This document shows positions 1 to 64,000 of a stretch of 64,000 bases of DNA, one piece after another. Source of the stretch: Nitrospirota bacterium (GTDB lineage: Bacteria; Nitrospirota; Nitrospiria; Nitrospirales; Nitrospiraceae). The translations under genes and the position numbers were made by a program. Under the pieces are notes generated by a model, which worked only from the letters and a program-made list of their open reading frames with translations, made no database searches and had not been told where the DNA came from. Positions within the stretch are counted from its first letter, which is position 1. Every line of letters begins with the position of its first letter. The DNA is taken from contig JBFMAX010000003.1 in assembly GCA_040755395.1 (NCBI GenBank), forward strand, positions 62,001-126,000. The letters run 5' to 3'.

Positions 1-387
1 TTGGGCTCGGTCAGCCCAAAGCAGCCAAGCAGCCGGCCGGTGCAGAGATCGGGCACATAGCGCCTTTTCTGCTCCTCCGTCCCCCAGCGCAGGAGACTCA
101 GCGCCACCAGGGAGACCTGCACCGATAATGTCGTGCGCAGCGAGGAGTCCGCCCGGCCTATTTCTTCCGTGATCAGGGCGTGGCCGATGTAATCCAGCCC
201 TGAGCCCACCGTATTCCTTGGGAATCGGCCCGCCGAGGAGGCCTATCGCCGCCATGCGGCCGACCAGTTCGCGGGGAAAGCGTCCGGCGCGGTCGTTCTC
301 CGCGGCCGCCGGCGCGATTTCCTGATCGGCGAACCGGCGCACGATTTCACGGATAAGCTGCTGTTCCACAGTCAGGTCGAAGTTCAT
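1..387 (-). pseudogene. Acyl-CoA dehydrogenase, N-terminal part, frameshifted and cut by the window edge
   Basis: Reading leftward from the ATG at 387, which follows a clear AGGAG site, the protein starts MNFDLTVEQQLIREIVRRFA and runs to a GGPIPKEYGGL motif typical of FAD-dependent acyl-CoA dehydrogenases. The frame then breaks near position 201. Dropping one base restores GLDYIGHALITEEIGRADSS and, further on, GCFGLTEP, the classical substrate-loop region shared with glutaryl-CoA dehydrogenases. The extra base is seen directly, but I cannot tell a real mutation from a sequencing error. The family oxidises acyl-CoA thioesters to enoyl-CoA and passes electrons to ETF. The C-terminal two thirds lie outside the window. 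Family call is firm, substrate is not. Confidence 0.75.
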
Positions 388-516
388 GGGTCTCCTGTTC
401 TTGGTGATGCCTCAACATCACGGGCCATGCGTTTCTGGTCCGTGCCGCGCACGGGACAACGGCGGACCCGACAGCGCCTCCGCCGGGCATGCCGACACCG
501 GCCGCGTCCAATCGGC

Positions 517-1605
517 TCATGATCGCCGCACGGGGGACGCGGGCTTCCGTTCAAGGACACGCGCGATTTCATCGACCGCAAAGCGCGGAACCGAGCGAAC
601 CCGCCTGTCTCGCGCCACCATGCGGACCCCTTCCCGGACAGGGACGACCGTGCCGATCCGCGCGGCTCTGATCCCGGCGCGCGCCAAACGCCGAATGATG
701 GCGGGCGCGCGTGTCGGGTCCGCGCATATGAGCAGCGCGCCAGAGGCGATGGCACCTAGCGGATGGAGGCCGAAGTCTTCGCACAGCCGCCGGCCCTCCG
801 GCAGGATCGGAATCGCCCGTTCATCGATGCGCACGCCGACGTGCGCAGCCTCGGCTAGCTCGTAGATCGCGGCGCTCAGGCCTCCCTCGGTCGGATCATG
901 CATCGCGTGCACGCCGCCGGCAGCGAGCGCGAGTCGGGCGTCCCGCACAACGCTGACGCCGGGATTCCTGAAATAGCGACGGCAGCGGGCGACAAAGCGA
1001 GCCGGATACCGGCGTCGCAGTTCGTCGTGTCGTTCGCGCGCGAGAATTGACACCGCTTCGATGGGGATCCCTTTCGTCAGCAGCACCGCATCTCTGACGC
1101 GGGCGCCCGCCGAGGTGACCAGCCGATTCTTCGGACACTCCCCGAGGAGGCAACCGACCGCCACCGGCCGGGTTACGGCGTCCGTGATCTCCGTATGCCC
1201 TCCGCACAACGAGACGTGAATCTCCCGACAGGCCCGGCTGATCTCCGAAAATAATCGCGACACGGCCCGAGGCGTCGTGCCTCGCGACGGCAGCAGCAAC
1301 GCCGCCAGAAACCACCGCGGTACGGCACCCATCGCCGCCACATCATTCGCATTGATGGCCAGCGCGTAGGAACCGATCTCCCCCGTGACGAACGTGATCG
1401 GGTCGGTGGTCGCAATGACGTACCGGTCTCCGAAATCGATGGCGGCGGCATCGAGGCCGAGTCCGGGGCCGACGACGAGGCGGGAATCGGGGCTGCCGAC
1501 ATAGCGGGCCAGGAGCGTCCGCAGCAGGGCCGACGGGAGCTTTCCCATCGGAAGCCCGTGGCCGATCCGCGCTCTGCTTGGGAGGCGCACGTCACGGTTC
1601 CGCAT
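517..1605 (-). CDS. AIR synthase-related (PurM/HypE-like) protein
   Basis: A 362-residue protein with the two-domain layout of the PurM superfamily, which includes HypE, ThiL and SelD. The N-terminal half carries the ATP-binding, metal-coordinating features (TTDPITF, AINANDVAAMGA, SLCGGHTEI). The C-terminal half has the HDPTEGGLSAAIYELAEAA motif characteristic of HypE and archaeal AIR synthase-like proteins. Homologues usually begin near GKLP, so the Met at residue 20 (position 1548) may be the true start; neither candidate has a good ribosome site. It lacks the selenocysteine/cysteine active site expected of SelD. No hydrogenase genes are nearby, so a role in hydrogenase maturation cannot be claimed. 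ATP-dependent phosphotransfer chemistry is the safe prediction. Confidence 0.7.
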   Translation of the reverse strand: MRNRDVRLPSRARIGHGLPMGKLPSALLRTLLARYVGSPDSRLVVGPGLGLDAAAIDFGDRYVIATTDPITFVTGEIGSYALAINANDVAAMGAVPRWFLAALLLPSRGTTPRAVSRLFSEISRACREIHVSLCGGHTEITDAVTRPVAVGCLLGECPKNRLVTSAGARVRDAVLLTKGIPIEAVSILARERHDELRRRYPARFVARCRRYFRNPGVSVVRDARLALAAGGVHAMHDPTEGGLSAAIYELAEAAHVGVRIDERAIPILPEGRRLCEDFGLHPLGAIASGALLICADPTRAPAIIRRLARAGIRAARIGTVVPVREGVRMVARDRRVRSVPRFAVDEIARVLERKPASPVRRS

Positions 1606-1635
1606 GGTCGGCGAATCAGGCCTGACCCCGCTGGC

Positions 1636-1845
1636 TCATCGAGACAACGGTCCGCCGCCCTCTTTGACGATCTTCCGCTTTTGGGACACCGCTTCCGCCT
1701 GCACCACGTTCTTGCAGTGGTCGCAGATCCAGTGCCCATACAGCAGAGCCGGACCTGCCAGTCCGCAAAGGAGACAGTGGCTGACTTTTTCCACCGGCGG
1801 GTTCTCCTCTGCGGCCTGTTTGGGCATGTCTTCTGGCTTCGCCAT
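1636..1845 (-). CDS. Small zinc-ribbon protein
   Basis: A 69-residue protein preceded by a strong GGGGAGGA ribosome site eight bases before the ATG. It contains two cysteine pairs (CLLC near residue 24 and CDHC near residue 41) separated by a short hydrophobic/aromatic spacer, the layout of a treble-clef or zinc-ribbon knuckle. The rest is charged and probably disordered. I do not recognise a named family and make no functional claim beyond likely zinc binding. It lies upstream of the AIR-synthase-like gene on the same strand and could be cotranscribed with it. Confidence 0.7.
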   Translation of the reverse strand: MAKPEDMPKQAAEENPPVEKVSHCLLCGLAGPALLYGHWICDHCKNVVQAEAVSQKRKIVKEGGGPLSR

Positions 1846-2059
1846 GATGTCCTCCCCTTTATAAAAAGCCAGTAGCCAATAGCTTCACCCCCACCCCGCC
1901 CCTTCCCCATCACCCGTTGCACCGGAAGGCAACGGGTACCCGGGGGGAGGGACTCGGGGAGGGGAGATGATGTTCATCCTTCAAAGGTGATCCAAAGGAC
2001 TATGATGACTGGTTCGGAAGGTGACGACGTGCCGACTGTCTCGGCACGAGTTTCACGAG
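1846..2059. repeat. Intergenic repeat cluster with heptad array and GCAACGGGT palindrome
   Basis: This gap holds a short AGCCAATAGCT heptad array (1867-1884). It also has a palindromic unit in which CCCGTTGC is followed by GCAACGGGT and then ACCCGGG (about 1911-1945), and a G-rich stretch. Related units recur near 11.1, 34.9, 37.1, 54.6 and 57.6 kb. No gene is visible. Confidence 0.6.
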
Positions 2060-3262
2060 TTACGCCTTCACCGTTCGGGCCTCGACGGGTTCTTGCGGCA
2101 GATCCTCAAGACGACGGTCGATCGGGACATATGCTCGGCCGTGTCGGCCTTCGTAGATCTGGTCCGGCCGGAAGAGCTTGTTATCCTTGATCTGTTCCAG
2201 CCAGTGAGCGAGCCAGCCGCTCACTCGTGCCATGGCGAACACACATGGGAAGAAATCCTTATCGAGGCCCATGGCTTTGTACAGCACACCTGAGTAGAAG
2301 TCGACGTTGGCGTGGACGCCTTTGTCTCGCAACAGTTCTTCTCCGATGCGTTCCACCTCTTCGGCCAATTCGTAAAGGGAGGAGTGCCCATGACGTTCTA
2401 ATTGCGCGAAGAGCGTTTTCGCCAGCTTTTGCAGAATCGTCGCCCGCGGGTCCTTCACCTTGTAAATCCGATGACCGAACCCCATGAGCTTCTCTTTGGC
2501 CGCAAGCTTCTGTTCCAGGTACGATCGGACATTATCCAGAGTGCCGATCGCCTCCAGCATCTCCGCCACCTCCTGAGCCGCTCCCCCATGCAATGGTCCC
2601 TTGAGCGTCCCGATCGCCGAGGAGACGACCGTGTAGGGATCAGCGAGCGTGGAGGCGGTGACCAGGCCGCTGAATGTGGACGCGTTCATGGTGTGCTCGG
2701 CATGGAGAATGAGGCAGGTATCCAAGGCCTTCCCGATCAGCGGGCTCGGCGGCTTTTCCGTCAGCATGTACAGAAAATTGCCGGCGTGATCCAAATCATC
2801 TCGGGGCTGGACTTGTTCATCGCCCCTTCTGAGCCGGTAGTACGCGGCGATGATGGTCGGAACCTTGGCGATCAGTCTGACAGCCGACCAGTATTGGACT
2901 TCAGGATCCGACACGTCCCTGGCCGGATAGAACATGCCGAGCGCGGCCACGGCGGCCTGAAGGGCGTCCATCGGATGGCCGTGCTCCGGCAGACATTTGA
3001 TCAGATCCGTGATGCGATACTTGATCCGGCGATGATGGGCAATGTCGGTTGTGAACCGGTCCAATTCCGTCTTCGTCGGCAACCGATCGTAGAGCAGCAG
3101 GTAGCTGGTCTCCAGGAACGAACTCTGTTCGGCCAGCTCTTCAATCGGGATTCCGCGGTATTCCAGCACGCCGGCCTGACCGTCCACGAAACTGATCGAG
3201 GACTTGGCGGCAGGCACGCCGGCCAGCCCGGGAGAAAACTCATGGCCGGTGAGGCTGCTCAT
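2060..3262 (-). CDS. gltA: Citrate synthase
   Basis: The ATG at 3262 (MSSLTGHEFSPGL) follows GAGGAGG and is preferred over an upstream Met whose extra residues (NPINQIDRIDQTD) are translated repeat DNA. The 400-residue product has the catalytic pieces of type II-like short citrate synthases: ISFVDGQAGVLEYRGIPI at the N-terminus, HAEHTMNAST (catalytic His), GPLHGGAAQ, MGFGHRIYK, and the catalytic Asp in HANVDFYSGV. It condenses oxaloacetate with acetyl-CoA to citrate in the cytoplasm. It stands alone and no other TCA cycle gene is adjacent. 2-Methylcitrate synthase is the main alternative and is less likely without prpBD neighbours. Confidence 0.9.
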   Translation of the reverse strand: MSSLTGHEFSPGLAGVPAAKSSISFVDGQAGVLEYRGIPIEELAEQSSFLETSYLLLYDRLPTKTELDRFTTDIAHHRRIKYRITDLIKCLPEHGHPMDALQAAVAALGMFYPARDVSDPEVQYWSAVRLIAKVPTIIAAYYRLRRGDEQVQPRDDLDHAGNFLYMLTEKPPSPLIGKALDTCLILHAEHTMNASTFSGLVTASTLADPYTVVSSAIGTLKGPLHGGAAQEVAEMLEAIGTLDNVRSYLEQKLAAKEKLMGFGHRIYKVKDPRATILQKLAKTLFAQLERHGHSSLYELAEEVERIGEELLRDKGVHANVDFYSGVLYKAMGLDKDFFPCVFAMARVSGWLAHWLEQIKDNKLFRPDQIYEGRHGRAYVPIDRRLEDLPQEPVEARTVKA

Positions 3263-3310
3263 CGCAAGATCGCCTCCTCTTCTTGTTCTTGCGCACCGCT
3301 CCTTCGCGTC

Positions 3311-3377
3311 AGTCTGGTCTATTCGGTCTATCTGGTTTATTGGGTTCATCTGGTTGGCCGGCCCGACCAGATAGACT
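3311..3377. repeat. Tandem 8-9 bp array plus inverse, hairpin-forming
   Basis: Imperfect repeats of a TCTGGTCTAT-like unit (3311-3357) are followed by the reverse-complement piece ACCAGATAGAC (3366-3376), so the transcript can fold back. It has the same architecture as the AGCNAAT arrays elsewhere but a different unit. It sits directly upstream of the citrate synthase start. Confidence 0.6.
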
Positions 3378-3385
3378 AATCCGAC

Positions 3386-3871
3386 CTAACTCGCGATCTT
3401 CGTCGGCGCTTGATGGAACTCCGCGACCGTGGGTTGAACCAAGTCGGCGAAGTCCTGGTACCGGAGCTTGACCGCTCCGAAGTGAGTACCGGCCTGAAAG
3501 ACGATTTTTTCATCCTCGGTGAGCGACCGGTCGACGTACACCTTGATGTCGTACAGGTTGCCGAACGGCGGCATCGTCCCGATTTCACAGTCGGGGAACA
3601 GCCCTTTGAATTCATCCTCGGTGGCCAAGCGCACGTCACTGGCTCCCAGCGCTGCTTTGAGGCGATCGAAATCAATTCTCCAGTGAGACGGAAGCACCGT
3701 CATCACGAACCGCTCGTCCGCTTTGACGATCACGACCTTGGCGAGCATCTTTCCCGACACGTGCAACGCGTGCGCGATCTCCGGCGCAGTATAGGCTTCC
3801 TGATGGCCCAACACGTCGTAGCGAACCTGGTTCTTGTCCAGAAACTCTTTCAATCTGGGTAGGATAGTCAT
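3386..3871 (-). CDS. YbaK/aminoacyl-tRNA deacylase domain protein
   Basis: A 161-residue single-domain protein with a good AAGGGAGG ribosome site. It matches the YbaK/ProX/EbsC fold: MTILPRLKEFLDKNQVRYD at the N-terminus, then the substrate-pocket region (KMLAKVVIVKAD with the conserved Lys), GTMPPFGNLYDIKVYVD, and a C-terminal region running to the DFADLVQPTVAEF helix. Members hydrolyse mischarged aminoacyl-tRNA in trans, such as Cys-tRNAPro or Ala-tRNAPro. Specificity cannot be read from sequence; the GTMPPFG signature is shared with YeaK-like enzymes. The gene is monocistronic, between two repeat clusters. Confidence 0.8.
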   Translation of the reverse strand: MTILPRLKEFLDKNQVRYDVLGHQEAYTAPEIAHALHVSGKMLAKVVIVKADERFVMTVLPSHWRIDFDRLKAALGASDVRLATEDEFKGLFPDCEIGTMPPFGNLYDIKVYVDRSLTEDEKIVFQAGTHFGAVKLRYQDFADLVQPTVAEFHQAPTKIAS

Positions 3872-4195
3872 GACGACCTCCCTTCTGCATTGCTTGGAGG
3901 AACCTATGGCGAATAGCTAACCCTGATCCGAAATTCTTTCCGACCTTGAGCCTTCTATTCTCCTCGCCCCTATTGGGGGAGAGGCTGCGGTGAGGGGGTT
4001 CTTCTCGGACACCACCCTCACCTGGCTCCTCTCCCTCCCGCGGGAGGCAGAGGAGCCTTTCGGGAAGCGGAGAAAGGCATTTTTGCCGAGACAAATATTT
4101 TCGGATCAGGGCTAATAGCCAATGATTCAAGGCGCAGGCCCTCTTCGTCTGGTTATGGGCTACTCGCTATTTGCTATTGGCTCTCAGCATGTGTG
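3872..4195. repeat. Intergenic repeat cluster: heptad arrays around REP-like hairpins
   Basis: No gene is visible. The stretch contains a GCGAATAGCT heptad piece (about 3908-3921), two REP-like hairpins built from GGGGGAGAGG / CTCCTCTCCC motifs (about 3955-4075), a second heptad array (GCTAATAGCCAAT, 4111-4123) and its reverse complement (CTCGCTATTTGCTATTGGCT, 4162-4181). The opposed arrays can form a long imperfect stem. Confidence 0.65.
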
Positions 4196-4633
4196 TTACG
4201 GCCAGTAATGGGCCAACGCCTTGACGTATCCGAAGACGATATCCCGCCGCGCCACGATCCCTACCAGCTTATTGCCGTTCACGACCGGCACCCGGATCAA
4301 GAACCGGTCTTGCAGCAGTTGGATCAGTTCCTTGACCGGCATGTCTTCCGCGACGCTCACCACCTTGCGGGTCATGATGTCAGCCGCCGTGACCTGCCGC
4401 AGATCCCGGTCCTCATCCATGACCCGCAGGAGGTCAAACTCGCTCACCAGGCCCACCAGGGTCCGGTCTTGCTCGACGACGGGGACGCTCCCGAAATTCC
4501 GCTCGCTCAGAATCTCGGCGATGGCCAGTCCTGTGGTTTGGGGACTCACGGTCACGACCGCATCTTCCATGAGCTGCCGGACGGTCAACGTCTTAGGATC
4601 GCAGGCCCTTGCCATAAATTCCACCCCTCTCAT
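4196..4633 (-). CDS. Two-CBS-domain protein
   Basis: A 145-residue protein consisting of two tandem CBS modules (TVRQLMEDAVVTVSP... and TAADIMTRKVVSVAEDM...), each with the GIVxRRD/GLVSEFDLL signature that forms the adenosyl-ligand pocket. It is a clear paralogue of the protein at 9173-9610: the N-termini (MRGVEF..ACDP against MRKSEF..ACDP) and C-terminal FGYxKA..YW align. This supports the Met at 4633 as start, behind GGGAGG. Stand-alone CBS pairs bind AMP, ATP or SAM and tend to act as energy sensors or as regulators of a partner. No fused effector domain is present. Confidence 0.85.
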   Translation of the reverse strand: MRGVEFMARACDPKTLTVRQLMEDAVVTVSPQTTGLAIAEILSERNFGSVPVVEQDRTLVGLVSEFDLLRVMDEDRDLRQVTAADIMTRKVVSVAEDMPVKELIQLLQDRFLIRVPVVNGNKLVGIVARRDIVFGYVKALAHYWP

Positions 4634-4889
4634 AACGCCTCCCTTCCCCGGCCTTCTCTGCGACGTTACGTCTGATCCTCAGACCTCCACACCTCTTCTT
4701 GAGGCAAAGGGGATACCTGCTTCGAACCTACGTTGAAGAGAGAAGAAACAGCCTGACTTCTGCGCGGCTTAGAGTGGGAGGAGACGAGAGCGCGTCGGCC
4801 GGCCGGCTTCGCGTCGTAGCAAAAAGGGGCAGGCGGCCCATGATGCGCTGCCCTAAAATGCCACGGGAACGAGGGTCCCGAACTTCAGA

Positions 4890-5315
4890 TCAGGGAGAGG
4901 GCCGCGCGATCTTCCGAGTGTGGCGCGACACGTCGTGGTACTTGGCCGGCGTCACCAGATAGCAATAGTCGAGCAGCCAATCGGCCAGGTCAGGGGCGAT
5001 GCCGTGCTCACGGGCCTCCAGCATATCCATGAACCGATTCATGGCGGCATAGGCAGCTCGATCGTCACCTCGCTCCAATGCGCCCATGACGGCCTGAAGT
5101 TTCTTCAAGTACGGGGCATACTTCGACGCGCCGCTCTCGCCCTCGGTGGCCTGCGCCATCAAAACCGCGCGGGCCATCGTCGCGATCCACGCATGCTCGA
5201 CGCCTACGGGAGAACCGCCGAACGCGCGCTCGACGGCGAGAGCCCATACCACCACCGCCACGAGAAGAAGAGCGGTAACTGACCCGGCAACGTGCCTCGA
5301 AAGATCTTGTCTCAT
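4890..5315 (-). CDS. Exported protein of unrecognised family, YHDVSRH paralogue 1
   Basis: A 141-residue protein behind a GAGGTG ribosome site. It has one N-terminal hydrophobic segment (about residues 10-30) that looks like a signal peptide or anchor. The mature part shares a conserved core with two neighbours (6445-6894 and 7005-7448): PYL..L..V, GD...YAAMNRFMDMLE....GI, then DYCYLVTPAKYHDVSRH at the C-terminus. The invariant Cys, two His and Asp in the last motif could bind metal or haem, but no CXXCH is present. I do not recognise the family. Three tandem-strand paralogues around a Cys-rich membrane protein suggest one periplasmic or membrane-surface complex. Confidence 0.75.
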   Translation of the reverse strand: MRQDLSRHVAGSVTALLLVAVVVWALAVERAFGGSPVGVEHAWIATMARAVLMAQATEGESGASKYAPYLKKLQAVMGALERGDDRAAYAAMNRFMDMLEAREHGIAPDLADWLLDYCYLVTPAKYHDVSRHTRKIARPSP

Positions 5316-5427
5316 CCGTCACCTCGCGTTCCCCCGAAAACCGTCAGTTCGGTCACCGAGACGGCCGGCGCTGCAGGTGGGAGAGAACATCACTGCCGGC
5401 CGCCTCGGTTCCTGGCGGGAAAGGTCG

Positions 5428-6360
5428 TCATGCCACCGCCCGCGCGGTCGGCCACAGCACGCAATGCTTGTCGCAGGTCACGGGGCCTCCGTTGAAGGCG
5501 GAGCACCGGACGACCTCGTACGGCGTGTCGTCGCTGACCAGCATCTCCACCGTCACGTCCCGCTTGTGTTCGTCGCACAGCATCGTGATCGTTCGGACGG
5601 ACGGGCCGCGCTCTCGCAGGCCCATGCCAGCCGCGGCCAACACACAGAGCGCCGCAGCAGCCATCAGAATCGGCAGGACCGTGCCGTCACCGATTGAGCC
5701 GAAGCCCCAGCCCGGCTCCCGCGTCACGATGGGCTCAGGTACGGCCGGGACCCGCTTGGCCAGTTCGCTCATCACGGTCGAGGCCGCGAGCAAGGTCGCG
5801 GTAGACGCAGCCGGTTCCTTGGCCGCCCGATCCATCGCGAGCACTGCAGCCACCACAGCCTGCCCGTAGTTCACCTCCGCCTTCGCCATGTCGTCGAACA
5901 GAGTCCGCGCCCCGCTCACAATCCGACGCCCAAGCGCTTCCTGCGCCATCGCATCACTTGCGCTCCTCATCGCGAAGAACTCCTGGCTTTTCCAATCCGA
6001 CGGGAGCTTGAACACACTCTCCAGGAACTCCCGCCGGGCCAGAGCACCCCGAGCCACGTCTTTGGCCAGGTTCGGCACGAACGTTTCAGTGGCCACCTTG
6101 ACCTGGGTCAGCCTCTTGATCGCATCCCCAAGGGCCACCTGGGTCCGTTCGCGTTCTTCCGTGACCCGTGCCGGGGTGACCACGGCCTCGTTGATCGCCT
6201 GACTCAGTGTCTCTTCAAGCCATCGATCCTGGACCGGAGGCGCGGGCTGCGTCAGCGGACCTCGATCAAGTCCCAGGTAGGCCATCAGGACGACGGCGCT
6301 GCCGACGGTCGTGATCGCTCCCGCCATCACGGCCATGTCGATGTGATCCCAACATCTCAT
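5428..6360 (-). CDS. Two-TM membrane protein with Cys-rich C-terminal domain, unknown
   Basis: The Met at 6360 follows GAGGT with six-base spacing; a GTG two codons upstream is the alternative. The protein is about 310 residues: an N-terminal TM helix (AVMAGAITTVGSAVVLMAYL), a largely helical middle region rich in Ala and Glu of about 180 residues, a second TM helix (VLPILMAAAALCVLAAAGM), and a short C-terminal domain with four cysteines (MLCDEHKRD, VVRCSAFNG, VTCDKHCVLW). The last domain looks like a zinc knuckle. By the usual positive-inside reasoning, the middle region would be periplasmic and the Cys domain cytoplasmic. It lies between members of the YHDVSRH family on the same strand. No family name recognised. 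Confidence 0.7.
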   Translation of the reverse strand: MRCWDHIDMAVMAGAITTVGSAVVLMAYLGLDRGPLTQPAPPVQDRWLEETLSQAINEAVVTPARVTEERERTQVALGDAIKRLTQVKVATETFVPNLAKDVARGALARREFLESVFKLPSDWKSQEFFAMRSASDAMAQEALGRRIVSGARTLFDDMAKAEVNYGQAVVAAVLAMDRAAKEPAASTATLLAASTVMSELAKRVPAVPEPIVTREPGWGFGSIGDGTVLPILMAAAALCVLAAAGMGLRERGPSVRTITMLCDEHKRDVTVEMLVSDDTPYEVVRCSAFNGGPVTCDKHCVLWPTARAVA

Positions 6361-6444
6361 CGCCACACCTCACTTTCTCTCTCTTCCTTCTGCGGCTTCG
6401 TCCGGTTCAAGGGTGCGAGCCGTTGCGGCTTCTGCCGGGCAGCC

Positions 6445-6894
6445 TCATCCGCCGCCGCCGAAGTCGATGACGTTGTCGTTCCAATAGTCAAACCCGCCCT
6501 TCGACAGTTCCGGGTTGTGCCGCGCATAATCATGGAACTTGTTTGGCGTCACCTTCCCGCAGAAGTCGAAGATCTCTTTCGCGGACCAGGTGGGAATCCC
6601 AATCCCTTTGGGATCCTTATCCAGCATGTCCATGAGCGTGTTCATGGCCGCGTACGTGCCTTTCTCGTCGCCTCGGTTGAAGGCCATCCGCACCAGGGCG
6701 AGTTGGCCGAGATAGGGGTCATACGCCCGCTCCCGGGCTTCGAATTTCGCCAGCTCCTGATGGTCGCGCACCAGCGCCGTGATCTCGTCGATCCACGTGT
6801 CCGATGCGGCCTCCGCGATCAGCGGTATAAACGCCAACGCGCATGCCAAGGCGACAGTGAACCACTTATGATTGAGTCTGTGTGTCATCGTCAT
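6445..6894 (-). CDS. Exported protein of unrecognised family, YHDVSRH paralogue 2
   Basis: 149 residues with a textbook signal peptide (KWFTVALACALAFIPLIAEAAS, cleavage after AEA). The AAGGAGGTGA site precedes two close Met codons; the second (6888) has the better nine-base spacing. The mature protein carries the shared core: YDPYLGQLALVR, GD..GTYAAMNTLMDMLD, GI, then FDFCGKVTPNKFHDYARH. Compared with its paralogues it has a C-terminal extension rich in Asn, Asp, Trp and Gly, ending in four glycines. The Cys, His, Asp and His of the terminal motif are retained. The signal peptide indicates that the conserved domain works outside the cytoplasm. Function unknown. Confidence 0.75.
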   Translation of the reverse strand: MTMTHRLNHKWFTVALACALAFIPLIAEAASDTWIDEITALVRDHQELAKFEARERAYDPYLGQLALVRMAFNRGDEKGTYAAMNTLMDMLDKDPKGIGIPTWSAKEIFDFCGKVTPNKFHDYARHNPELSKGGFDYWNDNVIDFGGGG

Positions 6895-7004
6895 TCACCT
6901 CCTTTCCTGCGGTCTTCTTGAGAACCTCTGTCGGTGCACAGGAACCGGACGAAGCCGGAAGAACCCTCTCTTGATCCGTCGCCCCTGGCGGCCGCTCCGT
7001 AGGC

Positions 7005-7448
7005 TTACGACATCGGAGGTTCGCCGTAAGATTGAAGTTTCTCCAACCGCTTCCAATCGGCCCGCTGATGCCGGCTCACATCGTGGTAGTTGGCCGGCGT
7101 CACCTGGTAGCAATAATCCCAGATCGCCTCCGCCGCTTCGTCGCTGATCCCGCCCTCCCGCGCTTCCAACATGTCCATGAATCGGTTCATGGCCGTGTAA
7201 GCTCCAAGTCGATCGCCTGATCGGACGAGGTTGCGCACGAGCTCCAGTTGGCCCAGGTACGGCTCAAAGGCGTCGGCCGGCTGCTTCAGCGCCTTTTCGT
7301 TCAGCACAAAACTCCTAAGAAGAACGACCCATGCGTCGGCTTCAGGCGTCACATGGATCGATTTCGGCAGCAGGAGCAGCGCGACGAACACAACTGCGCC
7401 CACGGCTGACACGGCGAGGAGCGGCAGGTATGAGCGTTGTCGGAACAT
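7005..7448 (-). CDS. Exported protein of unrecognised family, YHDVSRH paralogue 3
   Basis: The Met at 7448 (MFRQRSYLPLL) is preferred because GGAG lies eight bases upstream; a longer reading from 7487 lacks a site. An N-terminal hydrophobic helix (LPLLAVSAVGAVVFVALLLL) without an obvious cleavage site suggests a membrane anchor. The remaining 110 residues contain the family core: FEPYLGQLELVRN, GDRLGAYTAMNRFMDMLEA, GGIS, then WDYCYQVTPANYHDVSRH. This copy is closest to paralogue 1 in the terminal motif and to paralogue 2 in the PYLGQL segment. It is the first gene of the cluster downstream of the PAS-LuxR regulator, which makes control by that regulator plausible. Confidence 0.75.
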   Translation of the reverse strand: MFRQRSYLPLLAVSAVGAVVFVALLLLPKSIHVTPEADAWVVLLRSFVLNEKALKQPADAFEPYLGQLELVRNLVRSGDRLGAYTAMNRFMDMLEAREGGISDEAAEAIWDYCYQVTPANYHDVSRHQRADWKRLEKLQSYGEPPMS

Positions 7449-7605
7449 GGATTTTGCTCCAGCTTCTCTGGTTTCCACGATCCCCATTTCTATTTAAAAG
7501 TTAGCGCGCGGGCATCCGGCGAACAATGAGCCGGGTGCATCATTTTGCCGGCCGGAGCAGTTGCACCATGAAGTCAGTAAACGGTGAGTGGTTCGCCGTC
7601 GAGTC

Positions 7606-8295
7606 TCAGGCGGGCGGTGATCCGGGATGGTAGGCGATCGCGAGGGCCTCCAGACGGGTGTGGGCGCCGAGCTTGGCGAGGATATGCTGGATGTGGTTCC
7701 GCACGGTCGCCGTGCTGATACACAGCACATCGGCGATCTGCCGAGTGGTGTGGCCGGCCGCCAGATGCCGCAGCACCTCTCTCTCGCGTTCGCTCAAGGA
7801 CAGCGTCTGTGGAATCTCCGCGGACTCGGACCGCGGCGAGGCGGCGGCCGGGTTGAGCTCATGGCGCGCCTGTTCCACCGGAGCAGACACGACCATGTGG
7901 AGCTCGTTCACGAGCCGGCGCACCTTGGCAAGGGCGGTGATGTCGCGGAACAGATGTGCGCGCAGGAAGCGTGACCTTTTGCGAGTCGGCACCGGAAACG
8001 AACTGACGTTGATCCACACGCGGCGGCCGGCTTTGGTCTGGGTCCGCATATCGAAATGGCGGACTGCGCCGCCCCGGGCCAGTTGGGCGCCGATCGCGCA
8101 GGTGGGCGAGCAGAGGGGATGACCGCCCGGTGCCGTGCCGCAGAGGACTTCATGGCACGGGCGCCCGACGACGTCCCGGGCGCGGAACCCCAGCAGACGC
8201 TCGGCGGCTCGATTCCAATAGATGATCGTGCCACGCTCATCGACCACCATCGCCGCATCGGCCGCCCGTTCGAGCATGGCGGTAAGCAGCTTCAT
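7606..8295 (-). CDS. PAS-LuxR transcriptional regulator with a four-cysteine PAS insert
   Basis: 229 residues. An N-terminal PAS domain (ERAADAAMVVDERGTIIYWN) is followed by a Cys cluster with spacing C-x4-C-x9-C-x3-C (CHEVLC ... CSPTC). The rest of the PAS fold ends with FRDITALAKV, then a linker, then a C-terminal LuxR/NarL helix-turn-helix (LSEREREVLRHLAAGHTTRQ) of about 65 residues. There is no receiver domain, so the PAS region is probably the sensor. Four cysteines in such a domain could hold an iron-sulfur cluster or zinc, or act as a thiol switch; this is inference. It lies upstream of the YHDVSRH cluster on the same strand, its likely target. Confidence 0.82.
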   Translation of the reverse strand: MKLLTAMLERAADAAMVVDERGTIIYWNRAAERLLGFRARDVVGRPCHEVLCGTAPGGHPLCSPTCAIGAQLARGGAVRHFDMRTQTKAGRRVWINVSSFPVPTRKRSRFLRAHLFRDITALAKVRRLVNELHMVVSAPVEQARHELNPAAASPRSESAEIPQTLSLSEREREVLRHLAAGHTTRQIADVLCISTATVRNHIQHILAKLGAHTRLEALAIAYHPGSPPA

Positions 8296-8735
8296 GGGCA
8301 GCCCTCACCACTAGCTGTGGGTGAGCAAGGATAGTGCCACCTCAAGAAGATGACGGGTCTCGCGACTCGCTGGCCCATAATTCCCTTAATTTCTTCGGTC
8401 CTCATTGCCTGAACCAAGCCCGGACGGCTGTTCGGTGTTGGCTACCAGCTATTGGCGTTTGGCGAGGATGGGGAGTCCTGGGACAGGCGATCGAACGGAC
8501 TCTGTGGCGGAACGCGACAAAGAATAAGTGGATGTTGGGAAAGCAAACCTGTCGCTGGGATCCCGAACGCCTGCGAGAAAGCCGAACTCTTGGAAATCGG
8601 CAAAGGGATAGCAGAGCGACACCCGACGGCATGTATCTTGTAGTCAGATCGGTCGTGAAGAAGGGGAGGGCACCGGCTCGCGATCAAGCAGGCTGGAGCC
8701 GTTCCTAGAGCCGTGGTCATCGATGGAGGAATGAG
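8296..8735. other. Intergenic region, divergent promoters
   Basis: 440 bases between the PAS-LuxR gene and the CBS pair, transcribed away from each other. I see a short heptad piece (GGCTACCAGCTATTGGCG, 8440-8457) and a GGAGG ribosome site just before 8736. No convincing gene is present; open frames here lack ribosome sites and domain character. Confidence 0.4.
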
Positions 8736-9176
8736 ATGCAGGACGACAAACCCTCGGGGTTTCACCGGCTCATGGTTGCCCAAGTCATGGAGACGCAGGT
8801 CCAAGTGGCGCACCCGCAGACGAAAGCCGATGTCATCGCCTCGATGATGATCGAAGGGTTCGGCGCCGTGCCGGTCGTGGATGACCAAAAGCGGTTGATC
8901 GGCATCGTGAGCGAGCACGACCTGCTGGTTTCGCTCGACCGGAAGCAGAAGTGGAGCGAGGTGACGGCGCAGGACGTGATGGCGCGCAATCCGTACTCGG
9001 TTCGTCCGGAGATGGACATCGCGACGTTGGTCCACGTGCTGCGCGCCAGCGGCCTGATCCGCGTGCCGGTCGTCGATGTCCACGACAAGCTGATCGGCAT
9101 CGTGGCCCGGCGGGACGTGCTGCGCGCCTATCTGAGCGACGGGTCCGCCACGCGCGCTTCGGCAAAGGGGGCATGA
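8736..9176 (+). CDS. Two-CBS-domain protein
   Basis: 146 residues behind a GGAGGAATGAG ribosome site. Two CBS modules: MVAQVMETQVQVAHPQTKAD... ending GIVSEHDLL, and TAQDVMARNPYSVRPEMD... ending GIVARRDVL. It ends in a TGA that overlaps the ATG of the next CBS gene by four bases, so the two are translationally coupled. The two products may pair as a hetero-oligomer, since CBS dimers form discs. No catalytic domain is present. Likely an adenine-nucleotide sensor for an unidentified partner. Confidence 0.85.
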   Translation: MQDDKPSGFHRLMVAQVMETQVQVAHPQTKADVIASMMIEGFGAVPVVDDQKRLIGIVSEHDLLVSLDRKQKWSEVTAQDVMARNPYSVRPEMDIATLVHVLRASGLIRVPVVDVHDKLIGIVARRDVLRAYLSDGSATRASAKGA

Positions 9177-9610
9177 TGCGCAAGAGCGAATTCATCGATT
9201 GGGCGTGCGATCCGGCAACCCTAACGGCGGCGCAACTCATGCAGGACGCGCTATTCACCTGCACGCCCCGTACGGATGTCCTGTCGATCGTCCGCATCAT
9301 GACCAAGTGGAACTTCGGCAGCCTGCCCGTTGTAGAAGAAGACCGGACGCTGGTCGGGTTGGTGAGCGAGTATGACGTGCTCCAGGCGGTGATCGAGGGG
9401 AGGGATTTGCGGAAAATCTCGGCGGCGGACATTATGACTCGGCAGGTCCTCTCCGTGACCGAGGACATGAATTTGGTCCAGATCGCCAATCTTTTCCAGG
9501 ATCGGTATGTCACTCGGCTCCCGGTGGTACGGGACAAAAAACTCGTGGGGCTCGTGGCCAGGCGGGACCTGCTGTTCGGTTATGCGAAGGCCTGCCAGTA
9601 CTGGTCCTGA
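9173..9610 (+). CDS. Two-CBS-domain protein, paralogue of the 4196-4633 protein
   Basis: About 145 residues (MRKSEFIDWACDP...), with ATGATG start overlapping the stop of the preceding CBS gene. The tandem CBS modules read TAAQLMQDALFTCTPRTD... with GLVSEYDVL, and SAADIMTRQVLSVTEDMN... with GLVARRDLLFGY. It aligns end to end with the protein at 4196-4633, including the N-terminal CDP and C-terminal FGYxKAxxYW, so the pair arose by duplication about 5 kb apart and on opposite strands. Confidence 0.85.
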   Translation: MMRKSEFIDWACDPATLTAAQLMQDALFTCTPRTDVLSIVRIMTKWNFGSLPVVEEDRTLVGLVSEYDVLQAVIEGRDLRKISAADIMTRQVLSVTEDMNLVQIANLFQDRYVTRLPVVRDKKLVGLVARRDLLFGYAKACQYWS

Positions 9611-9620
9611 CTCGAAGCTC

Positions 9621-9779
9621 ATGAAGAAACGTCGGATAAAACTCCCGATCAGGCTCAAGGCCAAGCCGACAAAGCCGCACAGCACCAAAAAAGGCGCACG
9701 AGGCTACAGTCGCACGGAAGCAAAAGCGCTGCTGCGGGAAGAAGCGAGACAAGCCGAGGATCAAGGTCGAAACGGGTGA
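9621..9779 (+). CDS. Small basic protein, hypothetical
   Basis: A 52-residue ORF (MKKRRIKLPIRLKAKPTKPH...) with over 30 percent Lys and Arg and the segment KKGARGYSRTEAKALLREEA. It begins 11 bases after the upstream CBS stop. There is no strong ribosome site, so translation may depend on coupling to that gene. The composition suggests nucleic-acid or ribosome binding, but I recognise no family. Confidence 0.45.
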   Translation: MKKRRIKLPIRLKAKPTKPHSTKKGARGYSRTEAKALLREEARQAEDQGRNG

Positions 9780-9817
9780 TCGTCTGTTCACCCGAGGAGA
9801 GAGAAGGAGGGATCGCG

Positions 9818-10336
9818 ATGGCAAAGAAAGAAATGGCGAAGAAAGAGAAGGAGTCGAAGGCGCTGGTTCCCAAGCGGCCGGCCGAGCTTGTCCCCAGATG
9901 GGAAGACATCGACCGGTGGTTCGATCGCATGGCTGAAGAGTTCTGGCGACACCCGTTCCCGAGTCTATTCAGGCCGGAGCGCTGGTGGCCCGAATCGCTG
10001 GTCCCGCTGCGAGCGCCCTCGATCGATGTCTATGAGGGGAAGGATGAGGTCGTGGTCAAGGCCGATGTGCCGGGCATGGTCAAGGAGGACATTGAAGTCA
10101 CACTCTCGGGCGAAACCTTGACCATCAAGGGAGAAAAGAAAGAGGAGAAAGAAGTCAAGGAACAGGATTATCGCCGCCGGGAACGGTCTTACGGAGCCTT
10201 CGTCCGGAGCGTGGCGTTGCCGTGCGAGGTGAAACCCGAGGAGATCAAGGCGTCGCTCAAGGAAGGGGTGCTGGAGATTCACCTGCCCAAGACGGAAGAG
10301 GCCAAGAGAAAGGCGATCACCGTAAAGATCGATTGA
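9818..10336 (+). CDS. Hsp20 small heat-shock protein
   Basis: The ATG at 9818 follows AAGGAGG with seven-base spacing; an in-frame Met upstream at 9776 lacks a site. The 172-residue product has a Lys-rich N-terminus, a Trp/Phe-rich N-terminal arm (FDRMAEEFWRHPFPSLF), then a complete alpha-crystallin domain from about residue 65 (SIDVYEGKDEVVVKADVPGM) with the signature GVLEIHLPK and a C-terminal ITVKI tail. It is an ATP-independent holdase for unfolding proteins. A truncated GYD reading frame lies immediately downstream in the same frame, showing a past rearrangement next to its stop codon. Confidence 0.92.
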   Translation: MAKKEMAKKEKESKALVPKRPAELVPRWEDIDRWFDRMAEEFWRHPFPSLFRPERWWPESLVPLRAPSIDVYEGKDEVVVKADVPGMVKEDIEVTLSGETLTIKGEKKEEKEVKEQDYRRRERSYGAFVRSVALPCEVKPEEIKASLKEGVLEIHLPKTEEAKRKAITVKID

Positions 10337-10339
10337 ACC

Positions 10340-10531
10340 GTCTACGGTTCTCGGGCCCTGGACGCTTTCGACATTTTCGAGGCCACGGACAACGAAGCGG
10401 CCACCACGGTCGCATGACTCGTCCGATCCCTCGGGCATGTGACGGCGGAAACCTGGCTTGCCATGCCGTGGGATCGTTTCAAGACGATCACCAAGTCACT
10501 GAAGGAAGCGCGTGAAGTGGAGGAGGAATAG
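10340..10531 (+). pseudogene. GYD-domain protein remnant with in-frame stop
   Basis: Directly after the hsp20 stop and in the same frame, the translation reads LDAFDIFEATDNEAATTVA, then a TGA at 10415-10417, then LVRSLGHVTAETWLAMPWDR and FKTITKSLKEAR to a TAG at 10529. This is the C-terminal half of a GYD-domain protein (YDxFEATDNEAA ... GxVTxETxxAMPWxxF). The N-terminal half and start codon are missing and the frame is interrupted by TGA. The remnant ends in the ribosome site of the next gene. I infer a deletion fused it to the hsp20 3' end. Confidence 0.7.
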
Positions 10532-10532
10532 C

Positions 10533-11078
10533 ATGATCGGAAGCGGGCCTTGGATGCTGCGACGGGGCGCCGGGCTGGCATGTGGCCTGGCTCTGATGAT
10601 CGCCGGACAGGCGGCGGCCGAGGTGGATCTCATGCTCGGGTCCGAGGCTCAGGCGGAGGAGCAGGTTGTGAAGGACCTAGTGGCAGTGTTCGATAAGGCC
10701 GAGGCGGCGGTTCAAGCGCGCGATCTCGACGGCGTGATGGCGCTGTACTCGAAACGGTACAACTATCATGGGCTGCGGAAGTCGGATGCGCGTCGTATCT
10801 GGGAAGAGATCTTCGAATACCATCATAAGCTCCATTCGCGGCATCTCTTCACGGAAATCAAGACCGTGCATATGGACGGCGAGATACGGGCCGAGGTCAA
10901 ATGTACCGGGGTCCTCTGGGGCCTGTCGAACGAGACCGGCCAAAAGGTCACCGTCGACAGCTGGTTTGAGGAAACCCATTACCTGGTGAAGGAAGACGGC
11001 GTGTGGCGGATCATCGGCAACGCCGGCGCTGGGCCGGAGACACCGCGCTTCGGCCACGCGCCACATCCGCTGTTTTAA
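10533..11078 (+). CDS. Secreted NTF2-like (SnoaL/DUF4440-type) protein
   Basis: The ATG at 10533 is preceded by GGAGGAGGAATAGC. The 181-residue protein has a signal peptide (MLRRGAGLACGLALMIAGQAAA). A cone-shaped alpha+beta domain follows, of the kind in NTF2-like proteins: helices VVKDLVAVFDKAEAAVQARD, then GVMALYSKRYNYHG, and strands ending FEETHYLVKEDGVWRIIGN. The family includes enzymes and ligand-binding proteins, and no catalytic residues can be assigned. The conserved YNYHG, Trp and His residues line the usual pocket. Periplasmic location is inferred from the signal peptide. Confidence 0.75.
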   Translation: MIGSGPWMLRRGAGLACGLALMIAGQAAAEVDLMLGSEAQAEEQVVKDLVAVFDKAEAAVQARDLDGVMALYSKRYNYHGLRKSDARRIWEEIFEYHHKLHSRHLFTEIKTVHMDGEIRAEVKCTGVLWGLSNETGQKVTVDSWFEETHYLVKEDGVWRIIGNAGAGPETPRFGHAPHPLF

Positions 11079-11370
11079 CCCGCATTATTCATGACGGTTC
11101 GTCGCGCTGCACCCGTTGCACCGAAAGAGCAACGGGTACCCGGCAGACGCGTTGTGCTAGACCCATTGCAGCAAGAAGAGCAATGGGTACCCCCAAGCGC
11201 AGCCGCGAAGGAGGGAAGCATACTTGCAACAGTATGTTGACTGACTGAGTGGCGAGCACGCCTGTCGGAACAACGTATCCGCGTTTGCAGCAGAAGCGTT
11301 CAGGAATAATGCCGGTTAAGTGCGTTCAACCGATCCGGCGATGAACGCCGAACCGACGAGGAACGTTGCG
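11079..11370. repeat. Intergenic region with two small palindromes
   Basis: Contains two palindromic units in tandem. The first has ACCCGTTGC with GCAACGGGTACCC (about 11109-11140); the second has ACCCATTGC with GCAATGGGTACCC (about 11160-11192). The G to A change on one arm is matched on the other, so pairing is preserved. No gene is visible before 11371. Confidence 0.6.
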
Positions 11371-11682
11371 ATGATTGACTTGGATGGCATTGAGCGAGCG
11401 GCGCTGGATCGCTTGGCTCAGTTGATCAAAGAAGAAAAGAACGGAACGGCGCCGATAATTGATGAGCCGCGCGTGTTCCGCAGGTTGAACGGAGAGATTG
11501 TGGTGCCGGTCATCGTTCAAGCGGCTCACCCCGATATGTCTCTCGCCCTGTTGATGGCCCACAAGGCCGAGCAACTCTATAGGCAGACCGGATGCCGTTT
11601 CGTGCCGGCCCAGCGTCCGGCTCAAGATCCCGAGAAAGCCACGTACATCTGGGCCGACGGCGGCTGGCAGACGCTCCCGTAA
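11371..11682 (+). CDS. Hypothetical protein
   Basis: The Met at 11371 has GAGGA eight bases upstream; two earlier in-frame Met codons (11320 and 11341) lack sites. The 103-residue product (MIDLDGIERAALDRLAQLIK...) is soluble, with no signal or TM segment. It reads as an alpha/beta domain, including a helix with SLALLMAHKAEQLYRQTGC and a C-terminal strand TYIWADGGWQTL. I do not recognise it. It stands alone between repeat clusters. Confidence 0.55.
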   Translation: MIDLDGIERAALDRLAQLIKEEKNGTAPIIDEPRVFRRLNGEIVVPVIVQAAHPDMSLALLMAHKAEQLYRQTGCRFVPAQRPAQDPEKATYIWADGGWQTLP

Positions 11683-11938
11683 GAAGAGCGAATGGCAAAC
11701 AGCCAACAGCGAATAGCTGCCGGGTGCTCACTCGTCCCGACCTCCAGAGGCCACCTGTGACTTATCAGCAGAGATAAGGCTCGTTGTTACGAGAAAAGCC
11801 CACCCGCCGACACCGGCAAGACCGAGTTGACACCATTCCTGTTGCACAGTAGCTTGTCTTCATCTTCGATTGACCTCCGTCATCCCCGTCCTCTCTCCGC
11901 AAGATTGGTGGGAGAGGCAAGGTGAGGGTGAAGCTCCC

Positions 11939-12865
11939 ATGCCCTATGTAGGAACCAGACAGCAAGCCGGCTATCGAGCGCTGTTGCGGAGCGGCGGACT
12001 GTACGATCGCGTCGAGCAGGCAAGGGCGCGGCTCGCGTCCTGCCGGGTGTGTCCGCGCCATTGCGAGGTCAACCGGTTCGAGGGGGAATTGGGAACCTGC
12101 CTGGTCGGGGCCAAAGCGCTGGTCGCGAGCGCAGGACCGCACCATGGCGAGGAATTTCCGATTCGCGGCTGGTACGGCTCGGGCACGATCTTTTTCGCGA
12201 GCTGCAATCTCCGCTGCGTCTATTGCCAGAACTTCGACATCAGCCACCAACCGAACGGGGAAGAGCTGGAACCGGAGGCGTTGGCCGGCCTTATGCTCGA
12301 CTTGCAGGAGCAAGGCTGCCACAACATCAACCTCGTCAGCCCCTCGCATCAGGTCCCGCAGATTCTGGAAGGCTTGCTCGTCGCGGCCCAGCGCGGCCTG
12401 CGACTCCCTGTCGTGTACAACACCAGCGCCTACGACGACGTGGACATGCTCAGACTGCTGGACGGTATCGTGGACATCTACATGCCCGATCTGAAATATG
12501 CCGACGTCGACGTCGGCCGCCGATTGTCCAAGGTGCCTGACTACCCGCAGGCGGCGCAGGCCGCAATCAAGGAGATGCATCGGCAGGTCGGCGACCTAGT
12601 GTTGGACGACGAAGGACTGGCGGTGCGGGGTCTCCTGGTCCGCCATCTCGTGCTGCCGAACAATCTCGCCGGGACGGCCGAAGTGATGCGGTTCCTGGCC
12701 GAGGAGATCTCCCGGGACACGTACGTCAACGTCATGGACCAGTACCACCCGGCCGCCAAAGCGACCCGCCATCCGCAGTTGAACCGCGTGGTCATGTACA
12801 GCGAAGTGGACGAAGCCATGCGCCTGGCGCGCGAAGCCGGCCTGTGGCGGCTGCACGAGGAATAA
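11939..12865 (+). CDS. Radical SAM protein, PflA/AmmeMemoRadiSam type
   Basis: 308 residues starting MPYVGTRQQAGYRALL. The upstream in-frame extension is translated repeat DNA, so the start is placed at 11939. Near the N-terminus is a four-Cys set (C35, C38, C42, C54), then the radical SAM motif CNLRCVYC (C89, C93, C96) that binds the 4Fe-4S cluster. A TIM-barrel body (NINLVSPSHQVPQIL, VYNTSAYDDVDMLR, DIYMPDLKYAD) and the C-terminal NVMDQYHPA segment match the COG1313 group related to pyruvate formate-lyase activases. Substrate is unknown. No MEMO or AMMECR1 partner and no glycyl-radical enzyme is encoded in the window. Confidence 0.85.
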   Translation: MPYVGTRQQAGYRALLRSGGLYDRVEQARARLASCRVCPRHCEVNRFEGELGTCLVGAKALVASAGPHHGEEFPIRGWYGSGTIFFASCNLRCVYCQNFDISHQPNGEELEPEALAGLMLDLQEQGCHNINLVSPSHQVPQILEGLLVAAQRGLRLPVVYNTSAYDDVDMLRLLDGIVDIYMPDLKYADVDVGRRLSKVPDYPQAAQAAIKEMHRQVGDLVLDDEGLAVRGLLVRHLVLPNNLAGTAEVMRFLAEEISRDTYVNVMDQYHPAAKATRHPQLNRVVMYSEVDEAMRLAREAGLWRLHEE

Positions 12866-12908
12866 AGACGGGATGGTGAACTCGGCCTGCTCCGGAATTA
12901 AGGGAGGC

Positions 12909-13146
12909 GTGCCGGAGAAAAGGGGTCGTGCCGGAGAAAAGGGGTCGGGAGTCTTTCTTGGCCCTCACGTTCCGACTCAGTGGAACAGGAGACATTGTCG
13001 GGGGAACCAAAGAACTACGCTCTCTTGTTCCAGCGATTACGCTCTTCCGCTGCAGTCCCTGTATCCGAGGATGCACGCACGAACAAAGACTCCCGACCCC
13101 TTTTCACGCCATCGACCCCTTTTCACGCGACCCCTTTTCACGCCAT
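12909..13146. mobile_element. MITE-like element with 20-bp perfect inverted repeats and flanking direct repeats
   Basis: AAAAGGGGTCGGGAGTCTTT at 12937-12956 is matched exactly by its reverse complement at 13085-13104, about 128 bases away. Outside the left arm is a tandem duplication of a GTGCCGGAGAAAAGGGGTC unit (12909-12946). Outside the right arm are three CGACCCCTTTTCACG units (about 13094-13146). No transposase is encoded, and short ORFs across it look non-coding. The layout fits a non-autonomous element or a REP-type palindrome mobilised in trans. Confidence 0.65.
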
Positions 13147-13410
13147 CACAAGCACGTTCGCGATGATCTCCGTGCATCTTCCGGTCCAACGCTCGCGGAA
13201 GCGTTGCGCGAAGCCGCCTCCCTTGTGAAGCGTATACGGGAATGAGCCCCGGCACATTTCTGCGGTTCCGTCCCTGACTTTGCAACATCCTCCGCCGGGC
13301 GCGCATGCCAGCCACACCAGTGATGGAATCAAACGGGGCCGGGAACATTGATGCGATTGTTGGGGATAGGGCAAGACCTCCTGACGTAGACGAACTTTGA
13401 CGATGCGGCG

Positions 13411-13716
13411 CTAGGCAGAGACGTCGATGTCTTCGACCCGACTGCTGGGTGGGGGAATTGATAAACCGTCGGCTCGTCATCCTTCCAGGTGAAAGTCAAT
13501 GGCCTTGCGAATGAGTTTCTCGGTTTCCTCGACGGTGGCGCCTGTCGCCACGCAACCGGGCAAATCGGACACGTACGCGGCATAGTTTGATCGTGCCTTT
13601 TCGATCACGACGTTGTAGCGGATAGTCTTTCCCTCACTTCTTCCATCCAGCTTGCTCGAAGATACAGCCAGACGCTCCCCGTGCTCCCCACACTTGTCAA
13701 TCGCTTCACGCTTCAC
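13411..13716 (-). pseudogene. HicB-family antitoxin with an in-frame stop
   Basis: The translation contains TIRYNVVIEKARSNYAAYVS, then DLPGCVATGATVEETEKLI and AIDFHLEG: the HicB partial RNase-H fold with its DLPGCV signature. A TGA at 13479-13477 stops it, but the same frame continues RADGLSIPPPSSRVEDIDVS to a TAG at 13411, the C-terminal tail normal HicB proteins have. The gene therefore carries one premature stop. The N-terminus before GKTIRY is atypical, and no hicA toxin gene is recognisable upstream. The protein normally neutralises HicA mRNA interferase and represses its own operon. Decay after loss of hicA is the simplest reading. Confidence 0.65.
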
Positions 13717-13741
13717 GAGGAACGCCTCACGCGGGGGAAAG

Positions 13742-14242
13742 TTACCAGCGGTGGTCCCAGTAGCCGCGATGCCCGAACAACCGTGGACCCCGGTAGAAGT
13801 TGAAGCTGGGGCCGAAGTACGGTGGGCCGTAGATCCACGGGCTGCCCAAGTACAGCGAGAAGCCTACCGAGGGATACCCATAGGAGTATGCATACCAATA
13901 TGGGTAGGCATATGGGATGACCGGTGCGACGGTCACGGGAGGGGGCGCGGATTGGCGTTCCTGGCTGGCGGCCGCCGTTTGACGGTCAACCTGTTCTTTC
14001 AGTTGGGCGACCGTGTCTTGTTGCGCCTTCAGTTGGCCTTCCAGCTTCGCAATCTTCTCGCCCTGGATTTCGATCAAGGTTCGGACGCAGCGCGCCTGCG
14101 CCTCTCCCGTGTACCCTGAGCATTCCCAGGGCACTTCCGCGTCGGTCGCCCCTGCCGGGAATGCGGAGAGGAGAACCCCTGTCCCCACTCCCCACGCAAG
14201 CAAGACAGCCCAGCGCCGTCGCCCATTCTGAGAGGATTCCAT
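13742..14242 (-). CDS. Exported protein with coiled coil and Tyr/Gly/Pro-rich tail
   Basis: 166 residues, start supported by GAGGA five bases upstream. A signal peptide (AVLLAWGVGTGVLLSAFPAGA) is followed by a short segment with two cysteines (WECSGYTGEAQARC), which could form a disulfide. Next is a coiled coil (LIEIQGEKIAKLEGQLKAQQ onward, about 40 residues), and the last 60 residues are low-complexity, rich in Tyr, Pro, Gly and Phe (PYAYPYWYAYSYGYP). This is the general pattern of small periplasmic/outer-membrane-associated proteins with sticky C-termini. No family assigned. Confidence 0.65.
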   Translation of the reverse strand: MESSQNGRRRWAVLLAWGVGTGVLLSAFPAGATDAEVPWECSGYTGEAQARCVRTLIEIQGEKIAKLEGQLKAQQDTVAQLKEQVDRQTAAASQERQSAPPPVTVAPVIPYAYPYWYAYSYGYPSVGFSLYLGSPWIYGPPYFGPSFNFYRGPRLFGHRGYWDHRW

Positions 14243-14547
14243 AAGAGTCCTCGTGGGACGTTCCGTAGGTTCCTCCCTTCTTGCCGGCTCATCTATAACG
14301 TACCACGCGTCCGGGTGCTAGAACAGGCCCCTCCATTGCATTGAGAGGAGCTAATAACGAGTAGCGAATAGCAAATAGCTGTCAGCTTAACCCCTCCTTC
14401 GCAAGGAGCGGCAAGGGGAGGTAGAGGTGTGACCGGTTGTGCCAACAATGCGACGGGGTTACGGCCGAAAGCTTTGTGTTGGAAAGAGCGGACGTGGCGG
14501 CGGTCTGTGATGGAGGGTTTGAGACGATGTCGATCGCAGGTATCGGC
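14243..14547. repeat. Intergenic region with heptad array and REP-like hairpin
   Basis: Holds the heptad array GAGTAGCGAATAGCAAATAG (array span about 14349-14388) and an adjoining GC hairpin (CCCCTCCTTCGCAAGGAGCG, about 14391-14410). The remainder to 14547 shows nothing I can support. Confidence 0.5.
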
Positions 14548-14733
14548 TTATGACAGGACGCCTTCGAGCTCCGCCTCGTCTACGATATTTCGGCCCTGGG
14601 TGTGTGCGACAATGCCGTAGTAGATCGCCTGGGCGCTCTCCGACCAGCTCGAGTCGATCGGCAGGCCTCGAAAGGCGGCTTCGGCGGCTTTCTTCTCGTC
14701 AAAACTGAGTGTGCGGTTCTGATTCGGCGCCAT
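14548..14733 (-). CDS. Small conserved-looking hypothetical protein
   Basis: The Met at 14733 (MAPNQNRTLSFDEKKAAEAA) is chosen because GAGGAAC lies just upstream; the longer frame to 14781 has no site. The 61-residue soluble protein has the segments AFRGLPIDSSWSESAQAIYY and GIVAHTQGRNI. Two short amphipathic helices are likely. I have an impression that similar small ORFs occur in other bacteria but cannot name a family or function. Confidence 0.55.
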   Translation of the reverse strand: MAPNQNRTLSFDEKKAAEAAFRGLPIDSSWSESAQAIYYGIVAHTQGRNIVDEAELEGVLS

Positions 14734-15025
14734 GTTCCCTGTTCCTCGTGACCCTATCGGCAGTGTTCTGTCTGTACCCATCCTATCCGATAAGCAACTC
14801 CTTTGCCACTGTGAGAGCGAATTCTGATGGCGGAGCGCTCTTCCTGAACCATCAAGGAGTTGCGATCCAACATGGTTTCAAAGAGACGGAGAGGGGGGAA
14901 ACAGGCCACATGCAGCCGACAGTGAAATGGCAAAATGCCCCAGAATGCTGACGGCCATGCTGTCCGGCTTCGGTGGCCGCGGTAAGACCTTGGATGGTAC
15001 GCTGGGGCAACAGTGGGGGCTGACC

Positions 15026-16138
15026 ATGCCGAGAATCGTGGCTCACTTGGATATGGACGCATTCTTCGCAGCGATTGAAGAGCGGGACAATCCCGCCCTG
15101 CGCGGGGTGCCATTGGTTGTCGGCGCCGATCCGAAGCAGGGCCAGGGACGCGGCGTGGTCTCGACCGCGAACTATAAGGCCCGCGAGTATGGGATCCATT
15201 CCGCGCTCCCGATCTCCCGCGCCTGGCGGTTGTCCGAAGCAGCCAGAAAGCGGGGAGAGCCGGCTGTCGTGTTCCTGCGGGTCGATATGCGGAAGTATGC
15301 GCAGGTGTCCCATCGGATTATGGAAATCCTCCGGCGGTTTGTGACACACCTCGAACAGGCCAGCATCGATGAAGCCTATCTGGATCTGAGTTTCACGGGC
15401 TCGTATGAACAAGCCGAAGCCCTGTGCCGCCGGATCAAAGAGGCCATTCGGGTCGAGGAGGGGCTCACCGCTTCGATTGGCATCGGGCCGAATAAGCTGG
15501 TTGCCAAGATCGCGTCAGGCCTCAGGAAGCCGGACGGGTTGACCATCGTGAGAGAGGATGAAGCCGAAAAGTTTTTGGCTCCGTTACCTGTGCGCGCGAT
15601 TCCGGGCATCGGTCCGAAGACGGAAGAGTGGTTGGCCAAACGGGGTATCAGGTTGGTGAAGGATCTCAGGCGCTACTCGCCGGAGGACCTCCACGAGCTG
15701 TTCGGCAAGCGTGGGATCGATCTCTATGAGAAGGCGCGAGGGCGGGATGACTCGCCGATCGAGGAGTTCTATGAGCCCAAGTCGATTGGGGAGCAGGAAA
15801 CGTTCGAGCGGGACACGTTCGACCCCACGGTCCTGGGCGACCGGCTCAAGGCGATGTGCCAAGGTGTGGCGGCCCGTCTGGCGGAGGAAGGGGACGTGCG
15901 ATTTCGGACAGTCGTCCTCACCGTGCGCTTTGCCGATTTCGAGACGGTGTCGCGCTCCCACACCCTGCGGGAGCCGACCGGCTCCGCCAAGGTCCTCGAG
16001 CTGGAGGCGTTGAAGCTTCTCCTGCCGTTCTTGGATGCGCGCGAGAATCCCAAAGGCAAGCTCATCCGGCTCCTCGGGGTCCGGGTGGAGAAATTGGACC
16101 GGTCGTCCGGCGGGGAGAGTGTCGGAGGGTTGGTTTGA
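15026..16138 (+). CDS. dinB: DNA polymerase IV (Y-family)
   Basis: 370 residues from MPRIVAHLDMDAFFAAIEER; the extra N-terminal residues of the longer frame do not belong to the family. Catalytic carboxylates are visible in HLDMDAFF and SIDEAYLDL, with steric-gate/nucleotide-pocket residues around VVSTANYKAREYGI. The palm is followed by helix-hairpin-helix motifs (PVRAIPGIGPKTEEWL) and the little-finger domain (FRTVVLTVRFADFETVSRSH). It performs error-prone translesion synthesis. No LexA-type box was evident upstream. The stop codon overlaps the left terminal repeat of a 109-bp repeat element. Confidence 0.92.
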   Translation: MPRIVAHLDMDAFFAAIEERDNPALRGVPLVVGADPKQGQGRGVVSTANYKAREYGIHSALPISRAWRLSEAARKRGEPAVVFLRVDMRKYAQVSHRIMEILRRFVTHLEQASIDEAYLDLSFTGSYEQAEALCRRIKEAIRVEEGLTASIGIGPNKLVAKIASGLRKPDGLTIVREDEAEKFLAPLPVRAIPGIGPKTEEWLAKRGIRLVKDLRRYSPEDLHELFGKRGIDLYEKARGRDDSPIEEFYEPKSIGEQETFERDTFDPTVLGDRLKAMCQGVAARLAEEGDVRFRTVVLTVRFADFETVSRSHTLREPTGSAKVLELEALKLLLPFLDARENPKGKLIRLLGVRVEKLDRSSGGESVGGLV

Positions 16139-16281
16139 AAATGCGGGTCCTGTCACCGACCAGCCCGTCCGTGCTCGCACCCCGCCCGGTGTAGGGACCC
16201 CGCTGCGCGCGGCCGGGCACCCAGGTCGGCGCCACCCGCATTTTCATCCAGCAGGGTGAGCCGAAGGCTCATGGTGACTGT
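16137..16281. repeat. TIR repeat element, copy A (short form)
   Basis: Starts with GAAAATGCGGGT (16137-16148) and ends with its exact reverse complement ACCCGCATTTTC (16234-16245). A second hairpin TGAGCCGAAGGCTCA follows at 16257-16271. Copies B and C lie at 37086 and 54565. This copy lacks the nested GGGTACCCGTTGC palindrome found in B and C. An inner stem pairs GACC with GGTC here but AACC with GGTT in the other copies. Confidence 0.75.
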
Positions 16282-16298
16282 TGTGAGGTGCGCTCTGC

Positions 16299-17243
16299 TT
16301 ATCCGAGCCGCTCCCGCCCGTGCGGGGCGTGAAGGTCCTGGTCGGGACCGAGGGGCACGATGCGCGTGGGGTTGATGTCGTCGTGGGTGACGTAGTAGTG
16401 CCGCTTGATGTGATCGAAGTTCACCGTCTCGGCGATCCCGTCGTGGTGGTACAGGTCTTTCAGGTAGCCCAATAGGTTAGGGTAATCCATGATCCGCCGG
16501 ATGTTGCACTTGAAGTGTCCGTGGTACACCGCGTCGAACCGGACGAGCGTGACGAACAAGCGCCAGTCCGTCTCGACGAACCGCGATCCGAAGAGATAAC
16601 GCCGATCCCGCAAGCGCGCCTCGAGCTGATCGAGCGCGTCGAACAGGCGCCGTACGGCCCGCTCGTAGACTCGCTGCGACGTGGCGAACCCCGCGCGATA
16701 GACTCCGTCGTTCACGTTCTCATAGATGAAGGCGTTGAGATCGTCGATGTCCTTCCGTAACCCTTTCGGATACAAGTCGATCGTGCTGTCGGTGAACCGG
16801 TCGAACTCGCTGTTGAACATGCGCATGAGGTCGTCGTCGGAGTTGCTGACAATGCGCTTGGTCTCGTTATCCCACAGCACGGGCACCGTGACCCGTCCGC
16901 GATAATTCGGGTCGGTCGCCAGGTAGGCCTCGCTCAGAAAGCGGAACCCGTTGACCGGGTCGGTCGAATGGCCCGGCCCGTCCCGAAACGCCCATCCGCG
17001 GTCGTCGCGGATCGGGTCCACCGCGGTCATCCCGATCACGTCTTCCAGTTTCTTGAGCTTCCGCACGATGATCGTGCGGTGCGCCCAGGGGCAGGCCCAC
17101 GACACATAGAGATGGTAGCGCCCGCGAACCGCCGGGTAGCCGGAACTGCCGTCCGCCGTCACCCAACCGCGAAACGCGTCCTCTTGCCGTTTGAATTCGC
17201 CCTCGGCGGTTTGCTCGTCCGGAAATTGCGCTTTCACCGTCAT
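16299..17243 (-). CDS. Glutathionyl-hydroquinone reductase (Xi-class GST, YqjG/ECM4 family)
   Basis: The Met at 17243 (MTVKAQFPDEQTAEGEF) gives a 314-residue protein of normal family length. The thioredoxin-like domain carries the catalytic cysteine in YVSWACPWAHRTIIVRKLK, followed by the family-typical VNSD-like SNSDDDLMRMFN. The all-helical C-terminal domain contains ETDWRLFVTLVRFDAVYHGH and IRRIMDYPNLLGYLKDLY. These enzymes reductively deglutathionylate glutathionyl-hydroquinones in quinone detoxification. It is divergent to the Nudix operon. No glutathione biosynthesis gene is in the window. Confidence 0.92.
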   Translation of the reverse strand: MTVKAQFPDEQTAEGEFKRQEDAFRGWVTADGSSGYPAVRGRYHLYVSWACPWAHRTIIVRKLKKLEDVIGMTAVDPIRDDRGWAFRDGPGHSTDPVNGFRFLSEAYLATDPNYRGRVTVPVLWDNETKRIVSNSDDDLMRMFNSEFDRFTDSTIDLYPKGLRKDIDDLNAFIYENVNDGVYRAGFATSQRVYERAVRRLFDALDQLEARLRDRRYLFGSRFVETDWRLFVTLVRFDAVYHGHFKCNIRRIMDYPNLLGYLKDLYHHDGIAETVNFDHIKRHYYVTHDDINPTRIVPLGPDQDLHAPHGRERLG

Positions 17244-17458
17244 GCCACGGGTTGCCGCTTCTGTTCTGTCTCCGCCGGCCGGTCGTGAACAGTACCTTGG
17301 AGTCGGAGCCGCAATCAACCGCTAACTTCATGTGGTGCGAGGCTGCGGTCCGGCATGGTAGTCTGTGGCGGAGAGATCGGCGGAAGCCGGGCCATGGATC
17401 AGGATCTAAAACGGTCGCGCACGACGTGGGGGTCTGGTGCAAGGATGGCGAGCGAACC

Positions 17459-17896
17459 GTGACCAAGCCAAGCTTTGAATTTTCCGCCGGCGGGGTGGTG
17501 GTCAAGGACGACACCGTCCTCCTCATCCGCGTGCGAAGTCTCAAAGGCCGGGAGGTGTGGACGTTTCCCAAGGGCCGGCTCAACGAGGGCGAGCGGAGCC
17601 CGGAGGCGGCGCTGCGCGAAGTGGAGGAGGAGACGGGTTGGCGTTGCCGGATCGAACGGGAACTGCCCCGGTCCGAATACTGGTTTCAGCAGGACGGGCG
17701 ACGCATCCACAAGACCGTCCGGTGGTTCAAGATGACCGCGATCGAACGCGTCGGGGAGCCGGATCGTGAAGTCGAAGAAGCGGTCTGGCTGCCCATCGCC
17801 GAAGCCGGGTCCCGCCTGACATATGAATCCGACCGGCGCCTGCTCGCGCAGGCCCTAGCGGAAGGGTCGGCACCCGAGAGCGAACAATCGGGTTGA
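17459..17896 (+). CDS. Nudix hydrolase
   Basis: A GTG start at 17459 (translated MTKPSFEFSAGGVVVKDD) is chosen because the Nudix fold begins there; the longer upstream frame is not protein-like. The Nudix box is complete: GRLNEGERSPEAALREVEEE followed by TGW, with the REVEEETG metal-binding helix. Substrate cannot be deduced; compact Nudix enzymes of this type often act on nucleoside diphosphate derivatives such as Ap4A. Its TGA stop overlaps the TTG start of the following M15 gene by four bases, indicating an operon. Confidence 0.85.
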   Translation: MTKPSFEFSAGGVVVKDDTVLLIRVRSLKGREVWTFPKGRLNEGERSPEAALREVEEETGWRCRIERELPRSEYWFQQDGRRIHKTVRWFKMTAIERVGEPDREVEEAVWLPIAEAGSRLTYESDRRLLAQALAEGSAPESEQSG

Positions 17897-18393
17897 CCGC
17901 TTTGCGGACGCCTCACAGCCCATCGGACCTGTTTGCGGGCCGATGGCCCGGGGGCCGGCTCACGTTCTATAACCTCCACACCGACGAACGCTTGACGGTC
18001 ACCTACCGCGACGAGGAGGGCCGCTACGACTACGAAGCCCTGGACGATGTGAACTATCTCCTTCGATGCCACCACACCAATGAAATGGCCGCCATGGATG
18101 TGCGGGTCATTGAATTCGTGAACCTAGTGCAGAAGCAAGTCGGCAGCGATCGGGAAATCCGCGTGGTTTCGGGGTATCGTTCGCCGGAGTATCAGGCTCT
18201 GTTGATCCGTATGGGTAGACGGGTGGCTCGCCACAGCCTGCATGTGCAGGGCCAGGCTATTGATTTCTTTATTCCCGGGGTCAACCTCCGTACGGTCCGT
18301 GAGACGGCGCTGAAGCTCAAGTGCGGTGGGGTCGGCTACTATCCTCGCAAGAGGTTTGTTCATCTTGATTCCGGCCCGTTCCGATGGTGGTAG
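17893..18393 (+). CDS. YcbK-like (DUF882/M15) peptidoglycan peptidase domain protein
   Basis: 166 residues from a TTG start overlapping the Nudix stop. The M15A-type zinc site is visible: HSLHVQGQAIDFFIPG (His and Asp ligands) and FVHLDSGPFRWW (third ligand His), with the family GGVGYYPRKRF segment. The family includes murein L,D-/D,D-carboxypeptidase-like enzymes such as YcbK and MepK. Those normally carry a Tat or Sec signal, but this N-terminus (MTALRTPHSPSDLFAGRWPG) has none, so either export is by another route or the true start is further upstream inside the Nudix gene. Its stop overlaps the start of the L,D-transpeptidase, linking both to wall metabolism. Confidence 0.8.
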   Translation: MTALRTPHSPSDLFAGRWPGGRLTFYNLHTDERLTVTYRDEEGRYDYEALDDVNYLLRCHHTNEMAAMDVRVIEFVNLVQKQVGSDREIRVVSGYRSPEYQALLIRMGRRVARHSLHVQGQAIDFFIPGVNLRTVRETALKLKCGGVGYYPRKRFVHLDSGPFRWW

Positions 18394-19208
18394 GCCGCAG
18401 AACTTCCGGCTTCATCCTTCTCGCTTTCTGTGTTGCCGCTTCCTGCGAGCCAACCCTTGGCCAGTCCCGGCCCAGTCCCGACGCCAAGCTCAAGCATCCG
18501 TCTTCTCTCTGCGCCGTCATCCATCCCAGCGATGCCGACATTGCCTGGGAGTGTCGGCAGATCGGAAAAGGGGAGACGCTCGAACGGTTATTCGGGAAGC
18601 GCTGGGTGGACGTGGCGCGGTTTAATCGCGTTGACCGGCGTCATGCCTATCACGGAGTCCGGATTAAGGTGCCGAGACGTCTTGAGGAGATCGCGAATTT
18701 CACACCTCTGCCGCCCGAATATCCACCAGCGAAGACCGACGAGCAATTCATCCTGATTGATCTCGCCGAGCAATTTCTTGGCGCCTACGAATATGGTTCG
18801 CTCCGCTTTTCGATGCCGGTGACGACGGGTGAAGCAGGAAACGAGACGCCGACTGGCTTATTCCGGATCACGGCGCTTCACCGCCAGCATAAGTCCTGCC
18901 TGTACACGATCGAGGGTACCGACACGCCTTATCCGATGAATTACGCGCTTCACTTCTTCGTCACTCGCGAAGGGGTGTCCTATTGGATTCACGGGCGGGA
19001 TGTGCCCGGCTATCCCGCTTCGCACGGCTGCGTCGGCCTGTATGATGAGGCGATGCAGAAGGAATACTACGGGGTGCCGCAGGATCCGGAGTTGGATGAC
19101 GCCAAGAGGCTGTATGAATGGGTGCTCGGGAACCGGAGGGATGATGGCAAGGTGCTTCTGGTCGAAGACGGCCCCAAGATCCTGATTCGGGGCGCCGCGC
19201 CGCGCTAA
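18384..19208 (+). CDS. L,D-transpeptidase (YkuD) with LysM-like segment
   Basis: 274 residues, starting within the last codons of the M15 gene. An N-terminal signal/lipoprotein-like segment (FILLAFCVAASCEPTLG, lipobox AASC) precedes a LysM-like stretch (CRQIGKGETLERLFGKRW...RIKVP). The YkuD domain carries the catalytic motif HGRDVPGYPASHGCVGL (His, Ser-His-Gly-Cys). It forms 3-3 crosslinks in peptidoglycan or attaches proteins to it in the periplasm. The operon order Nudix, M15 peptidase, L,D-transpeptidase couples a wall cutter and a wall linker. Confidence 0.9.
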   Translation: MVVGRRTSGFILLAFCVAASCEPTLGQSRPSPDAKLKHPSSLCAVIHPSDADIAWECRQIGKGETLERLFGKRWVDVARFNRVDRRHAYHGVRIKVPRRLEEIANFTPLPPEYPPAKTDEQFILIDLAEQFLGAYEYGSLRFSMPVTTGEAGNETPTGLFRITALHRQHKSCLYTIEGTDTPYPMNYALHFFVTREGVSYWIHGRDVPGYPASHGCVGLYDEAMQKEYYGVPQDPELDDAKRLYEWVLGNRRDDGKVLLVEDGPKILIRGAAPR

Positions 19209-19436
19209 GACCGTGACGCCGCTGGGGGGCCGCGCGAATCCACGCGGTCCTTCTCCTCAAATCGGCTTCAATCCTTGTACCTTCTTCCCTACGCAACTTT
19301 CCCTGGCAAGTTCCAGGAATGACGCTATACTGAAATTGTGGAACCGGTTCTGCCAGGAACAAGGTGTTGACCTTGCGGGTTTCTTTGGCACTTAACGGCA
19401 TCGGTGCATGTTCATCCCACACACGGAGGTGCAACC

Positions 19437-19598
19437 ATGGGTATGACCTCGACCTACTGCAGCGACTGCTATAACAAGTCCTCGAAAGAAGACGCGCAAC
19501 TTCAGACCGCTGAACGAGCCGGCAAGACCCCGATGACGAAACAAGGCGCTTGCAGCAAGTGCGGGAAGTCCACGGTCGTCATCTATTACGAAACCTGA
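19437..19598 (+). CDS. Small zinc-ribbon protein
   Basis: A 53-residue protein (MGMTSTYCSDCYNKSSKED...) with a strong GGAGG site seven bases before the ATG. Two CxxC knuckles, CSDC near residue 8 and CSKC near residue 40, suggest one bound zinc. It lies alone between the L,D-transpeptidase and the PPIase. Function not recognisable. Confidence 0.7.
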   Translation: MGMTSTYCSDCYNKSSKEDAQLQTAERAGKTPMTKQGACSKCGKSTVVIYYET

Positions 19599-19867
19599 CG
19601 GTCCTCAGCCCGATCCCTCTCCGACGCGAGCGTCCCGCTCCAGGACTGTGGCCGGCCTTCGCCCGGGCATGGCGGAATTGTCACGCCCATCGTGTGTGCC
19701 CTTTATCCCTCCGCTCTTCCCGCAATTGTCGTGTCACGGGAAAATGTGGTAGGCTGCTCGCAACGTCACATGAATAGTCTGGAACCGATCGCCTGCCTGG
19801 TCCGACCATCCTGCGACCTTTTCCAGCCTATTTAGAGGTTTCACCCTCTTCCACGGAGGTCTAGCCT

Positions 19868-20431
19868 ATGAACATGTACCGGCTTACGGGTGGGGGCTTG
19901 CTCGCGTTCGTCGTGGTCCTGTCCGTCAACGTCGCCTGCGCGCAGGCGCAGGCACAGAAAGGAGCGTCGAAGATGACGGTGTCAGAAGGTAAACTGGTGT
20001 CCCTCGAATACACGCTCCGGTTGGACGACAAGACGGTCGTCGAGAGCAACGTGGGCGGCGATCCCTTGAAGTACACCCAAGGCGCGCACGAGCTGATCGT
20101 CGGGTTGGAGAAGGCGCTGGAGGGCATGGCGGTGGGCGACAAGAAGACGGTGACCGTTCCTCCGGCGGACGGCTACGGGGTTGTCGATCCCAAAGCCTTT
20201 CAGGAAGTGAGCAAGAAACTGATTCCACCGGACGCGTTGAAGGTCGGGGCGCAGCTCCAGGGCCGAGGGCCTGACGGCCGGGTGCTCTATCCACGGGTGT
20301 CGGAAGTCAAGGATGAGACGGTCGTGCTGGATTTCAATCATCCGCTCGCCGGCAAGACGCTCACCTTCGACGTGAAGGTGTTGGACATCAAGGACGGCGC
20401 CGTCCCGTCCAATCCGAAGCGACCTCACTGA
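19868..20431 (+). CDS. Exported FKBP-type peptidyl-prolyl isomerase, SlyD-like
   Basis: 187 residues behind GGAGG. A signal peptide (LLAFVVVLSVNVACAQAQAQ) precedes the FKBP fold: GKLVSLEYTLRLDDKTVVES, then PLKYTQGAHELIVGLEKALEG, and the inserted chaperone flap (ADGYGVVDPKAFQEVSK onward). It closes with HPLAGKTLTFDVKVLDI, the SlyD/FkpB signature. Unlike cytoplasmic SlyD, it has no His-rich tail and is exported, so it should fold periplasmic or outer-membrane proteins. A cysteine near the cleavage site (VACAQ) could make it a lipoprotein. Confidence 0.9.
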   Translation: MNMYRLTGGGLLAFVVVLSVNVACAQAQAQKGASKMTVSEGKLVSLEYTLRLDDKTVVESNVGGDPLKYTQGAHELIVGLEKALEGMAVGDKKTVTVPPADGYGVVDPKAFQEVSKKLIPPDALKVGAQLQGRGPDGRVLYPRVSEVKDETVVLDFNHPLAGKTLTFDVKVLDIKDGAVPSNPKRPH

Positions 20432-20464
20432 TCAGCCCCATGGGCCTTCGACTGTGCCAGGGAG

Positions 20465-20520
20465 GCAGCGAATAGCTGGTAGCTAGCAGCGAAGAGCCCG
20501 GACCACCTAGCTGCTCGCTG
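20465..20520. repeat. Heptad-array hairpin between convergent genes
   Basis: AGCGAATAGCTGGTAGCTAG (20467-20486) and the following units are answered by CCTAGCTGCTCGCTGG (20506-20521) on the other arm. It lies between the convergent ends of the PPIase and pncB genes, a position consistent with a bidirectional terminator, although no T-run is present. Confidence 0.55.
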
Positions 20521-20527
20521 GTGTTCA

Positions 20528-21862
20528 TTAACCCCGCTCATCGACGGACTTGGCGAGATCGCGGAGCGCTTGGGCGATCTTGACCGGGTAGGGCGGAGCG
20601 GGGTCCAGTCGCCGCAAGAAATCGGGTAGGCGGGCGAGTTGGGAAGCGGCGTGCGCGCGCGCTTCGGTGAGGGAAGGAGGGGGGGCGAGACGGCGGCCGG
20701 CCCGCAGGACCGGCCGGAGGAGCGCGTCGCCTGTCTGCGCGTCATCCGCCAGGGTGACGATGTCCTCGGCGAATGGGCCGTCCGCCTCATAGTGCCGGTA
20801 TACCTGTTTCCGGCCCGGCCACGTGGCTTTTCCCTCCGACCGTTTTCGGCAGGCCCGTCCGGCGTATTCCTGCAGCTTGTACGCGCAGTCGAGCGACGGG
20901 GCGTCGGCCGACGTCGTCATGGCCGTGCCGACCGCGAAACTGTCGATAGGCGCGCCGCTCGCCATGAGGGCCTCCAGCCGGTACTCGTCCAAATTGCCGC
21001 TCGCCAGAATCTGCACGTGCGGAAGCCCGCCGTCGTCAAGGATCCGTCGGACCTTCCGGGCGTGATCCGCCAGATCCCCGCTATCCAGCCGCACGCCCTT
21101 GACGGTAATGCCTTTCTCCTTCAGCCGGGGCGCGAGCGCCACCACCTTGCGGGCGGCCGCCTCCGTGTCGTAGGTGTCGATCAGCAACACGACGTTGTCG
21201 GGCTGGGCGTAGGCGAAGTGCTCGAACGCGCGGGCTTCGTCTTCGTGCGCCTGCACGAACGCGTGGGCCATCGTGCCGTAGACCGGAATCCCGAATCTCA
21301 CGCCGGCGAGCACCGTCGCCGTGCCGGTAAAGCCGACCAGGTGGCTCGCCCGGGCCGCGAGCAGCCCCGCCTCCGCGCCATGAGCGCGCCGCAACCCGAA
21401 ATCGATCAGCGGCTTGCCGCCCGCGACCAACACCGACCTCGCCGCCTTGGATGCGATCATGGTCTGGAAGTTGAGGAGGTTCATGACCCGGGTTTCGACG
21501 AACTGGGCCTGAGGGAGCGGGGCGGTCACGCGGAGGATCGGCTCGTTCGGGAAACAGACCGTGCCTTCCGGCATGGCGTGCGCGTCGCCGGTAAAACGCA
21601 GGTGTTCCAGGTAGTCGACGAACGACCGGCCGAAGCGCCCGCAGCGCGCGAGCCACTCCAGATCCGCCGGGCTGAAGCGGAACGTTTCCAGATAGTCCAG
21701 CACCTGCTCCAGGCCGGCCGCGATCAGAAAGTTGCGGGCGGGCGGCAGCTTGCGGACGAAGAACTCGAAGACCGCCGTCTCCTCCATCCCCTGCTCCACG
21801 TAGGCCTGGAGCATGGTGAGTTGGTAGAGATCGGTGAGGAGCGCGCTCGGGGGCTGGTTCAT
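20528..21862 (-). CDS. pncB: Nicotinate phosphoribosyltransferase
   Basis: 444 residues (MNQPPSALLTDLYQLTMLQA). The family features are an N-terminal LTDLYQLTM motif, VFEFFVRKLPPARNFLIAAG, the catalytic-histidine region VYGTMAHAFVQAHEDE, and the phosphoribosyl pocket GVRLDSGDLADHARKVR and SGNLDEYRLEAL. It converts nicotinate, PRPP and ATP to nicotinate mononucleotide. Its ATG overlaps the stop of pncA by four bases, so the two NAD-salvage enzymes form an operon. Length and motifs fit the bacterial NAPRTase subfamily rather than NAMPT. Confidence 0.93.
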   Translation of the reverse strand: MNQPPSALLTDLYQLTMLQAYVEQGMEETAVFEFFVRKLPPARNFLIAAGLEQVLDYLETFRFSPADLEWLARCGRFGRSFVDYLEHLRFTGDAHAMPEGTVCFPNEPILRVTAPLPQAQFVETRVMNLLNFQTMIASKAARSVLVAGGKPLIDFGLRRAHGAEAGLLAARASHLVGFTGTATVLAGVRFGIPVYGTMAHAFVQAHEDEARAFEHFAYAQPDNVVLLIDTYDTEAAARKVVALAPRLKEKGITVKGVRLDSGDLADHARKVRRILDDGGLPHVQILASGNLDEYRLEALMASGAPIDSFAVGTAMTTSADAPSLDCAYKLQEYAGRACRKRSEGKATWPGRKQVYRHYEADGPFAEDIVTLADDAQTGDALLRPVLRAGRRLAPPPSLTEARAHAASQLARLPDFLRRLDPAPPYPVKIAQALRDLAKSVDERG

Positions 21863-22446
21863 GCCGCGAGATTCTCCAGGCGGATCGGCACGGCGCCCAG
21901 GCGGACCATCTCCTCCTCCGCCTTGCGCCCGTCGTCCGGTTGCACGTTGACGGCTCTGATGCCGTCCGTCAGGAGACAGACGTCATAGCCGAGTTTCCTG
22001 GCGTCCTTCACCGTGTTGAGCACGCAGTAGTCGGTCGCCAGGCCGCCGACGAACAGGCGTCGCACGCCGGCGGCTCGAAGCCGCTCGTCGAGCGGCGTGC
22101 CCTGGAACGCGGAGTAGGCGTCCTGGTCCGGCTCGGTCGCCTTGTGAATGACGACGGCAGACGGGGGCGTCTGGAAGCCCGGCGGCGGCAAGGAACCGGG
22201 CGAGCCGGCGACGCAGTGGACGGGCCACGGACCCCCCCGTTCGCGGAAGGAACAGTGATTCGACGGATGCCAGTCGCGGGAGAGGAAGATCGGCAACCCA
22301 CGCGATTGAAAGCGGGCCATGTAGCGCATCAGGATGGGTACGATCCGATCGCCGCCCGGCACGCCCAACGCCCCGCCGGGGAGAAAGTCGTTCTGGACGT
22401 CCACGACGATCAGAGCATCGCCCGGTTGAAGCGTCTCTGTGCCCAT
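21859..22446 (-). CDS. pncA: Nicotinamidase
   Basis: 195 residues. Catalytic triad residues are visible: Asp16 in VVDVQNDF, Lys102 in HKATE and Cys141 in GGLATDYCVLN. The metal site is RDWHPSNHCSF (Asp58, His60, His64). It deamidates nicotinamide to nicotinate, which the coupled PncB then uses. A general isochorismatase-family amidase is the alternative, but the pncB neighbour makes nicotinamidase the strong choice. Confidence 0.93.
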   Translation of the reverse strand: MGTETLQPGDALIVVDVQNDFLPGGALGVPGGDRIVPILMRYMARFQSRGLPIFLSRDWHPSNHCSFRERGGPWPVHCVAGSPGSLPPPGFQTPPSAVVIHKATEPDQDAYSAFQGTPLDERLRAAGVRRLFVGGLATDYCVLNTVKDARKLGYDVCLLTDGIRAVNVQPDDGRKAEEEMVRLGAVPIRLENLAA

Positions 22447-22474
22447 AGCTGTGGCCGCGAGACCTGCGCCTGGC

Positions 22475-22888
22475 CTACAAGGCTCCCAGCAACTTGGATG
22501 CCTTCTTCACATCCCGGGGTTTGACCCAAAAGATCGCCCCGTAACGGCCGGAACCGGCCACCACCGCGTCCAACGCCGTGACGTTGATCTTCGCGCCGGC
22601 CAGTTGCGCCAGGGCGTCGACCAACGCGCCGGGCCGATCGTCTCCCTCGATCAGGAAACAGGTCTTGGGCGCTTTGAGCTTCCACTTGGCGCGCTTGGCG
22701 GCCGTTTTGAACGCTTCGGGGTCGGACGGGACGAAATCCATTTGGGATCGTCGCCCCCGGGGAAATGCGGAGAACGCCAACAAGTTGACGCCGGCGTCCC
22801 GCAACATGGTGAGCGCGCCGGCGCCGATGCCCGGCTTGTCCGGGACCTCGACTTTGAAATACTGCGCGGTGCGGATTGTATCAGCCAT
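22475..22888 (-). CDS. Tandem ACT-domain protein
   Basis: 137 residues, good GGGAGGG ribosome site. Two ACT-like halves: YFKVEVPDKPGIGAGALTML and TCFLIEGDDRPGALVDALAQ, each with the beta-alpha-beta pattern and a DxPG turn. No catalytic domain is present. Such stand-alone ACT pairs usually bind amino acids and act as regulators. It is just upstream of pncA on the same strand, but I see no clear functional link. Confidence 0.75.
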   Translation of the reverse strand: MADTIRTAQYFKVEVPDKPGIGAGALTMLRDAGVNLLAFSAFPRGRRSQMDFVPSDPEAFKTAAKRAKWKLKAPKTCFLIEGDDRPGALVDALAQLAGAKINVTALDAVVAGSGRYGAIFWVKPRDVKKASKLLGAL

Positions 22889-23008
22889 GGGACCCTCCCT
22901 TGTTGGACACCACGAAAAATGAGCCAGCGGTGCCGGAATTGTAGACCACGTTCAGGGGATGAGGCCAGAGGCGCGCCGGACAACGTCGCCCGGGGGCCGC
23001 CGGACCGC

Positions 23009-24274
23009 TCAGCCCGCCGACGCGTCGGGGCTCGCCGCTTTCGCGCCGAATCCGGTGAACAGCCGCCCGTACGCCTTCGCCAGCGTGGTGCGCTCCAGCA
23101 GGAACACGAGCAGCGCGGTGAAGACGATGCTGAAGAGCACAACCGCATAGGCGAGGTCCTGGATCAGCTCCCCGCCGGGAAGACCCTGCTGGAGCGGAAT
23201 CGACGCCAGCACGACCGTCGCCAATCCCTTGGGAGCTATGGCGGCCATCAGCGAGGCGTCCGACACGCGGGTCTCCCTGTCCACGGAGAGGCGGACCACC
23301 GGAATGCGGACCAGAAAGATCACCACGGTCAGAAGGAAGCCGATCGAGACCACCCATGGGTCCGTCAGACGCTCGGACAGCCCGACGTACACGAAGAAAA
23401 ACGTCTTCAGCAGAAACGCCACCTCGGAGAAGAAGATCTTTTCGGTCTCGTTCAGCGTGATCGTGTCCTGCGGGAGAATCCGCTTCCAGGCGGACAGTTG
23501 AAACGACCGGATGTTGCCGAGCGTGATGCCGAAGGCCAACGCCGCGATGTAGCCGCTGAATCCGAAGAACTCCGCGACCCCGAAAATCACGAAGACGAAG
23601 GCCGGCGTCGTGAAGATCGCGTTCTGCAGCGTCCGGATCTTGTTGAGCAGCACCGACCAGAGCAGGCCGCTCCCGACGCCCAGGATACTCGCCATGAGGA
23701 ACGACGCCAGAATGTGCCCGGCCATGAGCCCGATCCGGATCTCGCCCAGGCGGTACAGTTCCAGGAAAGCGAGGGCCACCACGATGCTGAACACGTCGCT
23801 GACCGCCGATTCGAGAAACAGGATCGTTCGGCTCTTGTCCTGCATGTCGAGCTGTTTGACCAGCGGCACAACCACCGCCGGAGAAGTGGAGCCGACGATC
23901 GCCCCGAACATCAAGGCAAGGATCGGGGTGAGATCCGTCATGTACAGGGCCACCCCCGCAATCGCGCCCATGGTCACGAGAAAGCTCATAAGGCTCAAGG
24001 AAGAGGTGCCCAGTACTGCCTTCCGGAGCGTCGGCAGCGGGATGCCCGATCCTTCCTCGAACAGCAGCACGATCAGGGTGACGGTGGTAAAGACGTGCCC
24101 CACCGCGCCGAAATGCTCGGGAGTCACCAGTCCGAGCCCGGGGCCGATGACCAGGCCGATGATGATCAGCAACAGAACGTCGGGCAACTTGGTCTGCCGG
24201 AAGATGCCCGTGAACAGATGGGCCAGAAAGACCAGGATGCCGACGGAGGTAATGCTGACCGCGACTTCGTCCAT
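23009..24274 (-). CDS. CPA-type monovalent cation/proton antiporter
   Basis: The Met at 24274 (MDEVAVSITSVGILVFL) starts the first TM helix; the longer frame to 24370 adds a charged, non-family leader. The 421-residue protein has about 12 TM helices. Family features are FRQTKLPDVLLLIIIGLVIG, the inner-core segment FGAIVGSTSPAVVVPLV (TSPA at the usual T/SDP position) and LFLESAVSDVFSIVVALAF with a buried Asp. It exchanges Na+ or K+ for H+ across the inner membrane. The TSPA variant makes ion choice and stoichiometry uncertain. It opens a stretch rich in osmotic-balance genes. Confidence 0.85.
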   Translation of the reverse strand: MDEVAVSITSVGILVFLAHLFTGIFRQTKLPDVLLLIIIGLVIGPGLGLVTPEHFGAVGHVFTTVTLIVLLFEEGSGIPLPTLRKAVLGTSSLSLMSFLVTMGAIAGVALYMTDLTPILALMFGAIVGSTSPAVVVPLVKQLDMQDKSRTILFLESAVSDVFSIVVALAFLELYRLGEIRIGLMAGHILASFLMASILGVGSGLLWSVLLNKIRTLQNAIFTTPAFVFVIFGVAEFFGFSGYIAALAFGITLGNIRSFQLSAWKRILPQDTITLNETEKIFFSEVAFLLKTFFFVYVGLSERLTDPWVVSIGFLLTVVIFLVRIPVVRLSVDRETRVSDASLMAAIAPKGLATVVLASIPLQQGLPGGELIQDLAYAVVLFSIVFTALLVFLLERTTLAKAYGRLFTGFGAKAASPDASAG

Positions 24275-24460
24275 AGGCCGGAGACTCCGCAAAGAGCCGG
24301 TGCGCCGCCGGCGTCCATTATGCAGGGAACGCCGAACGATAGCAATCGAGCAAGGCCGTCCGAGCAGCATCCGTGCTTAAGTGGTGATGCTCAGCGCCGG
24401 CGCCTCGCTCGCCGCCTCGCCGGTCTGGAGAATCGTCGACGAGTGTGGGACAATGCGCCT

Positions 24461-24489
24461 GGCCGGCGGCCCCGCACGGGCCGCCGGCC
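24461..24489. other. Perfect 12-bp stem hairpin upstream of an mscS gene
   Basis: GGCCGGCGGCCC, loop CGCAC, then GGGCCGCCGGCC. It lies 42 bases before the ATG at 24531. No T-run follows. It could be an mRNA leader element or a protein-binding site in the divergent intergenic region. Confidence 0.5.
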
Positions 24490-24530
24490 GGTGCGGAGTC
24501 AGGCTTCCGAACGACATCGGAGGATATCCC

Positions 24531-26219
24531 ATGCGAATGATGACGAAACAGGCGATTCCGATCCTGACCCTGCTGGTTGCCCTGACTGTTTCGCCCGCCT
24601 TGGCGCAGGCTCCCGCGGCGCCGCCCGCCGAGAAGCCGGCGGGAGCACCCGTGCGATTCGGAGAGGAGGACCTGTTTTCCATCTACGCGAGCTTCGGTCC
24701 GTTCACGCCTCAGGATCGCGCTCGGGTCATTGCCCAGCGACTGACCCGGCTGGCGAACGATCCCGGTACCGATGTGCAGCGCATCACCACCGTCGATCGG
24801 GAGCAGTCGACCGACATCGTGCTGGGCGAGACGATCCTCGTCGCGGTGACGGATGCCGACGCTCAACCGCTCGGCAAAACGCCCCAGGTTCTGGCCAAGG
24901 AGTACGCGTTCAAGATCCGCAACGCCCTCAGCAAACAGAGAGAAGAGACCAGCGTGAAATCGCTCCTGATCGACAGCCTGTTTGCCCTGCTCGATACGCT
25001 GGTGCTTGTAGCCCTTCTGATCGGCTTCCGGAAGGGCTTTCCCAAGGTGTACGCCACAATCGACGCCTGGCGCGGCACGTATATCCGATCCATCAAGGTG
25101 CAGCGTGTCGAACTCTTTTCCGCTCGGCAAATCGCCGAACTGCTCATCGGCTTGGCCAAGGCCGTCCGCGTCATTGCCACGCTGCTGCTCTTGTATTTCT
25201 ACATTTCGACCGTGTTGGGGGTGTTCCCCTGGACGAAAGGCGTCTCGGCGCAACTCTTCGGCGCGGTGTTCTCGACGCTGCGCGCGATCGGCCAGGCGTT
25301 CGTGACCTACGTGCCCGACGTCATTTCGATCATCGTGATCGTCGTCGTGACCCGCTACATCATCAAGCTGATTTATCTGATCTTCAGCGGAATCGAGCGC
25401 GGAGCCATTACCTTCGCGGGGTTTCACCGGGATTGGGCGTGGCCCACCTACAAGATCGTACGGTTCCTGGTCATCGTCTTCGGCGCGATCGCGGTCTTTC
25501 CTTACATTCCCGGCTCCCGATCTGAAGCCTTCCGGGCGATTTCGATTTTCCTGGGCGTCCTCTTTTCTTTGGGCTCGACCGGCGCGATCAGCAATATCAT
25601 TTCCGGGCTGGTGCTCACGTACATGCGCCCCTTTCAAATCGGCGACCGGGTCAAGATCGCCGATACGATCGGCGACGTGACCGCCCGCGAACTGCTGGTG
25701 ACGCGCGTCCGGACGATCAAAAACGTGGACATCACGATTCCGAACGCGATGGTGCTCGGCAGCCACATTATCAATTTCAGCTCCTCGGCCAAGGACCGCG
25801 GGCTGATCCTGCACACCAGCGTCACCATCGGCTACGACGCGCCGTGGCGGACGGTCCACAAGCTGTTGATCGACGCGGCCAAGGCGACCACCCATATTCT
25901 GCAGAAGCCGGAGCCGTTCGTGCTGCAGACCAGTCTGAACGATTTCTACGTCACCTATGAAATCAACGCCTATACCGACCAGCCGAACAAGATGGCCGAG
26001 ATTTACGCGGAGCTGCATCAGAACATTCAGGACAAGTTCAACGAAGCCGGCGTCGAGATCATGTCGCCCCATTATTCCCAGATCCGGGACGGGAACAAAA
26101 CGACCATTCCGGAAGAGTACCTGCCGAAAACCTATGAGGCGCCGGCGTTCAGAATCGCGCCGCTCGAGACGTTCCTGGGCAAACGGGACGAAAGCTCCGT
26201 GCAACGAAATCCGAAGTAG
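24531..26219 (+). CDS. Mechanosensitive channel, MscS family with periplasmic N-terminal domain
   Basis: The ATG at 24531 follows GGAGGATATCCC. The 562-residue protein has a signal peptide (IPILTLLVALTVSPALAQA). A periplasmic domain of about 130 residues follows (RLTRLANDPGTDVQRITTVD...), then several TM helices, the pore-lining helix region (FLGVLFSLGSTGAISNIISG), and the MscS beta and vestibule domains (MRPFQIGDRVKIADTIGDV, TIPNAMVLGSHIINFS). It is larger than E. coli MscS (286 aa) and resembles the YbiO/YnaI-sized group. It opens on membrane tension to release solutes during hypo-osmotic shock. The next gene is a second MscS. Confidence 0.9.
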   Translation: MRMMTKQAIPILTLLVALTVSPALAQAPAAPPAEKPAGAPVRFGEEDLFSIYASFGPFTPQDRARVIAQRLTRLANDPGTDVQRITTVDREQSTDIVLGETILVAVTDADAQPLGKTPQVLAKEYAFKIRNALSKQREETSVKSLLIDSLFALLDTLVLVALLIGFRKGFPKVYATIDAWRGTYIRSIKVQRVELFSARQIAELLIGLAKAVRVIATLLLLYFYISTVLGVFPWTKGVSAQLFGAVFSTLRAIGQAFVTYVPDVISIIVIVVVTRYIIKLIYLIFSGIERGAITFAGFHRDWAWPTYKIVRFLVIVFGAIAVFPYIPGSRSEAFRAISIFLGVLFSLGSTGAISNIISGLVLTYMRPFQIGDRVKIADTIGDVTARELLVTRVRTIKNVDITIPNAMVLGSHIINFSSSAKDRGLILHTSVTIGYDAPWRTVHKLLIDAAKATTHILQKPEPFVLQTSLNDFYVTYEINAYTDQPNKMAEIYAELHQNIQDKFNEAGVEIMSPHYSQIRDGNKTTIPEEYLPKTYEAPAFRIAPLETFLGKRDESSVQRNPK

Positions 26220-26283
26220 CCTGCAGGATCATTCCTGAGCGCTTCTGCCGTCCTTTTGTGAAAGTGAGAGGGGAGGGGATGCG

Positions 26284-27180
26284 ATGGACGCTCTGCAACG
26301 CGCATTCGAATCGATCAAGGATTGGCTGAACGTTCCGCTGTTCAAGGCCGGCGCGACGCCGGTGACCCTGTGGACGCTTGTCTCCGTGGTCGTCCTCGTC
26401 ATCCTGCTGCTGTGGTTGACGAAGAAACTCAAGGACTGGATCGTGCTGACCCTGCTCGCGAAAAGCCGGATCGACATCGGCGTCCGGCAGGCGACGGGTT
26501 CGATCGTCCGCTACGTCGTGATCGCGATCGGGTTCGTCGTCATTCTGCAGACGGTCGGGATCGACCTCAGCACGGTGACGGTGCTGGCCGGCGCGCTGGG
26601 TATCGGGGTCGGCTTCGGTCTGCAATCGATCACGAACAACCTGGTGAGCGGCCTGATCCTCCTCTTCGAGCGTCCGATCAAAATCGGAGACCGCATCGAG
26701 GTGGGTAACGTGACGGGAAACGTCGTGAACATTTCGGCACGCGCCACGACGGTGATCACCAACGACAACATCGCGATCATCATTCCCAACTCCGAGTTCA
26801 TCTCCTCGAAAGTCACGAATTGGAGCTATACGACCAGGGACGTGCGGTTCAATGTTCCAATCGGCGTGTCCTATCGCGAGGACCCCGAAGTCGTGCGGAA
26901 ACTCCTGCTGGAGGTCGCCGATGAGCACTCCGGAGTGCTCAAGGACCGCAAGCCCGACGTGCTGTTTCAGGAGTTCGGAGAGAGTTCCTTGAATTTCATC
27001 CTGCGGGTCTGGACGAGAGACTACACGGACCGTCCCGGCGTGCTCCGGAGCGAGCTGAATTACGCCATCAGCCGGAAGTTTCGCGAGCACGGGATCGAGA
27101 TCCCGTATCCCCAGCGCGATATTCACATCAAGAGCGGCGGCCTGACGGTGGCGACGCCGGCGGTGTCGTCCGTCTCATGA
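26284..27180 (+). CDS. Mechanosensitive channel, small MscS type
   Basis: 298 residues behind GGGAGGGG. One or two N-terminal TM helices precede the pore helix (VTVLAGALGIGVGFGLQSIT) with the Gly/Ala packing pattern of MscS TM3. The cytoplasmic domain (ILLFERPIKIGDRIEVGNVT, IIIPNSEFISSKVTNWSY) and a C-terminal alpha/beta domain (YTDRPGVLRSELNYAISRKF) follow. The size and layout match classical MscS. Its stop overlaps the start of the next gene (an outer-membrane barrel) by four bases, an unusual coupling of an inner-membrane osmotic valve with an outer-membrane pore. Confidence 0.92.
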   Translation: MDALQRAFESIKDWLNVPLFKAGATPVTLWTLVSVVVLVILLLWLTKKLKDWIVLTLLAKSRIDIGVRQATGSIVRYVVIAIGFVVILQTVGIDLSTVTVLAGALGIGVGFGLQSITNNLVSGLILLFERPIKIGDRIEVGNVTGNVVNISARATTVITNDNIAIIIPNSEFISSKVTNWSYTTRDVRFNVPIGVSYREDPEVVRKLLLEVADEHSGVLKDRKPDVLFQEFGESSLNFILRVWTRDYTDRPGVLRSELNYAISRKFREHGIEIPYPQRDIHIKSGGLTVATPAVSSVS

Positions 27181-28334
27181 GAGTCGTGGTGCTCCTGGCG
27201 GCGGGCGCGGCGCTGACGCTGGCGATCGCTCCGGCCTGGTGTCTCGCCGACGAGCCTCCGGCGCAGGCGGGCGATTGGCACTACGGCGGCTTGGTCGATC
27301 TGAGTTACGCGGTAAACTTCAACTTTCCCGAAAATCACCTCTGGCGCAGCAAGACCACGACGCCGCGCGTCAACGAGCTGGCGCCCAACATGGCGCTCGG
27401 GTATGTCCAAAAGGACGCAACGCCGCACTCTCGATGGGGACTCGAATTCGGCGTGCAGGGCGGGTACGACACCGATGCGCTGGTGCCTCGACCGGTGCCG
27501 GGGCGGGACGAGCCCGTCGGCGGCGCCGACACGTTCCGCCACCTGTCTCGAGCCAATGTCTCTTATCTCGCGCCGGTCGGCAACGGGCTCACGCTGACGG
27601 CCGGCCTCTTCAACAGCTTTATCGGCTATCAGTCGATCTACGCCAAGAACAATTTCAACTACACCCGGTCCTATATGGCCGACAATGCGCCTTACTTCAT
27701 GTTCGGATTGGGGGCGCGGTACCCCGTCGGTGAACGGCTGCGGCTCGGGCTCTACGCGATCAACGGGTACAACTATCTCTCGCACCCCAACGACCACCTG
27801 AGCTACGGTGTTCAGGCGGCATACCGGCTGGCGGAAAGCCTGACCGTGACGGAAAATCTCTACTACGGGCCGGACCAATCCAATACGGACCTGCGGTTTT
27901 GGCGGTTTTTCTCGGACAGCATCGTCGAATGGAGGCGCGATCGCGTCACGCTGGCCGTGTCGTACGACATCGGGACCGAAGAAGCGGCCGAATCGGCCGG
28001 TCACCCGCGGACCTTTTGGACCGCCGCCGCGGCTTTCGTCCGGTGGAACATCGCCGGGCCCTGGAGCGTGGCGGTCCGACCGGAGTTCTATTGGGATCGC
28101 AACGGGCGCATCACGGGCTCCGAGCAATTCATCAAGGCCGTGACTGCGACGCTGGATCACACGCTGCGGCTCGGTGCCCACACCGCATTGCTGCGACTCG
28201 AGTACCGGTTCGACGAGTCCACCGGTCCCGGCGGAGGATTTTTCAAAGGAAGCGAAATCGCGCCGGGCGTGATCGGGTTGACGGGCAGTCAGCACCTGGC
28301 CATCGCGGCGCTGATCTGGGCGTTCGATTCGTAA
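27177..28334 (+). CDS. Outer-membrane beta-barrel (BBP2-like porin)
   Basis: 385 residues, ATG overlapping the mscS stop. A signal peptide (VVLLAAGAALTLAIAPAWCLA) is followed by alternating aromatic/polar strands: WHYGGLVDLSYAVNFNFPEN, WGLEFGVQGGYDTD, LTLTAGLFNSFIGYQSIYAK, SVAVRPEFYWDRNGR, ending LAIAALIWAFDS with a terminal aromatic-type strand. The FIGYQSI..NFNYTRSY segment is typical of the putative OmpL-like barrel porin-2 family. It is expected to let small solutes cross the outer membrane. Ligand unknown. Confidence 0.8.
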   Translation: MRVVVLLAAGAALTLAIAPAWCLADEPPAQAGDWHYGGLVDLSYAVNFNFPENHLWRSKTTTPRVNELAPNMALGYVQKDATPHSRWGLEFGVQGGYDTDALVPRPVPGRDEPVGGADTFRHLSRANVSYLAPVGNGLTLTAGLFNSFIGYQSIYAKNNFNYTRSYMADNAPYFMFGLGARYPVGERLRLGLYAINGYNYLSHPNDHLSYGVQAAYRLAESLTVTENLYYGPDQSNTDLRFWRFFSDSIVEWRRDRVTLAVSYDIGTEEAAESAGHPRTFWTAAAAFVRWNIAGPWSVAVRPEFYWDRNGRITGSEQFIKAVTATLDHTLRLGAHTALLRLEYRFDESTGPGGGFFKGSEIAPGVIGLTGSQHLAIAALIWAFDS

Positions 28335-28351
28335 CGATGTTTCGGACCGGA

Positions 28352-29272
28352 TCAGGACGCCGGCTTGGCCGCCATGCCCGTCAGCTTCACCTCCAGCGGC
28401 GCCAGCTTTTCGATGTTCAGCGTTGCAGCGGCGATGCCGACCCGGTCGGCGACCTGGTCGATCTCTTCCAAAATGCGGCTGAACAGCGTGTCCTTGGTCG
28501 CGCGGCGCAGCTTATAGTCCACGACATACCTCAGCGTGTATTCCAGCCAGTTCTGGTTGGCTATCAACGACACGGTCGGTTTGACGGTGGCGTGCTCGAT
28601 CATGTACTTGAAGGCGACCTGCCGCCAGGCCTCTTCCGCCGCTCTGGCGTAATCCCCGACCACTTCTTCTCCTACTCGCTCCAGAATCCGGCGCGCCATC
28701 CGGTAATCGCTGCCGTATTTGATCGGCACCATGATCTCATCCCACAGGAACGGAAAATCTCCCGAATAGTTGAAGACCGGTTCTTTGAAGACGAAGCTGT
28801 TGGCGACCCGCACGATCCGGCCGTTGTAGAGATCGGCGTTGACCCATTGGCCGCACTCCATCAGCGTCGTCCGCAGCACCCCCACGTCGATCACGTCGCC
28901 TTTGATGCCGCCGAGCTGGATGCGATCGCCGGGCCGATAAAATTTACCGAAGGAAACGGCCAGCCACCCGGCCACGCTGGCGATCACTTCCTGCAAGGCG
29001 AAGGCCACACCCGCTCCGGCGACGCCGAAAGCGACGGTGAATTGGCTGAAACGCACGCTGAAGATGCTGGTCAGGCCGATCAGCGCGACGATCGCGCCGA
29101 CCACGTTCACCGTTTTCCGCAGTCGATAGCGCAGCTCGGAGTCCTCCACGTAGCGCGAGAGGCTCTTCTTGATCAATCGGACGCCCACCAGGATCGCCAG
29201 CACGAGCGTGACGGCGCCGGCCAGTTTGCCGGTAATCGGGTGCAGCAGCCAAACCTGTACGATCTCTTCCAT
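28352..29272 (-). CDS. Mechanosensitive channel, MscS type (third in the region)
   Basis: The Met at 29272 (MEEIVQVWLLHPITGKLAGA) follows AAGGAGG with seven-base spacing, so the much longer upstream frame is rejected. 306 residues: three N-terminal TM helices, the pore helix (FGVAGAGVAFALQEVIASVA), and the beta domain (FGKFYRPGDRIQLGGIKGDV, VRVANSFVFKEPVFNYSGDF). The C-terminal region is longer and more charged than in E. coli MscS. It is convergent with the barrel gene of the preceding operon. Three MscS paralogues within 5 kb is notable. Confidence 0.9.
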   Translation of the reverse strand: MEEIVQVWLLHPITGKLAGAVTLVLAILVGVRLIKKSLSRYVEDSELRYRLRKTVNVVGAIVALIGLTSIFSVRFSQFTVAFGVAGAGVAFALQEVIASVAGWLAVSFGKFYRPGDRIQLGGIKGDVIDVGVLRTTLMECGQWVNADLYNGRIVRVANSFVFKEPVFNYSGDFPFLWDEIMVPIKYGSDYRMARRILERVGEEVVGDYARAAEEAWRQVAFKYMIEHATVKPTVSLIANQNWLEYTLRYVVDYKLRRATKDTLFSRILEEIDQVADRVGIAAATLNIEKLAPLEVKLTGMAAKPAS

Positions 29273-29534
29273 ACGCAGGCCTCCTTCAGGTTTCGACGTT
29301 TCGGAATCGTCTCCGTTTCCGCCGCGGCTCGCGCGGCCGCTCTTCAACCGGAGGCGCATTCTGCCATCAGGCCGCTTGTCCGGCAAGAACGACCGCGTCG
29401 TCGGACCGGCCGGAAGCGCCTCGGCCGTCACGCGTGAATCATCGCCGCCGGCCGGCAGTTGACAGCCTCCCCGTTTGTCCCTTAGAAGAAATTTCATTGG
29501 GCTCTCCGGCCGATAAGGATTCAGGAGGCACTGG

Positions 29535-31473
29535 GTGACGGTCCTCCGGCTGGACGCTCCTGGACCGATGTCTTGGCGGCCGGACGATGGACGGCCCGCT
29601 CTGAGCGGCTTGTGGCGGACGGCGTTTCTCAAGAATTGGCCGGTAAGGAAACGACCTCCTGGGAGTTTCCCGGATGGGGCACGGCGGAGCGCATCCGGGA
29701 TCTCGGCAGCGGGCCGGTCTCGATCACCCGGCTCGATACGTCGACTCCCCGCAAGCTGGGCGAATGGAAAGCGACCGGCATCTGCGGCAACGACATCACC
29801 TCGAGCTGTCTCTACGTCGCCGCCCTCTGTAGTCTCTACGCCGGCCCCTATGCGCCCCTGTCCCTCCTGGGCGTGGCGGGGGTGCTCTACTTGTTCCGGA
29901 AGATCTATGGGGAAGTGGTCACGGCGCTTCCGCTCAACGGCGGCGCCTATAACGTGTTGCTCAACACCACCACCAAGGCCAAGGCCTCGGTGGCGGCCTG
30001 CCTGACCTTGCTCTCGTACGTCGCCACGGCGGTGATCAGCTCGAACGAGGCCATGCACTACGCCGGGAACCTGTGGCAGGAGCTGGACGTGTACTGGGCG
30101 ACGGTCGCCGTGCTGGGGCTGTTCGCCCTGCTCAACGTCGTCGGCATCAACGAGTCGGCCGTGGTGGCGCTCGGGATTTTTACCGCCCATATGACGCCCT
30201 CACCGTGCTGGTCGTGACCTCGGGACTGGCCGTGATGAAGGATCCCTCCGGCTTGGTCATGAACTGGCAGACTCCTCCGCCCGGAGGGATGCGGTCGGCC
30301 GTTTTCTTCGGCTTCGCGGTCGCGATGCTGGGGATCAGCGTATTCGAAAGCTCGGCCAATTTCGTCGAAGAACAAAAGGACGGCGTATTTCTCAAAACCC
30401 TGCGGAACATGTGGTGGGCGGTTGCGATCTTCAATCCGCTGATCAGTTTCTTGGCCTTAGGGTTGATTCCCCTGGACCAGATGGCGGCCCACAAACAGGA
30501 CCTGTTGGCCGAGATGGGCATGCTGTCCGCCGGTGCATGGTTGCAGCATTGCGTGAGCGCCGACGCGGTCCTCGTGCTGTGCGGCGCCGTGGTGACAAGT
30601 TACGTCGGGGTGACCGGACTGGTCCGCCGGATGAGCCTGGATCGTTGCCTCCCACAATTCCTGCTGTTGGAGAATCAGCGGTTCCGGACGAACCGCTGGA
30701 TCATCGGCCTCTTCTTTTTCCTCTGCTGTTCGATCATTACGCTGACGTCCGGACGGATCGAGACGTTGGCCGGTGTGTACACGCTGTCCTTCCTCGGTGT
30801 CATGGCTCTGTTCGCCGTCGGCAATATGCTGCTGAAGACCAAGCGAGCCGAGCTCCCGCGGGCTGTGCGGGCCGGATGGGGCGGGGTCGCCGCGGCGCTG
30901 GTCGCGGTCCTTGTCGGCCTGGTGGGCAACGTGCTGTTGAATTCGGCATATCTGCAAGTGTTCAGCCTGTATTTCGTCGTCACCGTGGCCGCCGTCGGAC
31001 TGATGTTTGAGCGGGTGCGTATTCTGAAAGTTGCGCTGCTCGCATCCAAAGCGATCGCCGAACGGGTTCTGGCGTTCAATCGTCGGCTCACCGACTGGAC
31101 GGTGCGACGGATCAGCGAGATCAACAGCCAGGCGGCCATCTTCTTTGCCAGCGGCTGCGATATCACGGAGTTGAACGCCGCCGCCCTGTATGTCTTGAAC
31201 AACGAGCAGACCACGCGGCTGAAGGTCGTCCATTGCTACGAGCGGGAGGAAGAGATCCCGCCGCAGTTGGCCGAGCATCTGAAGACGCTGGATCATATCT
31301 ATCCGCAGCTCCGCATCGACCTGGTTCTGGTCAAAGGTGAATTTGGTCCAAAGCTGATCGAACGGCTCTCACGGCGACTGGGCGTGCCCAAAAATTACAT
31401 GTTCATCGGCACGCCCGGCAACGAGTTTCCCCACAAGTTGAGCGAGCTCGGCGGCGTCCGCCTGATCATGTAG
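29535..31473 (+). pseudogene. APC-family amino acid permease with C-terminal cytosolic domain, frameshifted
   Basis: The first frame (from about 29573) encodes KLGEWKATGICGNDITSSCL and several TM helices up to VVALGIFTAHM near 30190. A different frame continues ALTVLVVTSGLAVMKDPSGL through the remaining helices to 31473. One missing base around 30190-30195 explains the break. The joined product would be an approximately 12-TM APC-superfamily transporter. Its hydrophilic C-terminal domain (RISEINSQAAIFFASGCDIT ... FGPKLIERLSRRLGV) resembles the cytosolic tails of some APC permeases. The start is uncertain: a GTG at 29535 has AGGAGG upstream but sits in another frame from the TTG at 29573, so a second indel near the 5' end is possible. 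Confidence 0.7.
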
Positions 31474-31593
31474 AGTGGTGCGTCACCGGCGGCCCGCTGT
31501 CCCGCCGCCCGAATGCGGCGGCGGGAGCAAGACCGTGCTGCTCGCACGGCGACGCGACGATCCATTGCAAGGAGTTCAATCGCTCGGCGGGAC

Positions 31594-33345
31594 ATGAAGC
31601 GTCTGGTGCAGGTGACACAGATCGGTCTGATAGGCGTCAGCGCACTGTTGATCCCCGGCGTGCCATTCGGCCAACCGGTTCCGCAGTCGCAGGAACCGGC
31701 GGAGACCGTCGGCGAATCCGAGTCGGAGACGATCGAGGAGAAATTGCGGAAGCTGGAGCAGCAGGGGCCGCAACCGGAACCACAGCCATCCGAAGCCCCT
31801 CAACCGAATCCGAAAGAAAAGGCTCTGGAGCGACTAAAGCAATTGGAGCGGCAGCGGCAGAAAGAGCGGGCCAAAGAGCTGGAAGAGCAAGGGCCGAAGG
31901 AACGGGCCCGTCAGAAGGTGCAGGAGCTGAAACAACCCAAGGAGCCGGTGGAAAGAGAACAGCGGAAACTCGAAAAGTTGCAGCAGGGTCCGCTGGAAGC
32001 GGCGTCGCCGCAACTGCCGCCGGCGAAGCCGTCGGAACCGGCGGCCTCCAAAACCCGGGTCAAACAACTCCTCGGTGTGTACGACGAAGTGGTCTGCATC
32101 TACGACGAAATTCTGCAGAAGACGGAACCGGGGACGGGGACGCTCTATCGCGCGTTGAATGGTCCGGCGTGATTGGTGCTGGGCGGGGAGCATCGCACCC
32201 GCTATGAGACCATGGACGGACGATTCCGCGCCGGCGAAGCCGGCAGCGACCAGCAACTGACCTTGCGCACGAGGATCCTCTTCGAGATTCAAGACATCTT
32301 CGACCCGGTTCCCTTCACCGTGGAGCTGCAGGATTCCCGCGCGTATCTCACCGACACAGGGTCCTTCGTGAACAATAATCACGTGAACCAGACCGATGTT
32401 CAGCAGCTTCACATCGATCTCGTCTCGGACAACTTTCTGGGCACGGGCCTTCCGACGGAGCTGAATATCGGGCGGGTCAACATGGACCTGGGGCGGGGAC
32501 GGTGGGTCGCCCGCAATAACTTTCGCAACGCGACCAACGCCTATGACGGCGCGCACTGGAGCCTGGGCGAGAGAGACCGATGGCATCTGCACAGCTTCGT
32601 CGTGTGGCCGGTCGAGCAGTTCCTCAGAAAAGCCGATCCCGTCTTCACCGAAAATCCCACCACCCTGTGGGGCGCGTACGTGCAGCTTCCGCCCATGGAG
32701 CGGTTCCGCACCGAATTGTCCTATCACGGGCATGCCAGCCGGGGCGAAGCCAGAGATTTCACTATGCTCGGCGCCCGGTTCTTCAAGCTCGGCGGGGTGG
32801 GCCGGTTCGAGTTCGAAGTCGAGACGGACTACCAGTTCGGCAATATCACGCCGACCACCGGCTTCGGTCATTTTCACCACGGAGAATTCGGCTACACGTT
32901 CGACCTGCCTTGGACGCCCCAACTTTTGTTCAAATTCGATTACGCCAGCAACGGGTTCGACACCCTCTACGGACGGCGCTCGTTCGAGTTGATGCCGACC
33001 GGCATTTTCGGAGCCATTCAGCGCAGCAATGTGATCTATCCCGGCTACCGCGTCCTCGTGAAGCCGGCCGAGCGAGTCTACCTGTTCGTGCAACATCGGC
33101 CGGCCTGGTTGGCCGACGGACGAGGGCCTTGGGCCGGCACCGGGCTCCAGGATCCGACCGGCGCAGCCGGAACCTTCCTGGGACATATCGTGGAGCTGCG
33201 CGCCCGATGGGGGATGACGAACTATGCCTTTCTTCAGGCCGGATTCGCGCATTTCTCGTTCGGCTCGTTCCCGCAACGGGCGCCGGGCAGTCCAGGCGCG
33301 TCACACTCGAACTACGGATACGTGGCGACCGAATTCATGTTCTGA
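31594..33345 (+). pseudogene. Alginate-export-like outer-membrane barrel with coiled-coil N-terminus, split by an in-frame TGA
   Basis: From the Met at 31594 a signal peptide (VTQIGLIGVSALLIPGVPFG) precedes about 140 residues of Glu/Gln/Lys/Pro-rich coiled coil (LERLKQLERQRQKERAKELE). A TGA at 32170-32172 then stops the frame. The same frame resumes at once with LVLGGEHRTRYETMDGRFRA and RTRILFEIQDIF, the start of an AlgE/alginate_exp-type barrel, running to FGYTFDLPWTPQLLFKFDYA and the terminal strand YGYVATEFMF at 33345. A Trp or other codon changed to TGA would account for it. The family secretes or imports anionic ligands; specificity here is unknown. The second part has no ribosome site of its own. 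Confidence 0.7.
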
Positions 33346-33471
33346 TCCGGCGGAGTGGGGTGCCGATCTTTGATAAGACCTCAATGGAGGGGTCGCAAGG
33401 CGGCCGCGGAAGCGTCTCTTGTCGTGTGCAGTCGCAGAGAACCCGCCATCCCGCGGTCGCTCATGCCGGTC

Positions 33472-34599
33472 TCACTCGCCTTTCTTGTCCGTCGCCGGCG
33501 GCGCCGTCCACACGACTTTCTCCTCCTTGTCACGCAGCATCAAGACAGGGGCTCCGTCGGGGTCCAAGAACAGGCTGGCCCGGTGCTTGTGCTTCTCATC
33601 CAGCAGGTCCAGCGCCATTTCCTTGTTCTCCCGGAGGCCGAGGAAAGCGCTGTGTTTGCCTTTCTTGCTGCTGATGAGGAAGCTGGGACGGTCTTCGCCC
33701 TCCAGGCTGAGGAAGAGGCCGTCCTCGCCGCTCTTGTCGATCAGCGAGAGCAAGGGACGATCCCGGAGGATCAGACTGGGACGGCCGGCCTCGTCCAGGC
33801 TGAGGCCCGCGCGCAGCGTGTCCTTCCTGTCGTACAAGGCCAAAATCGGTTCCTCTTTTTTCGGCAGGGGCTGCACGGCCATCGTCATCAGCCGGTGGCC
33901 GTCTTTGTCCTTGAGCGCGATGCGCGGCGCGCCTTCCTCGACCAGCTCCACCCGGAGTCGCGGGTGGTTGTCTTTGTCGATCAGGTCCAGCCCATCCAGG
34001 GCCAGACTGGTCCGGGCCTTGCCGTCCTTGTACAACATGAGGTGCGCTTTCTCCGGAGCGGTGGCCAGAACGGCGTTGGTCTGCCCCTTTTGATCTTCCA
34101 GGAACAGCCGGGGATTCCCGTCCACATACAGCAACGTCGCGACCCCTTTGCCCTCCTTACCGGTCAAGCGCAAGTCCGGCCACCCCTGATCGCTCAGCCC
34201 GAAGCCCGCCGCCGGCGTGCCCTCCTTGTCCATCGTCAAGTCCAGCCGGGGCTGGCCCTTGCTGAGGAGCGCCAGCCGGATGCGGGGGCTTCCGTCTTTG
34301 GCGTTGAGCCGGAGATCGGGCGTCCCCTCCTCCGTCAGGGCCAGGCTCGCGACGGACATCCCGTCTCTGTTCACGAGATCCAGACGCGGCGCTCCCTTGT
34401 CCGAGACGGCAAGCTGCGCGCGGGGAGTTCCTTCCTTGTCCACCAGCATGAACTGTTCGGCGGTCACGACCCGCTGACGCGGGGCCGGTTCCTGAGCGAC
34501 GACGGGGTCTCCCAGCAGGAATCGGGTTCCAAGCGTGCCGCCGACAAAGCCCGCCAGCAATGACAAAGCGATCACGATTCCGTACGTACGTGTAGGCAT
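33472..34599 (-). CDS. Exported tandem-repeat protein, predicted beta-rich
   Basis: The Met at 34599 (MPTRTYGIVIALSLLAGFVG) follows GGAGG. An N-terminal signal anchor is followed by about 300 residues of degenerate 20-26 residue repeats. Each has a [DE]xxGxPRxxL core: DKEGTPRAQLAVSDKGAPRL, LTEEGTPDLRLNAKDGSPRI, DKEGTPAAGFGLSDQGWPDL, and so on through about a dozen copies to DPDGAPVLMLRDKEEKVVWT. Regular hydrophobic pairs between Gly/Pro/Asp turns suggest a beta-helix or beta-solenoid. I do not recognise a named family. Extracytoplasmic location is inferred from the anchor. The start rule excludes the longer frame to 34779. Confidence 0.75.
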   Translation of the reverse strand: MPTRTYGIVIALSLLAGFVGGTLGTRFLLGDPVVAQEPAPRQRVVTAEQFMLVDKEGTPRAQLAVSDKGAPRLDLVNRDGMSVASLALTEEGTPDLRLNAKDGSPRIRLALLSKGQPRLDLTMDKEGTPAAGFGLSDQGWPDLRLTGKEGKGVATLLYVDGNPRLFLEDQKGQTNAVLATAPEKAHLMLYKDGKARTSLALDGLDLIDKDNHPRLRVELVEEGAPRIALKDKDGHRLMTMAVQPLPKKEEPILALYDRKDTLRAGLSLDEAGRPSLILRDRPLLSLIDKSGEDGLFLSLEGEDRPSFLISSKKGKHSAFLGLRENKEMALDLLDEKHKHRASLFLDPDGAPVLMLRDKEEKVVWTAPPATDKKGE

Positions 34600-35097
34600 G
34601 CCGACCTCCATTTCTCTTGCGGACAACGTCCGATGAGTGCGGACCCGCCCGGCCTGAACGGACCGGCGGGCGGGGCTGATTGTACCGTATTGACGGCGCG
34701 GCGAGCAGTAGCGCGCATTAGACCTTGACCGGCATGTCGGCGGGTACCACCTGCACTGTGAACGGACCGCTGGCCTCACCGACGTGCGGGGATCGAGGGG
34801 GAAACGGATGGCAAGATGAAAATAGTTGTCATGGCCGCAAGGCGGCTACCCTGTTTGACCTGTTGCCCCGAAAATTTCCCCTCACCCTCGCCCTCTCCCA
34901 CTCAGGGGAGAGGGAACACACGTTTTTTCCTCTCCCCGGGTACCCGTTGCTCCGGGACCGGGGAACCATTGCTCTGAAGATGTAATGGGTGCCCTCTTCG
35001 CAAGTGCAATGGGTGCTCGACAACGGGTGATGAGGAGGGTCGGGTGGGGGTGAAGCTACCGGCTGTTCGCTATCGGCTGCCGACGACGTTGTGTGAT
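34600..35097. repeat. Intergenic region with REP hairpin, GCAACGGGT palindromes and heptad piece
   Basis: A REP-like hairpin CCCTCTCCCACTCAGGGGAG lies near 34885-34910. Related palindromic pieces follow: GGGTACCCGTTGC, ACCATTGC / GCAATGGGT and GACAACGGGT (34935-35030). A short reverse heptad piece (CTGTTCGCTATCGGCTGCCG, 35061-35080) ends the block. On the minus strand 34715-34810 a frame ends GPFTVQVVPADMPVKV, which may be a gene remnant, but no start or domain can be shown. Confidence 0.5.
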
Positions 35098-36125
35098 TCA
35101 AAACTCGCGGATGATCCGGAACCCGACTTCCGGCAGCGTGAAGTCATGCGTCAAACGCGCGCCGACTCCGGCCTGGATCATCCAGTACTTGCCGACCTCG
35201 TAATGCACCTGCGGCATCACGAGCAAGGCCGCGTGGCCGCCCACGACCTGCCCGAAGTTCGTCTCGACCCCGGCGACGAGACGGTCGGTCATGTCCGCGA
35301 AGAGCGTCATGTTGCTGAGCAGCTCGGTGGTCGTTCCACCGGCTGCGCGGCCGAGTTCGAAGCGGGGGCCGACCATGCCGAACAGACTCCTCATGTCATC
35401 CAAACGGAAACCGGCCAGGTATAGCCAGGTGGTCGTCCAGATGCGAGGATCGAGATCGTACTGCAGGATGGTTTGGGCGCCGTGGATGTACCGGTTCCGG
35501 AACGCCGTGCCGAAGGTGACTTGCCCGGCGGCCTTGTAAGCTTCGACCCGGGCGTTTTCCATCGGCAGTTCCAGTTCGAGCGCGATCCCGTCCGTCAGCA
35601 CGAACTCGATCTCCGGCGCCCATTCGAAGCCTTGCGTATCGGGGCTCCGGCGCACCAGGCCCAGCGGATCGGGCACGTCGTCCACCCTGCGCGTTTTGCG
35701 CGAGAGGGGGACCAGACCCAGCGTATTGAATTCCGCCTCGCCCGCGTGGCGCCGAGCGGCCGGACCAGATCGAACACCATCGGCTCCGGAATACGGGGGC
35801 CTTTTTCTTCGCCCGAGACCCGTTCCATGGTTTCCGGCTCGCGCTCTTCTTCGAGCGACAGAGTCCATCGTCGCGGCAGGTCGCCGAACCACGTGTCCGC
35901 CGGCGGCAAGCTGGCTGCGAATCGGCCGTCCGCCGAAAGCGTGGTCCAGGAAATCGACGGGAGCAACGGCGGGCGTTCGGGCCCAACAACTTCGGCCCGA
36001 AGTTGCCCGACTTGAGCCGCCAAGTGGCAGAGCAAGACCACGGCCCCGATGATCCTCGGCGTTTGTCGAAGCGATCCGTCGGTGGCGGAGACCGCCGAAC
36101 CGCCGAGCGATAGCACGACCGGCAT
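35098..36125 (-). pseudogene. Exported barrel-like protein of unknown family, frameshifted
   Basis: The frame starting at 36125 encodes a hydrophobic leader (IIGAVVLLCHLAAQVGQLRA), then PSISWTTLSADGRFAASLPP, and EEREPETMERVSGEEKGPRI with PMVFDLVRPLGATR. At about 35745 it loses sense, and another frame continues GEAEFNTLGLVPLSRKTRRV, then PEIEFVLTDGIALELELPME and barrel-like strands to VGFRIIREF at 35098. One missing base within a CGGGCGAGG run restores one product of about 340 residues. Alternating hydrophobic strands with charged turns and a terminal aromatic residue suggest an outer-membrane barrel. No family name recognised. Confidence 0.6.
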
Positions 36126-36629
36126 TTACGGCGCCTGCAGGATGTCGGTGGTCCGGAAGGTGAAGAAAAAGAGGATCGTGTACTGATCGTAGTAGGCGTT
36201 ACCCGTCGTCCAGTGCGTGGACCGGACGAAACGGCCGGTGGCGGTCTCGTAGATGTCCAGATACAGCCGCGCGGCGACCGCGTCGCGCACAAAGGGCAGG
36301 TCCCAGGAGGGGGAATCGATCACGCCGAAGTCCCCTTCCTTCTGCAGGTGCACGTGCGCGCGATCGGTTTGAAGCCCGCTGACCTCGACGGCGACCGTCG
36401 CGCCTTCCGGCAGGGGCACGTTTACGTCGGCCAGCGCCCGCTCGACGGCGTGGGTGAGGAGCAATTGTTCCACCGCGCTGCGCGGCGTCTTGGACACTTC
36501 CTGCGGCAGCGCGCAGGCGGCCAGCAACACAAAAAGCGAGAGCGGCACTATTTCGAGCCGGATGCCGCCGCGACGGCGCACACGGCCGACGCCGGCCGAT
36601 CGACGTATCCCGGTCAGGGTGTCGTGCAT
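36126..36629 (-). CDS. Lipoprotein, possibly DUF6655-like
   Basis: The Met at 36629 (MHDTLTGIRRSAGVGRVRRR) is chosen so that the lipobox LFVLLAACALPQ falls near residue 35. The mature protein of about 130 residues carries TPRSAVEQLLLTHAVERALA and later RFVRSTHWTTGNAYYDQYTI. The AVEQLL..AVERAL segment recalls the DUF6655 lipoprotein family, but I hold that only as a resemblance. Its stop abuts the start of the frameshifted barrel-like gene, and LapA lies just upstream, so the three may be one envelope operon. Confidence 0.65.
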   Translation of the reverse strand: MHDTLTGIRRSAGVGRVRRRGGIRLEIVPLSLFVLLAACALPQEVSKTPRSAVEQLLLTHAVERALADVNVPLPEGATVAVEVSGLQTDRAHVHLQKEGDFGVIDSPSWDLPFVRDAVAARLYLDIYETATGRFVRSTHWTTGNAYYDQYTILFFFTFRTTDILQAP

Positions 36630-36637
36630 GCGGTCAG

Positions 36638-36943
36638 TCAGCCGTCGGGAGGGGAGGACGTCGGGGGTGTCCCGCTGAGTTGATCTTGGAGTTCGCGGAT
36701 GCGCGCTCCCTGGGTCTCGATGGTCTCCAGCAACCTCGACGTCTCGCGGGCTCGTCGCCAACGGGGACCGAGCGACAGGAGGAACGCGAGCGCCGCGCCC
36801 AACGTCGCCGACGAGAGGATGACGATCACGAGCGAACTCTCGTATTCCCACATCAGGAACCGCACGGTCACGGGGGCCGTGTTCTGCAGGGCAAAGACCG
36901 CGGTCAGCAAAGCCAGGAGGAATGCAAAGAACAGCGTCACCAT
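36638..36943 (-). CDS. LapA-domain (DUF1049) membrane protein
   Basis: 101 residues with two N-terminal TM helices (MVTLFFAFLLALLTAVFALQ and SLVIVILSSATLGAALAFLL). They flank the family motif NTAPVTVRFLMW, and a C-terminal coiled coil follows (RRARETSRLLETIETQGARI). This is the lipopolysaccharide assembly protein A layout found in many bacteria next to envelope genes. A GCGAGG site precedes the start. Confidence 0.8.
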   Translation of the reverse strand: MVTLFFAFLLALLTAVFALQNTAPVTVRFLMWEYESSLVIVILSSATLGAALAFLLSLGPRWRRARETSRLLETIETQGARIRELQDQLSGTPPTSSPPDG

Positions 36944-37052
36944 CAGAACCTCGCCTAAGGAAGGATCGCCTTCCGCCGCCGTGTCAAGTCAGCTTATACG
37001 CACTGGCGTGGTCACGATCCGTCGGCGCAACGAACAGCGTTGACAAGAAGGC

Positions 37053-37077
37053 AGGTAGCAAGTAGCGAACAGCTAAC
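37053..37077. repeat. AGCNAAT-type heptad array
   Basis: GTAGCAAGTAGCGAACAGCT at 37055-37074, directly before TIR element copy B. Same 7-bp period as the other arrays. Confidence 0.5.
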
Positions 37078-37085
37078 CCTGTGTA

Positions 37086-37251
37086 GAAAATGCGGGTCCT
37101 GTCGCCAACCAGCCGGGTACCCGTTGCTCCTCTCCGTTTGCAACGGGTGCAGGCTCGCACCCCGCCCGGTGTGGGGACCCCGCTGCGCGCGGACGGGCGC
37201 CCAGGTTGACGCCACCCGCATTTTCATGATGCGGGGTGAGCCGAACGCTCA
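37086..37251. repeat. TIR repeat element, copy B (long form)
   Basis: GAAAATGCGGGT at 37086-37097 and ACCCGCATTTTC at 37214-37225 bound a 140-bp element that matches copy C (54565-54704) at every position I compared. Inside is the palindrome GGGTACCCGTTGC..GCAACGGGTGC, absent from copy A. A trailing hairpin TGAGCCGAACGCTCA lies at 37237-37251. Confidence 0.8.
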
Positions 37252-37274
37252 TAAAGACTAATCCGAAAATAACA

Positions 37275-37390
37275 CGGTCCGCCGACCCTGCATTGCCCTC
37301 GCCGCATCTGGGGAGAGGGGGAGGGTGAGGGGAAATCCTCGCGGCCCCACCCTCACCTTTCTCCTCTCCCTCCTCTGGAGGGCGAGGAAG
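37275..37390. repeat. Pair of REP-like hairpins
   Basis: CTGGGGAGAGGGGGAGGGTG and the facing CACCCTCACCTTTCTCCTCT with CCTCTGGAGGGCGAGG can pair. It is the same type as at 3955, 34868, 45808, 50858 and 57620. Confidence 0.5.
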
Positions 37391-37836
37391 CAGGAATGAT
37401 GCAAGGATGATCGCCTCGTTAGCAGAAATTATGTTGGGCTCCTCCGGAAATTGTGTGGGTCCAACCTGGGGCCGGGTCGGGCGGCGTCGCGAATCGCGGA
37501 GGTGTGGGCACCGCGACTTGGCGGGCGGCGACGGTGCGCGAAGCGCAGGCCGATGACTGTTCGCCGCTGGGTTCGCGCGCAGCGCCGAAGCCAGCAAGTT
37601 CCGCAGGCCAGGAGAGGCCCGCTTAGTGCGGTCGCGCCGGAGCGTTTGAGCAGCGCAGGCCGACCCGGCCCCCTGTCAGAAACAGCAGATGCCACGAACC
37701 CCTGGTGACAACGATGTACCCACACAGAATCCGAAAGAGCCTTATTTTGGATTAAGGCTAATAGATAGCAGCTGATAGCGGCAAGCCGGCAGCGTTCCGC
37801 ACCTGCTGCTGGCTGCTCGCCATCCTCCTATGGCGA
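37391..37836. other. Unexplained GC-rich stretch ending in heptad hairpin
   Basis: The segment 37400-37740 has repeated GCGCAGGCCGA and CAGCGC-type words and open frames that read as low-complexity Arg-rich protein on both strands. I can assign no gene. A heptad array (CTAATAGATAGCAGCTGATA, 37759-37778) and its inverse (CTGCTGCTGGCTGCTCGCC, 37803-37821) follow, forming a hairpin just past the cbb3 operon. Confidence 0.4.
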
Positions 37837-37989
37837 TCAAGCCGGGCTCCAATACTGGATCAGGTAATAGACGCTCCAGATGAGGAGCCCCAGGACCACC
37901 AACTTGAGCCATATGGGAACGGCTCCGTCCCGCTCGCGGATGCCCGCATGCCGGTAGTGGTAGACCCGCTCCGCCTCGCGCTCGCTCAT
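37837..37989 (-). CDS. Small single-TM protein downstream of the fused cbb3 oxidase
   Basis: A 50-residue ORF (MSERENAERV-like start, read as MSEREAERVYHYRHAGIRER) with a strong GGAGGTGAACC site. It has a charged N-terminus and one TM helix (PIWLKLVVLGLLIWSVYYLI) followed by QYWSPA. Its start lies four bases after the stop of the oxidase gene, so the two are cotranscribed. Small single-TM subunits such as CcoQ or CcoS accompany cbb3 oxidases, and a comparable assembly or stability role is plausible. The sequence does not identify which. Confidence 0.75.
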   Translation of the reverse strand: MSEREAERVYHYRHAGIRERDGAVPIWLKLVVLGLLIWSVYYLIQYWSPA

Positions 37990-37992
37990 GGT

Positions 37993-40884
37993 TCACCTCC
38001 CGCTGATCGGGGTGTCTGAAGCCTGAGCCGTCAGGCTTCCAGGCTCCTGTCGTTGCCCGTGCTGCACCACCTCTTTCTCCAACTCGCCCCGCCGTGCGGC
38101 GGCGGAGAGTCCGGCCCAGATGCGGGTCCTGGCCTGCTCCTTGTCCGCGTCCTTGAGTCCGGCCGCGACCAGTTCGGCTTCGTGCGCCGCGACGCGCAGC
38201 GATTGCGCATAATGAACGATGTCCCAAATTTCTTCAGGTTTCAATTGCTCGCTGAACACCGGCATGGGCGTGCCGCCCACGCCGGTCGCGACAGTCTTGA
38301 AGAGATGTTCGCTGTCGTGGCCCAGTTTCACGCCGCCTGCGGCGCCGGCCGGCAAGGTGAAATTCGCCGGCTTCAGCGGCTGTCCCCAGATGTCCTTGAG
38401 CACCGGCACCATGGGACCGTCTCCCTGCCCGCCCGAACCGTGGCAGATCATGCAGTTGGCCAGGAACAGCCCTTTTCCTTTTTCCAACGACGCCGTCGTG
38501 ATCGGCGGTTCACTCGGAATCGCGATCGGCCGTTCGACAGGCTCCTTCGACCAACGATCCGAGAACGTCTTGATGTACTGGACCACGGCGCGGCGTTCGT
38601 GATCGGAAATCTCCTGCCAGGACGGCATCGCGGTGCCCCACAGCCCGTGGGTGATCGTGCTGAAGAGATCCACATCGGTCGGGAGCGAATCCTTGCCCGG
38701 GGTCGAGCGGAACTTGAACACGCCCTTCGTGAAATCGCGCGGACGGGGATCCATGAACCGCGCTGCCGGCCCGTTGCCGTCTCCTTGCACCCCGTGGCAG
38801 CCGACGCAGCGGCGGACATAGACCTCACGGCCGAACTTGAGCAGATCCTCGTGCGCCTGCGGGCTGGCATCGAGGGCCAGGCCCGCGACCTTCTGCGTCG
38901 AGGCGAAGCCTTCGCGCCAGTCGCCGATGCCCGTGCCCAGCTTCTGCAGATACGCCACCAGCGCCTGACCCTCCTCGTTGAGCCGCGGCGGGCCTCCGTC
39001 CTTGGCACGCTCGAACAGCCACGGGAACGCGGGCATGATCGAGTCCGGCACCACCTCCTGCGGCGACCAGTGGTGGGCGATATGCCAATCGTCGCCGTAC
39101 TTGAGACCCACACGGGTCAGATCGGGTCCGATCCGCCTGGTGCTGAAGAGATGCGGGCGGTCATGGGCGTATTCCCCGGCCTGCGAGACCGGTCCCCACC
39201 GGAACGACTCGCCGGTGACCGGGCGGACATATTGGGAGTGGCAATACCAGCAGCCCTCGCGGATATACACTTGTCGGCCTTGCAGTTCCTGCGGCGTGTA
39301 GTCGGCCACCCGGATCGGCAGCTTGGTGACGACGTCCTCGACGAGCGGCGTGCGTGTTTCGGCCATGAGCCAGGGCGTCACGCCCTGGATGCCGACCGCG
39401 AGGAAGAAGAAGCCGAACCCGGCGGCGAGAAACACCGTCGAGGGGCTTTCGATCCAACTCCCTTTGGCGACGACCTGGACCGGTGTTTCGTCCGGTCCCG
39501 CGGCGTCGGAAACCTCGCGCTCCAGCGGCGTCCCTTCCTGAGCGGTCTTGTAGAAGTTGATGAACATCAAGAGCAGGGCCACGTCCATCGCGACGCCGCC
39601 CAGCGTCCGGGCCACCCACCAGGGCTTCATCTCCTTGACCGTGTCCACGAAGTTGGCGCCGAACTCCAACATCGAACCCTGGACGAAGCCCTGCGCGGTC
39701 AGCCCCACGGCCATGACGGTAAAGCCGGCGATCGTGAGCCAGAGGTGCCAGCTCGCCAGCCGATCGCTCCACAACTTCCGGCCCGTGACCCGCGGCCACA
39801 CGTAGTAGGCCGAGCCCACCGCCCAGACGACGAAGGTGCCGAAGACGGTCAGGTGCGAATGGGCGATGACGAAGTCGTTGAAATGGGTCAATTCCTGCAG
39901 CCGGCGCAGCGCCTCGACCGACCCTTGGAAGCACCCGAGCAGGTAATAGACCGCGCCCAGCATCAGAAACTTGGCGGCGTAATTGTCGCTCCCTCCGCCC
40001 CCGGCCACCGCGCCCCAGCGGCCCAGCATCGTCCCGAAGAAGTTCACGATCACCGTCCACACCGGAATGATCAGCAGCATGCTGGTCACGATCGAGATCG
40101 TCTGGGTCCAATGCGGAATGGGACTGTAGAGATAGTGGTGCGTGCCCACGAACGGATAGAAGAACGCGAGCGACCAGAACCCCAAGAGCGAGAGTTTGTG
40201 GCTGTAGAGCGCGTTCTTGGCGCTCAGCGGCAGGAAGTAATAGATGAGGGCGAGCCCGGCCGGGGTGATCCAGAGCCCGACGATATAATGGATATACAGC
40301 CCGTGCATGGCGGCGCTGTTGACGCCGGCGATGTCCTCCGTATAAGGGAGCAGCACGTTGCCGAGGATCAGATTCATGACCGTCCAGATCAGCGCGGCGG
40401 TGGTGTACCACATGGCTACATAGAAGCGTGTTTCCACCCGGTGGAAGACCGTGGCCAGCACCTGGAACGTGATCACACCCAGCACCGCGAAGCGCAGGAT
40501 ATTCAACGGCCACTGGAACTCGCCGGCCTCCAGGCCCATGTTGTAGCCCATCAGCAGGGACAGTGAGCCGAAGATCAGAAACGCGTTCCAGGCGTGCAGG
40601 AGCCACCAGCCCCATGCCTCCTTGTACATCCGCACGCCGCAGAGGCGCGGGACGACGTAATAGAGCAGGCCCAAAAACACCGTGGAAAATGAGCCGAAGA
40701 TCACGCCGTTGACGTGGACGGGCCGCAGACGGCCGAAGGTCAGCCACGGAAGGCCGTCCAGAAATTCCGGATTGTGGAATTTGATCGAGACCAGCACCCC
40801 GACGATCGGGAACACCGTCAGCCACACGAGCGACCACCAGATCCACGCCTTCACCAACGGCCGATTGACCAACTCGTCCTGCAT
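37993..40884 (-). CDS. Fused cbb3-type cytochrome c oxidase CcoN-CcoO with dihaem CcoP-like tail
   Basis: The Met at 40884 (MQDELVNRPLVKAWIWWSLV) follows GAGGAG. In the 963-residue product, residues 1-450 form a CcoN-like core of about 12 TM helices with His57 (RPVHVNG), His199 (YIHYIVG), His249-His250 (GTHHY, CuB ligands) and HSHLTVFGT (342-344, haem b and b3 ligands). A TM segment then leads to a CcoO-like monohaem domain (CWYCH, 545-549). Two further c-type domains follow (CVGCH, 693-697; CMICH, 811-815), as in CcoP. It would take electrons from cytochrome c and reduce O2 at the inner membrane. Having N, O and the dihaem part in one chain is unusual; separate subunits are the norm. Confidence 0.88.
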   Translation of the reverse strand: MQDELVNRPLVKAWIWWSLVWLTVFPIVGVLVSIKFHNPEFLDGLPWLTFGRLRPVHVNGVIFGSFSTVFLGLLYYVVPRLCGVRMYKEAWGWWLLHAWNAFLIFGSLSLLMGYNMGLEAGEFQWPLNILRFAVLGVITFQVLATVFHRVETRFYVAMWYTTAALIWTVMNLILGNVLLPYTEDIAGVNSAAMHGLYIHYIVGLWITPAGLALIYYFLPLSAKNALYSHKLSLLGFWSLAFFYPFVGTHHYLYSPIPHWTQTISIVTSMLLIIPVWTVIVNFFGTMLGRWGAVAGGGGSDNYAAKFLMLGAVYYLLGCFQGSVEALRRLQELTHFNDFVIAHSHLTVFGTFVVWAVGSAYYVWPRVTGRKLWSDRLASWHLWLTIAGFTVMAVGLTAQGFVQGSMLEFGANFVDTVKEMKPWWVARTLGGVAMDVALLLMFINFYKTAQEGTPLEREVSDAAGPDETPVQVVAKGSWIESPSTVFLAAGFGFFFLAVGIQGVTPWLMAETRTPLVEDVVTKLPIRVADYTPQELQGRQVYIREGCWYCHSQYVRPVTGESFRWGPVSQAGEYAHDRPHLFSTRRIGPDLTRVGLKYGDDWHIAHHWSPQEVVPDSIMPAFPWLFERAKDGGPPRLNEEGQALVAYLQKLGTGIGDWREGFASTQKVAGLALDASPQAHEDLLKFGREVYVRRCVGCHGVQGDGNGPAARFMDPRPRDFTKGVFKFRSTPGKDSLPTDVDLFSTITHGLWGTAMPSWQEISDHERRAVVQYIKTFSDRWSKEPVERPIAIPSEPPITTASLEKGKGLFLANCMICHGSGGQGDGPMVPVLKDIWGQPLKPANFTLPAGAAGGVKLGHDSEHLFKTVATGVGGTPMPVFSEQLKPEEIWDIVHYAQSLRVAAHEAELVAAGLKDADKEQARTRIWAGLSAAARRGELEKEVVQHGQRQEPGSLTAQASDTPISGR

Positions 40885-40934
40885 AACGTTCTCCTCTTTC
40901 CGACGCTTCGACATCCCCGCGGGAAAGACCGCCT

Positions 40935-42320
40935 TCACCACTCCTTACCAAGGAGGGGTTGGAGAGGTACGGCCGACTCCCGCTCCGGCGGACCCGCAGT
41001 CCGCAGGATCAACCAGCCTGCGGCGCCCGCCAGGACCGACCCGGTCAGGATGCCCACTTTGGCGGGAGCGTCCAGCGGCGTCTTGCCGAACGCGAGCCCG
41101 TCGATGAACAGCGACATCGTGAAACCGATGCCGGCCAGACATCCCACGCCGATCACGTGACGCCATGTGATCTCCTCGGGCAGGGCGGCGACCCCAATGC
41201 GCACCGCCGACCAAGAAGCCAGCGTGACCCCGACCGGCTTGCCGATCAGCAGGCCGGCGATCACGCCGAGCGCCACCGGAGGCAACAGGGTCGCCGCCGG
41301 ATCGCCCTCGATCGTGACGCCGGCGTTGGCCAGGGCGAAGACGGGCAGGACGACGGCGATGATCCACGGGTGCAGGGCGTGCTCCAGACGCTGCAGCGGG
41401 GTGCCGACTTCGTGGGCCGCCTGCTGCAGGCGTGTCGCCACGGCCTGCCGGTCCGGGTTCGCCAGCGGGGGACGGCCCGGGTCCGTCGCCTTCTGGAACT
41501 TCTCGAGCAGCGCGCGCACCCGCACGACGAACTCCTCACCGGACAGCTTCGTCCTCGCCGGGATCGTAAGCGCCGCGAGCACGCCGGCGATTGTCGGATG
41601 GATGCCGGACAGGAAGAACGCTAGCCACAACCCGCCGATGCCGAGAATTCCGTAGACCAGCGGATGGCGGATGCCCAGGAGGTTCGCGCCGATGAGACCG
41701 ACCAGAAACGCCGCGCCCACCGCCAGGCTCGCCCAGGAGATCGTGGACGTGTAAAACAAGGCGATGATCAGCACCGCCGCCAGGTCGTCCCGGATCGCGA
41801 GCGCGACGAGAAAGACCTTGAGCGCAACCGGGACGCGCGCCCCGAGCAGCGACAGGATTCCCAGCGAGAAGGCGATGTCCGTGGCCATCGGGATGCCCCA
41901 GCCCCTCGCGCCCTCGGTCCCGGCGTTGAAGCCGAAGTAGATCAGGGCCGGGAGAGTCGACCCCCCCAGCGCGGCGGCGAGGGGTAGGGCGGCCTGGCGC
42001 AGAGAGGAGAGCTCCCCGACCAGGACCTCGCGCTTGATTTCCAGCCCGATGACGAAGAAGAACATCGCCATGAGCCCGTCGTTGATCCACAGGATCAGCG
42101 GCTCCGTGAGGGCGAAGTCGCCGATTCCGAGCGTGACCGGCAGCCGACGAAACGCCGGGTAGGCATCCGCCCAGGGCGAGTTCGCCCATGCCAGCGCAAT
42201 GACCGTCGAGATCAGCAGCAGGATGCCGGCCGCCGACTCCGCGTGGATGAAGCTCTGGAACGGCTCGATGACCGGCCCGATCAGCGGCTCTCTGGTCCCG
42301 TCTTCGTTCCGTTGAAACAT
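40935..42320 (-). CDS. nhaA: Na+/H+ antiporter NhaA
   Basis: 461 residues, about 12 TM helices. Family signatures are IHAESAAGILLLISTVIALA, WINDGLMAMFFFVIGLEIKR, GWGIPMATDIAFSLGILSLL, and the ion-binding Asp pair in LAIRDDLAAVLIIALFYTS (normally AIxDDLGA). C-terminal parts are GIGFTMSLFIDGLAFG and GWLILRTAG. It is electrogenic, exporting Na+ in exchange for two H+. The last residues (LQPLLGKEW) are translated from a REP-like repeat, so the natural C-terminus has been altered by repeat DNA. An approximately 25-residue internal hydrophilic insertion (ATDPGRPPLANPDRQAVATR) resembles that in other long NhaA proteins. Confidence 0.92.
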   Translation of the reverse strand: MFQRNEDGTREPLIGPVIEPFQSFIHAESAAGILLLISTVIALAWANSPWADAYPAFRRLPVTLGIGDFALTEPLILWINDGLMAMFFFVIGLEIKREVLVGELSSLRQAALPLAAALGGSTLPALIYFGFNAGTEGARGWGIPMATDIAFSLGILSLLGARVPVALKVFLVALAIRDDLAAVLIIALFYTSTISWASLAVGAAFLVGLIGANLLGIRHPLVYGILGIGGLWLAFFLSGIHPTIAGVLAALTIPARTKLSGEEFVVRVRALLEKFQKATDPGRPPLANPDRQAVATRLQQAAHEVGTPLQRLEHALHPWIIAVVLPVFALANAGVTIEGDPAATLLPPVALGVIAGLLIGKPVGVTLASWSAVRIGVAALPEEITWRHVIGVGCLAGIGFTMSLFIDGLAFGKTPLDAPAKVGILTGSVLAGAAGWLILRTAGPPERESAVPLQPLLGKEW

Positions 42321-42570
42321 GACTGCGCAAGAGGTTCAGGGCCCTCGGTGGCCTTTCTTCTTTTTGAGATACAGCACCGTCAGGCCGATGAAACCGATGA
42401 CCACCGCCAAGCAAGACCAAAGGATCCGTGGTCGCCTCCGGTTGGACGAGAGCTATCAGCTCGCATGCGCGACAGGCGAGAAAAGCGCGACGTGCCGAAC
42501 CCCGCTATCCCGTGCCCCGCGCCCCGCTATCCCTTTACCCCGTAACCCCATTACCCCTCGCCTCGCGCCC
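42321..42570. repeat. Intergenic region with C-rich array and a possible tiny TM ORF
   Basis: On the minus strand upstream of nhaA a frame ends WSCLAVVIGFIGLTVLYLKK followed by KKGHRGP and a stop at about 42338. It has GGAGG upstream but no standard start before the TM segment, so I do not call it a gene. The rest (42503-42584) is a C-rich near-heptad array (CCCCGCGCCCCGCTATCCCT and similar). Confidence 0.45.
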
Positions 42571-45267
42571 CTAGCCCCTCGCCTTCTGACGTCGGCTTCG
42601 AGCAAGGTCTTCCAGGCAGCGGATCACCAGGGCGGTCCAGCCGGTCTGATGACTTGCGCCGCAGCCCCGTCCCGTGTCTCCGTCGAAGTATTCGTGGAAC
42701 AGCGTCAACGCGCGCCAATGCGGATCATCGGCGAAGCGCCGGTCCTCTCCCTGCCATGGGCTCAGGCCCCGATCGTCCGGATGAAAGGTCGCCGCGAGAC
42801 GTTCCGCGAGCAGGAGAGCGATCTCTCGAAGGGACTTCTTCCGTCCCGACCCGGTCGGATAGTCGACGAGCAACCCGTCGCCGTAGAAATGGTGGTAACG
42901 CTCGAGCGCTTCGATGAGGAGATAGTTCAATGGAAACCAGACCGGCCCCCGCCAGTTCGAATTCCCGCCGAACAGGTCGTTGTCGGATTCGCCGGGGACG
43001 TAAGCGACCCGATACTCGTTTCCCTCGGCTTGAAAGACATACGGGTGTTCCAGATGCGCCCGCGACAGCGAGCGGATGCCGAAGGGCGCCAAGAACTCAT
43101 GCTCATCCAGTGTATAGCTCAACACCCGCTCCAGGCGGGCCCGGGAGGGGATGGCCAGCAGCAACCGATCGTGGGAGGCGTCTTTCAGCGACTCCATGTA
43201 AGAGATTTGGCGGTGAAGGTCCTGCCGGTTCTCGATGAACCAGCGCATCCGTTTGGTGAAGCCGGGGAGGCGGTCGAGTTCATTTCGTTCCAGGACTTCC
43301 ACCGCGATCAGCGGCAACAGCCCGACGATCGAGCGGACCTTCAGGGCGACGGGTTCGCCGTTCACATGCAGATGGTCGTAATAAAACCCGTCTTCTTCCT
43401 CCCACAAGCCGGTTCCGTCGAGGTTGTTCAACGCGTCTGCGATCGCCACGAAGTGCTCGAAGAACTTGGACGCCACATCTTCATACGCCAGGTCCTCCTG
43501 GGCCAGTTCAATGGCCATCGCCAGCATCGTGAGACAGTAGAAGGCCATCCAGGCCGTGCCGTCCGCCTGCTCCAAGTGGCCGCCGGTGGGGAGCGGCTTG
43601 GAGCGGTCGAACACGCCGATGTTGTCGAGCCCCAGAAATCCCCCCGAGAAAAGATGTCGGCCGCGCACGTCCTTGCGGTTGACCCACCAGGTGAAATTGA
43701 TGAGCAGCTTCTGGAACGCCCGGGTGAGAAACACGCGGTCGCGCTTGCCCCGCTGCGCCGTGATCTTGTACACGCGCCAGCAGGCCCAGGCGTGGACGGG
43801 CGGGTTCGCGTCGGCGAACGCGAACTCATAGGCCGGCATCTCGCCGTTCGGGTGCATGTACCACTCGCGCAAAAACAAGATGAGTTGGACCTTGGCGAAC
43901 TCCGGATCGATCCGCGCGAACGGGATCATGTGGAAGGCCAGGTCCCAGACCGCGTACCAGGGGAACTCCCACTTGTCCGGCATCGAAATGACATCGCGGT
44001 TGTAGAGATGCATCCAGTCGCTGTTCCGGCCCAGGCGCCGCGAGGGGGGCGGGGGAGGCTGGGACGGATCGCCGTCCAGCCAGTCTTTGACGACATAGAA
44101 GTAAAACTGCTTGGTCCACAGGAGGCCGGCGTAGGCCTGGCGCGCCACGCGGCGCTCCTCGTCGGACAGAGCCGGCGGGATCACGGCGGCGTAGAACTCG
44201 TCGGCTTCCCGGATCCGCTCGTCAAAGAGGCGGTCGAACTCCCGCGCGAACGGCGACGCCGTCGCGGCTTCCTCTCGGCAAAGCCGTAAGCGCACGACCT
44301 GCTGTTGTCCCGCCGGCACATCGAGACGATACAGGGCGGCGACTTTGGTCCCGACGCCGGCCGGATTGACTGCGCCGGTTCGACTGTGAACGACAAACTC
44401 GTGAAACGCGTCCTTGACGTGCGGCGAAGAATTCGCCGTTCCGAACAAGCGGGCCGTGTTGGTCTCGTTCTCGGTGAACAGGAACTCCGGGCCGTGCCGG
44501 CCGGCGGCCGATTCGGCGATGAAACGGAACCGTCCCAGCTCGTGGTGGTCGGTCAGGACCGCCGTGTCGTTCGCGCGGACGATCTGCGGCTTGGGGCCGT
44601 ACCCCTCTCCGAAGCGGCCCCAAGCCCAGATATTGCGGAACCAGAGGGTCGGCAGCAGATGGAGCGTCGCCGGCTCCGGGCCTCGGTTGGCGATCGTGAG
44701 GCGGATCAGGAGATCGTCGGGCGAGGCCTTGGCGTACTCCGCGAACACGTCCCAGTAGCGGTTGTCGTCGAAGATGCCGGTGTCCGGCAGCTCGAACTCG
44801 GGTTCGTCCTTTCCACGGCGGCGGTTCTCCTCGACCAGACGCGTGTAGGGAAATTCCGCGTGAGGATACTTGTAGAGGGCCTTCATGTAGGAATGCGTCG
44901 GGGTCGAGTCGAGATAGAAATAGCATTCCTTCACGTCCTCTCCGTGATTGCCTTCCGGGCCGGACAAGCCGAACAGCCGCTCTTTGAGAATCGGGTCGCG
45001 TCCGTTCCAGAGGGCGAGCGCGAAGCACAATCGGCAACGCCGGTCGCAGACGCCGAGCAGGCCGTCTTCGCCCCAGCGGTACGCGCGGCTGCGTGCATGG
45101 TCGTGGGGAAAATAGTCCCAACAGGTCCCGTCGGCCGAGTAGTCCTCCCGCACGGTCCCCCACTGCCGTTCCGAGAGATAGGGTCCCCACCGTGTCCAGT
45201 AGCGTGTTCGCTCCGCGTCCTCGGCGAGACGCTTCCACTCGGCGCCGCGCGATTTCGGTTTGGCCAT
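42571..45267 (-). CDS. GH63-type glucosidase (MGH1-like)
   Basis: 898 residues starting [20 protein letters not shown]. No signal peptide is visible, so it is cytoplasmic. The N-terminal beta-sandwich region contains [20 protein letters not shown]. The (alpha/alpha)6 catalytic domain contains [20 protein letters not shown], then [20 protein letters not shown] with [20 protein letters not shown], and [15 protein letters not shown] near residue 800, the GH63 exit motif. Bacterial members include glucosylglycerate and mannosylglycerate hydrolases, so turnover of a compatible solute is a reasonable role; alpha-glucosidase on short glycogen oligomers is the alternative. Confidence 0.85.
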
Positions 45268-45279
45268 GTGCTCCCCGCT

Positions 45280-45432
45280 CTACTTCATCGCGCTCCTGGC
45301 CCGCGCGACCGCTTTTTGCGCCCGCTTGGTGATCGTCTTGCGGGCTTTCCGGGCGGTCTTCTTGACCTTCTTCGTAGCCTTGCGCTTCAGGGCTTTGGCT
45401 TTCTTGCCGGCTTTATCCATAAGGCTGCCCAT
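45280..45432 (-). CDS. Lys/Ala-rich histone H1-like small protein
   Basis: A 50-residue ORF (MGSLMDKAGKKAKALKRKAT...) with AAGGAGG six bases before the ATG. About 40 percent of residues are Lys or Arg, in repeats of KKA/RKA/RKT, ending VARARSAMK. The pattern matches short bacterial H1-like or Hc1-type DNA-binding tails. It lies between the GH63 gene and the LEA-like lipoprotein on the same strand. DNA compaction or general stress protection is plausible but not demonstrated by sequence alone. Confidence 0.7.
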   Translation of the reverse strand: MGSLMDKAGKKAKALKRKATKKVKKTARKARKTITKRAQKAVARARSAMK

Positions 45433-45467
45433 GAGTGTCCTCCTTCCGCGGATTTTACGAGGGAGAT

Positions 45468-45734
45468 TTATTTCGTCGCCTCCTTGGCCTTCTCGACGGC
45501 TTCCTGCGCCGTCTCCTTGACCTGCTCCGCTCCTTCTTGTGCCTTTTCGGCCGCTTTCTCCGCCGCCGCCTCCACCTTCTCCTTGCCTTCCTGCATCGTC
45601 TGCCCGGCCTTCTCGACCGCTTCATCGACCTTCTTGCCGGCTTTCTCCGCCGGCCCTTCCTGTTTGCACCCAATTCCGACGCACAGCACCGCAGACGCCA
45701 AAAGAACCGTGAAACCTCGATACACGCTGCTCAT
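45468..45734 (-). CDS. Lipoprotein with LEA-like/apolipoprotein-like helical repeats
   Basis: The Met at 45734 (MSSVYRGFTVLLASAVLCVG) follows GGAGG. The lipobox is VGIGC, with the lipidated Cys near residue 23. The mature 65 residues are one long amphipathic helix built from an 11-residue-like period (AEKAGKKVDEAVEKAG, KVEAAAEKAAEKAQEGAEQV, KETAQEAVEKAKEATK), as in LEA group 3 proteins and YtxH-like or apolipoprotein-type repeats. It probably lies on the outer-membrane or inner-membrane surface. Its neighbours are the H1-like protein and two glycosidases. Confidence 0.75.
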   Translation of the reverse strand: MSSVYRGFTVLLASAVLCVGIGCKQEGPAEKAGKKVDEAVEKAGQTMQEGKEKVEAAAEKAAEKAQEGAEQVKETAQEAVEKAKEATK

Positions 45735-45807
45735 GGCTACCTCCTTTCCCCCGACCATCGCCCCGTTATTCATGCGTTTCGCCGCTTCCTGAAAGGTCTC
45801 TCTTTGC

Positions 45808-45853
45808 ATGAAGCACCCCCTCACCCTAACCCTCTCCCTCCGGGGAGAGGGAA
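45808..45853. repeat. REP-like hairpin
   Basis: CCCTCACCCTAACCCTCTCC followed by GGGGAGAGGG. Same family as at 34868 and 57620. Confidence 0.5.
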
Positions 45854-45868
45854 GTTTCGTACTCTTTC

Positions 45869-45886
45869 CCTCTAGCGCGCTAGAGG
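45869..45886. other. 18-bp perfect palindrome at the end of the cyclase gene
   Basis: CCTCTAGCGCGCTAGAGG, exactly self-complementary, overlaps the stop codon of the cyclase-family gene on the minus strand. No T-run follows. It could be a protein-binding site or a repeat terminus. Confidence 0.45.
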
Positions 45887-46551
45887 TGGAAGTCAGGGGG
45901 GTGTTGCTTTTCCCCCGGGATCCGGCGCAGCACCGCCCGGGCCGGCGCGCCGTCGCTTTGGGCGATTTTGATCGGCAGACAGATCAAGTCGTACTCGCCC
46001 GGACGGACGCGCGACAGGTCCAACCCCTCGATGATCCAGACGCCGGCCTTCAACAGCGCACGGTGCACCTCGGGCCCGTTCTTCTCGTAGCCGCCGACGG
46101 ACAAGTAATCGACGCCGACGGTCCGCACCCGGCGCGCGGCGAGGAACTCGCCGGCTTCCGTGGACAGATACACGAACTCCTTGGTGAAGGCGTCCGTCTT
46201 CCAGACTCGGGCGGAATTGCGTGTCTTGAACAGGATGCGCTCGCCGCGACGAATCCGGTGCGGGCACAATTCCTCCACGGTGATGCACTCGGGATCGCGG
46301 ATGGCGATGACGCGGGCCGGCCCGATCACGGCCGACAGCGGCATCTCGTCCAATCCTTTCCCGCCGCGGAGGAAATGAACCGGCGCGTCCATGTGCGTGC
46401 CGCTATGGGCCCCCATTAAGATCATCGAGAGCGTGCACTCGTCCCCCTGTTTTATGTCCAGGATGCGCGCGATCCGGACCGGCGGATTATCGGGCCAATG
46501 CGCCATGCCCGTCCGAAACGCCACCGACACGTCGATCCACGCCGACGCCAT
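45880..46551 (-). CDS. Cyclase/kynurenine-formamidase-like hydrolase
   Basis: 223 residues of the Cyclase (PF04199) family. The metal-binding motif HSGTHMDAPVHFLRGG is present, with the N-terminal WIDVSVAFRTGMAHWPDNP and the C-terminal GVDYLSVGGY...VHRALLKAGVWIIEGLDL. The family contains arylformamidase (KynB), isatin hydrolase and polyketide cyclase-like enzymes. No other tryptophan-degradation gene is nearby, so the substrate is open. It lies 1 bp after the GH15 gene start region on the same strand and may be cotranscribed with it. Confidence 0.85.
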   Translation of the reverse strand: MASAWIDVSVAFRTGMAHWPDNPPVRIARILDIKQGDECTLSMILMGAHSGTHMDAPVHFLRGGKGLDEMPLSAVIGPARVIAIRDPECITVEELCPHRIRRGERILFKTRNSARVWKTDAFTKEFVYLSTEAGEFLAARRVRTVGVDYLSVGGYEKNGPEVHRALLKAGVWIIEGLDLSRVRPGEYDLICLPIKIAQSDGAPARAVLRRIPGEKQHPPDFHL

Positions 46552-46552
46552 T

Positions 46553-48373
46553 TCACGCGGTCCTTCCGGCTTTCTTCAGCAACCGGGCCAAGTTAACTCC
46601 GCTGGCGATCACCCCGATGTGGCTGAAGGCCTGCGGATAGTTGCCGAGAAACGCTCCGGTCGCCGGATCGATTTCTTCCGGCAGCAACCCCAACCCGTTG
46701 GCCCTGGCGCAGAGCGAATCGTAGAGGTCCATCGCGTCATCGAGCCGCCCTTGCTTGGCCAGATTGTCCACCAGCCAGAAACTGCAGAGGAGAAACGCGC
46801 CCTCATGGCCCGCCAGGCCGTCGGGCGAGACCTCGGGCAGGTAGCGGTACAGCAGTCCGTGACCGGCCCCCAGACGTTCGGCGATCGCGGCCGTGGTCGC
46901 GACCATCTTCGGATGATCCGCCGGCACGACCCGGCGCAGCGGCAGCGTCAGCAAGCTGGCATCCAGTCCGCCTCCGCCCAGATGTTCGGTGAGGGACTTG
47001 ATGTTCTTGTCCCACGCCTCCTCCAGAATGACGCGGCCGATGCCCTCGGTCGCGGCGCGCCATTCCTTCACGTCGCCGGGAAGCTGAAAGCGCTCCGCCA
47101 GCCGGACGGCGCGGTCCAGCGCCACCTGGCAGAGCGCGGCGGAGTAGGTGAACAGGCGTCCGTTCGTCCGGACTTCCCAGATGCCGTGATCGGGCGTCCG
47201 CCATTCGCGACGGGCGGCGTCGGCGAGTTTCCGCAGCCGTTCCCACAGCGCCGGATCGATCCGGCCGTGGTGGGCCGCCCACTGATACGCGCAATCCATG
47301 ATTTCGCCGTACACGTCGTGTTGGCGTTGGTCCGCCGCCGCGTTGCCCCAGCGCACCGGGCGCGACCGGCGATAGCCTTCCAACTCCGCATCCACCCGTT
47401 CGGGCGGTGGGGCCTTGCCGTCCAGGCCGTACAGCACCTTCGGCCGCCCGTCCCGGTCCACCGCGTCCAGGACCCAGCCGAGAAAGCCGGCCGCTTCCTG
47501 CGACAGCCCGATACGATGCAGCGCATAGACCGAAAACGCCGCGTCCCGGATCCAGGCGTAGCGATAATCCCAGTTACGCGGGCCGCCGATCGCTTCCGGC
47601 AACGACGAGGTCGGCGCGGCGACGATGGCGCCGTTTTCGAAGTGATCGAGCAGCTTGAGCGTGATGGCCGAGCGGCGCACGAGCGCCTCCTGGGGGCCCT
47701 GGTAGTCCACATGCCGCATCCAGCGGCGCCACGTGTCGTGCGTGTTCCGGAGCAACTCGTCGTAATCGACGGCGTGGTGATGATGGGCGCCGGTCCAGCG
47801 CAACAGCAGGTGGACGGACCGGCCGGCCTGCAGCGCGTGCACCGTGCGCAGCCCCTTGAGCGGAACCGTCGAGGAGAGATGCAGACCGAGATCGGACCGG
47901 CCTTTGCAGCGGATCGCCAATCCGTCGCCGCGCGGTTCGGCCTCCGCGCCGCCGCGGGGGACGATTTCGACGCGGAGCCGTACCTGTCCCTCGAGCACGG
48001 TCGCGCTCCGGAGAAGTTCGCGCCTGGTCGCCGGCTGGTCTTCCGCGAGATCAGCGCCGGATCGCAGCGGAAACGCGTCGGTGACCCTGAGCATGCCCGT
48101 GGCCGTGCGCATCTCCGTGACGAGGACCGCGCTGTCCGGTTCGTACGACTGCCGCGCTTCGCGCACCCCCTCCGGCGCCACCGTGAAGGCGCCGCCGCGG
48201 GCGGCGTCGAGGAGGCGACAAAACAGAGGCGGGGAGTCGAAGCGCGGCACGCACAGCCAGGAGACGGCGCCGTCGCGGCCGACCAGCGCGGCGGTCGCCC
48301 CGTCGCCGATCAGGCCGTGATCCTCGATCGGCAGATACCCGTCGATCGGACCGAGCGGCGACCACCGCGTCAT
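46553..48373 (-). CDS. GH15 glycoside hydrolase (glucoamylase/trehalase type)
   Basis: 606 residues with no signal peptide. The N-terminal super-sandwich domain starts YLPIEDHGLIGDGATAALVG and contains GAVSWLCVPRFDSPPLF. The (alpha/alpha)6 catalytic domain holds the GH15 signature NWDYRYAWIRDAAF at residues 267-280. Later motifs include LDAVDRDGRPKVLYGLDG, YQWAAHHGRIDPALWERL, GLLPEEIDPATGAFLGNYPQ and AFSHIGVIASGVNL. Bacterial members of this exact layout include alpha-glucosidases/glucoamylases and GH15 trehalases. It would release free glucose intracellularly, fitting the zwf gene immediately upstream. Confidence 0.9.
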   Translation of the reverse strand: MTRWSPLGPIDGYLPIEDHGLIGDGATAALVGRDGAVSWLCVPRFDSPPLFCRLLDAARGGAFTVAPEGVREARQSYEPDSAVLVTEMRTATGMLRVTDAFPLRSGADLAEDQPATRRELLRSATVLEGQVRLRVEIVPRGGAEAEPRGDGLAIRCKGRSDLGLHLSSTVPLKGLRTVHALQAGRSVHLLLRWTGAHHHHAVDYDELLRNTHDTWRRWMRHVDYQGPQEALVRRSAITLKLLDHFENGAIVAAPTSSLPEAIGGPRNWDYRYAWIRDAAFSVYALHRIGLSQEAAGFLGWVLDAVDRDGRPKVLYGLDGKAPPPERVDAELEGYRRSRPVRWGNAAADQRQHDVYGEIMDCAYQWAAHHGRIDPALWERLRKLADAARREWRTPDHGIWEVRTNGRLFTYSAALCQVALDRAVRLAERFQLPGDVKEWRAATEGIGRVILEEAWDKNIKSLTEHLGGGGLDASLLTLPLRRVVPADHPKMVATTAAIAERLGAGHGLLYRYLPEVSPDGLAGHEGAFLLCSFWLVDNLAKQGRLDDAMDLYDSLCARANGLGLLPEEIDPATGAFLGNYPQAFSHIGVIASGVNLARLLKKAGRTA

Positions 48374-48421
48374 GCGAACGATCCTCCCTCGGCTGTACAG
48401 TTGTGGGTGTGGCGCAAGGGC

Positions 48422-49825
48422 TTATCTTCTCGCCGCGGCTCGATCGCCAAACCTTCGGGCGGTGACGTCGGGCCCCTCCGATCCGGCCGGATAGTCCTGC
48501 AGCGGAACGCCTCCTCCGGCCCAGACGTCGAGGATCGGCTCGACGATGCGCCAGGACTCTTCCGCCTCGTCGTCGCGGATCGACAGCAGGGGATCGCCCT
48601 TGAGCACATCGAGCAACAGGCGCCCGTACGCCGGAAGGCTCGGAGAAGGCAACACGGTGTCCAATTCCGCGCGTTCCAGCCCGAAGAGATCGCCGGGGCT
48701 GTTGATGTTGACGCCGAGCGTGATGCGGTCCGGGTCGAGCTCCAAGCGCAACACGTTCGGTCTGGGATCGTCCTCTTGCCCGAAAGCCAGATGGGGCACC
48801 GGTCTGAAGTGAACGGCGATCTCGCGACGGTCTTGCGTGAGGGCCTTTCCCGTCCGGAGCGTGAAGGGGACTCCCGCCCACCGCCAGTTGTCGACCATCA
48901 ACGTCACCTGGGCGAAGGTTTCGGTCCCGCGCTGAGGATCGACGCCTTCTTCCTGGACATACGCGAGAATTTCGCGCTCGCCGATCGCCCCGCGGCCGTA
49001 CCGGCCGCGGACCGTCCGCCGGATGACTTCGTCGGGAGAGAGGCGGCGGACCGCCTGCAGGACATCCACTTTGCGGTCGCGCAGGATCCGTTCGTTGAGC
49101 GTGTGGAGCGGCTCCATGGCGATCAGCGCGAGCAACTGCAGCAAATGGTTCTGCACCATGTCGCGCAAGGCCCCGGTGCCGTCGTAGAACGACGCCCGGC
49201 CCGCCGCCGTGAGGGTCTCGTCCCAGACGATGTCGATCCGTTCGACGTGCTGGGAGTTCCACAGGGGCTCGAAGATCCGATTGGCGAACCGCAGCCCAAG
49301 AATGTTCTGCACCGTCTGTTTGCCCAGGAAATGGTCGAGCCGGAAGACGGCTTCCTCGGGAAACGACTCATGCAGCAAGCGGTTCAAGGCTTGGGCGCTC
49401 TCGAGGTTCTGCCCGAACGGCTTCTCCAGGACGATCTTGCCGCCCTTCGGCGGGCCGAGCGCCGCCAGCGCCTCGACCGTCGGTCGAAACAGCGCGGGGG
49501 GAAGAGCCAGATAGGCCACGAAGGGTTCCGTCACCGACCCGAGCGCGTTCGCGATCTGCCGGCGGTCGGTCACGTCCGCCCGCCGGTATTCCAGGATGGA
49601 CAGGATGTCCTTGCGCGACGAGGGATAGACCGGCGGAGAGGTGTATTCCAGCTTCTCCTCGATGCGGCGCCGAAACGCCTCGGTGTCCCAGTCGTCCCGC
49701 GCCAGGCCGAGGACGTGAACGCCGTCGGGCAACATGCCGCCCTGCTGCAGCCGCGCCAGCGCGGGGACCAAGAAGCGGGACGTGAGATCGCCCGACGCAC
49801 CGAAGATGACCAATCGACGGATCAT
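48422..49825 (-). CDS. zwf: Glucose-6-phosphate dehydrogenase
   Basis: 467 residues. The NADP-binding motif is LVIFGASGDLTSRFLVPALA (GASGDLT at 9-15), with EKPFG at 134-138 and the substrate-binding RLDHFLGK at 162-169 holding the catalytic His. The C-terminal domain has GVNINSPGDLFGLERAELDT-type contacts and YGRLLLDVLKGDP. It is slightly shorter than the usual 480-510 residues but with no key residue missing. It oxidises glucose 6-phosphate to 6-phosphogluconolactone with NADP or NAD. No pgl or gnd gene is adjacent. The neighbouring GH15 gene could supply glucose. Confidence 0.93.
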   Translation of the reverse strand: MIRRLVIFGASGDLTSRFLVPALARLQQGGMLPDGVHVLGLARDDWDTEAFRRRIEEKLEYTSPPVYPSSRKDILSILEYRRADVTDRRQIANALGSVTEPFVAYLALPPALFRPTVEALAALGPPKGGKIVLEKPFGQNLESAQALNRLLHESFPEEAVFRLDHFLGKQTVQNILGLRFANRIFEPLWNSQHVERIDIVWDETLTAAGRASFYDGTGALRDMVQNHLLQLLALIAMEPLHTLNERILRDRKVDVLQAVRRLSPDEVIRRTVRGRYGRGAIGEREILAYVQEEGVDPQRGTETFAQVTLMVDNWRWAGVPFTLRTGKALTQDRREIAVHFRPVPHLAFGQEDDPRPNVLRLELDPDRITLGVNINSPGDLFGLERAELDTVLPSPSLPAYGRLLLDVLKGDPLLSIRDDEAEESWRIVEPILDVWAGGGVPLQDYPAGSEGPDVTARRFGDRAAARR

Positions 49826-49927
49826 GTGCGTCTCTTCAGCCCGTTCCTCTCCTCTCGGTCTTGGCCTTTACCTGGACGATCTCACTCTGTCAGGTCATCC
49901 ACCCGCGCAGAGCTGTCTGTGGGCGCA

Positions 49928-50227
49928 TTACTTCAACTTTGCCGTCGCGTGTTCGACCGCCTCCTTGAGATCGGCCCAGGCCTTCTCCGCGCCGGTCTTC
50001 AGCGACTCCCAGGCGTCCTCGCCGGCTTCCTTCAATTCTCGGAGCTTGGTGTGCGCCGCCTCATACTTCGTGGATATCGCCTCGATCTGCTTGTGGTACT
50101 CGATCTTGGCCGAGGCTTCGGCCTGCTCCGCTTTGGATTTCAACACCTCGATCTTGGCCGCCCACTCTTTGATCTGCGCTTCGAGTTTGTCCTGATAGGC
50201 CTTGCGATAGGTGTTCTGCATGCCCAT
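49928..50227 (-). CDS. Coiled-coil protein, hypothetical
   Basis: A 99-residue, almost wholly helical protein. It starts MGMQNTYRKAYQDKLEAQIK; heptad-patterned hydrophobics continue through KIEVLKSKAEQAEASAKIEY to WESLKTGAEKAWADLKEAVE. No signal or TM segment and no cysteine. Such short coiled coils are common in this kind of genome and often respond to stress, but nothing specific can be assigned. A GAGGAAGGG ribosome site precedes it. Confidence 0.65.
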   Translation of the reverse strand: MGMQNTYRKAYQDKLEAQIKEWAAKIEVLKSKAEQAEASAKIEYHKQIEAISTKYEAAHTKLRELKEAGEDAWESLKTGAEKAWADLKEAVEHATAKLK

Positions 50228-50287
50228 GGCCCTTCCTCACCTGACTGACGGTTGATGAAATTCCCATCGATTCCTTATCCTCCGGCG

Positions 50288-50506
50288 TCACCGGCTCAGC
50301 AGTTCGCGCTCCGCCGCTAACCAGTCGTCGAGGTCATGGCCGTGCTCACGGCCGCGTCTTTCGTACAGTTCATACGCCCGTTGGGCGATCCTGGTGTAAA
50401 GATCGTCGGTCCGAGAAGCGGGCTCGGAGTCGGGAGGAGAGGCGGCGGTTTGCGTCTCGGGTTGTCCGGACGGCCTGCGTGTTTTGATCACGATGCGTCT
50501 CCTCAT
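50288..50506 (-). CDS. DUF2934-type small protein
   Basis: The Met at 50506 (MRRRIVIKTRRPSGQPETQT) gives 72 residues. The C-terminal helical hairpin (RIAQRAYELYERRGREHGHD with DDWLAAERELL) is the DUF2934 signature (IAxxAYxLYExRGxxHGxxxxDWLxAE). The N-terminal part is basic and disordered. Function unknown in all members I recall. It overlaps no other gene and lies downstream of the zinc-ribbon gene on the same strand. Confidence 0.75.
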   Translation of the reverse strand: MRRRIVIKTRRPSGQPETQTAASPPDSEPASRTDDLYTRIAQRAYELYERRGREHGHDLDDWLAAERELLSR

Positions 50507-50568
50507 GATCAGGTTCGTGCTGCAGAATTTTCGCGGCAGACAAGTTCCACGTCCCGGCTCGGGGCGTT

Positions 50569-50784
50569 TCATCTGGACACGCGGGAAGACAACGGCAGGC
50601 GCCAGCGTCTCCGCGACACCTCCCGTTGCTCCGGCGGCGTGGAGCGATTGGCGAGAATCTGCGCATCGAGCAGTTCGCCGCAGTTCACGCATCGCCAGGA
50701 ATTCTCGTCCTGCGGACTCGAAGCGGTCTCGTTCGCCAACGGACCGATCCAAACCATCAACCCGCTACAACGAGCGCACTGCAC
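50569..50784 (-). CDS. Small zinc-ribbon protein
   Basis: A GTG start at 50784 follows AAGGA with seven-base spacing. The 71-residue protein has MQCARCSGLMVWIG and WRCVNCGELLDAQILANR: two CxxC knuckles forming a zinc ribbon, with a basic Arg-rich C-terminus. The CxxCxGLM...WRCVNCG pattern is one I associate with short orphan proteins in related genomes. No function assigned. Confidence 0.7.
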   Translation of the reverse strand: MQCARCSGLMVWIGPLANETASSPQDENSWRCVNCGELLDAQILANRSTPPEQREVSRRRWRLPLSSRVSR

Positions 50785-51053
50785 GGCATCGTCCTTTCGT
50801 CTAGAAAAACAGCAAGTAGCTAGCAGCTAATAGCTGGTAGCTACCAGCCCGTAGCGTCACCCTCACCCAACCCCTCCCCCTTCAAGGGGGAGGGTCTCGG
50901 GGAGGGGGCATTCTCGTCTGATCTGAACGGCGCGTGCTGTTCGCTACCGGCTCCCCGCTCTTTTCTACAAAAGTGAACGGACTGCCGGTAGCGGGGATTT
51001 TCCTGAAAATGGCGGGCAACGCGAGGGGAAAAACCCGACAGGGATGGTCGCGC
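50785..51053. repeat. Intergenic region: heptad arrays and REP-like hairpin
   Basis: An array of AGCAAGTAGCTAGCAGCTAA-type units covers 50811-50854. A REP-like hairpin (CCCCTCCCCCTTCAAGGGGG, 50874-50893) follows, then a reverse piece (CTGTTCGCTACCGGCTCC, 50937-50954). No gene seen. Confidence 0.55.
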
Positions 51054-51734
51054 TTACGGCTTGAGCGACCGTTCGGGGGTCAGGACGCCGTGGTCCAGCG
51101 CGTAGCGGACGAGATCGGCGCGGCTTCGCAGGCCCAATTTCACCATGAGGCGGGCGCGATAGGTTTCGACGGTCTTGGCGCTCAACTTCAATTGCTCGGC
51201 GATTTCCTGATTGGTGAAGCCGCGCGCCACGTGGGTCAACACCTCCCGCTCACGCCGGCTCAACGGTTGGTCGGGAGGGCCGGTCGGCGGGCGCATCCGG
51301 TTCCGGTCCGCCGCAGGCGGATCGGCGAACATCCGATCGGGGTCGCACGAGAGGTCCACGAAGGTCCGTCCTTGGGCGACGGTGCGGATCGCCGTCAGGA
51401 GCTCCGAGTCCACCGCCGTTTTCACCACGTAGCCCGCCGCGCCGGCCGAGAGGGCCAGTCGCAGATATCCGGGATCGTCGTGCATGGTGAGCACCAGCAC
51501 GCGCGTCGCGGGGGACGCCCGGCTGACTTGCCGGATGGCGTGGAGGCCGTCATGCGACGGCATCGAGAGATCCATCAGCGCCACGTCCGGCGCCGTCGCC
51601 GGGATCCGTTGCTCCGCTTCCTGACCGTCGGCCGCTTCGCCCACCACTTCCATATCCGGCTGCCCGTTGAGGAGCAGGCGCAAGCCGCTTCGGAGCACCG
51701 CGTGGTCGTCGGCGATGAAGACTCTGATCTTCAT
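51054..51734 (-). CDS. NarL/FixJ-family response regulator
   Basis: 226 residues. The receiver domain has the acidic pair FIADD, phospho-acceptor Asp55 (VALMDLSMPSHDG), the TM motif (VLVLTMHDD) and the conserved Lys in GAAGYVVKTA. A linker leads to the LuxR-type HTH (LSRREREVLTHVARGFTNQE). Its ATG overlaps the stop of the histidine kinase by four bases, so the pair is one operon and the kinase is its cognate partner. Target genes are not apparent from sequence. Confidence 0.92.
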   Translation of the reverse strand: MKIRVFIADDHAVLRSGLRLLLNGQPDMEVVGEAADGQEAEQRIPATAPDVALMDLSMPSHDGLHAIRQVSRASPATRVLVLTMHDDPGYLRLALSAGAAGYVVKTAVDSELLTAIRTVAQGRTFVDLSCDPDRMFADPPAADRNRMRPPTGPPDQPLSRREREVLTHVARGFTNQEIAEQLKLSAKTVETYRARLMVKLGLRSRADLVRYALDHGVLTPERSLKP

Positions 51735-54517
51735 GCGGCCGATTCCTCCGGAAGGGGGATCGTGACGGAGACGGTCGTCCCTTTCCCCGGCGCGGATTCG
51801 ATCGACACGCTCCCCCCGAGCAGCGCCGCCCGTTCACGCATGCCGTGCAATCCCAGGTGCCGGAAGGTTTCCGTCTTGTTCAGCAAGCGTCCGGTGTTGA
51901 AGCCGCGTCCGTCGTCTTCGACGACCAGTCTGACCAGCGACGGTTCACGCCGGACGACGACGCTGATCGTGTTCGGGGCCGCATGCTTGGCGGCGTTGGT
52001 CAGCGCCTCCTGCGTGATGCGATAGAGCGCCGTCTCCACCGGCGACGGAAGCCGCCGGCCGTTGATCCCGCTCACGTGCACATCCACCGTAATGCCATAG
52101 GCCGCCGCGTACTCGTCGGCATGGCGTCGCACCGCTTCTTCCAGGCCGAGATCGTCGAGCGCGAGCGGGCGGAGGCCGCGCGCCAACCGCTGGATTTCGG
52201 CCAACGTGTGCGATGTGAGCCGGCGCAGGTCGCCGGCCTTGGCCTGCACGGATTCAAGGGTCTCCGCGTCTTCCAGGGCGCGGAGGCCGACCAGCAGCGA
52301 CGTCAGCGACTGGGCCGTCTCGTCGTGCAACTCGCGGGCGATCCGCCGCCGCTCGTCTTCCTGCACGGAGATGATCCGGTTCAGCAGGTGGGTCTGAATG
52401 AGGTCCGCCTGTTGGAGTTTTTGGTAGGCCAAGGCGTTCTGTACGGCGACCGAGGCGGCCTGCGCGACGGCCACGAGCTTGGCCTGATCGGAGAGTGTGA
52501 ACTCCGAGCCGTCACGCCTATTATGGATGTTGAAAAATCCGATGACCTCCTCCTTGGCGTCCAGGATCGGGACGCTGACGGCCGACTTGACGCCGAGTCT
52601 CTTCCGCAATTCGGGGATGATCTGAGGATCCGTCGCCGCATCGTTCGTCACGTAGGGAACCTTGTGCTTTAACACCCAGCCCGGCAGACCGCGCCCTGCA
52701 GGCCAGCGGTATTCGAGCGGGAAGGCTTCGCCCCGATGGAAATACCTGCGGCACTCCATCCCTTCGGGAGTGCGGAGGCCGGCGCACCCGCCTTCCGCGT
52801 TCACCAGGGCGATCGCTTCCACGACCAACGCATCCATCAGGCGGTCCACGTCCAGCGTGGCGCTGAGCTTTTCGCTGATTCGGAGAAACGCCCGCGTCGT
52901 GTCCTCGGCCCGCCTCCGCTCGGTGACATCGTTGACCAGCGTCAAGCGCGCCGGCCTGCCCGCAAACACGGTGTTGTGATAGGAGATTTCCACGTCGATG
53001 AGCGTGCCGTCTTTTTTCCGGTGGCGCCACACGCCGATGTTGGTTCCGGAGGGAATGTCACGGTTGGCGGACAGGACTCCGAGGAACAGCGGAATGTCTT
53101 CAGGCGGCCGGATGTCCTTGACCGTCATGCGCAGGAATTCTTCGCGGGAGTAGCCGTAGTGGCGGACCGCCGCGTCGTTGACGGCGAGAAACTCCAGGGT
53201 GTCCAGGTCCACGACCCACATCGGATAGGGGCTGTGCTCGAACAGGCGCCGGTGCTGGTCCTCGCTTTCCCGCAGGTGTCGCTCCATCTGTTTCCACAGG
53301 GTGATGTCGGTTATAGCGCCGATCATCCGGACCGGGGCGCCGTGCTCGTCGAAGATGACGCGGGCCCGGTCCAGCACGTGCGCGTAGGATCCGTCGGCCC
53401 GTTGGAATCGGTACTCGCCGAACCATGAGGATTCTTTTCGTTCGAGCGACGCGAAGACGCCGGCGAGGACGGCGTCCCGGTCCTCCGGATGCACGCGATC
53501 GATCCACCAGTCGAGCTTGGGATCGACATGGTCCGCCCGGTGCCCGAACAATCTGTGCAGCCCGTCGCCCCACCACACCTCGTTCGTGTTGAGATCCCAG
53601 TCCCAGACGGCGTCATGCGTGGCCTGCGCGATCAGCCGGAATCGCGCCTCACTCACCCGGCGCCGCTCTTCCGCCCGTTTGCGCTCGACGGACTCCGCTT
53701 CCAGGGCGTCCAACGCTTTCGAAACGAGCGCCTGTTCGGCTTGTTTCCCCTCCGTGATATCCCGCGTGAAACAGCGCGCGTGGGAGAAAGCGCCGTTTTC
53801 CCAACGGACGTTGGAATCGATCAGCACGTACTTGATCGAGCCGTCCTTGCCGCGCAGTCTGGCTTCGTAGTTGCGCAGCGTCTCGCCGCGCGAGAGCCTC
53901 TCCAGAATGTCGTCGATGGCGGCCCGGTCCGCGTGGAATTCCGAGATATGGCGTCCGATCATGTCGTCGGGCGTATAGCCGAGCAGATCGGCCTCCGCCT
54001 GATTCACCCAAAGGATGCGGCCGTCCGGCCCCACCCAATGCATGCCGACGGCGGCGTGCTCGATGAAGTCGCTGAGGTCGCGCTCCTTTGTGCGAAGCCG
54101 CTCGGCGGATTGCTGTTCCCTCAGGCCGAGCCACAAGGTCGCCCAGAGCACGACGACGGCGATCCCTCGGTTGACCAGATCGATTTCGGGCTCCGCGCTC
54201 CGGGAAGACAAGAAGAATGCCAGGACGGTGAGGGCCGTGCATCCGGCCGCTGTCGCTATGGGGATGGCGCGATGAGACGCCGACAGGGAAAGAAACACGA
54301 GCCCTGCGTACAGCACGGCCGCGATGATGCTCGGCGGCGTCCACAGATCCGCGAAGAAGATGCCGGCGGCCAGCGCCAGGACACACGAACCCACAAGCGC
54401 GTCCTTCGTGTTCAGGCGCCTGACCGGGTCCCCGGCGACTTCGTGCGGCTTCATTGAAAGACCGGTGTGCGAACTTGGCTGTCCGTTAATGATACGGGAC
54501 GGAAGGGTGGCGATCAT
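51731..54517 (-). CDS. Multi-PAS/GAF sensor histidine kinase (HisKA_3, NarX-like)
   Basis: 928 residues if started at 54517, or 907 if at the Met at 54454 (MKPHEVAGD); neither has a strong ribosome site. Order: four or so TM helices (DALVGSCVLALAAGIFFADL ... AVVVLWATLWLGLRE), three PAS domains (HWVGPDGRILWVNQAEADLL; TNEVWWGDGLHRLFGH; MWVVDLDTLEFLAVNDAAVR), a GAF domain (TLDVDRLMDALVVEAIALVN), the HisKA_3 dimerisation helix with His near residue 730 (ARELHDETAQSLTSLLVG), and an HATPase_c domain (LYRITQEALTNAAKHA, DDGRGFN, GLHGMRERAALLGG). The stop overlaps the regulator start. The stimulus is unknown. Confidence 0.92.
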   Translation of the reverse strand: MIATLPSRIINGQPSSHTGLSMKPHEVAGDPVRRLNTKDALVGSCVLALAAGIFFADLWTPPSIIAAVLYAGLVFLSLSASHRAIPIATAAGCTALTVLAFFLSSRSAEPEIDLVNRGIAVVVLWATLWLGLREQQSAERLRTKERDLSDFIEHAAVGMHWVGPDGRILWVNQAEADLLGYTPDDMIGRHISEFHADRAAIDDILERLSRGETLRNYEARLRGKDGSIKYVLIDSNVRWENGAFSHARCFTRDITEGKQAEQALVSKALDALEAESVERKRAEERRRVSEARFRLIAQATHDAVWDWDLNTNEVWWGDGLHRLFGHRADHVDPKLDWWIDRVHPEDRDAVLAGVFASLERKESSWFGEYRFQRADGSYAHVLDRARVIFDEHGAPVRMIGAITDITLWKQMERHLRESEDQHRRLFEHSPYPMWVVDLDTLEFLAVNDAAVRHYGYSREEFLRMTVKDIRPPEDIPLFLGVLSANRDIPSGTNIGVWRHRKKDGTLIDVEISYHNTVFAGRPARLTLVNDVTERRRAEDTTRAFLRISEKLSATLDVDRLMDALVVEAIALVNAEGGCAGLRTPEGMECRRYFHRGEAFPLEYRWPAGRGLPGWVLKHKVPYVTNDAATDPQIIPELRKRLGVKSAVSVPILDAKEEVIGFFNIHNRRDGSEFTLSDQAKLVAVAQAASVAVQNALAYQKLQQADLIQTHLLNRIISVQEDERRRIARELHDETAQSLTSLLVGLRALEDAETLESVQAKAGDLRRLTSHTLAEIQRLARGLRPLALDDLGLEEAVRRHADEYAAAYGITVDVHVSGINGRRLPSPVETALYRITQEALTNAAKHAAPNTISVVVRREPSLVRLVVEDDGRGFNTGRLLNKTETFRHLGLHGMRERAALLGGSVSIESAPGKGTTVSVTIPLPEESAA

Positions 54518-54564
54518 GCTAAATCCGCAGCGGCGCCTCGGTCAAGGTCGTCCTTGTCTGTGTA

Positions 54565-54732
54565 GAAAATGCGGGTCCTGTCGCCAACCAGCCGGGTACC
54601 CGTTGCTCCTCTCCGTTTGCAACGGGTGCAGGCTCGCACCCCGCCCGGTGTGGGGACCCCGCTGCGCGCGGACGGGCGCCCAGGTTGACGCCACCCGCAT
54701 TTTCATGATGCGGGGTGAGCCGAACGCTCATG
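54565..54732. repeat. TIR repeat element, copy C (long form)
   Basis: GAAAATGCGGGT (54565-54576) to ACCCGCATTTTC (54693-54704), matching copy B at 37086 at every position I compared and including the nested GGGTACCCGTTGC palindrome. A trailing hairpin TGAGCCGAACGCTCA follows, then ATGGTGACTGT, which is also found after copy A. Confidence 0.8.
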
Positions 54733-54948
54733 GTGACTGTGTGGAAAATAGGCGCGAGGCTGGAGGCCCGGGGCTAGAAGCGGAGTCTCTTCCCCCCTTG
54801 CCCCGAGCCCCTTGCCTCTTGCCCGCTCATGATGTTCATCCTGCAGGGTGAGCCACGGGCTCATGAAGACCGCTCTGAAAATAGCCAACAGCCGATCGCG
54901 AATAGCTCAGAGCCATTGGCTGCTCGCTACTTCCTGTTTGTGAAGCAC
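54733..54948. repeat. C-rich and heptad hairpins upstream of the HtrA 3' end
   Basis: A G-rich/C-rich facing pair (GGCGCGAGGCTGGAGGCCCG and GCCCCGAGCCCCTTGCCTC, 54751-54820) is followed by TGAGCCACGGGCTCA (54850-54864). A heptad array (ATAGCCAACAGCCGATCGCG, 54881-54900) and its inverse (CATTGGCTGCTCGCTAC, 54914-54930) come next. No gene visible. Confidence 0.5.
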
Positions 54949-56157
54949 TCAAAACGACGGAGGAGCGCCGGCGTTCGGCGACGGCAGGGGGTGCGACGGG
55001 TGCTCCCCGGTCATGCGGCCCGGCTGGGTGCCGCGGCCGTTCGGAGGCAGGCGGGGCCGCTCGCGGAGCGTCACTTCGCGGCGATACGTCTTCTTGTCGC
55101 GCTGGTATTCGATCTTGATTTTCTGGCCGACCCGAAATTGGGCAATGGCCTGCAGGAGGTCCTGAGGCGATCGCAATCGGGTTCCCTGGACGGCCGTGAT
55201 GATGTCGCCGCCCAGCGTCCACGACTGCCCTTCGACGACGACGTCCAGGTCCCCGGCGCGCAGGCCGATCTCCATCGCCGGACTGCCCGGGTCCACGGCT
55301 TCCACCAGCAGTCCCGGCGTCAGCGGCAGGGCGAACAGCCCGATCAACTCGTCGGTCACAAACTTCCCGCCGACGCCCAGCCACGGCCGGACCACGCGGC
55401 CCTTCTCCTTCAGCTCGGACACTACATGAACGACCGTGTTGATGGGGATGGCAAACCCGATGTTTTGGGCGCCTTCGATCATGGCGGTGGCGACGCCGAT
55501 CACCCGGCCTTCGGAGTCCACCAGCGGTCCGCCGCTGTTTCCCGGGTTGATCGGCGCCGTGGTTTGCAGCACCTGCGGCTCGCCCGCGGCCAGGCCGGCA
55601 GGCGCGCCTCCGATCCGGCTGATGATCCCGCTGGTGAGCGTGGAGCCGAGGCCCAGCGGGTTGCCGATGACCAGCGTCCGCTGACCGACCCGCAGCGCGC
55701 TGGAGTCTCCCATCCGCACCGCGCTGAACGGACCCTTGACGTCGACCAGACGCAGCAGCGCGATGTCCGTCAACGGATCGCTCCCGACGAGTTCGGCCCG
55801 CACGCGCCGCCCGTCGTGAAGGGTGGCCATCACGGCGTGGGCGCCCTCCACCACGTGCGCATTGGTCACGATCAGCCCGGTTTCATCGAGGATGAATCCC
55901 GATCCCACGCCGTCGGGCAGCGCCGCCCCGCGCTGCCCGTGCGACGCGTAGGCGGAGGAAAGAGACACGGTCGCCGGGACGAGCTGTTCGTAGATCCGGA
56001 CCATGTCCTCTTCGAACCCTTCGAAGGCGGCCGCGCCGCCGACCGCGCAGGCGACGACCGACGCGATGGCACAGAGCGCCGCCTTGCAGGGCCGGCCGGG
56101 GCCGATGTCGAGTCTGTGTTCCAATCCGTGTCGCATCGCGCGCCGACGTGCTTCCAT
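54949..56157 (-). CDS. HtrA/DegP-type serine protease with one PDZ domain
   Basis: 402 residues. A hydrophobic signal segment (AALCAIASVVACAVGGAAAF) precedes a trypsin-fold domain with the triad His (IVTNAHVVEGA), Asp (DPLTDIALLRLVD) and Ser (NPGNSGGPLVDSEGRVIG). A C-terminal PDZ domain follows (GLLVEAVDPGSPAMEIGLRA, GDIITAVQGTRLRSPQDLLQ). The tail is Pro-rich and low complexity. Periplasmic protein quality control is the usual role. It lies downstream of a site-2 protease, so the two could cooperate in regulated proteolysis of an envelope-stress anti-sigma factor, but no sigma/anti-sigma pair is present here. Confidence 0.9.
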   Translation of the reverse strand: MEARRRAMRHGLEHRLDIGPGRPCKAALCAIASVVACAVGGAAAFEGFEEDMVRIYEQLVPATVSLSSAYASHGQRGAALPDGVGSGFILDETGLIVTNAHVVEGAHAVMATLHDGRRVRAELVGSDPLTDIALLRLVDVKGPFSAVRMGDSSALRVGQRTLVIGNPLGLGSTLTSGIISRIGGAPAGLAAGEPQVLQTTAPINPGNSGGPLVDSEGRVIGVATAMIEGAQNIGFAIPINTVVHVVSELKEKGRVVRPWLGVGGKFVTDELIGLFALPLTPGLLVEAVDPGSPAMEIGLRAGDLDVVVEGQSWTLGGDIITAVQGTRLRSPQDLLQAIAQFRVGQKIKIEYQRDKKTYRREVTLRERPRLPPNGRGTQPGRMTGEHPSHPLPSPNAGAPPSF

Positions 56158-56385
56158 CTCGTGCCGGTCCAGTCTGCCCTAATTCGCCCCCTCGACACAA
56201 GCGCGTGATCGGGCGCAAGACACGCGAGAGTCGCGCGACCGGCGCGCCTCGCAGATGCAAGGATACAGCGCGAAGGAGAGAGGAGGTTGACGCGACCGTG
56301 ATGGCGGGAACGGCCGCGATCAACAGAGCGGAAATGATGAACCAACGGGGAACGATCGAACGCCGATGCTGCGGGTGTGCCATGA

Positions 56386-57510
56386 TCACGACGGGGAGGC
56401 GAGTTCCATTTTGGCCGAAAGCACCCGCAAGAGATGGTCTCGGGTGATCATGCCCAGAAAGCGCCCGGACTCGATCACCGGGACCTGTGCGATATCCCGG
56501 CTCTCCATCGTCTGCAAGACTTCCCAGATGGGCGTGTCGGGCAGGACGACCGTCAGGTCGGCGAGAGGGGTCATCGCCTGTTCCACCGGCGTCGTCCCCC
56601 ACCGGTCGCGGGGGATTGCTTTCACCTGATGGAGCGTCACCAACCCGTCGATCCGTCCGTCCGAGGAGACCACGAAGCACCGCTGACCGGTCCGCAGGAT
56701 ATGCTCATCCACCAACTCGGCGAGAGTCATCCGTTTGTCGATCGTCCGGCAGTCACGCGCCATGACCTCTTCGGCCACCAGCCCGGTGAGCACGGACCGG
56801 ATACTGGCTTGGAGGACGCTCTCCTGCGCCGCATTGAGCAGGAACCAGCCGATAAAGGCCAGCCACAATCCGCTGAACCAATTGGCCGTGAAGCCGATGG
56901 CGATGCCTCCGAACATGAAGGCGTAGGCGAATAGTTGGCCCGAACGGGCCGCGATCCGCGTCGCCTTCGTCAAGCTGCCGGTGACCTGCCAGACCGCGGC
57001 GCGGAAGATGCGCCCGCCGTCGAGCGGAAACCCCGGGATCAAGTTGAACACCGCCAAGGCCAAGTTGATCGTCGCCAGCCAGTCGGCCAGGGCCGCGAAG
57101 TGCTCGAACCGGTCTTCCGTCGCGGCGGCGAGCCCTCCGAACGCGAAGGCCAGGACGAAGCTGGCGATCGGCCCGGCGATCGCGATCTGGAATTCGACGG
57201 CCGGCCGGTCCGGCTCGCGACCGATCTGGGCGACGCCGCCGAAGACGAAGAGCGTGATGGCGCGGACCGGGATCCCTTTGGCGAGTGCGACGAAACTATG
57301 GGCCAACTCATGCAGGAGGATCGAGACGAAAAACAGCAGGCTGGTCAGGAAGGCCATGACGTAGTGTTCGGCCAGCGTCCAGCGCGGGTGCTGCCCCGCG
57401 AACCGCGCCACCAGGGAGAAGGTGATGAGCAGGAAGAGGATGAACCAGGAGTAGTGGACGCCGACCTGAATGCCGCGGACCGTGCTGAGACGCAGGGATT
57501 GTCCGATCAT
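56386..57510 (-). CDS. Site-2 protease family (M50) with C-terminal CBS pair
   Basis: The Met at 57510 (MIGQSLRLSTVRGIQVGVHY) is preferred to the one three codons upstream. Membrane metalloprotease core: HELAH (HExxH) in VSILLHELAHSFVALAKGIP, and the third-ligand motif NLIPGFPLDGGRIFRA. About six TM helices are followed by a cytoplasmic CBS pair (LVAEEVMARDCRTIDKRMTL with DGLVTLHQV; TPVEQAMTPLADLTVVLPDT with GMITRDHLL). This is the CBS-containing archaeal-type S2P group. It cleaves transmembrane substrates in regulated intramembrane proteolysis; CBS domains may sense adenylates. The gene is on the same strand as the HtrA protease. Confidence 0.9.
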   Translation of the reverse strand: MIGQSLRLSTVRGIQVGVHYSWFILFLLITFSLVARFAGQHPRWTLAEHYVMAFLTSLLFFVSILLHELAHSFVALAKGIPVRAITLFVFGGVAQIGREPDRPAVEFQIAIAGPIASFVLAFAFGGLAAATEDRFEHFAALADWLATINLALAVFNLIPGFPLDGGRIFRAAVWQVTGSLTKATRIAARSGQLFAYAFMFGGIAIGFTANWFSGLWLAFIGWFLLNAAQESVLQASIRSVLTGLVAEEVMARDCRTIDKRMTLAELVDEHILRTGQRCFVVSSDGRIDGLVTLHQVKAIPRDRWGTTPVEQAMTPLADLTVVLPDTPIWEVLQTMESRDIAQVPVIESGRFLGMITRDHLLRVLSAKMELASPS

Positions 57511-57528
57511 GGACCGCACTCCTCAAAA

Positions 57529-57733
57529 GCGAGCAGCAAGTAGCGGATAGCTGATAGCGAATAGCAAGCAGTCCCCATGAGCCCTTGGCTCACCCACGCA
57601 TCATGATAATGCCTCATCCGAGGCCCCTTTATCCTCTCCCCAACACCCGTTGCCGAGCACCCAGCATTCGCGAAGAGCGATGGGTTCTGGAGCAACGGGT
57701 CCCGGGGGGAGAGGGGAAGGTGAGGGGGCATTG
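57529..57733. repeat. Repeat block: heptad array, GCAACGGGT palindrome, REP-like hairpin
   Basis: Heptad array GCAAGTAGCGGATAGCTGAT at 57535-57554 continues to 57572. TGAGCCCTTGGCTCA lies at 57578-57592. ACCCGTTGC and GCAACGGGT occur within a REP-like hairpin (CTCTCCCC ... GGGGAGAGG) at 57630-57716. No gene. Confidence 0.55.
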
Positions 57734-57795
57734 TCTACACAGCAAGTGACAAATCGCGAAGAGGCCGGCTTCTCGAATCGGCGTGACGGACCGAG

Positions 57796-58035
57796 ATTCA
57801 GCGGATGGTGGAACTGGAGGAGAAACCGGATCAGCGGGCCGTGACGTCTGAAGGAAGGCAGCGCGTTCGGGCCGAAGCGTTCCAACCGTTTTGCGGCTTC
57901 GTCGGCGGTGAGACCACGCCCCCGATCGGTCTCCAGCAGCAGCAGGACTTCATGCGCGGGCAGATGATGCAGCGCGGTATCCGGAACAGCCCGGGTCGGT
58001 ACGGTTCGTGGTGCGACGGTCGGACGTTCCGACAT
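57796..58035 (-). pseudogene. P-type cation ATPase, N-terminal fragment only
   Basis: The 80 residues after MSERPTVAPRTV include HHLPAHEVLLLLETDRGRGL, TADEAAKRLERFGPNALPSF and LIRFLLQFHHPLN, the Cation_ATPase_N domain and the first cytosolic segment of P-type calcium/magnesium-type ATPases. The homology stops abruptly at HHPLN, just where the first TM helices should follow. The continuing frame is translated repeat DNA. The bulk of the gene, including the DKTGT phosphorylation site, is missing. The fragment is a deletion remnant. Confidence 0.75.
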
Positions 58036-58169
58036 CAGGAAGAGAATCTCCCGGTTCGGCGTTCTTCCGGGGAATCAGCCGCCGTCGGCTGCCGGCGCGC
58101 GTCGAGGATCGCGCGGAGTTGCACGACGGAGGCCCGGTCCGTGAACGTGAATGTGATCGCGTTCGACAT
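58035..58169 (-). CDS. Short ORF of uncertain reality
   Basis: From a Met at 58169 the frame reads MSNAITFTFTDRASVVQLRA, then ILDARRQPTAADSPEERRTG to a TGA near 58035, overlapping the ATPase fragment start. No ribosome site and no domain match known to me. It may be a remnant or noise within the degenerate block. Confidence 0.25.
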   Translation of the reverse strand: MSNAITFTFTDRASVVQLRAILDARRQPTAADSPEERRTGRFSS

Positions 58170-58174
58170 TACGG

Positions 58175-58300
58175 CTAGATCGCGACCTTCAACACTCTGT
58201 CGAGACGCTCGCCGAAGATCCGGTACCCTTCCTTGATCTCGTTCGGCACGAAAGCGGTCTCGAGACGAAAAGAGAGACGGGTCGGGCAACCTTGTGACAG
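58175..58300 (-). pseudogene. Zinc-dependent alcohol dehydrogenase, C-terminal fragment
   Basis: On the minus strand, in a frame ending with TAG at 58175, the translation RLETAFVPNEIKEGYRIFGE followed by RLDRVLKVAI is the C-terminal helix and last strand of medium-chain zinc alcohol dehydrogenases (AYxIFGExxDxVLKVAI). Upstream sequence carries no further homology. Only the terminal 30-40 residues survive, next to the truncated ATPase. Confidence 0.6.
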
Positions 58301-58383
58301 GAAATTGCGTCCTTTCCGCATAGCTGATGCGTACGGTTTATGCAAGAGGGCCGGCGGCGGTTGCAGCCCTGAAAACAGACAGC

Positions 58384-58440
58384 GGCGAATAGCGAGCAGC
58401 GAACAACTTTCAGTTATCAGCTATTCGCTGCTGGCTGTGA
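58384..58440. repeat. Heptad-array hairpin
   Basis: GGCGAATAGCGAGCAGCGAA (58384-58403) is followed by its inverse, CAGCTATTCGCTGCTGGC (58418-58435). The two arms pair to form a long imperfect stem between the fragment block and the ATPase gene. Confidence 0.6.
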
Positions 58441-58457
58441 GCTTCATCGTCAACTCT

Positions 58458-58485
58458 GTCGTCATATGTCATGACATTTGACGAC
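58458..58485. promoter_or_regulatory. 28-bp near-perfect dyad, likely operator
   Basis: Arms GTCGTCA and TGACGAC flank an exact 12-bp palindrome ATGTCATGACAT. Only one base pair of the whole 28 bp is not symmetrical. It overlaps the -35 box of the downstream promoter, as expected of a repressor site. Confidence 0.65.
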
Positions 58486-58506
58486 GGAGATGACAGTCGG
58501 TATGAT
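58478..58506 (+). promoter_or_regulatory. Sigma-70-type promoter, leaderless
   Basis: TTGACG at 58478-58483 and TATGAT at 58501-58506 are separated by exactly 17 bases. Transcription would begin about 7 bases later, near 58513, only two bases before the ATG at 58515. The mRNA should therefore be leaderless, consistent with the absence of a ribosome site. Confidence 0.65.
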
Positions 58507-58514
58507 ACCCCGCC

Positions 58515-59663
58515 ATGGCGAACGGTCCTCCGTCTATCGAGCGCATGCTCGACCTTCAACAGCTCCTTGAACGGAAATCCCACTTTCTCCTCGGCCCGCG
58601 TCAGACCGGCAAAAGCTTTCTGATCGCGCAGACGTTGAAAGACGCTCGGGTCTATGATCTCCTGGATACGGCCGTCTATTTGGCACTGAGCCGGGAGCCC
58701 GGGCGCCTTGCCCAGGAGCTGACCTCGAAAGACCGGCTGGTCGTGATTGACGAGATCCAGCGGCTGCCGGAGCTGCTCAACGAGGTGCACCGGCTGATTG
58801 AGCGGCGCGGGATACGTTTCCTCCTCACCGGATCCAGCGCCCGAAAACTCCGCCGAGGCGGGGTCAACCTCTTGGGGGGGCGCGCCCGCACCAAATACTT
58901 GCATCCGCTCACCTCTCGCGAGCTTGGTAGTCGGTTCGACCTCCAACGCGCGATGGACCGCGGATTGTTGCCGGCCATGTACTTTTCCGACGACCCGCAC
59001 GCGGATCTTGCGGCCTACGCGGGATCCTATCTGCAGCAGGAGATCGTGGCGGAAGGCGCGACCAGGAACATCTCGGCGTTCAGCCGATTCCTTACCGTCG
59101 CCGCGTTGTGCAACGGAACGATCGTGAATTTCACCAAGGTGGCGAACGACGCGCAAGTGCCGCGGACCACTGTGTACGAGTATTTTGAGATCCTGAAGGA
59201 TACGTTGCTGCTCTATGAACTGCCGGCGTGGCGCGGGTCGAAGAAGCGAAAACCCCTCGCCTCGTCCAAGTACTATTTCTTCGACGTGGGCGTCGTCGCG
59301 ACCCTCCAGGGCCGCCGGTTCCGACCCGGAACGCCGGAGTTCGGTGAGGCGCTGGAGACGTACATAATGCACGAGCTGACAAGCTACAGCGATTACGTCT
59401 CGGGCGAGCCGTTGAGGTACTGGCGGTCCACATCCGGGTTCGAGGTGGATTTCATCATCGGCGATCACACGGCCGTCGAGGTGAAAGCCCGGGCAAACCT
59501 TGCGCCGCAAGACCTGAAGTCATTGGCGGCGCTGGCCGAGGAGCGCAAGCTCAAGCGATACCTGTGTGTGAGCCTCGAACCGCGGGCTCGGCAGCTCTTG
59601 GGCGTGACCGTGCTGCCGTATCGAGAATTCCTCGACGGGCTCTGGGAGGGAAAATACCGTTAA
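58515..59663 (+). CDS. AAA-type ATPase with DUF4143 C-terminal domain
   Basis: 382 residues. Walker A is FLLGPRQTGKSFLIAQTL, Walker B is RLVVIDEIQRLPELLNEVHR, and a sensor motif is RFLLTGSSARKLRRGG. The C-terminal DUF4143 region includes LKDTLLLYELPAWRGSKKRK, YYFFDVGVVATLQGR and the nuclease-like SGFEVDFIIGDHTAVEVKAR (D..E.K, a PD-(D/E)XK-type core). Such proteins are widespread, often acquired by horizontal transfer, and of unknown role. The strong promoter/operator directly upstream suggests tight control. The stop abuts the 3' end of the phosphoketolase gene. Confidence 0.88.
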   Translation: MANGPPSIERMLDLQQLLERKSHFLLGPRQTGKSFLIAQTLKDARVYDLLDTAVYLALSREPGRLAQELTSKDRLVVIDEIQRLPELLNEVHRLIERRGIRFLLTGSSARKLRRGGVNLLGGRARTKYLHPLTSRELGSRFDLQRAMDRGLLPAMYFSDDPHADLAAYAGSYLQQEIVAEGATRNISAFSRFLTVAALCNGTIVNFTKVANDAQVPRTTVYEYFEILKDTLLLYELPAWRGSKKRKPLASSKYYFFDVGVVATLQGRRFRPGTPEFGEALETYIMHELTSYSDYVSGEPLRYWRSTSGFEVDFIIGDHTAVEVKARANLAPQDLKSLAALAEERKLKRYLCVSLEPRARQLLGVTVLPYREFLDGLWEGKYR

Positions 59664-62153
59664 TCACTGGGAAACATCCGGAATGATCACGCCGTGGGGA
59701 CTGCGTTGCCCGTCCAGGGCTTGCAGTTCCTCCGCGGACAGCAGCCGCTCGCGCGGCAGCTCCAGCAGGCGCGCCGCTTCGAGCAGAGCGTGCGCCCACG
59801 TGCAGCGGTTGACGAACAACATGCCCGGCGTGTTCAACGTGCCGCCTTCGTTGATGTATCCCAAGCCGCGCGTGCGCGGCCCGGTGTGCAACGGTCCCAG
59901 CACGCCGAGCAGGGTTTCCGGGCGCGTGTGATTAAGAAACAGCCGGGGTTGCACCGCCGCCGGGTACAACCAGTCGATCAGCGACGCCGGCGCCTGATGG
60001 GCCTGTTCCGTCGGATTACGCGCTGACCGGAAGCGACCCGGTTCGAGAAGGTAGACGACCGTGTGCGGGATGTCGCGATCCGACAGTCGGCGGGAGGCCC
60101 GAATCGCTTCGCCGAGCTGATAGGCGCCGACGGCGGTCAAGATCATCCGCGCACGTTCGGGATCGTGACAGGCCCAGTCCAGCCTCGCGCCGCCGGCCTC
60201 GACCAGCCGTCTGGCCTCTTCCGGTGTGAACAGGTCCGGGACGGTGTCCGCCTTGGGCGCCACGATCGTCCAGATCCGGCCCTGCGTTCGGTAGAGGCGT
60301 TCCATGACCGCCGCCGCCGTGTTGAAATCCGCCGGGAAGACGACACGGGACACATGCGACGGTTCGCCGAGCAGCGCTTCGGCCATGCTCGGGTCCTGGT
60401 GCGACTGTTCGTTCTTGCCGTTCTCCCAGGTGTGCGACGTAAGAATCAGCGGGATCGAGAGCCATCGCTGGGGCCGGCCCGCCTCGACGCAGTGATTGGT
60501 GAAAATGATCTCCTGCCGGATCGCCCCGTGCATCTTCGTGCCGAACGCTTCATACGTGTGGATCAGATTGATGCCGCCTTTGTTGGCCAGCGCGGCGGAG
60601 GCCACGGCTTCTTCGTTCAACGCCGTGATCACCGCCCCGTCCACGCTTTCGGGCACGCTCGGCTCCGGGTCCGTCACCCGGAATTTCAGATGTCCCAGCG
60701 TCTCAACGAGCCGGTTCGAGAGCATTTCATCGGGGTTCCCGACGCGCGGCCTGAGATGGGGGTTGGCCCGCAGAATCGAGACGAACGTGCGGTCGATGGC
60801 CGTCATCGGCGAGGAGAAGGTCCAGGACGCGGCATCCCAGCGCCGCTCCTGATCGACCAGCCGAAACGGCGGCGCCGGGACTTCTCGCAGCGTGATCTCG
60901 CGGTGCACGAACACATGGTCGCGCTCCAACGGCCGGCCAGACGACCGGTGTCGCTGGAACGCCTTGACCGCGGACCCCAGTTCCGCCGGAGGCACCCAAA
61001 GTTGTCTCGCTCCCTGATTAAACAGGTCCGCCGCCCGCTGATTGATCCGCGGATTAGCCATCAACGGGAGGTTGTGGGCGAGGTTGGTGCCCTCGCCAGG
61101 AAACCCCGCCCCCTTCGGCGCCACCGCGATGCCGTAGGGGAGCGGGATAGGATACCGGCCGCGCCCCGCTTTGATCGCCTCCGCCGCCGCCTCCAGCCGG
61201 CGTTCCATTTCCAGGATCGCCCACAGAAAGGCGGCCGGATCGCGCCCGTCGAACACGATCGGGTCGAACCCGTTCAGCTTCAGGTGCGAACAAAACCACT
61301 CGACTCCCCCCTGTTGCGACATGGTGGTGCGCTGGTCGATGCGCCGGCCGTTGTTGATCATGATGGGCGTGACGAGCCCGCAATCCTCCGCCCGCCACCA
61401 ACGCGGGGCCCAGTCGCTGCCGCGCTGTTCTTCGAAGGCGCCGTCGGAGAGGAACACCGTCAACCGCTCGCCCGGCAGCGGCATGTGGACGTACTGCAAT
61501 TCGGCAAAGCCGAGGTAGCCGCCCTCGGCGAGGCCGCCGGCCGTGTGGGCGTTCACGTGACTCCCCAACGGGGACTCCGGGACTCCGTCCGCCCGCAACC
61601 GGTAGGCGTAGAAATCACGCACGTAACGGGTCAACCCTTCATCGGTGACCGCATAGCGGGTCGCGTGGGCTTCCGTCATGTTGCCGACGAGGAGATTGAG
61701 TGAGTCCACGGCCGAGACGCAGTGGCCCTGTCCCATGAGCCACCCGCGGGTGTGGCCGGACCACGCGTTGGCCGCCAGATAGCCCGCATAGGCGGGCACC
61801 ATATTGAGTGAGCCGCCGGTGTGGCCTTCTGGACGGTGCTTGAAGTCGTCAGTCGCGAGCGGTCGTCCGTCCAGATAGACATTGCGGACGTAGGTCTGGT
61901 GCACGACCAGCCACAGGCCGGCGCTCGCCAGCCGATCCAGCGCCATGAGCAGGTCGTACAATGCGATCCCGTCCCCGCGTGAACCGGAGCCGGTCACGGA
62001 TGCAGCCAGTTCGTGAATCCTCACTTGTGTCTCGTCGCTGTGCCGGATGACGCCGTAGCCCTCGGCCCATCGGGCCAACTGCGGGTCGGCGGAGCGGAGC
62101 TCGGCGGCCCGTTCGGCGAGTTGTCTTTCGGTATGTGCCTCTGTCTTGCCCAT
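59664..62153 (-). CDS. xfp: Phosphoketolase (xylulose 5-phosphate/fructose 6-phosphate)
   Basis: 829 residues, the usual phosphoketolase length. TPP-dependent family motifs are HRPEGHTGGSLNMVPAYAGY, MGQGHCVSAVDSLN, SPLGSHVNAHTAGGLAEGG, and the TPP/Mg site LTVFLSDGAFEEQRGSDWAP. Also present are YGIAVAPKGAGFPGEGTN and the C-terminal IINTYEAFGTKM-type segment (LIHTYEAFGTKMHGAIRQE). It splits X5P or F6P with phosphate to acetyl phosphate and an aldose phosphate. Acetate kinase follows upstream on the same strand, so acetyl phosphate can be turned into acetate with ATP formation. It is likely dual-specific, but this cannot be read directly. Confidence 0.95.
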   Translation of the reverse strand: MGKTEAHTERQLAERAAELRSADPQLARWAEGYGVIRHSDETQVRIHELAASVTGSGSRGDGIALYDLLMALDRLASAGLWLVVHQTYVRNVYLDGRPLATDDFKHRPEGHTGGSLNMVPAYAGYLAANAWSGHTRGWLMGQGHCVSAVDSLNLLVGNMTEAHATRYAVTDEGLTRYVRDFYAYRLRADGVPESPLGSHVNAHTAGGLAEGGYLGFAELQYVHMPLPGERLTVFLSDGAFEEQRGSDWAPRWWRAEDCGLVTPIMINNGRRIDQRTTMSQQGGVEWFCSHLKLNGFDPIVFDGRDPAAFLWAILEMERRLEAAAEAIKAGRGRYPIPLPYGIAVAPKGAGFPGEGTNLAHNLPLMANPRINQRAADLFNQGARQLWVPPAELGSAVKAFQRHRSSGRPLERDHVFVHREITLREVPAPPFRLVDQERRWDAASWTFSSPMTAIDRTFVSILRANPHLRPRVGNPDEMLSNRLVETLGHLKFRVTDPEPSVPESVDGAVITALNEEAVASAALANKGGINLIHTYEAFGTKMHGAIRQEIIFTNHCVEAGRPQRWLSIPLILTSHTWENGKNEQSHQDPSMAEALLGEPSHVSRVVFPADFNTAAAVMERLYRTQGRIWTIVAPKADTVPDLFTPEEARRLVEAGGARLDWACHDPERARMILTAVGAYQLGEAIRASRRLSDRDIPHTVVYLLEPGRFRSARNPTEQAHQAPASLIDWLYPAAVQPRLFLNHTRPETLLGVLGPLHTGPRTRGLGYINEGGTLNTPGMLFVNRCTWAHALLEAARLLELPRERLLSAEELQALDGQRSPHGVIIPDVSQ

Positions 62154-62189
62154 GTGCCTCCCTCGTCACAAACGTGATGACGGCCGGTA

Positions 62190-62258
62190 GCTAGCAGCCA
62201 ATAGCCAAAGCGAATAGCTCAGAGCTACTTGCTGTTCGCTGTTTGCTGCTGGCTATCT
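62190..62258. repeat. Heptad-array hairpin between ackA and xfp
   Basis: GTAGCTAGCAGCCAATAGCC (62187-62206) with further units to 62220, then the inverse TACTTGCTGTTCGCTGTTTG (62226-62245) and CTGCTGGCT. One of the clearest opposed arrays. It lies inside a probable operon, so it may tune relative expression of the two genes. Confidence 0.6.
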
Positions 62259-63467
62259 TGAAAGCAGACACCGGACCGTTTCCCTCGCGATCTCGGTTTC
62301 TTCGTCCACTCCGACGACGTAGCATGGGAGTCTGCTGTCTTCCCGGCTGATGGGCGCGGTCGCTCCCGCCGCGAGACCTTGCACCGCCTCGTTGCGGGCC
62401 TGGTCCAGCTCGATGCCACACCACGCCATGCCTTCGCAAATGCGGGCGCGGATCGCCGGCGCGTTTTCGCCGATGCCGCCCCCGAAGACCAGCGCGTCCG
62501 CTCCGCCGAGGACGGCCAGGTAGGCGCCGATATATTTACGCGCGCGATGGCAGAAGGTGCGGATGGCGAGGGCGGCGCGAGGATTCCCGTTTTGTTCCGC
62601 TCGCAACAATTCGCGCATGTCGTGCGAAAGCCCGGAAAGCCCCAGAAGCCCGGACCGTGCGTTCAGCCACCGTTCGACCTCATCCGGAGCGGCTCCCTCG
62701 CGGCGGGCGAGGTAGGCGACGATCGCCGGATCGAGATCGCCGGACCTGGTCCCCATGACCAGACCTTCCAAAGGCGTGAAGCCCATTGACGTGTCGACCG
62801 ACCGGCCTCCGCGGACCGCCGCGGCCGAGCACCCGTTTCCCAGATGTACGGTGATCAGCCGGGCTTGCGCAAGCGGCTTGTCGGTGAAGGCGGCGTAGCC
62901 GGCCGCGAGAGAGGCGTGGGCGATGCCGTGGAAGCCGTAGCGCCGGATGCGGTGGCGGGACGCCAAGTCCTGCGGAATGGCGTAGGCCACCGCTTCGGCG
63001 GGAAGCCCGCAGTGAAAAGCCGTGTCGAACACGGCGACCATCGGCATCGACCGGCCGAAATGCCGCCGCGCCGCCTTGATGCCAGCCAGGCAGGCGGGGT
63101 TGTGTAGCGGCGCCAGTTCGCCGAGTCGCTCGATCTCGGCGATCACCTCGTCGTCGATGACCGTCGGGGCGTGAAACCGCTCGCCGCCGTGGACGACCCG
63201 ATGGCCGGCGGCCTGAACCGTGTCACGCTCGATATGTTCCAAGATCCAGGCCATCGCATCCTGATGGTCCGCCGCGGTCCGCGTGGAGCGACTCGGAGCT
63301 TCGCGCTGCGTCGCCAGCTCCAAGCAAGCCTGCCCGCCGATGCCGCTGACGGCGCCTCGTACAAGCTCCTTCGGCGCCGCCGGGTCGGGCCCCGCCTGCG
63401 TTTCCTCGACCTGGAACAGCCGGAACTTGACGGAAGAGCTGCCGCAGTTGACGACCAGCACGCGCAT
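62253..63467 (-). CDS. ackA: Acetate kinase
   Basis: 404 residues. N-terminal MRVLVVNCGSSSVKFRLFQV is the phosphate-binding NxGSSSxK signature. The catalytic region VAVFDTAFH, then YGFHGIAHASLAAGYA, HLGNGCSAAAVRGGRSVDTS and MGFTPLEGLVMGTRSGDLDP are diagnostic. The C-terminal GGIGENAPAIRARICEGMAW completes the ASKHA fold. It converts acetyl phosphate and ADP to acetate and ATP. Gene order ackA-xfp on one strand supports a phosphoketolase route. No pta is seen, as expected if acetyl phosphate comes directly from phosphoketolase. Confidence 0.95.
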   Translation of the reverse strand: MRVLVVNCGSSSVKFRLFQVEETQAGPDPAAPKELVRGAVSGIGGQACLELATQREAPSRSTRTAADHQDAMAWILEHIERDTVQAAGHRVVHGGERFHAPTVIDDEVIAEIERLGELAPLHNPACLAGIKAARRHFGRSMPMVAVFDTAFHCGLPAEAVAYAIPQDLASRHRIRRYGFHGIAHASLAAGYAAFTDKPLAQARLITVHLGNGCSAAAVRGGRSVDTSMGFTPLEGLVMGTRSGDLDPAIVAYLARREGAAPDEVERWLNARSGLLGLSGLSHDMRELLRAEQNGNPRAALAIRTFCHRARKYIGAYLAVLGGADALVFGGGIGENAPAIRARICEGMAWCGIELDQARNEAVQGLAAGATAPISREDSRLPCYVVGVDEETEIARETVRCLLSR

Positions 63468-63469
63468 CG

Positions 63470-64000
63470 TTAGCCGCCGAACTCGTACCCCAAGCCGAAG
63501 ATGAACGCCTCGTCGGTCCGCTTGCGTCCCGGCGCCGGGGCGCCGTTGTAGCGGAGGTCATATTCGAAATTCACGAACAGATTCTCGTAGACCGTGATCC
63601 GGATGCCCTGGTCGGCGAAAAACCGGAGCGCGTTGCGCTCGGCGAAATCGTAGAAGCCCTCGTGCTTGTGAAACGCTTTGACACGGTCGGGAACGAGGGT
63701 GAATTCGGTGCGCAACGACCAGCGCGCGGAGGGCGTCTGCGTCTGGGGGGCGTTGGTGTACTCTTCACTGACGTAGGCGAGACCCGCAATGCCCGCGACG
63801 GTCGCGCGGGCGCTCTCCAGAAATTGATAGCCAAGACCTGAGCCGAGCGTCGTGCGCAGCGTCAAATTCTGAAACGTATCCTTTTCAAACAGGCTCTCCG
63901 CGTTGGCGAAGACCTTTTTGGAGAAAAAAAGATCGTATTTCAGCGTGGCCAAGGAGTTTCGAACGGTGACCCGGCTCCCAACCTCTCCGTAGTTGTATTT
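63470..64000 (-). CDS. DUF481-family outer-membrane protein, C-terminal part, cut by the window edge
   Basis: Reading leftward from the right edge, about 176 residues lead to a stop at 63470. The strands run VTVRNSLATLKYDLFFSKKV, LTLRTTLGSGLGYQFLESAR, WSLRTEFTLVPDRVKAFHKH, then ITVYENLFVNFEYDLRYNGA, ending FIFGLGYEFGG. The LxxxxGxGYQFxxxxRxxVxGxAGLAYVSEEY pattern and the final FGLGYEF strand are those of DUF481 (YdiY-type) barrels. The N-terminus lies beyond the window. Function unknown. Confidence 0.75.
   Translation of the reverse strand, partial: KYNYGEVGSRVTVRNSLATLKYDLFFSKKVFANAESLFEKDTFQNLTLRTTLGSGLGYQFLESARATVAGIAGLAYVSEEYTNAPQTQTPSARWSLRTEFTLVPDRVKAFHKHEGFYDFAERNALRFFADQGIRITVYENLFVNFEYDLRYNGAPAPGRKRTDEAFIFGLGYEFGG

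Follow-up and report, generated by a model that had tools for sequence, protein, structure and literature searches.

A predicted PAS-LuxR regulon of Cys/His proteins and cupredoxins in Nitrospira with a 24-bp palindrome at the operon promoter

The gene cluster analyzed in this study carries a 24-bp palindrome that overlaps the -35 element of its promoter and is newly described here. On balance, we favor the reading that the adjoining PAS-LuxR protein serves specifically to activate an inducible metal-binding module in the periplasm, most likely for copper, and that both together form a self-contained regulon. A search of the literature found no earlier description of such a regulon. The window, i.e. 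the whole stretch of DNA that was analyzed, comprises 64,000 nucleotides of a Nitrospirota genome (GCA_040755395.1). All five genes lie on the minus strand between positions 8295 and 4890, as described in the first-pass annotation: the PAS-LuxR one-component regulator (229 aa, 7606-8295), the putatively exported helical protein FAM1 (7005-7448), its likewise putatively exported paralogues FAM2 (6445-6894) and FAM3 (4890-5315) and, between the latter two, TMC, a protein with two predicted transmembrane helices and four C-terminal cysteines (5428-6360). FAM1 very probably starts at 7448 and not at 7487, because a GGAG ribosome binding site precedes 7448 and 7487 falls at the predicted transcription start. 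FAM2 has a signal-peptide-like N-terminus and a strong Shine-Dalgarno sequence. No Rfam match was found over the first 12 kb of the window, and a generic scan revealed no terminators beyond chance between the operon genes. The flanks encode an Hsp20-like protein and three two-CBS-domain proteins, of which the third is assigned from its resemblance alone (4196-4633 on the minus strand; 8736-9176, 9173-9610 and 9818-10336 on the plus strand). Related CBS, YbaK-like and citrate synthase genes adjoin the cluster at two further loci (L040 and L045).

It had been proposed to survey the gene neighborhoods, and this survey showed that the FAM paralogues and the regulator co-occur across Nitrospira genomes. 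The usual order of the operon is PAS-LuxR, FAM, CupB, CupB, CupA, CupA, FAM, FAM, with TMC added in a few genomes. In Nitrospira defluvii the operon is located at about 3.808-3.813 Mb of FP929003. Both CupA and CupB resemble cupredoxins and begin with a signal-like sequence. Against the PDB, CupB matched nitrosocyanin best (1iby, 7.6e-4), followed by copper nitrite reductase (0.0017), and nitrosocyanin was the sole match of CupA (E 0.75). In the alignments of both families the His, Cys and His ligand columns are invariant and comprise a Cys-x2-His segment and an N-terminal His. CupA-1 keeps a nitrosocyanin-like C-x2-H-x4-H, and a motif search of both families detected a few members with variant or truncated Cys-His segments. 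Nitrosocyanin, a red copper protein of ammonia-oxidizing bacteria, has Glu at the N-terminal ligand place. CupA and CupB resemble it in the C-x2-H ligand pattern and may be remotely related to it in sequence, but they have His in place of this Glu, and each operon encodes several of them, in Nitrospira that do not oxidize ammonia. Nitrosocyanin has been discussed as an NO oxidoreductase candidate in ammonia oxidizers, and no ncyA (nitrosocyanin) has been reported for comammox Nitrospira (PMC6478695).

The operon was absent from the ammonia-oxidizing (comammox) genomes examined. AMO (PF02461) was present in 61 of 175 family genomes, belonging to two genera, and absent from 23 of 23 genomes with the operator described below, a comparison that is confounded by phylogeny and sets aside the probable chance match of one genome (G247), the sole overlap of AMO and operator. 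FAM was detected in 46 of 396 genomes sampled from the phylum, all from one order, and when 84,980 species genomes were scanned with a pattern, it was retrieved in Nitrospirota only, plus one contig labelled Gaiellales. The family was found only in Nitrospirales save for this one actinobacterial MAG, whose contig carries both operon and operator (QZKG01000068.1, loci L038 and L046) and is a candidate for mis-binning or horizontal transfer.

The shared motifs noticed at first reading were borne out by 32 invariant columns in the FAM proteins, including PYL..L..V, GD, Y.AMN..MDML, GI, D.C..VTP and HD..RH. The conserved Cys and His residues are C113, H122 and H127 in FAM1, C112, H121 and H126 in FAM2, and C118, H127 and H132 in FAM3, and all three proteins have an N-terminal signal or anchor helix. 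The FAM profile search of the own genome gave E values of 5e-65 to 5e-69. In a tree of 79 members, of which we rely on the large clades only since it is built from few columns and has long end branches, FAM1, FAM2 and FAM3 each belong to a different clade, and all three clades are supported and include orthologues from other genomes. This placement argues for ancient paralogues and against a recent local duplication.

Searches for a known family, which had also been suggested, left FAM without a relative above threshold in Pfam, NCBIfam and PDB. Neither FAM nor TMC matched a Pfam or NCBIfam model at cut-off, and the PDB profile search with FAM yielded nothing significant (best E = 0.014 over a 28-residue match). 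The AlphaFold model of FAM1 (pLDDT 88) consists of an N-terminal anchor helix and an all-helical domain; Foldseek found no PDB match for it at E <= 0.001, and the top hits were generic helix bundles. The FIMAH domain (PF22888) gave sub-threshold matches in 14 of 48 FAM members (best E 0.0023), but the best score of 18.9 bits stays below the Pfam gathering cut-off of 24.8, and the match in the window FAM (residues 49-103) ends ahead of the Cys/His tail. The Csp copper storage proteins are likewise helical bundles tied to copper and appear far down the fold-match list, but at E values above 3, and FAM has one conserved Cys where Csp has a Cys-lined core. An anti-phage defense system was dismissed as PADLOC gave no match for FAM or TMC and matched the regulator through its HTH region only.

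The terminal Cys/His motif differs between the branches of the family. Of 62 FAM sequences encoded beside PAS-LuxR or cupredoxins, 61 retain the Cys, the first His and the terminal Arg-His, and the one that does not has a broken frame. FAM proteins beside AlgE-type porin and NtrC-type genes likewise retain the Cys and both His. The branch beside Tll0287-type heme proteins has lost Cys and His altogether. The motif regarded as invariant in the first-pass annotation thus holds for the PAS-LuxR/cupredoxin group and fails in another branch, and because of that branch the fold appears to have a role without Cys and His. In Nitrospira defluvii (L066:4076-8002) and at three further loci (L060, L062, L064) a FAM branch with an HARDRH tail adjoins an alginate-export-type porin (PF13372) and a GAF/sigma-54 activator. 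The own genome encodes two FAM proteins without the Cys/His motif (L007:3642-13203; contig C1, about 41.6-51.2 kb). Their neighbors are an HtrA-FGE-like fusion, a Tll0287-type heme protein, a kinase/response-regulator pair and a TMC-like membrane protein, and this gene set was seen again in G010, G018 and partly in G040.

Retention of the domain in a branch devoid of Cys and His would be expected if FAM proteins were metal-free helical envelope stress proteins, acting as chaperones or scaffolds, with the cupredoxins merely co-induced and the Cys, His and Asp residues holding the C-terminal loop or forming thiol switches. The stress-type neighbors in the window (CBS, Hsp20-like and YbaK-like genes), the Usp-like and adenosine-specific kinase genes that adjoin in relatives, the existence of FAM-only operons and a fold search that returned generic helix bundles only are all in line with such a function. 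However, the near-complete conservation of Cys, His and Arg-His in operon-type FAM extends across deep paralogue clades and recurs, for Cys and both His, in the AlgE-porin/NtrC branch. It goes beyond the expectation for loop packing, and we regard a metal-free role as rather unlikely compared with the metal-binding module.

Hydropathy places two transmembrane-like stretches of TMC near residues 9-27 and 228-246, and these enclose a helical region predicted to be periplasmic. Its C-terminal Cys domain (C262, H265, C286, C296, C300), whose Cys are invariant in four orthologues, is predicted to be cytoplasmic. The AlphaFold model from four sequences was poor (pLDDT 51). TMC is remotely homologous to the membrane protein of the Tll0287-adjacent FAM branch (hhalign probability 91.5, E 8.7e-7), and therefore the pairing of FAM and TMC is found in two contexts. 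A possible broken copy of the Cys domain with one internal stop lies in the own genome about 4 kb ahead of the window start (L131:1495-1740; C3:57825-58064).

The palindrome was first noticed when the intergenic regions that separate the regulator from the first gene of the operon were aligned and read. In the window this predicted operator, AAAATGATGCACCCGGCTCATTGT, with the pattern A(A/C)AATGA-N10-TCATTGT, is located at 7523-7546 (minus strand) and matches the consensus exactly. It overlaps a predicted sigma-70 promoter (7498-7526, minus strand) that has a -35 TTGTTC (7526-7521), a 17-bp spacer, a -10 TAACTT (7503-7498) and a start near 7491. With its weak -35 and -10, this promoter escaped a generic promoter scan. 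Among 34 distinct site sequences the operator is conserved and overlaps the -35 (TTGTNN) with a fixed 17-bp spacer to the -10 TAnnnT, and T44, A45 and T49 of the alignment are kept in 32/34, 32/34 and 30/34 sites. With up to 3 mismatches allowed, nothing else in the window matches the operator (mean by chance 0.01), and it is the single exact match in the own genome. When a wider regulon was sought in this genome, two further matches with 2 mismatches were found, the same number as in the control (two). The 175 family genomes contained 31 sites compared with 0 control matches: 28 sites lie directly upstream of FAM, CupA or CupB, one upstream of a regulator gene, one is an orphan with no family gene nearby and one is a probable chance match. 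The orphan is a perfect operator without a FAM or Cup gene downstream (L154:1501-1524, genome G336) and was probably left behind when a CupA-FAM operon was lost. Usually the operator is placed directly downstream of the regulator gene. Moreover, some CupA-FAM pairs distant from the regulator also carry it, which implies control in trans.

The regulator consists of an N-terminal PAS domain (PAS_9, 8e-17) and a C-terminal GerE HTH (4e-18), with no response-regulator receiver match in Pfam. Four cysteines had been noted in the PAS domain. C47, C62 and C66, in a C-x14-C-x3-C spacing, are conserved in 16 of 16 relatives, and C52 varies. The PAS/LOV-LuxR one-component activator EL222 was among the PDB matches and similarly joins a PAS-type sensor and a GerE/NarL-type HTH in one small protein, but the alignment has GRPCxEVxxG in place of the flavin-adduct motif GxNCRFLQ. 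We therefore rejected a LOV photoreceptor. The promoter geometry is that of LuxR-type class II activation as at lux-box promoters, for which a dyad centered near -42 is expected: a dyad of about 20-24 bp centered near -43 overlaps the -35 and has a fixed spacing to the -10. The half-site A(A/C)AATGA is, however, unrelated to the lux box, and the regulator has no acyl-homoserine-lactone domain.

Regulator and operator were both present in 7 and both absent in 30 of the 37 family genomes searched for both, although relatedness makes this co-occurrence weaker than the raw count. In a set of 61 genomes, all nine regulator genes above 350 bits were in operator-bearing genomes. These data make for a strong predicted link between regulator and operator, and we infer that the PAS-LuxR protein is a dedicated activator that binds the palindrome. 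The region upstream of the regulator's own gene mostly lacks a site, as would also be expected if the palindrome belonged to another regulator and the PAS-LuxR gene only adjoined it. The joint presence or absence in 37 of 37 genomes, a dyad positioned as for LuxR-type class II activators and the usual site directly downstream of the regulator gene make such a mere adjacency very unlikely. It is equally improbable that the cupredoxin operon is in decay and has left the window cluster as a remnant, a fate suggested by the lack of cupredoxins in the operons of the window, G010 and G014, by genomes that retain only the last FAM and by the orphan operator, since the five window frames are intact, the Cys/His residues are conserved, the operator equals the exact consensus and G010 has the same order of PAS-LuxR, FAM, FAM and TMC, which indicates a stable alternative form. 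The window genome encodes one CupA and two CupB homologues elsewhere, without an operator. In several Nitrospira genomes (L116, L118, L120, L121, L122 and L123) the terminal FAM stands alone, with neither regulator nor operator nor cupredoxins, as if the remaining operon had been lost.

According to the favored reading of an activator-controlled metal-binding module, the cytoplasmic PAS-LuxR protein would sense a redox-type signal through its PAS domain with the three invariant cysteines; thiol oxidation, oxygen, NO or copper are candidate signals. Probably as a dimer, it would bind the palindrome centered near -43 and activate the one sigma-70 promoter. The operon would then yield helical-bundle FAM proteins that are exported and either membrane-anchored or periplasmic, with a C-terminal Cys-His-His cluster most likely binding metal and copper as the best candidate. 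In most Nitrospira it would also yield several, typically four, cupredoxins, and in a few genomes, including that of the window, the two-helix Cys protein TMC. Under stress, the most likely task of the module is to handle copper or to transfer electrons in the periplasm. The suggestion of a redox- or metal-responsive envelope complex made at first reading gained strength from the cupredoxins of the usual operon, the FAM Cys/His residues, the PAS cysteines and the dedicated operator. The weakest step is the proposal that FAM binds copper, as one branch of the family has neither Cys nor His and cupredoxins are missing from the window operon, so that copper could not be argued from this locus alone. 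The persistence of solitary FAM genes without regulator or operator in several genomes also runs counter to this explanation. A bolder and at present doubtful proposal is that FAM proteins are a new class of small helical copper proteins with a Cys-His-His site, which would be joined with nitrosocyanin-like cupredoxins in an inducible periplasmic copper or electron-transfer module, possibly linked to NO, that is found in nitrite-oxidizing Nitrospira only and governed by a cysteine-based PAS-LuxR switch.

Canonical Nitrospira are among the main nitrite oxidizers, and little is known about their envelope copper proteins and one-component regulons. The operon described here places nitrosocyanin-like proteins in a putatively inducible operon of nitrite oxidizers. 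The circuit is small and testable: its regulator is named, its predicted operator spans 24 bp and its target genes are few, so that a reporter may reveal the signal.

Follow-up and report, generated by a model that had tools for sequence, protein, structure and literature searches.

The window analyzed here, a 64,000-nt stretch of contig JBFMAX010000003.1 from a member of the Nitrospirota, carries on its minus strand a gene of 963 codons (37993..40884; ATG at 40884, TGA at 37995-37993) that joins CcoN, CcoO and a dihaem cytochrome in one frame. Pfam scanning of the translated frame returned COX1 over residues 11-431 (E = 7.5e-70), FixO over residues 492-629 (E = 9.9e-46, 156 bits) and, in addition, two stretches of cytochrome c. 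Together with alignments, the COX1 match delimits a CcoN-type part (39592..40854, minus strand), and the FixO match, together with hydropathy (a transmembrane helix at about residues 484-502) and a CWYCH haem c motif at residue 545, delimits a CcoO-type part (38998..39411, minus strand). The other two CXXCH motifs of the chain, CVGCH at residue 693 and CMICH at residue 811, fall within residues 680-896 (38197..38847, minus strand), a dihaem cytochrome c part that was placed by a match to 6h5l_B over this range and by a tree. These domain and motif scans bear out the initial annotation, which had read a 963-residue frame with the CcoN histidine set, a CcoO-type CWYCH and two more CXXCH sites, and had described an N-O-dihaem fusion with one small partner. 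That partner is a gene on the same strand (37837..37989) for a 50-aa, single-transmembrane protein, which matches FixP_N and, by Pfam, profile comparison and gene order, appears to correspond to a free-standing N-terminal anchor of CcoP. It does lie directly behind the fusion, at a spacing of 3 nt between TGA and ATG rather than the four bases given at first. A Shine-Dalgarno-like GGAGGTGA in front of it (37993..38000, minus strand), whose role we infer from sequence, overlaps the fusion's stop codon 3 nt before the ATG, and this arrangement suggests that translation of the two genes may be coupled. No Rfam match was obtained over the window, and around the oxidase gene neither tandem repeats nor a sigma-70-type promoter or terminator beyond chance expectation were found. 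Just upstream, positions 40935-42320 of the minus strand encode an NhaA-type Na+/H+ antiporter (Pfam E = 3.6e-145). It was considered as a functional partner of the oxidase and rejected, since its place directly upstream is not shared among relatives; the only matches to the window ORFs of this stretch are ORFs that lie some 2 kb behind the fusion in two genomes (G064 and G070). Within the 4.1-Mb genome the fused frame is the only clear haem-copper oxidase, a second COX1 match of 31 bits falling under the cut-off.

Judged by NCBIfam scores, the fusion is a divergent member of the cbb3 type that falls outside the canonical equivalogs, reaching 243.8 of 583 bits for ccoN and 135.3 of 200.65 bits for ccoO. 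The hallmarks of a C-family oxygen reductase were nonetheless found by alignment and motif: subunit I has the histidines that bind haem b, haem b3 and CuB (H57, H199, H249, H250, H342, and H344) as well as the TM7 tyrosine (Tyr243), and FixO with its CWYCH site provides the mono-haem CcoO subunit. The TM7 tyrosine, a marker of O2 reductases among haem-copper enzymes, is kept together with the haem and CuB histidines in 15 of 15 aligned fusion rows. The CuB region itself is odd, in that H194-G195 stand where canonical CcoN has Gln-Trp; HGL-Y/F-I-H was read in all 15 aligned fusions, vs. QWWYGH in five of six canonical CcoN rows. Since three unfused rhizobial relatives also have HGLY-I/L-H (an HGLY-x-H motif) at this site, the substitution marks a clade and not the fusion. 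A counterpart is on record for Nitrospina gracilis, where Trp203 is changed to Gly next to an extra His202, a combination found otherwise only in Sinorhizobium according to the accessible part of that report (Lucker et al. 2013; PMC3578206). Given this unusual CuB region, the protein could be a nitric oxide reductase, or some other C-family-derived haem-copper enzyme that does not reduce O2. We consider this improbable, since the TM7 tyrosine persists throughout the aligned fusions and low O2 raises the abundance of the N. marina cbb3 oxidase 3.6-fold, as given in the available part of PMC8115632. Very probably, the gene pair encodes a divergent cbb3-type (C-family) O2 reductase made of one polypeptide and one small separate helix, and high-affinity O2 reduction is its likely predicted function.

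Previous studies have described fused cbb3 oxidases. In N. gracilis, a single gene encodes all three subunits (954 aa; one plus two haem c sites; PMC3578206), a description that is repeated in PMC10839748 alongside unfused forms in class UBA7883, and Ca. Nitrospira alkalitolerans has fused genes similar to those of Nitrospina (PMC7784846), each as stated in the portions of these papers that were available. Measured against that published description, the window's oxidase is of the Nitrospina type, with N, O and P in one gene, the same set of haem c sites (one plus two) and Gly/His at CuB. The initial annotation had called the fusion unusual, which is correct against canonical cbb3 oxidases (ccoNOQP; PDB 3mk7), where the same domain set, catalytic ligands and three c haems are distributed over separate genes. 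Since the fusion has been published for N. gracilis and Ca. N. alkalitolerans, the main point of that annotation was already known, and it runs into the very refutation it had named, namely that relatives carry the same, already described fusion. What is new relative to the literature found, as far as its accessible text goes, is the FixP_N identity of the small gene and the kinship of the dihaem part; the accessible descriptions of the two published oxidases mention no separate FixP_N gene, unlike the window, and regard the dihaem portion as subunit III. No paper describing the small gene was found in the literature on fused cbb3 oxidases, CcoP and FixP_N, subscription papers and supplements lying outside this coverage.

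A search for other full fusions, as had been proposed, located the oxidase in 16 of 235 genomes and 9 of 37 genera of the window's order (CcoN-CcoO query, E <= 1e-20), and four more carriers outside that order (G278, G355, G367, and G394) in a sample of 395 phylum genomes. Among the carriers that have names are MAGs under the labels Nitrospira sp. CR1.2 and Nitrospira defluvii NOB1. A family search for AMO, aimed at comammox, gave no match, and its control likewise gave none. The frame is complete in 12 of the 16 genomes of the order, the others being cut by a run of N (G053) or a contig end (G055) or broken (G111 and G141). The breaks in G141 (L064, 5000-9100) and G111 (L063), which affect two of the 20 carriers in all, reflect either decay or sequencing error. 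Broken frames in these two related genomes, together with the draft state of the window genome (74 contigs), could be taken to mean that assembly or sequencing has artificially joined separate genes. We give this virtually no credence, as unbroken frames occur in many assemblies, including the single-contig genomes G011, G063, and G217, and the N. gracilis fusion was published as one gene; for the group as a whole, an artefact is refuted. The nearest homologue, from another genome, is 85% identical over residues 3-957, and with an uninterrupted frame in several independent assemblies the fusion is thus neither chance nor an artefact of the window. One further candidate, a 1012-aa CcoN frame of G319, was rejected as a fusion, since the surplus is open frame ahead of CcoN and has no CXXCH. 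The distribution of the fusion is patchy, and families are intermixed in the oxidase tree, where G221 (family f3) joins the group of the window and two pairs from genus g18 stand apart; this points to horizontal transfer of the fusion.

The initial annotation had proposed the small gene as a new accessory subunit. It instead resembles the membrane segment of CcoP. The window protein scores 26.4 bits against Pfam FixP_N (PF14715), above the gathering score of 24.9, and 14 of 14 members scanned match FixP_N at E <= 0.01, some of them under the gathering score. One rhizobial member also lies under that score, and another has no Pfam match. In profile comparison, the small genes matched canonical CcoP N-termini (E = 1.3e-7, probability 94) and rhizobial small genes (E = 7e-15, probability 98), whereas CcoQ, used as a control, gave E = 0.005 at probability 7. 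It is conceivable that the likeness is mere convergence of short single-transmembrane proteins and that the gene encodes an unrelated accessory or assembly peptide. The protein is indeed short and hydrophobic, and a weak profile search of the PDB placed 3mk7_C (E = 0.14) behind PsbJ (E = 0.066), so that an unrelated peptide scores as well as CcoP. However, the resemblance extends to a pre-helix element, GI-x-E followed by a proline, that small genes and CcoP have in common, the CcoQ control fails, FixP_N is matched by 14 of 14 members, and rhizobial homologues occupy a like position. Convergence therefore seems unlikely to us, and the small gene appears, by its sequence relationships, to be the cut-off membrane anchor, or N-terminal segment, of CcoP.

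Oxidase and anchor are found together. A strong match to the small-gene profile (E <= 1e-19; all at 3.5e-20 or better) was obtained in 16 of the 235 genomes of the order, three further genomes giving weak partial matches only. The oxidase also occurs in 16, and 15 genomes have both (Fisher value 1.4e-21, which ignores kinship and is given no weight here). G055 has an oxidase without the small gene, and its contig ends inside the oxidase; G220 has a small gene without the oxidase, at nt 360-536 of its contig. When the order and phylum samples are combined, 19 of 20 fusion genomes have the small gene downstream of the oxidase, G055 being the exception, and it is close in all of these but G141, where the distance is about 1.2 kb. 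That a lone helix was retained wherever the rest became fused argues that it has its own part to play in structure or assembly, and is relevant to the question of how much of CcoP a cbb3 oxidase requires.

The dihaem part, described initially as CcoP-like, probably works like CcoP but lies outside the canonical CcoP family by score and tree. With phmmer it matched 6h5l_B, which we take to be a structure from Kuenenia, at E = 5.6e-43 (150 bits), the best CcoP following at E = 4.3e-6. By profile it scored 428 (E = 1e-64) against a Nitrospirales dihaem set vs. 104 (E = 3.5e-15) against canonical CcoP, and NCBIfam ccoP (TIGR00782) gave 51.5 of the 179.95 bits that mark a canonical CcoP. Nor does one chain hold both a FixP_N helix and two haems, as in canonical CcoP, the helix being a separate gene. 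One Nitrospirales dihaem protein, scanned as an example, has an EB_dh domain, a feature of NxrC-like proteins. On this sequence evidence, canonical CcoP is a far more distant relative of the dihaem part than are the dihaem cytochromes of Nitrospirales (some of them NxrC-like) and of an anammox bacterium. Those cytochromes, 6h5l_B included, differ in having no oxidase attached, and the scanned NxrC-like protein carries an ethylbenzene-dehydrogenase-type domain. The accessible part of PMC3578206 mentions an alternative form of NxrC that has two haem c sites. In a tree of 39 rows, a branch of 2.23 with support of 99/99 sets off the five CcoP rows. All five are alphaproteobacterial and the branches are long; the dihaem part and canonical CcoP are still homologues, and the former may simply be a fast-diverged CcoP. 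An AlphaFold2 model of the dihaem part made with seven rows was poor (pLDDT 60).

Unfused relatives help to order the events. Systems on rhizobial plasmids (Sinorhizobium meliloti pSymA, Phyllobacterium, and Rhizobium gallicum) are 50-51% identical over about 90% of the fusion and share with it a joined CcoO-dihaem gene, the CuB motif and a separate FixP_N-like gene. They differ in that CcoN is a gene of its own, overlapping the CcoO-dihaem gene by 4 nt; a FixS-like small gene precedes the anchor (CcoN, CcoO-dihaem, FixS-like, FixP_N-like), and a TauE-like gene and a P-type ATPase come after it. The FixP_N-like gene was present behind the CcoO-dihaem gene in all four rhizobial loci inspected, of which L047 has broken annotated oxidase frames. 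CcoN and CcoO-dihaem are also separate genes in the distant Nitrospirota G424, G248, and G357, and at all three loci the anchor follows the latter at a distance of 0.2 to 2.7 kb; at a more distant Acetobacter locus with both genes, a 63-aa gene follows that does not look FixP_N-like. These gene orders suggest two successive fusions, the simplest order being CcoO with the dihaem cytochrome and then CcoN with the product, the anchor always remaining separate. The unfused loci may, conversely, be splits of an older fusion. In the tree, the six unfused rows, rhizobial and Nitrospirota, form one clade at 98/100, and a single clade for all 17 fused rows was not rejected (p-AU 0.53).

Topology would account for the lone anchor. 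CcoO ends in the periplasm and CcoP begins in the cytoplasm, so that only the periplasmic cytochrome part could directly follow CcoO, and the helix likely has to be a separate chain for this reason. In cbb3 oxidases, cytochrome c delivers electrons to the dihaem subunit, from which they move on to the CcoO haem, haem b, and b3-CuB. The fusion would take up electrons from cytochrome c through its dihaem part and pass them via the CcoO haem and haem b to b3-CuB, where O2 would be reduced, and the small protein, by homology and gene order, would pack against CcoN at the usual site of the CcoP helix. An AlphaFold2 model of a read-through chain of fusion and small gene with 11 rows was poor (pLDDT 42). 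Although the oxidase is of the cbb3 type, neither FixS/CcoS nor CcoG was matched in the window genome, and since neither was found, assembly of the fused oxidase may differ from the canonical. Canonical CcoP combines a helix with two haems of a different dihaem family. In the oxidase family described here, CcoP could have been dismantled, its dihaem part replaced by a cytochrome from another lineage, of the NxrC-like kind known from nitrite oxidizers, fused to CcoO and its helix surviving alone as a needed subunit. We offer this tentatively, doubting it slightly more than we believe it; if true, electrons derived from nitrite could enter the oxidase via a module shared with the nitrite-oxidizing complex. 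A one-chain oxidase with one small partner would in any case be convenient for expression and structural work, and would give a handle on how nitrite oxidizers respire at low oxygen.

A few other loci deserve mention. In G217, G063, G073, and G141 (L060, L061, L062, and L064), the gene behind the anchor encodes a mono-haem cytochrome c, a possible electron donor. Another fused haem-copper protein was seen in G447 (L103, 2276-4741, reverse complement), where an 822-aa frame has a COX1-like part, two CXXCH sites and IQGYYMHMGVG at the CuB site. On a plasmid of Vibrio sp. THAF190c (L071, from 5387), a 753-aa CcoP-like frame with several extra cytochrome c domains lies behind CcoN and CcoO. Within the window, a probable outer-membrane protein at 35098-36125 is split over two overlapping frames of 176 and 264 aa, from either a frameshift or an assembly error; in G011, G064, G157, and G158 the frame is undivided, at 328-417 aa.
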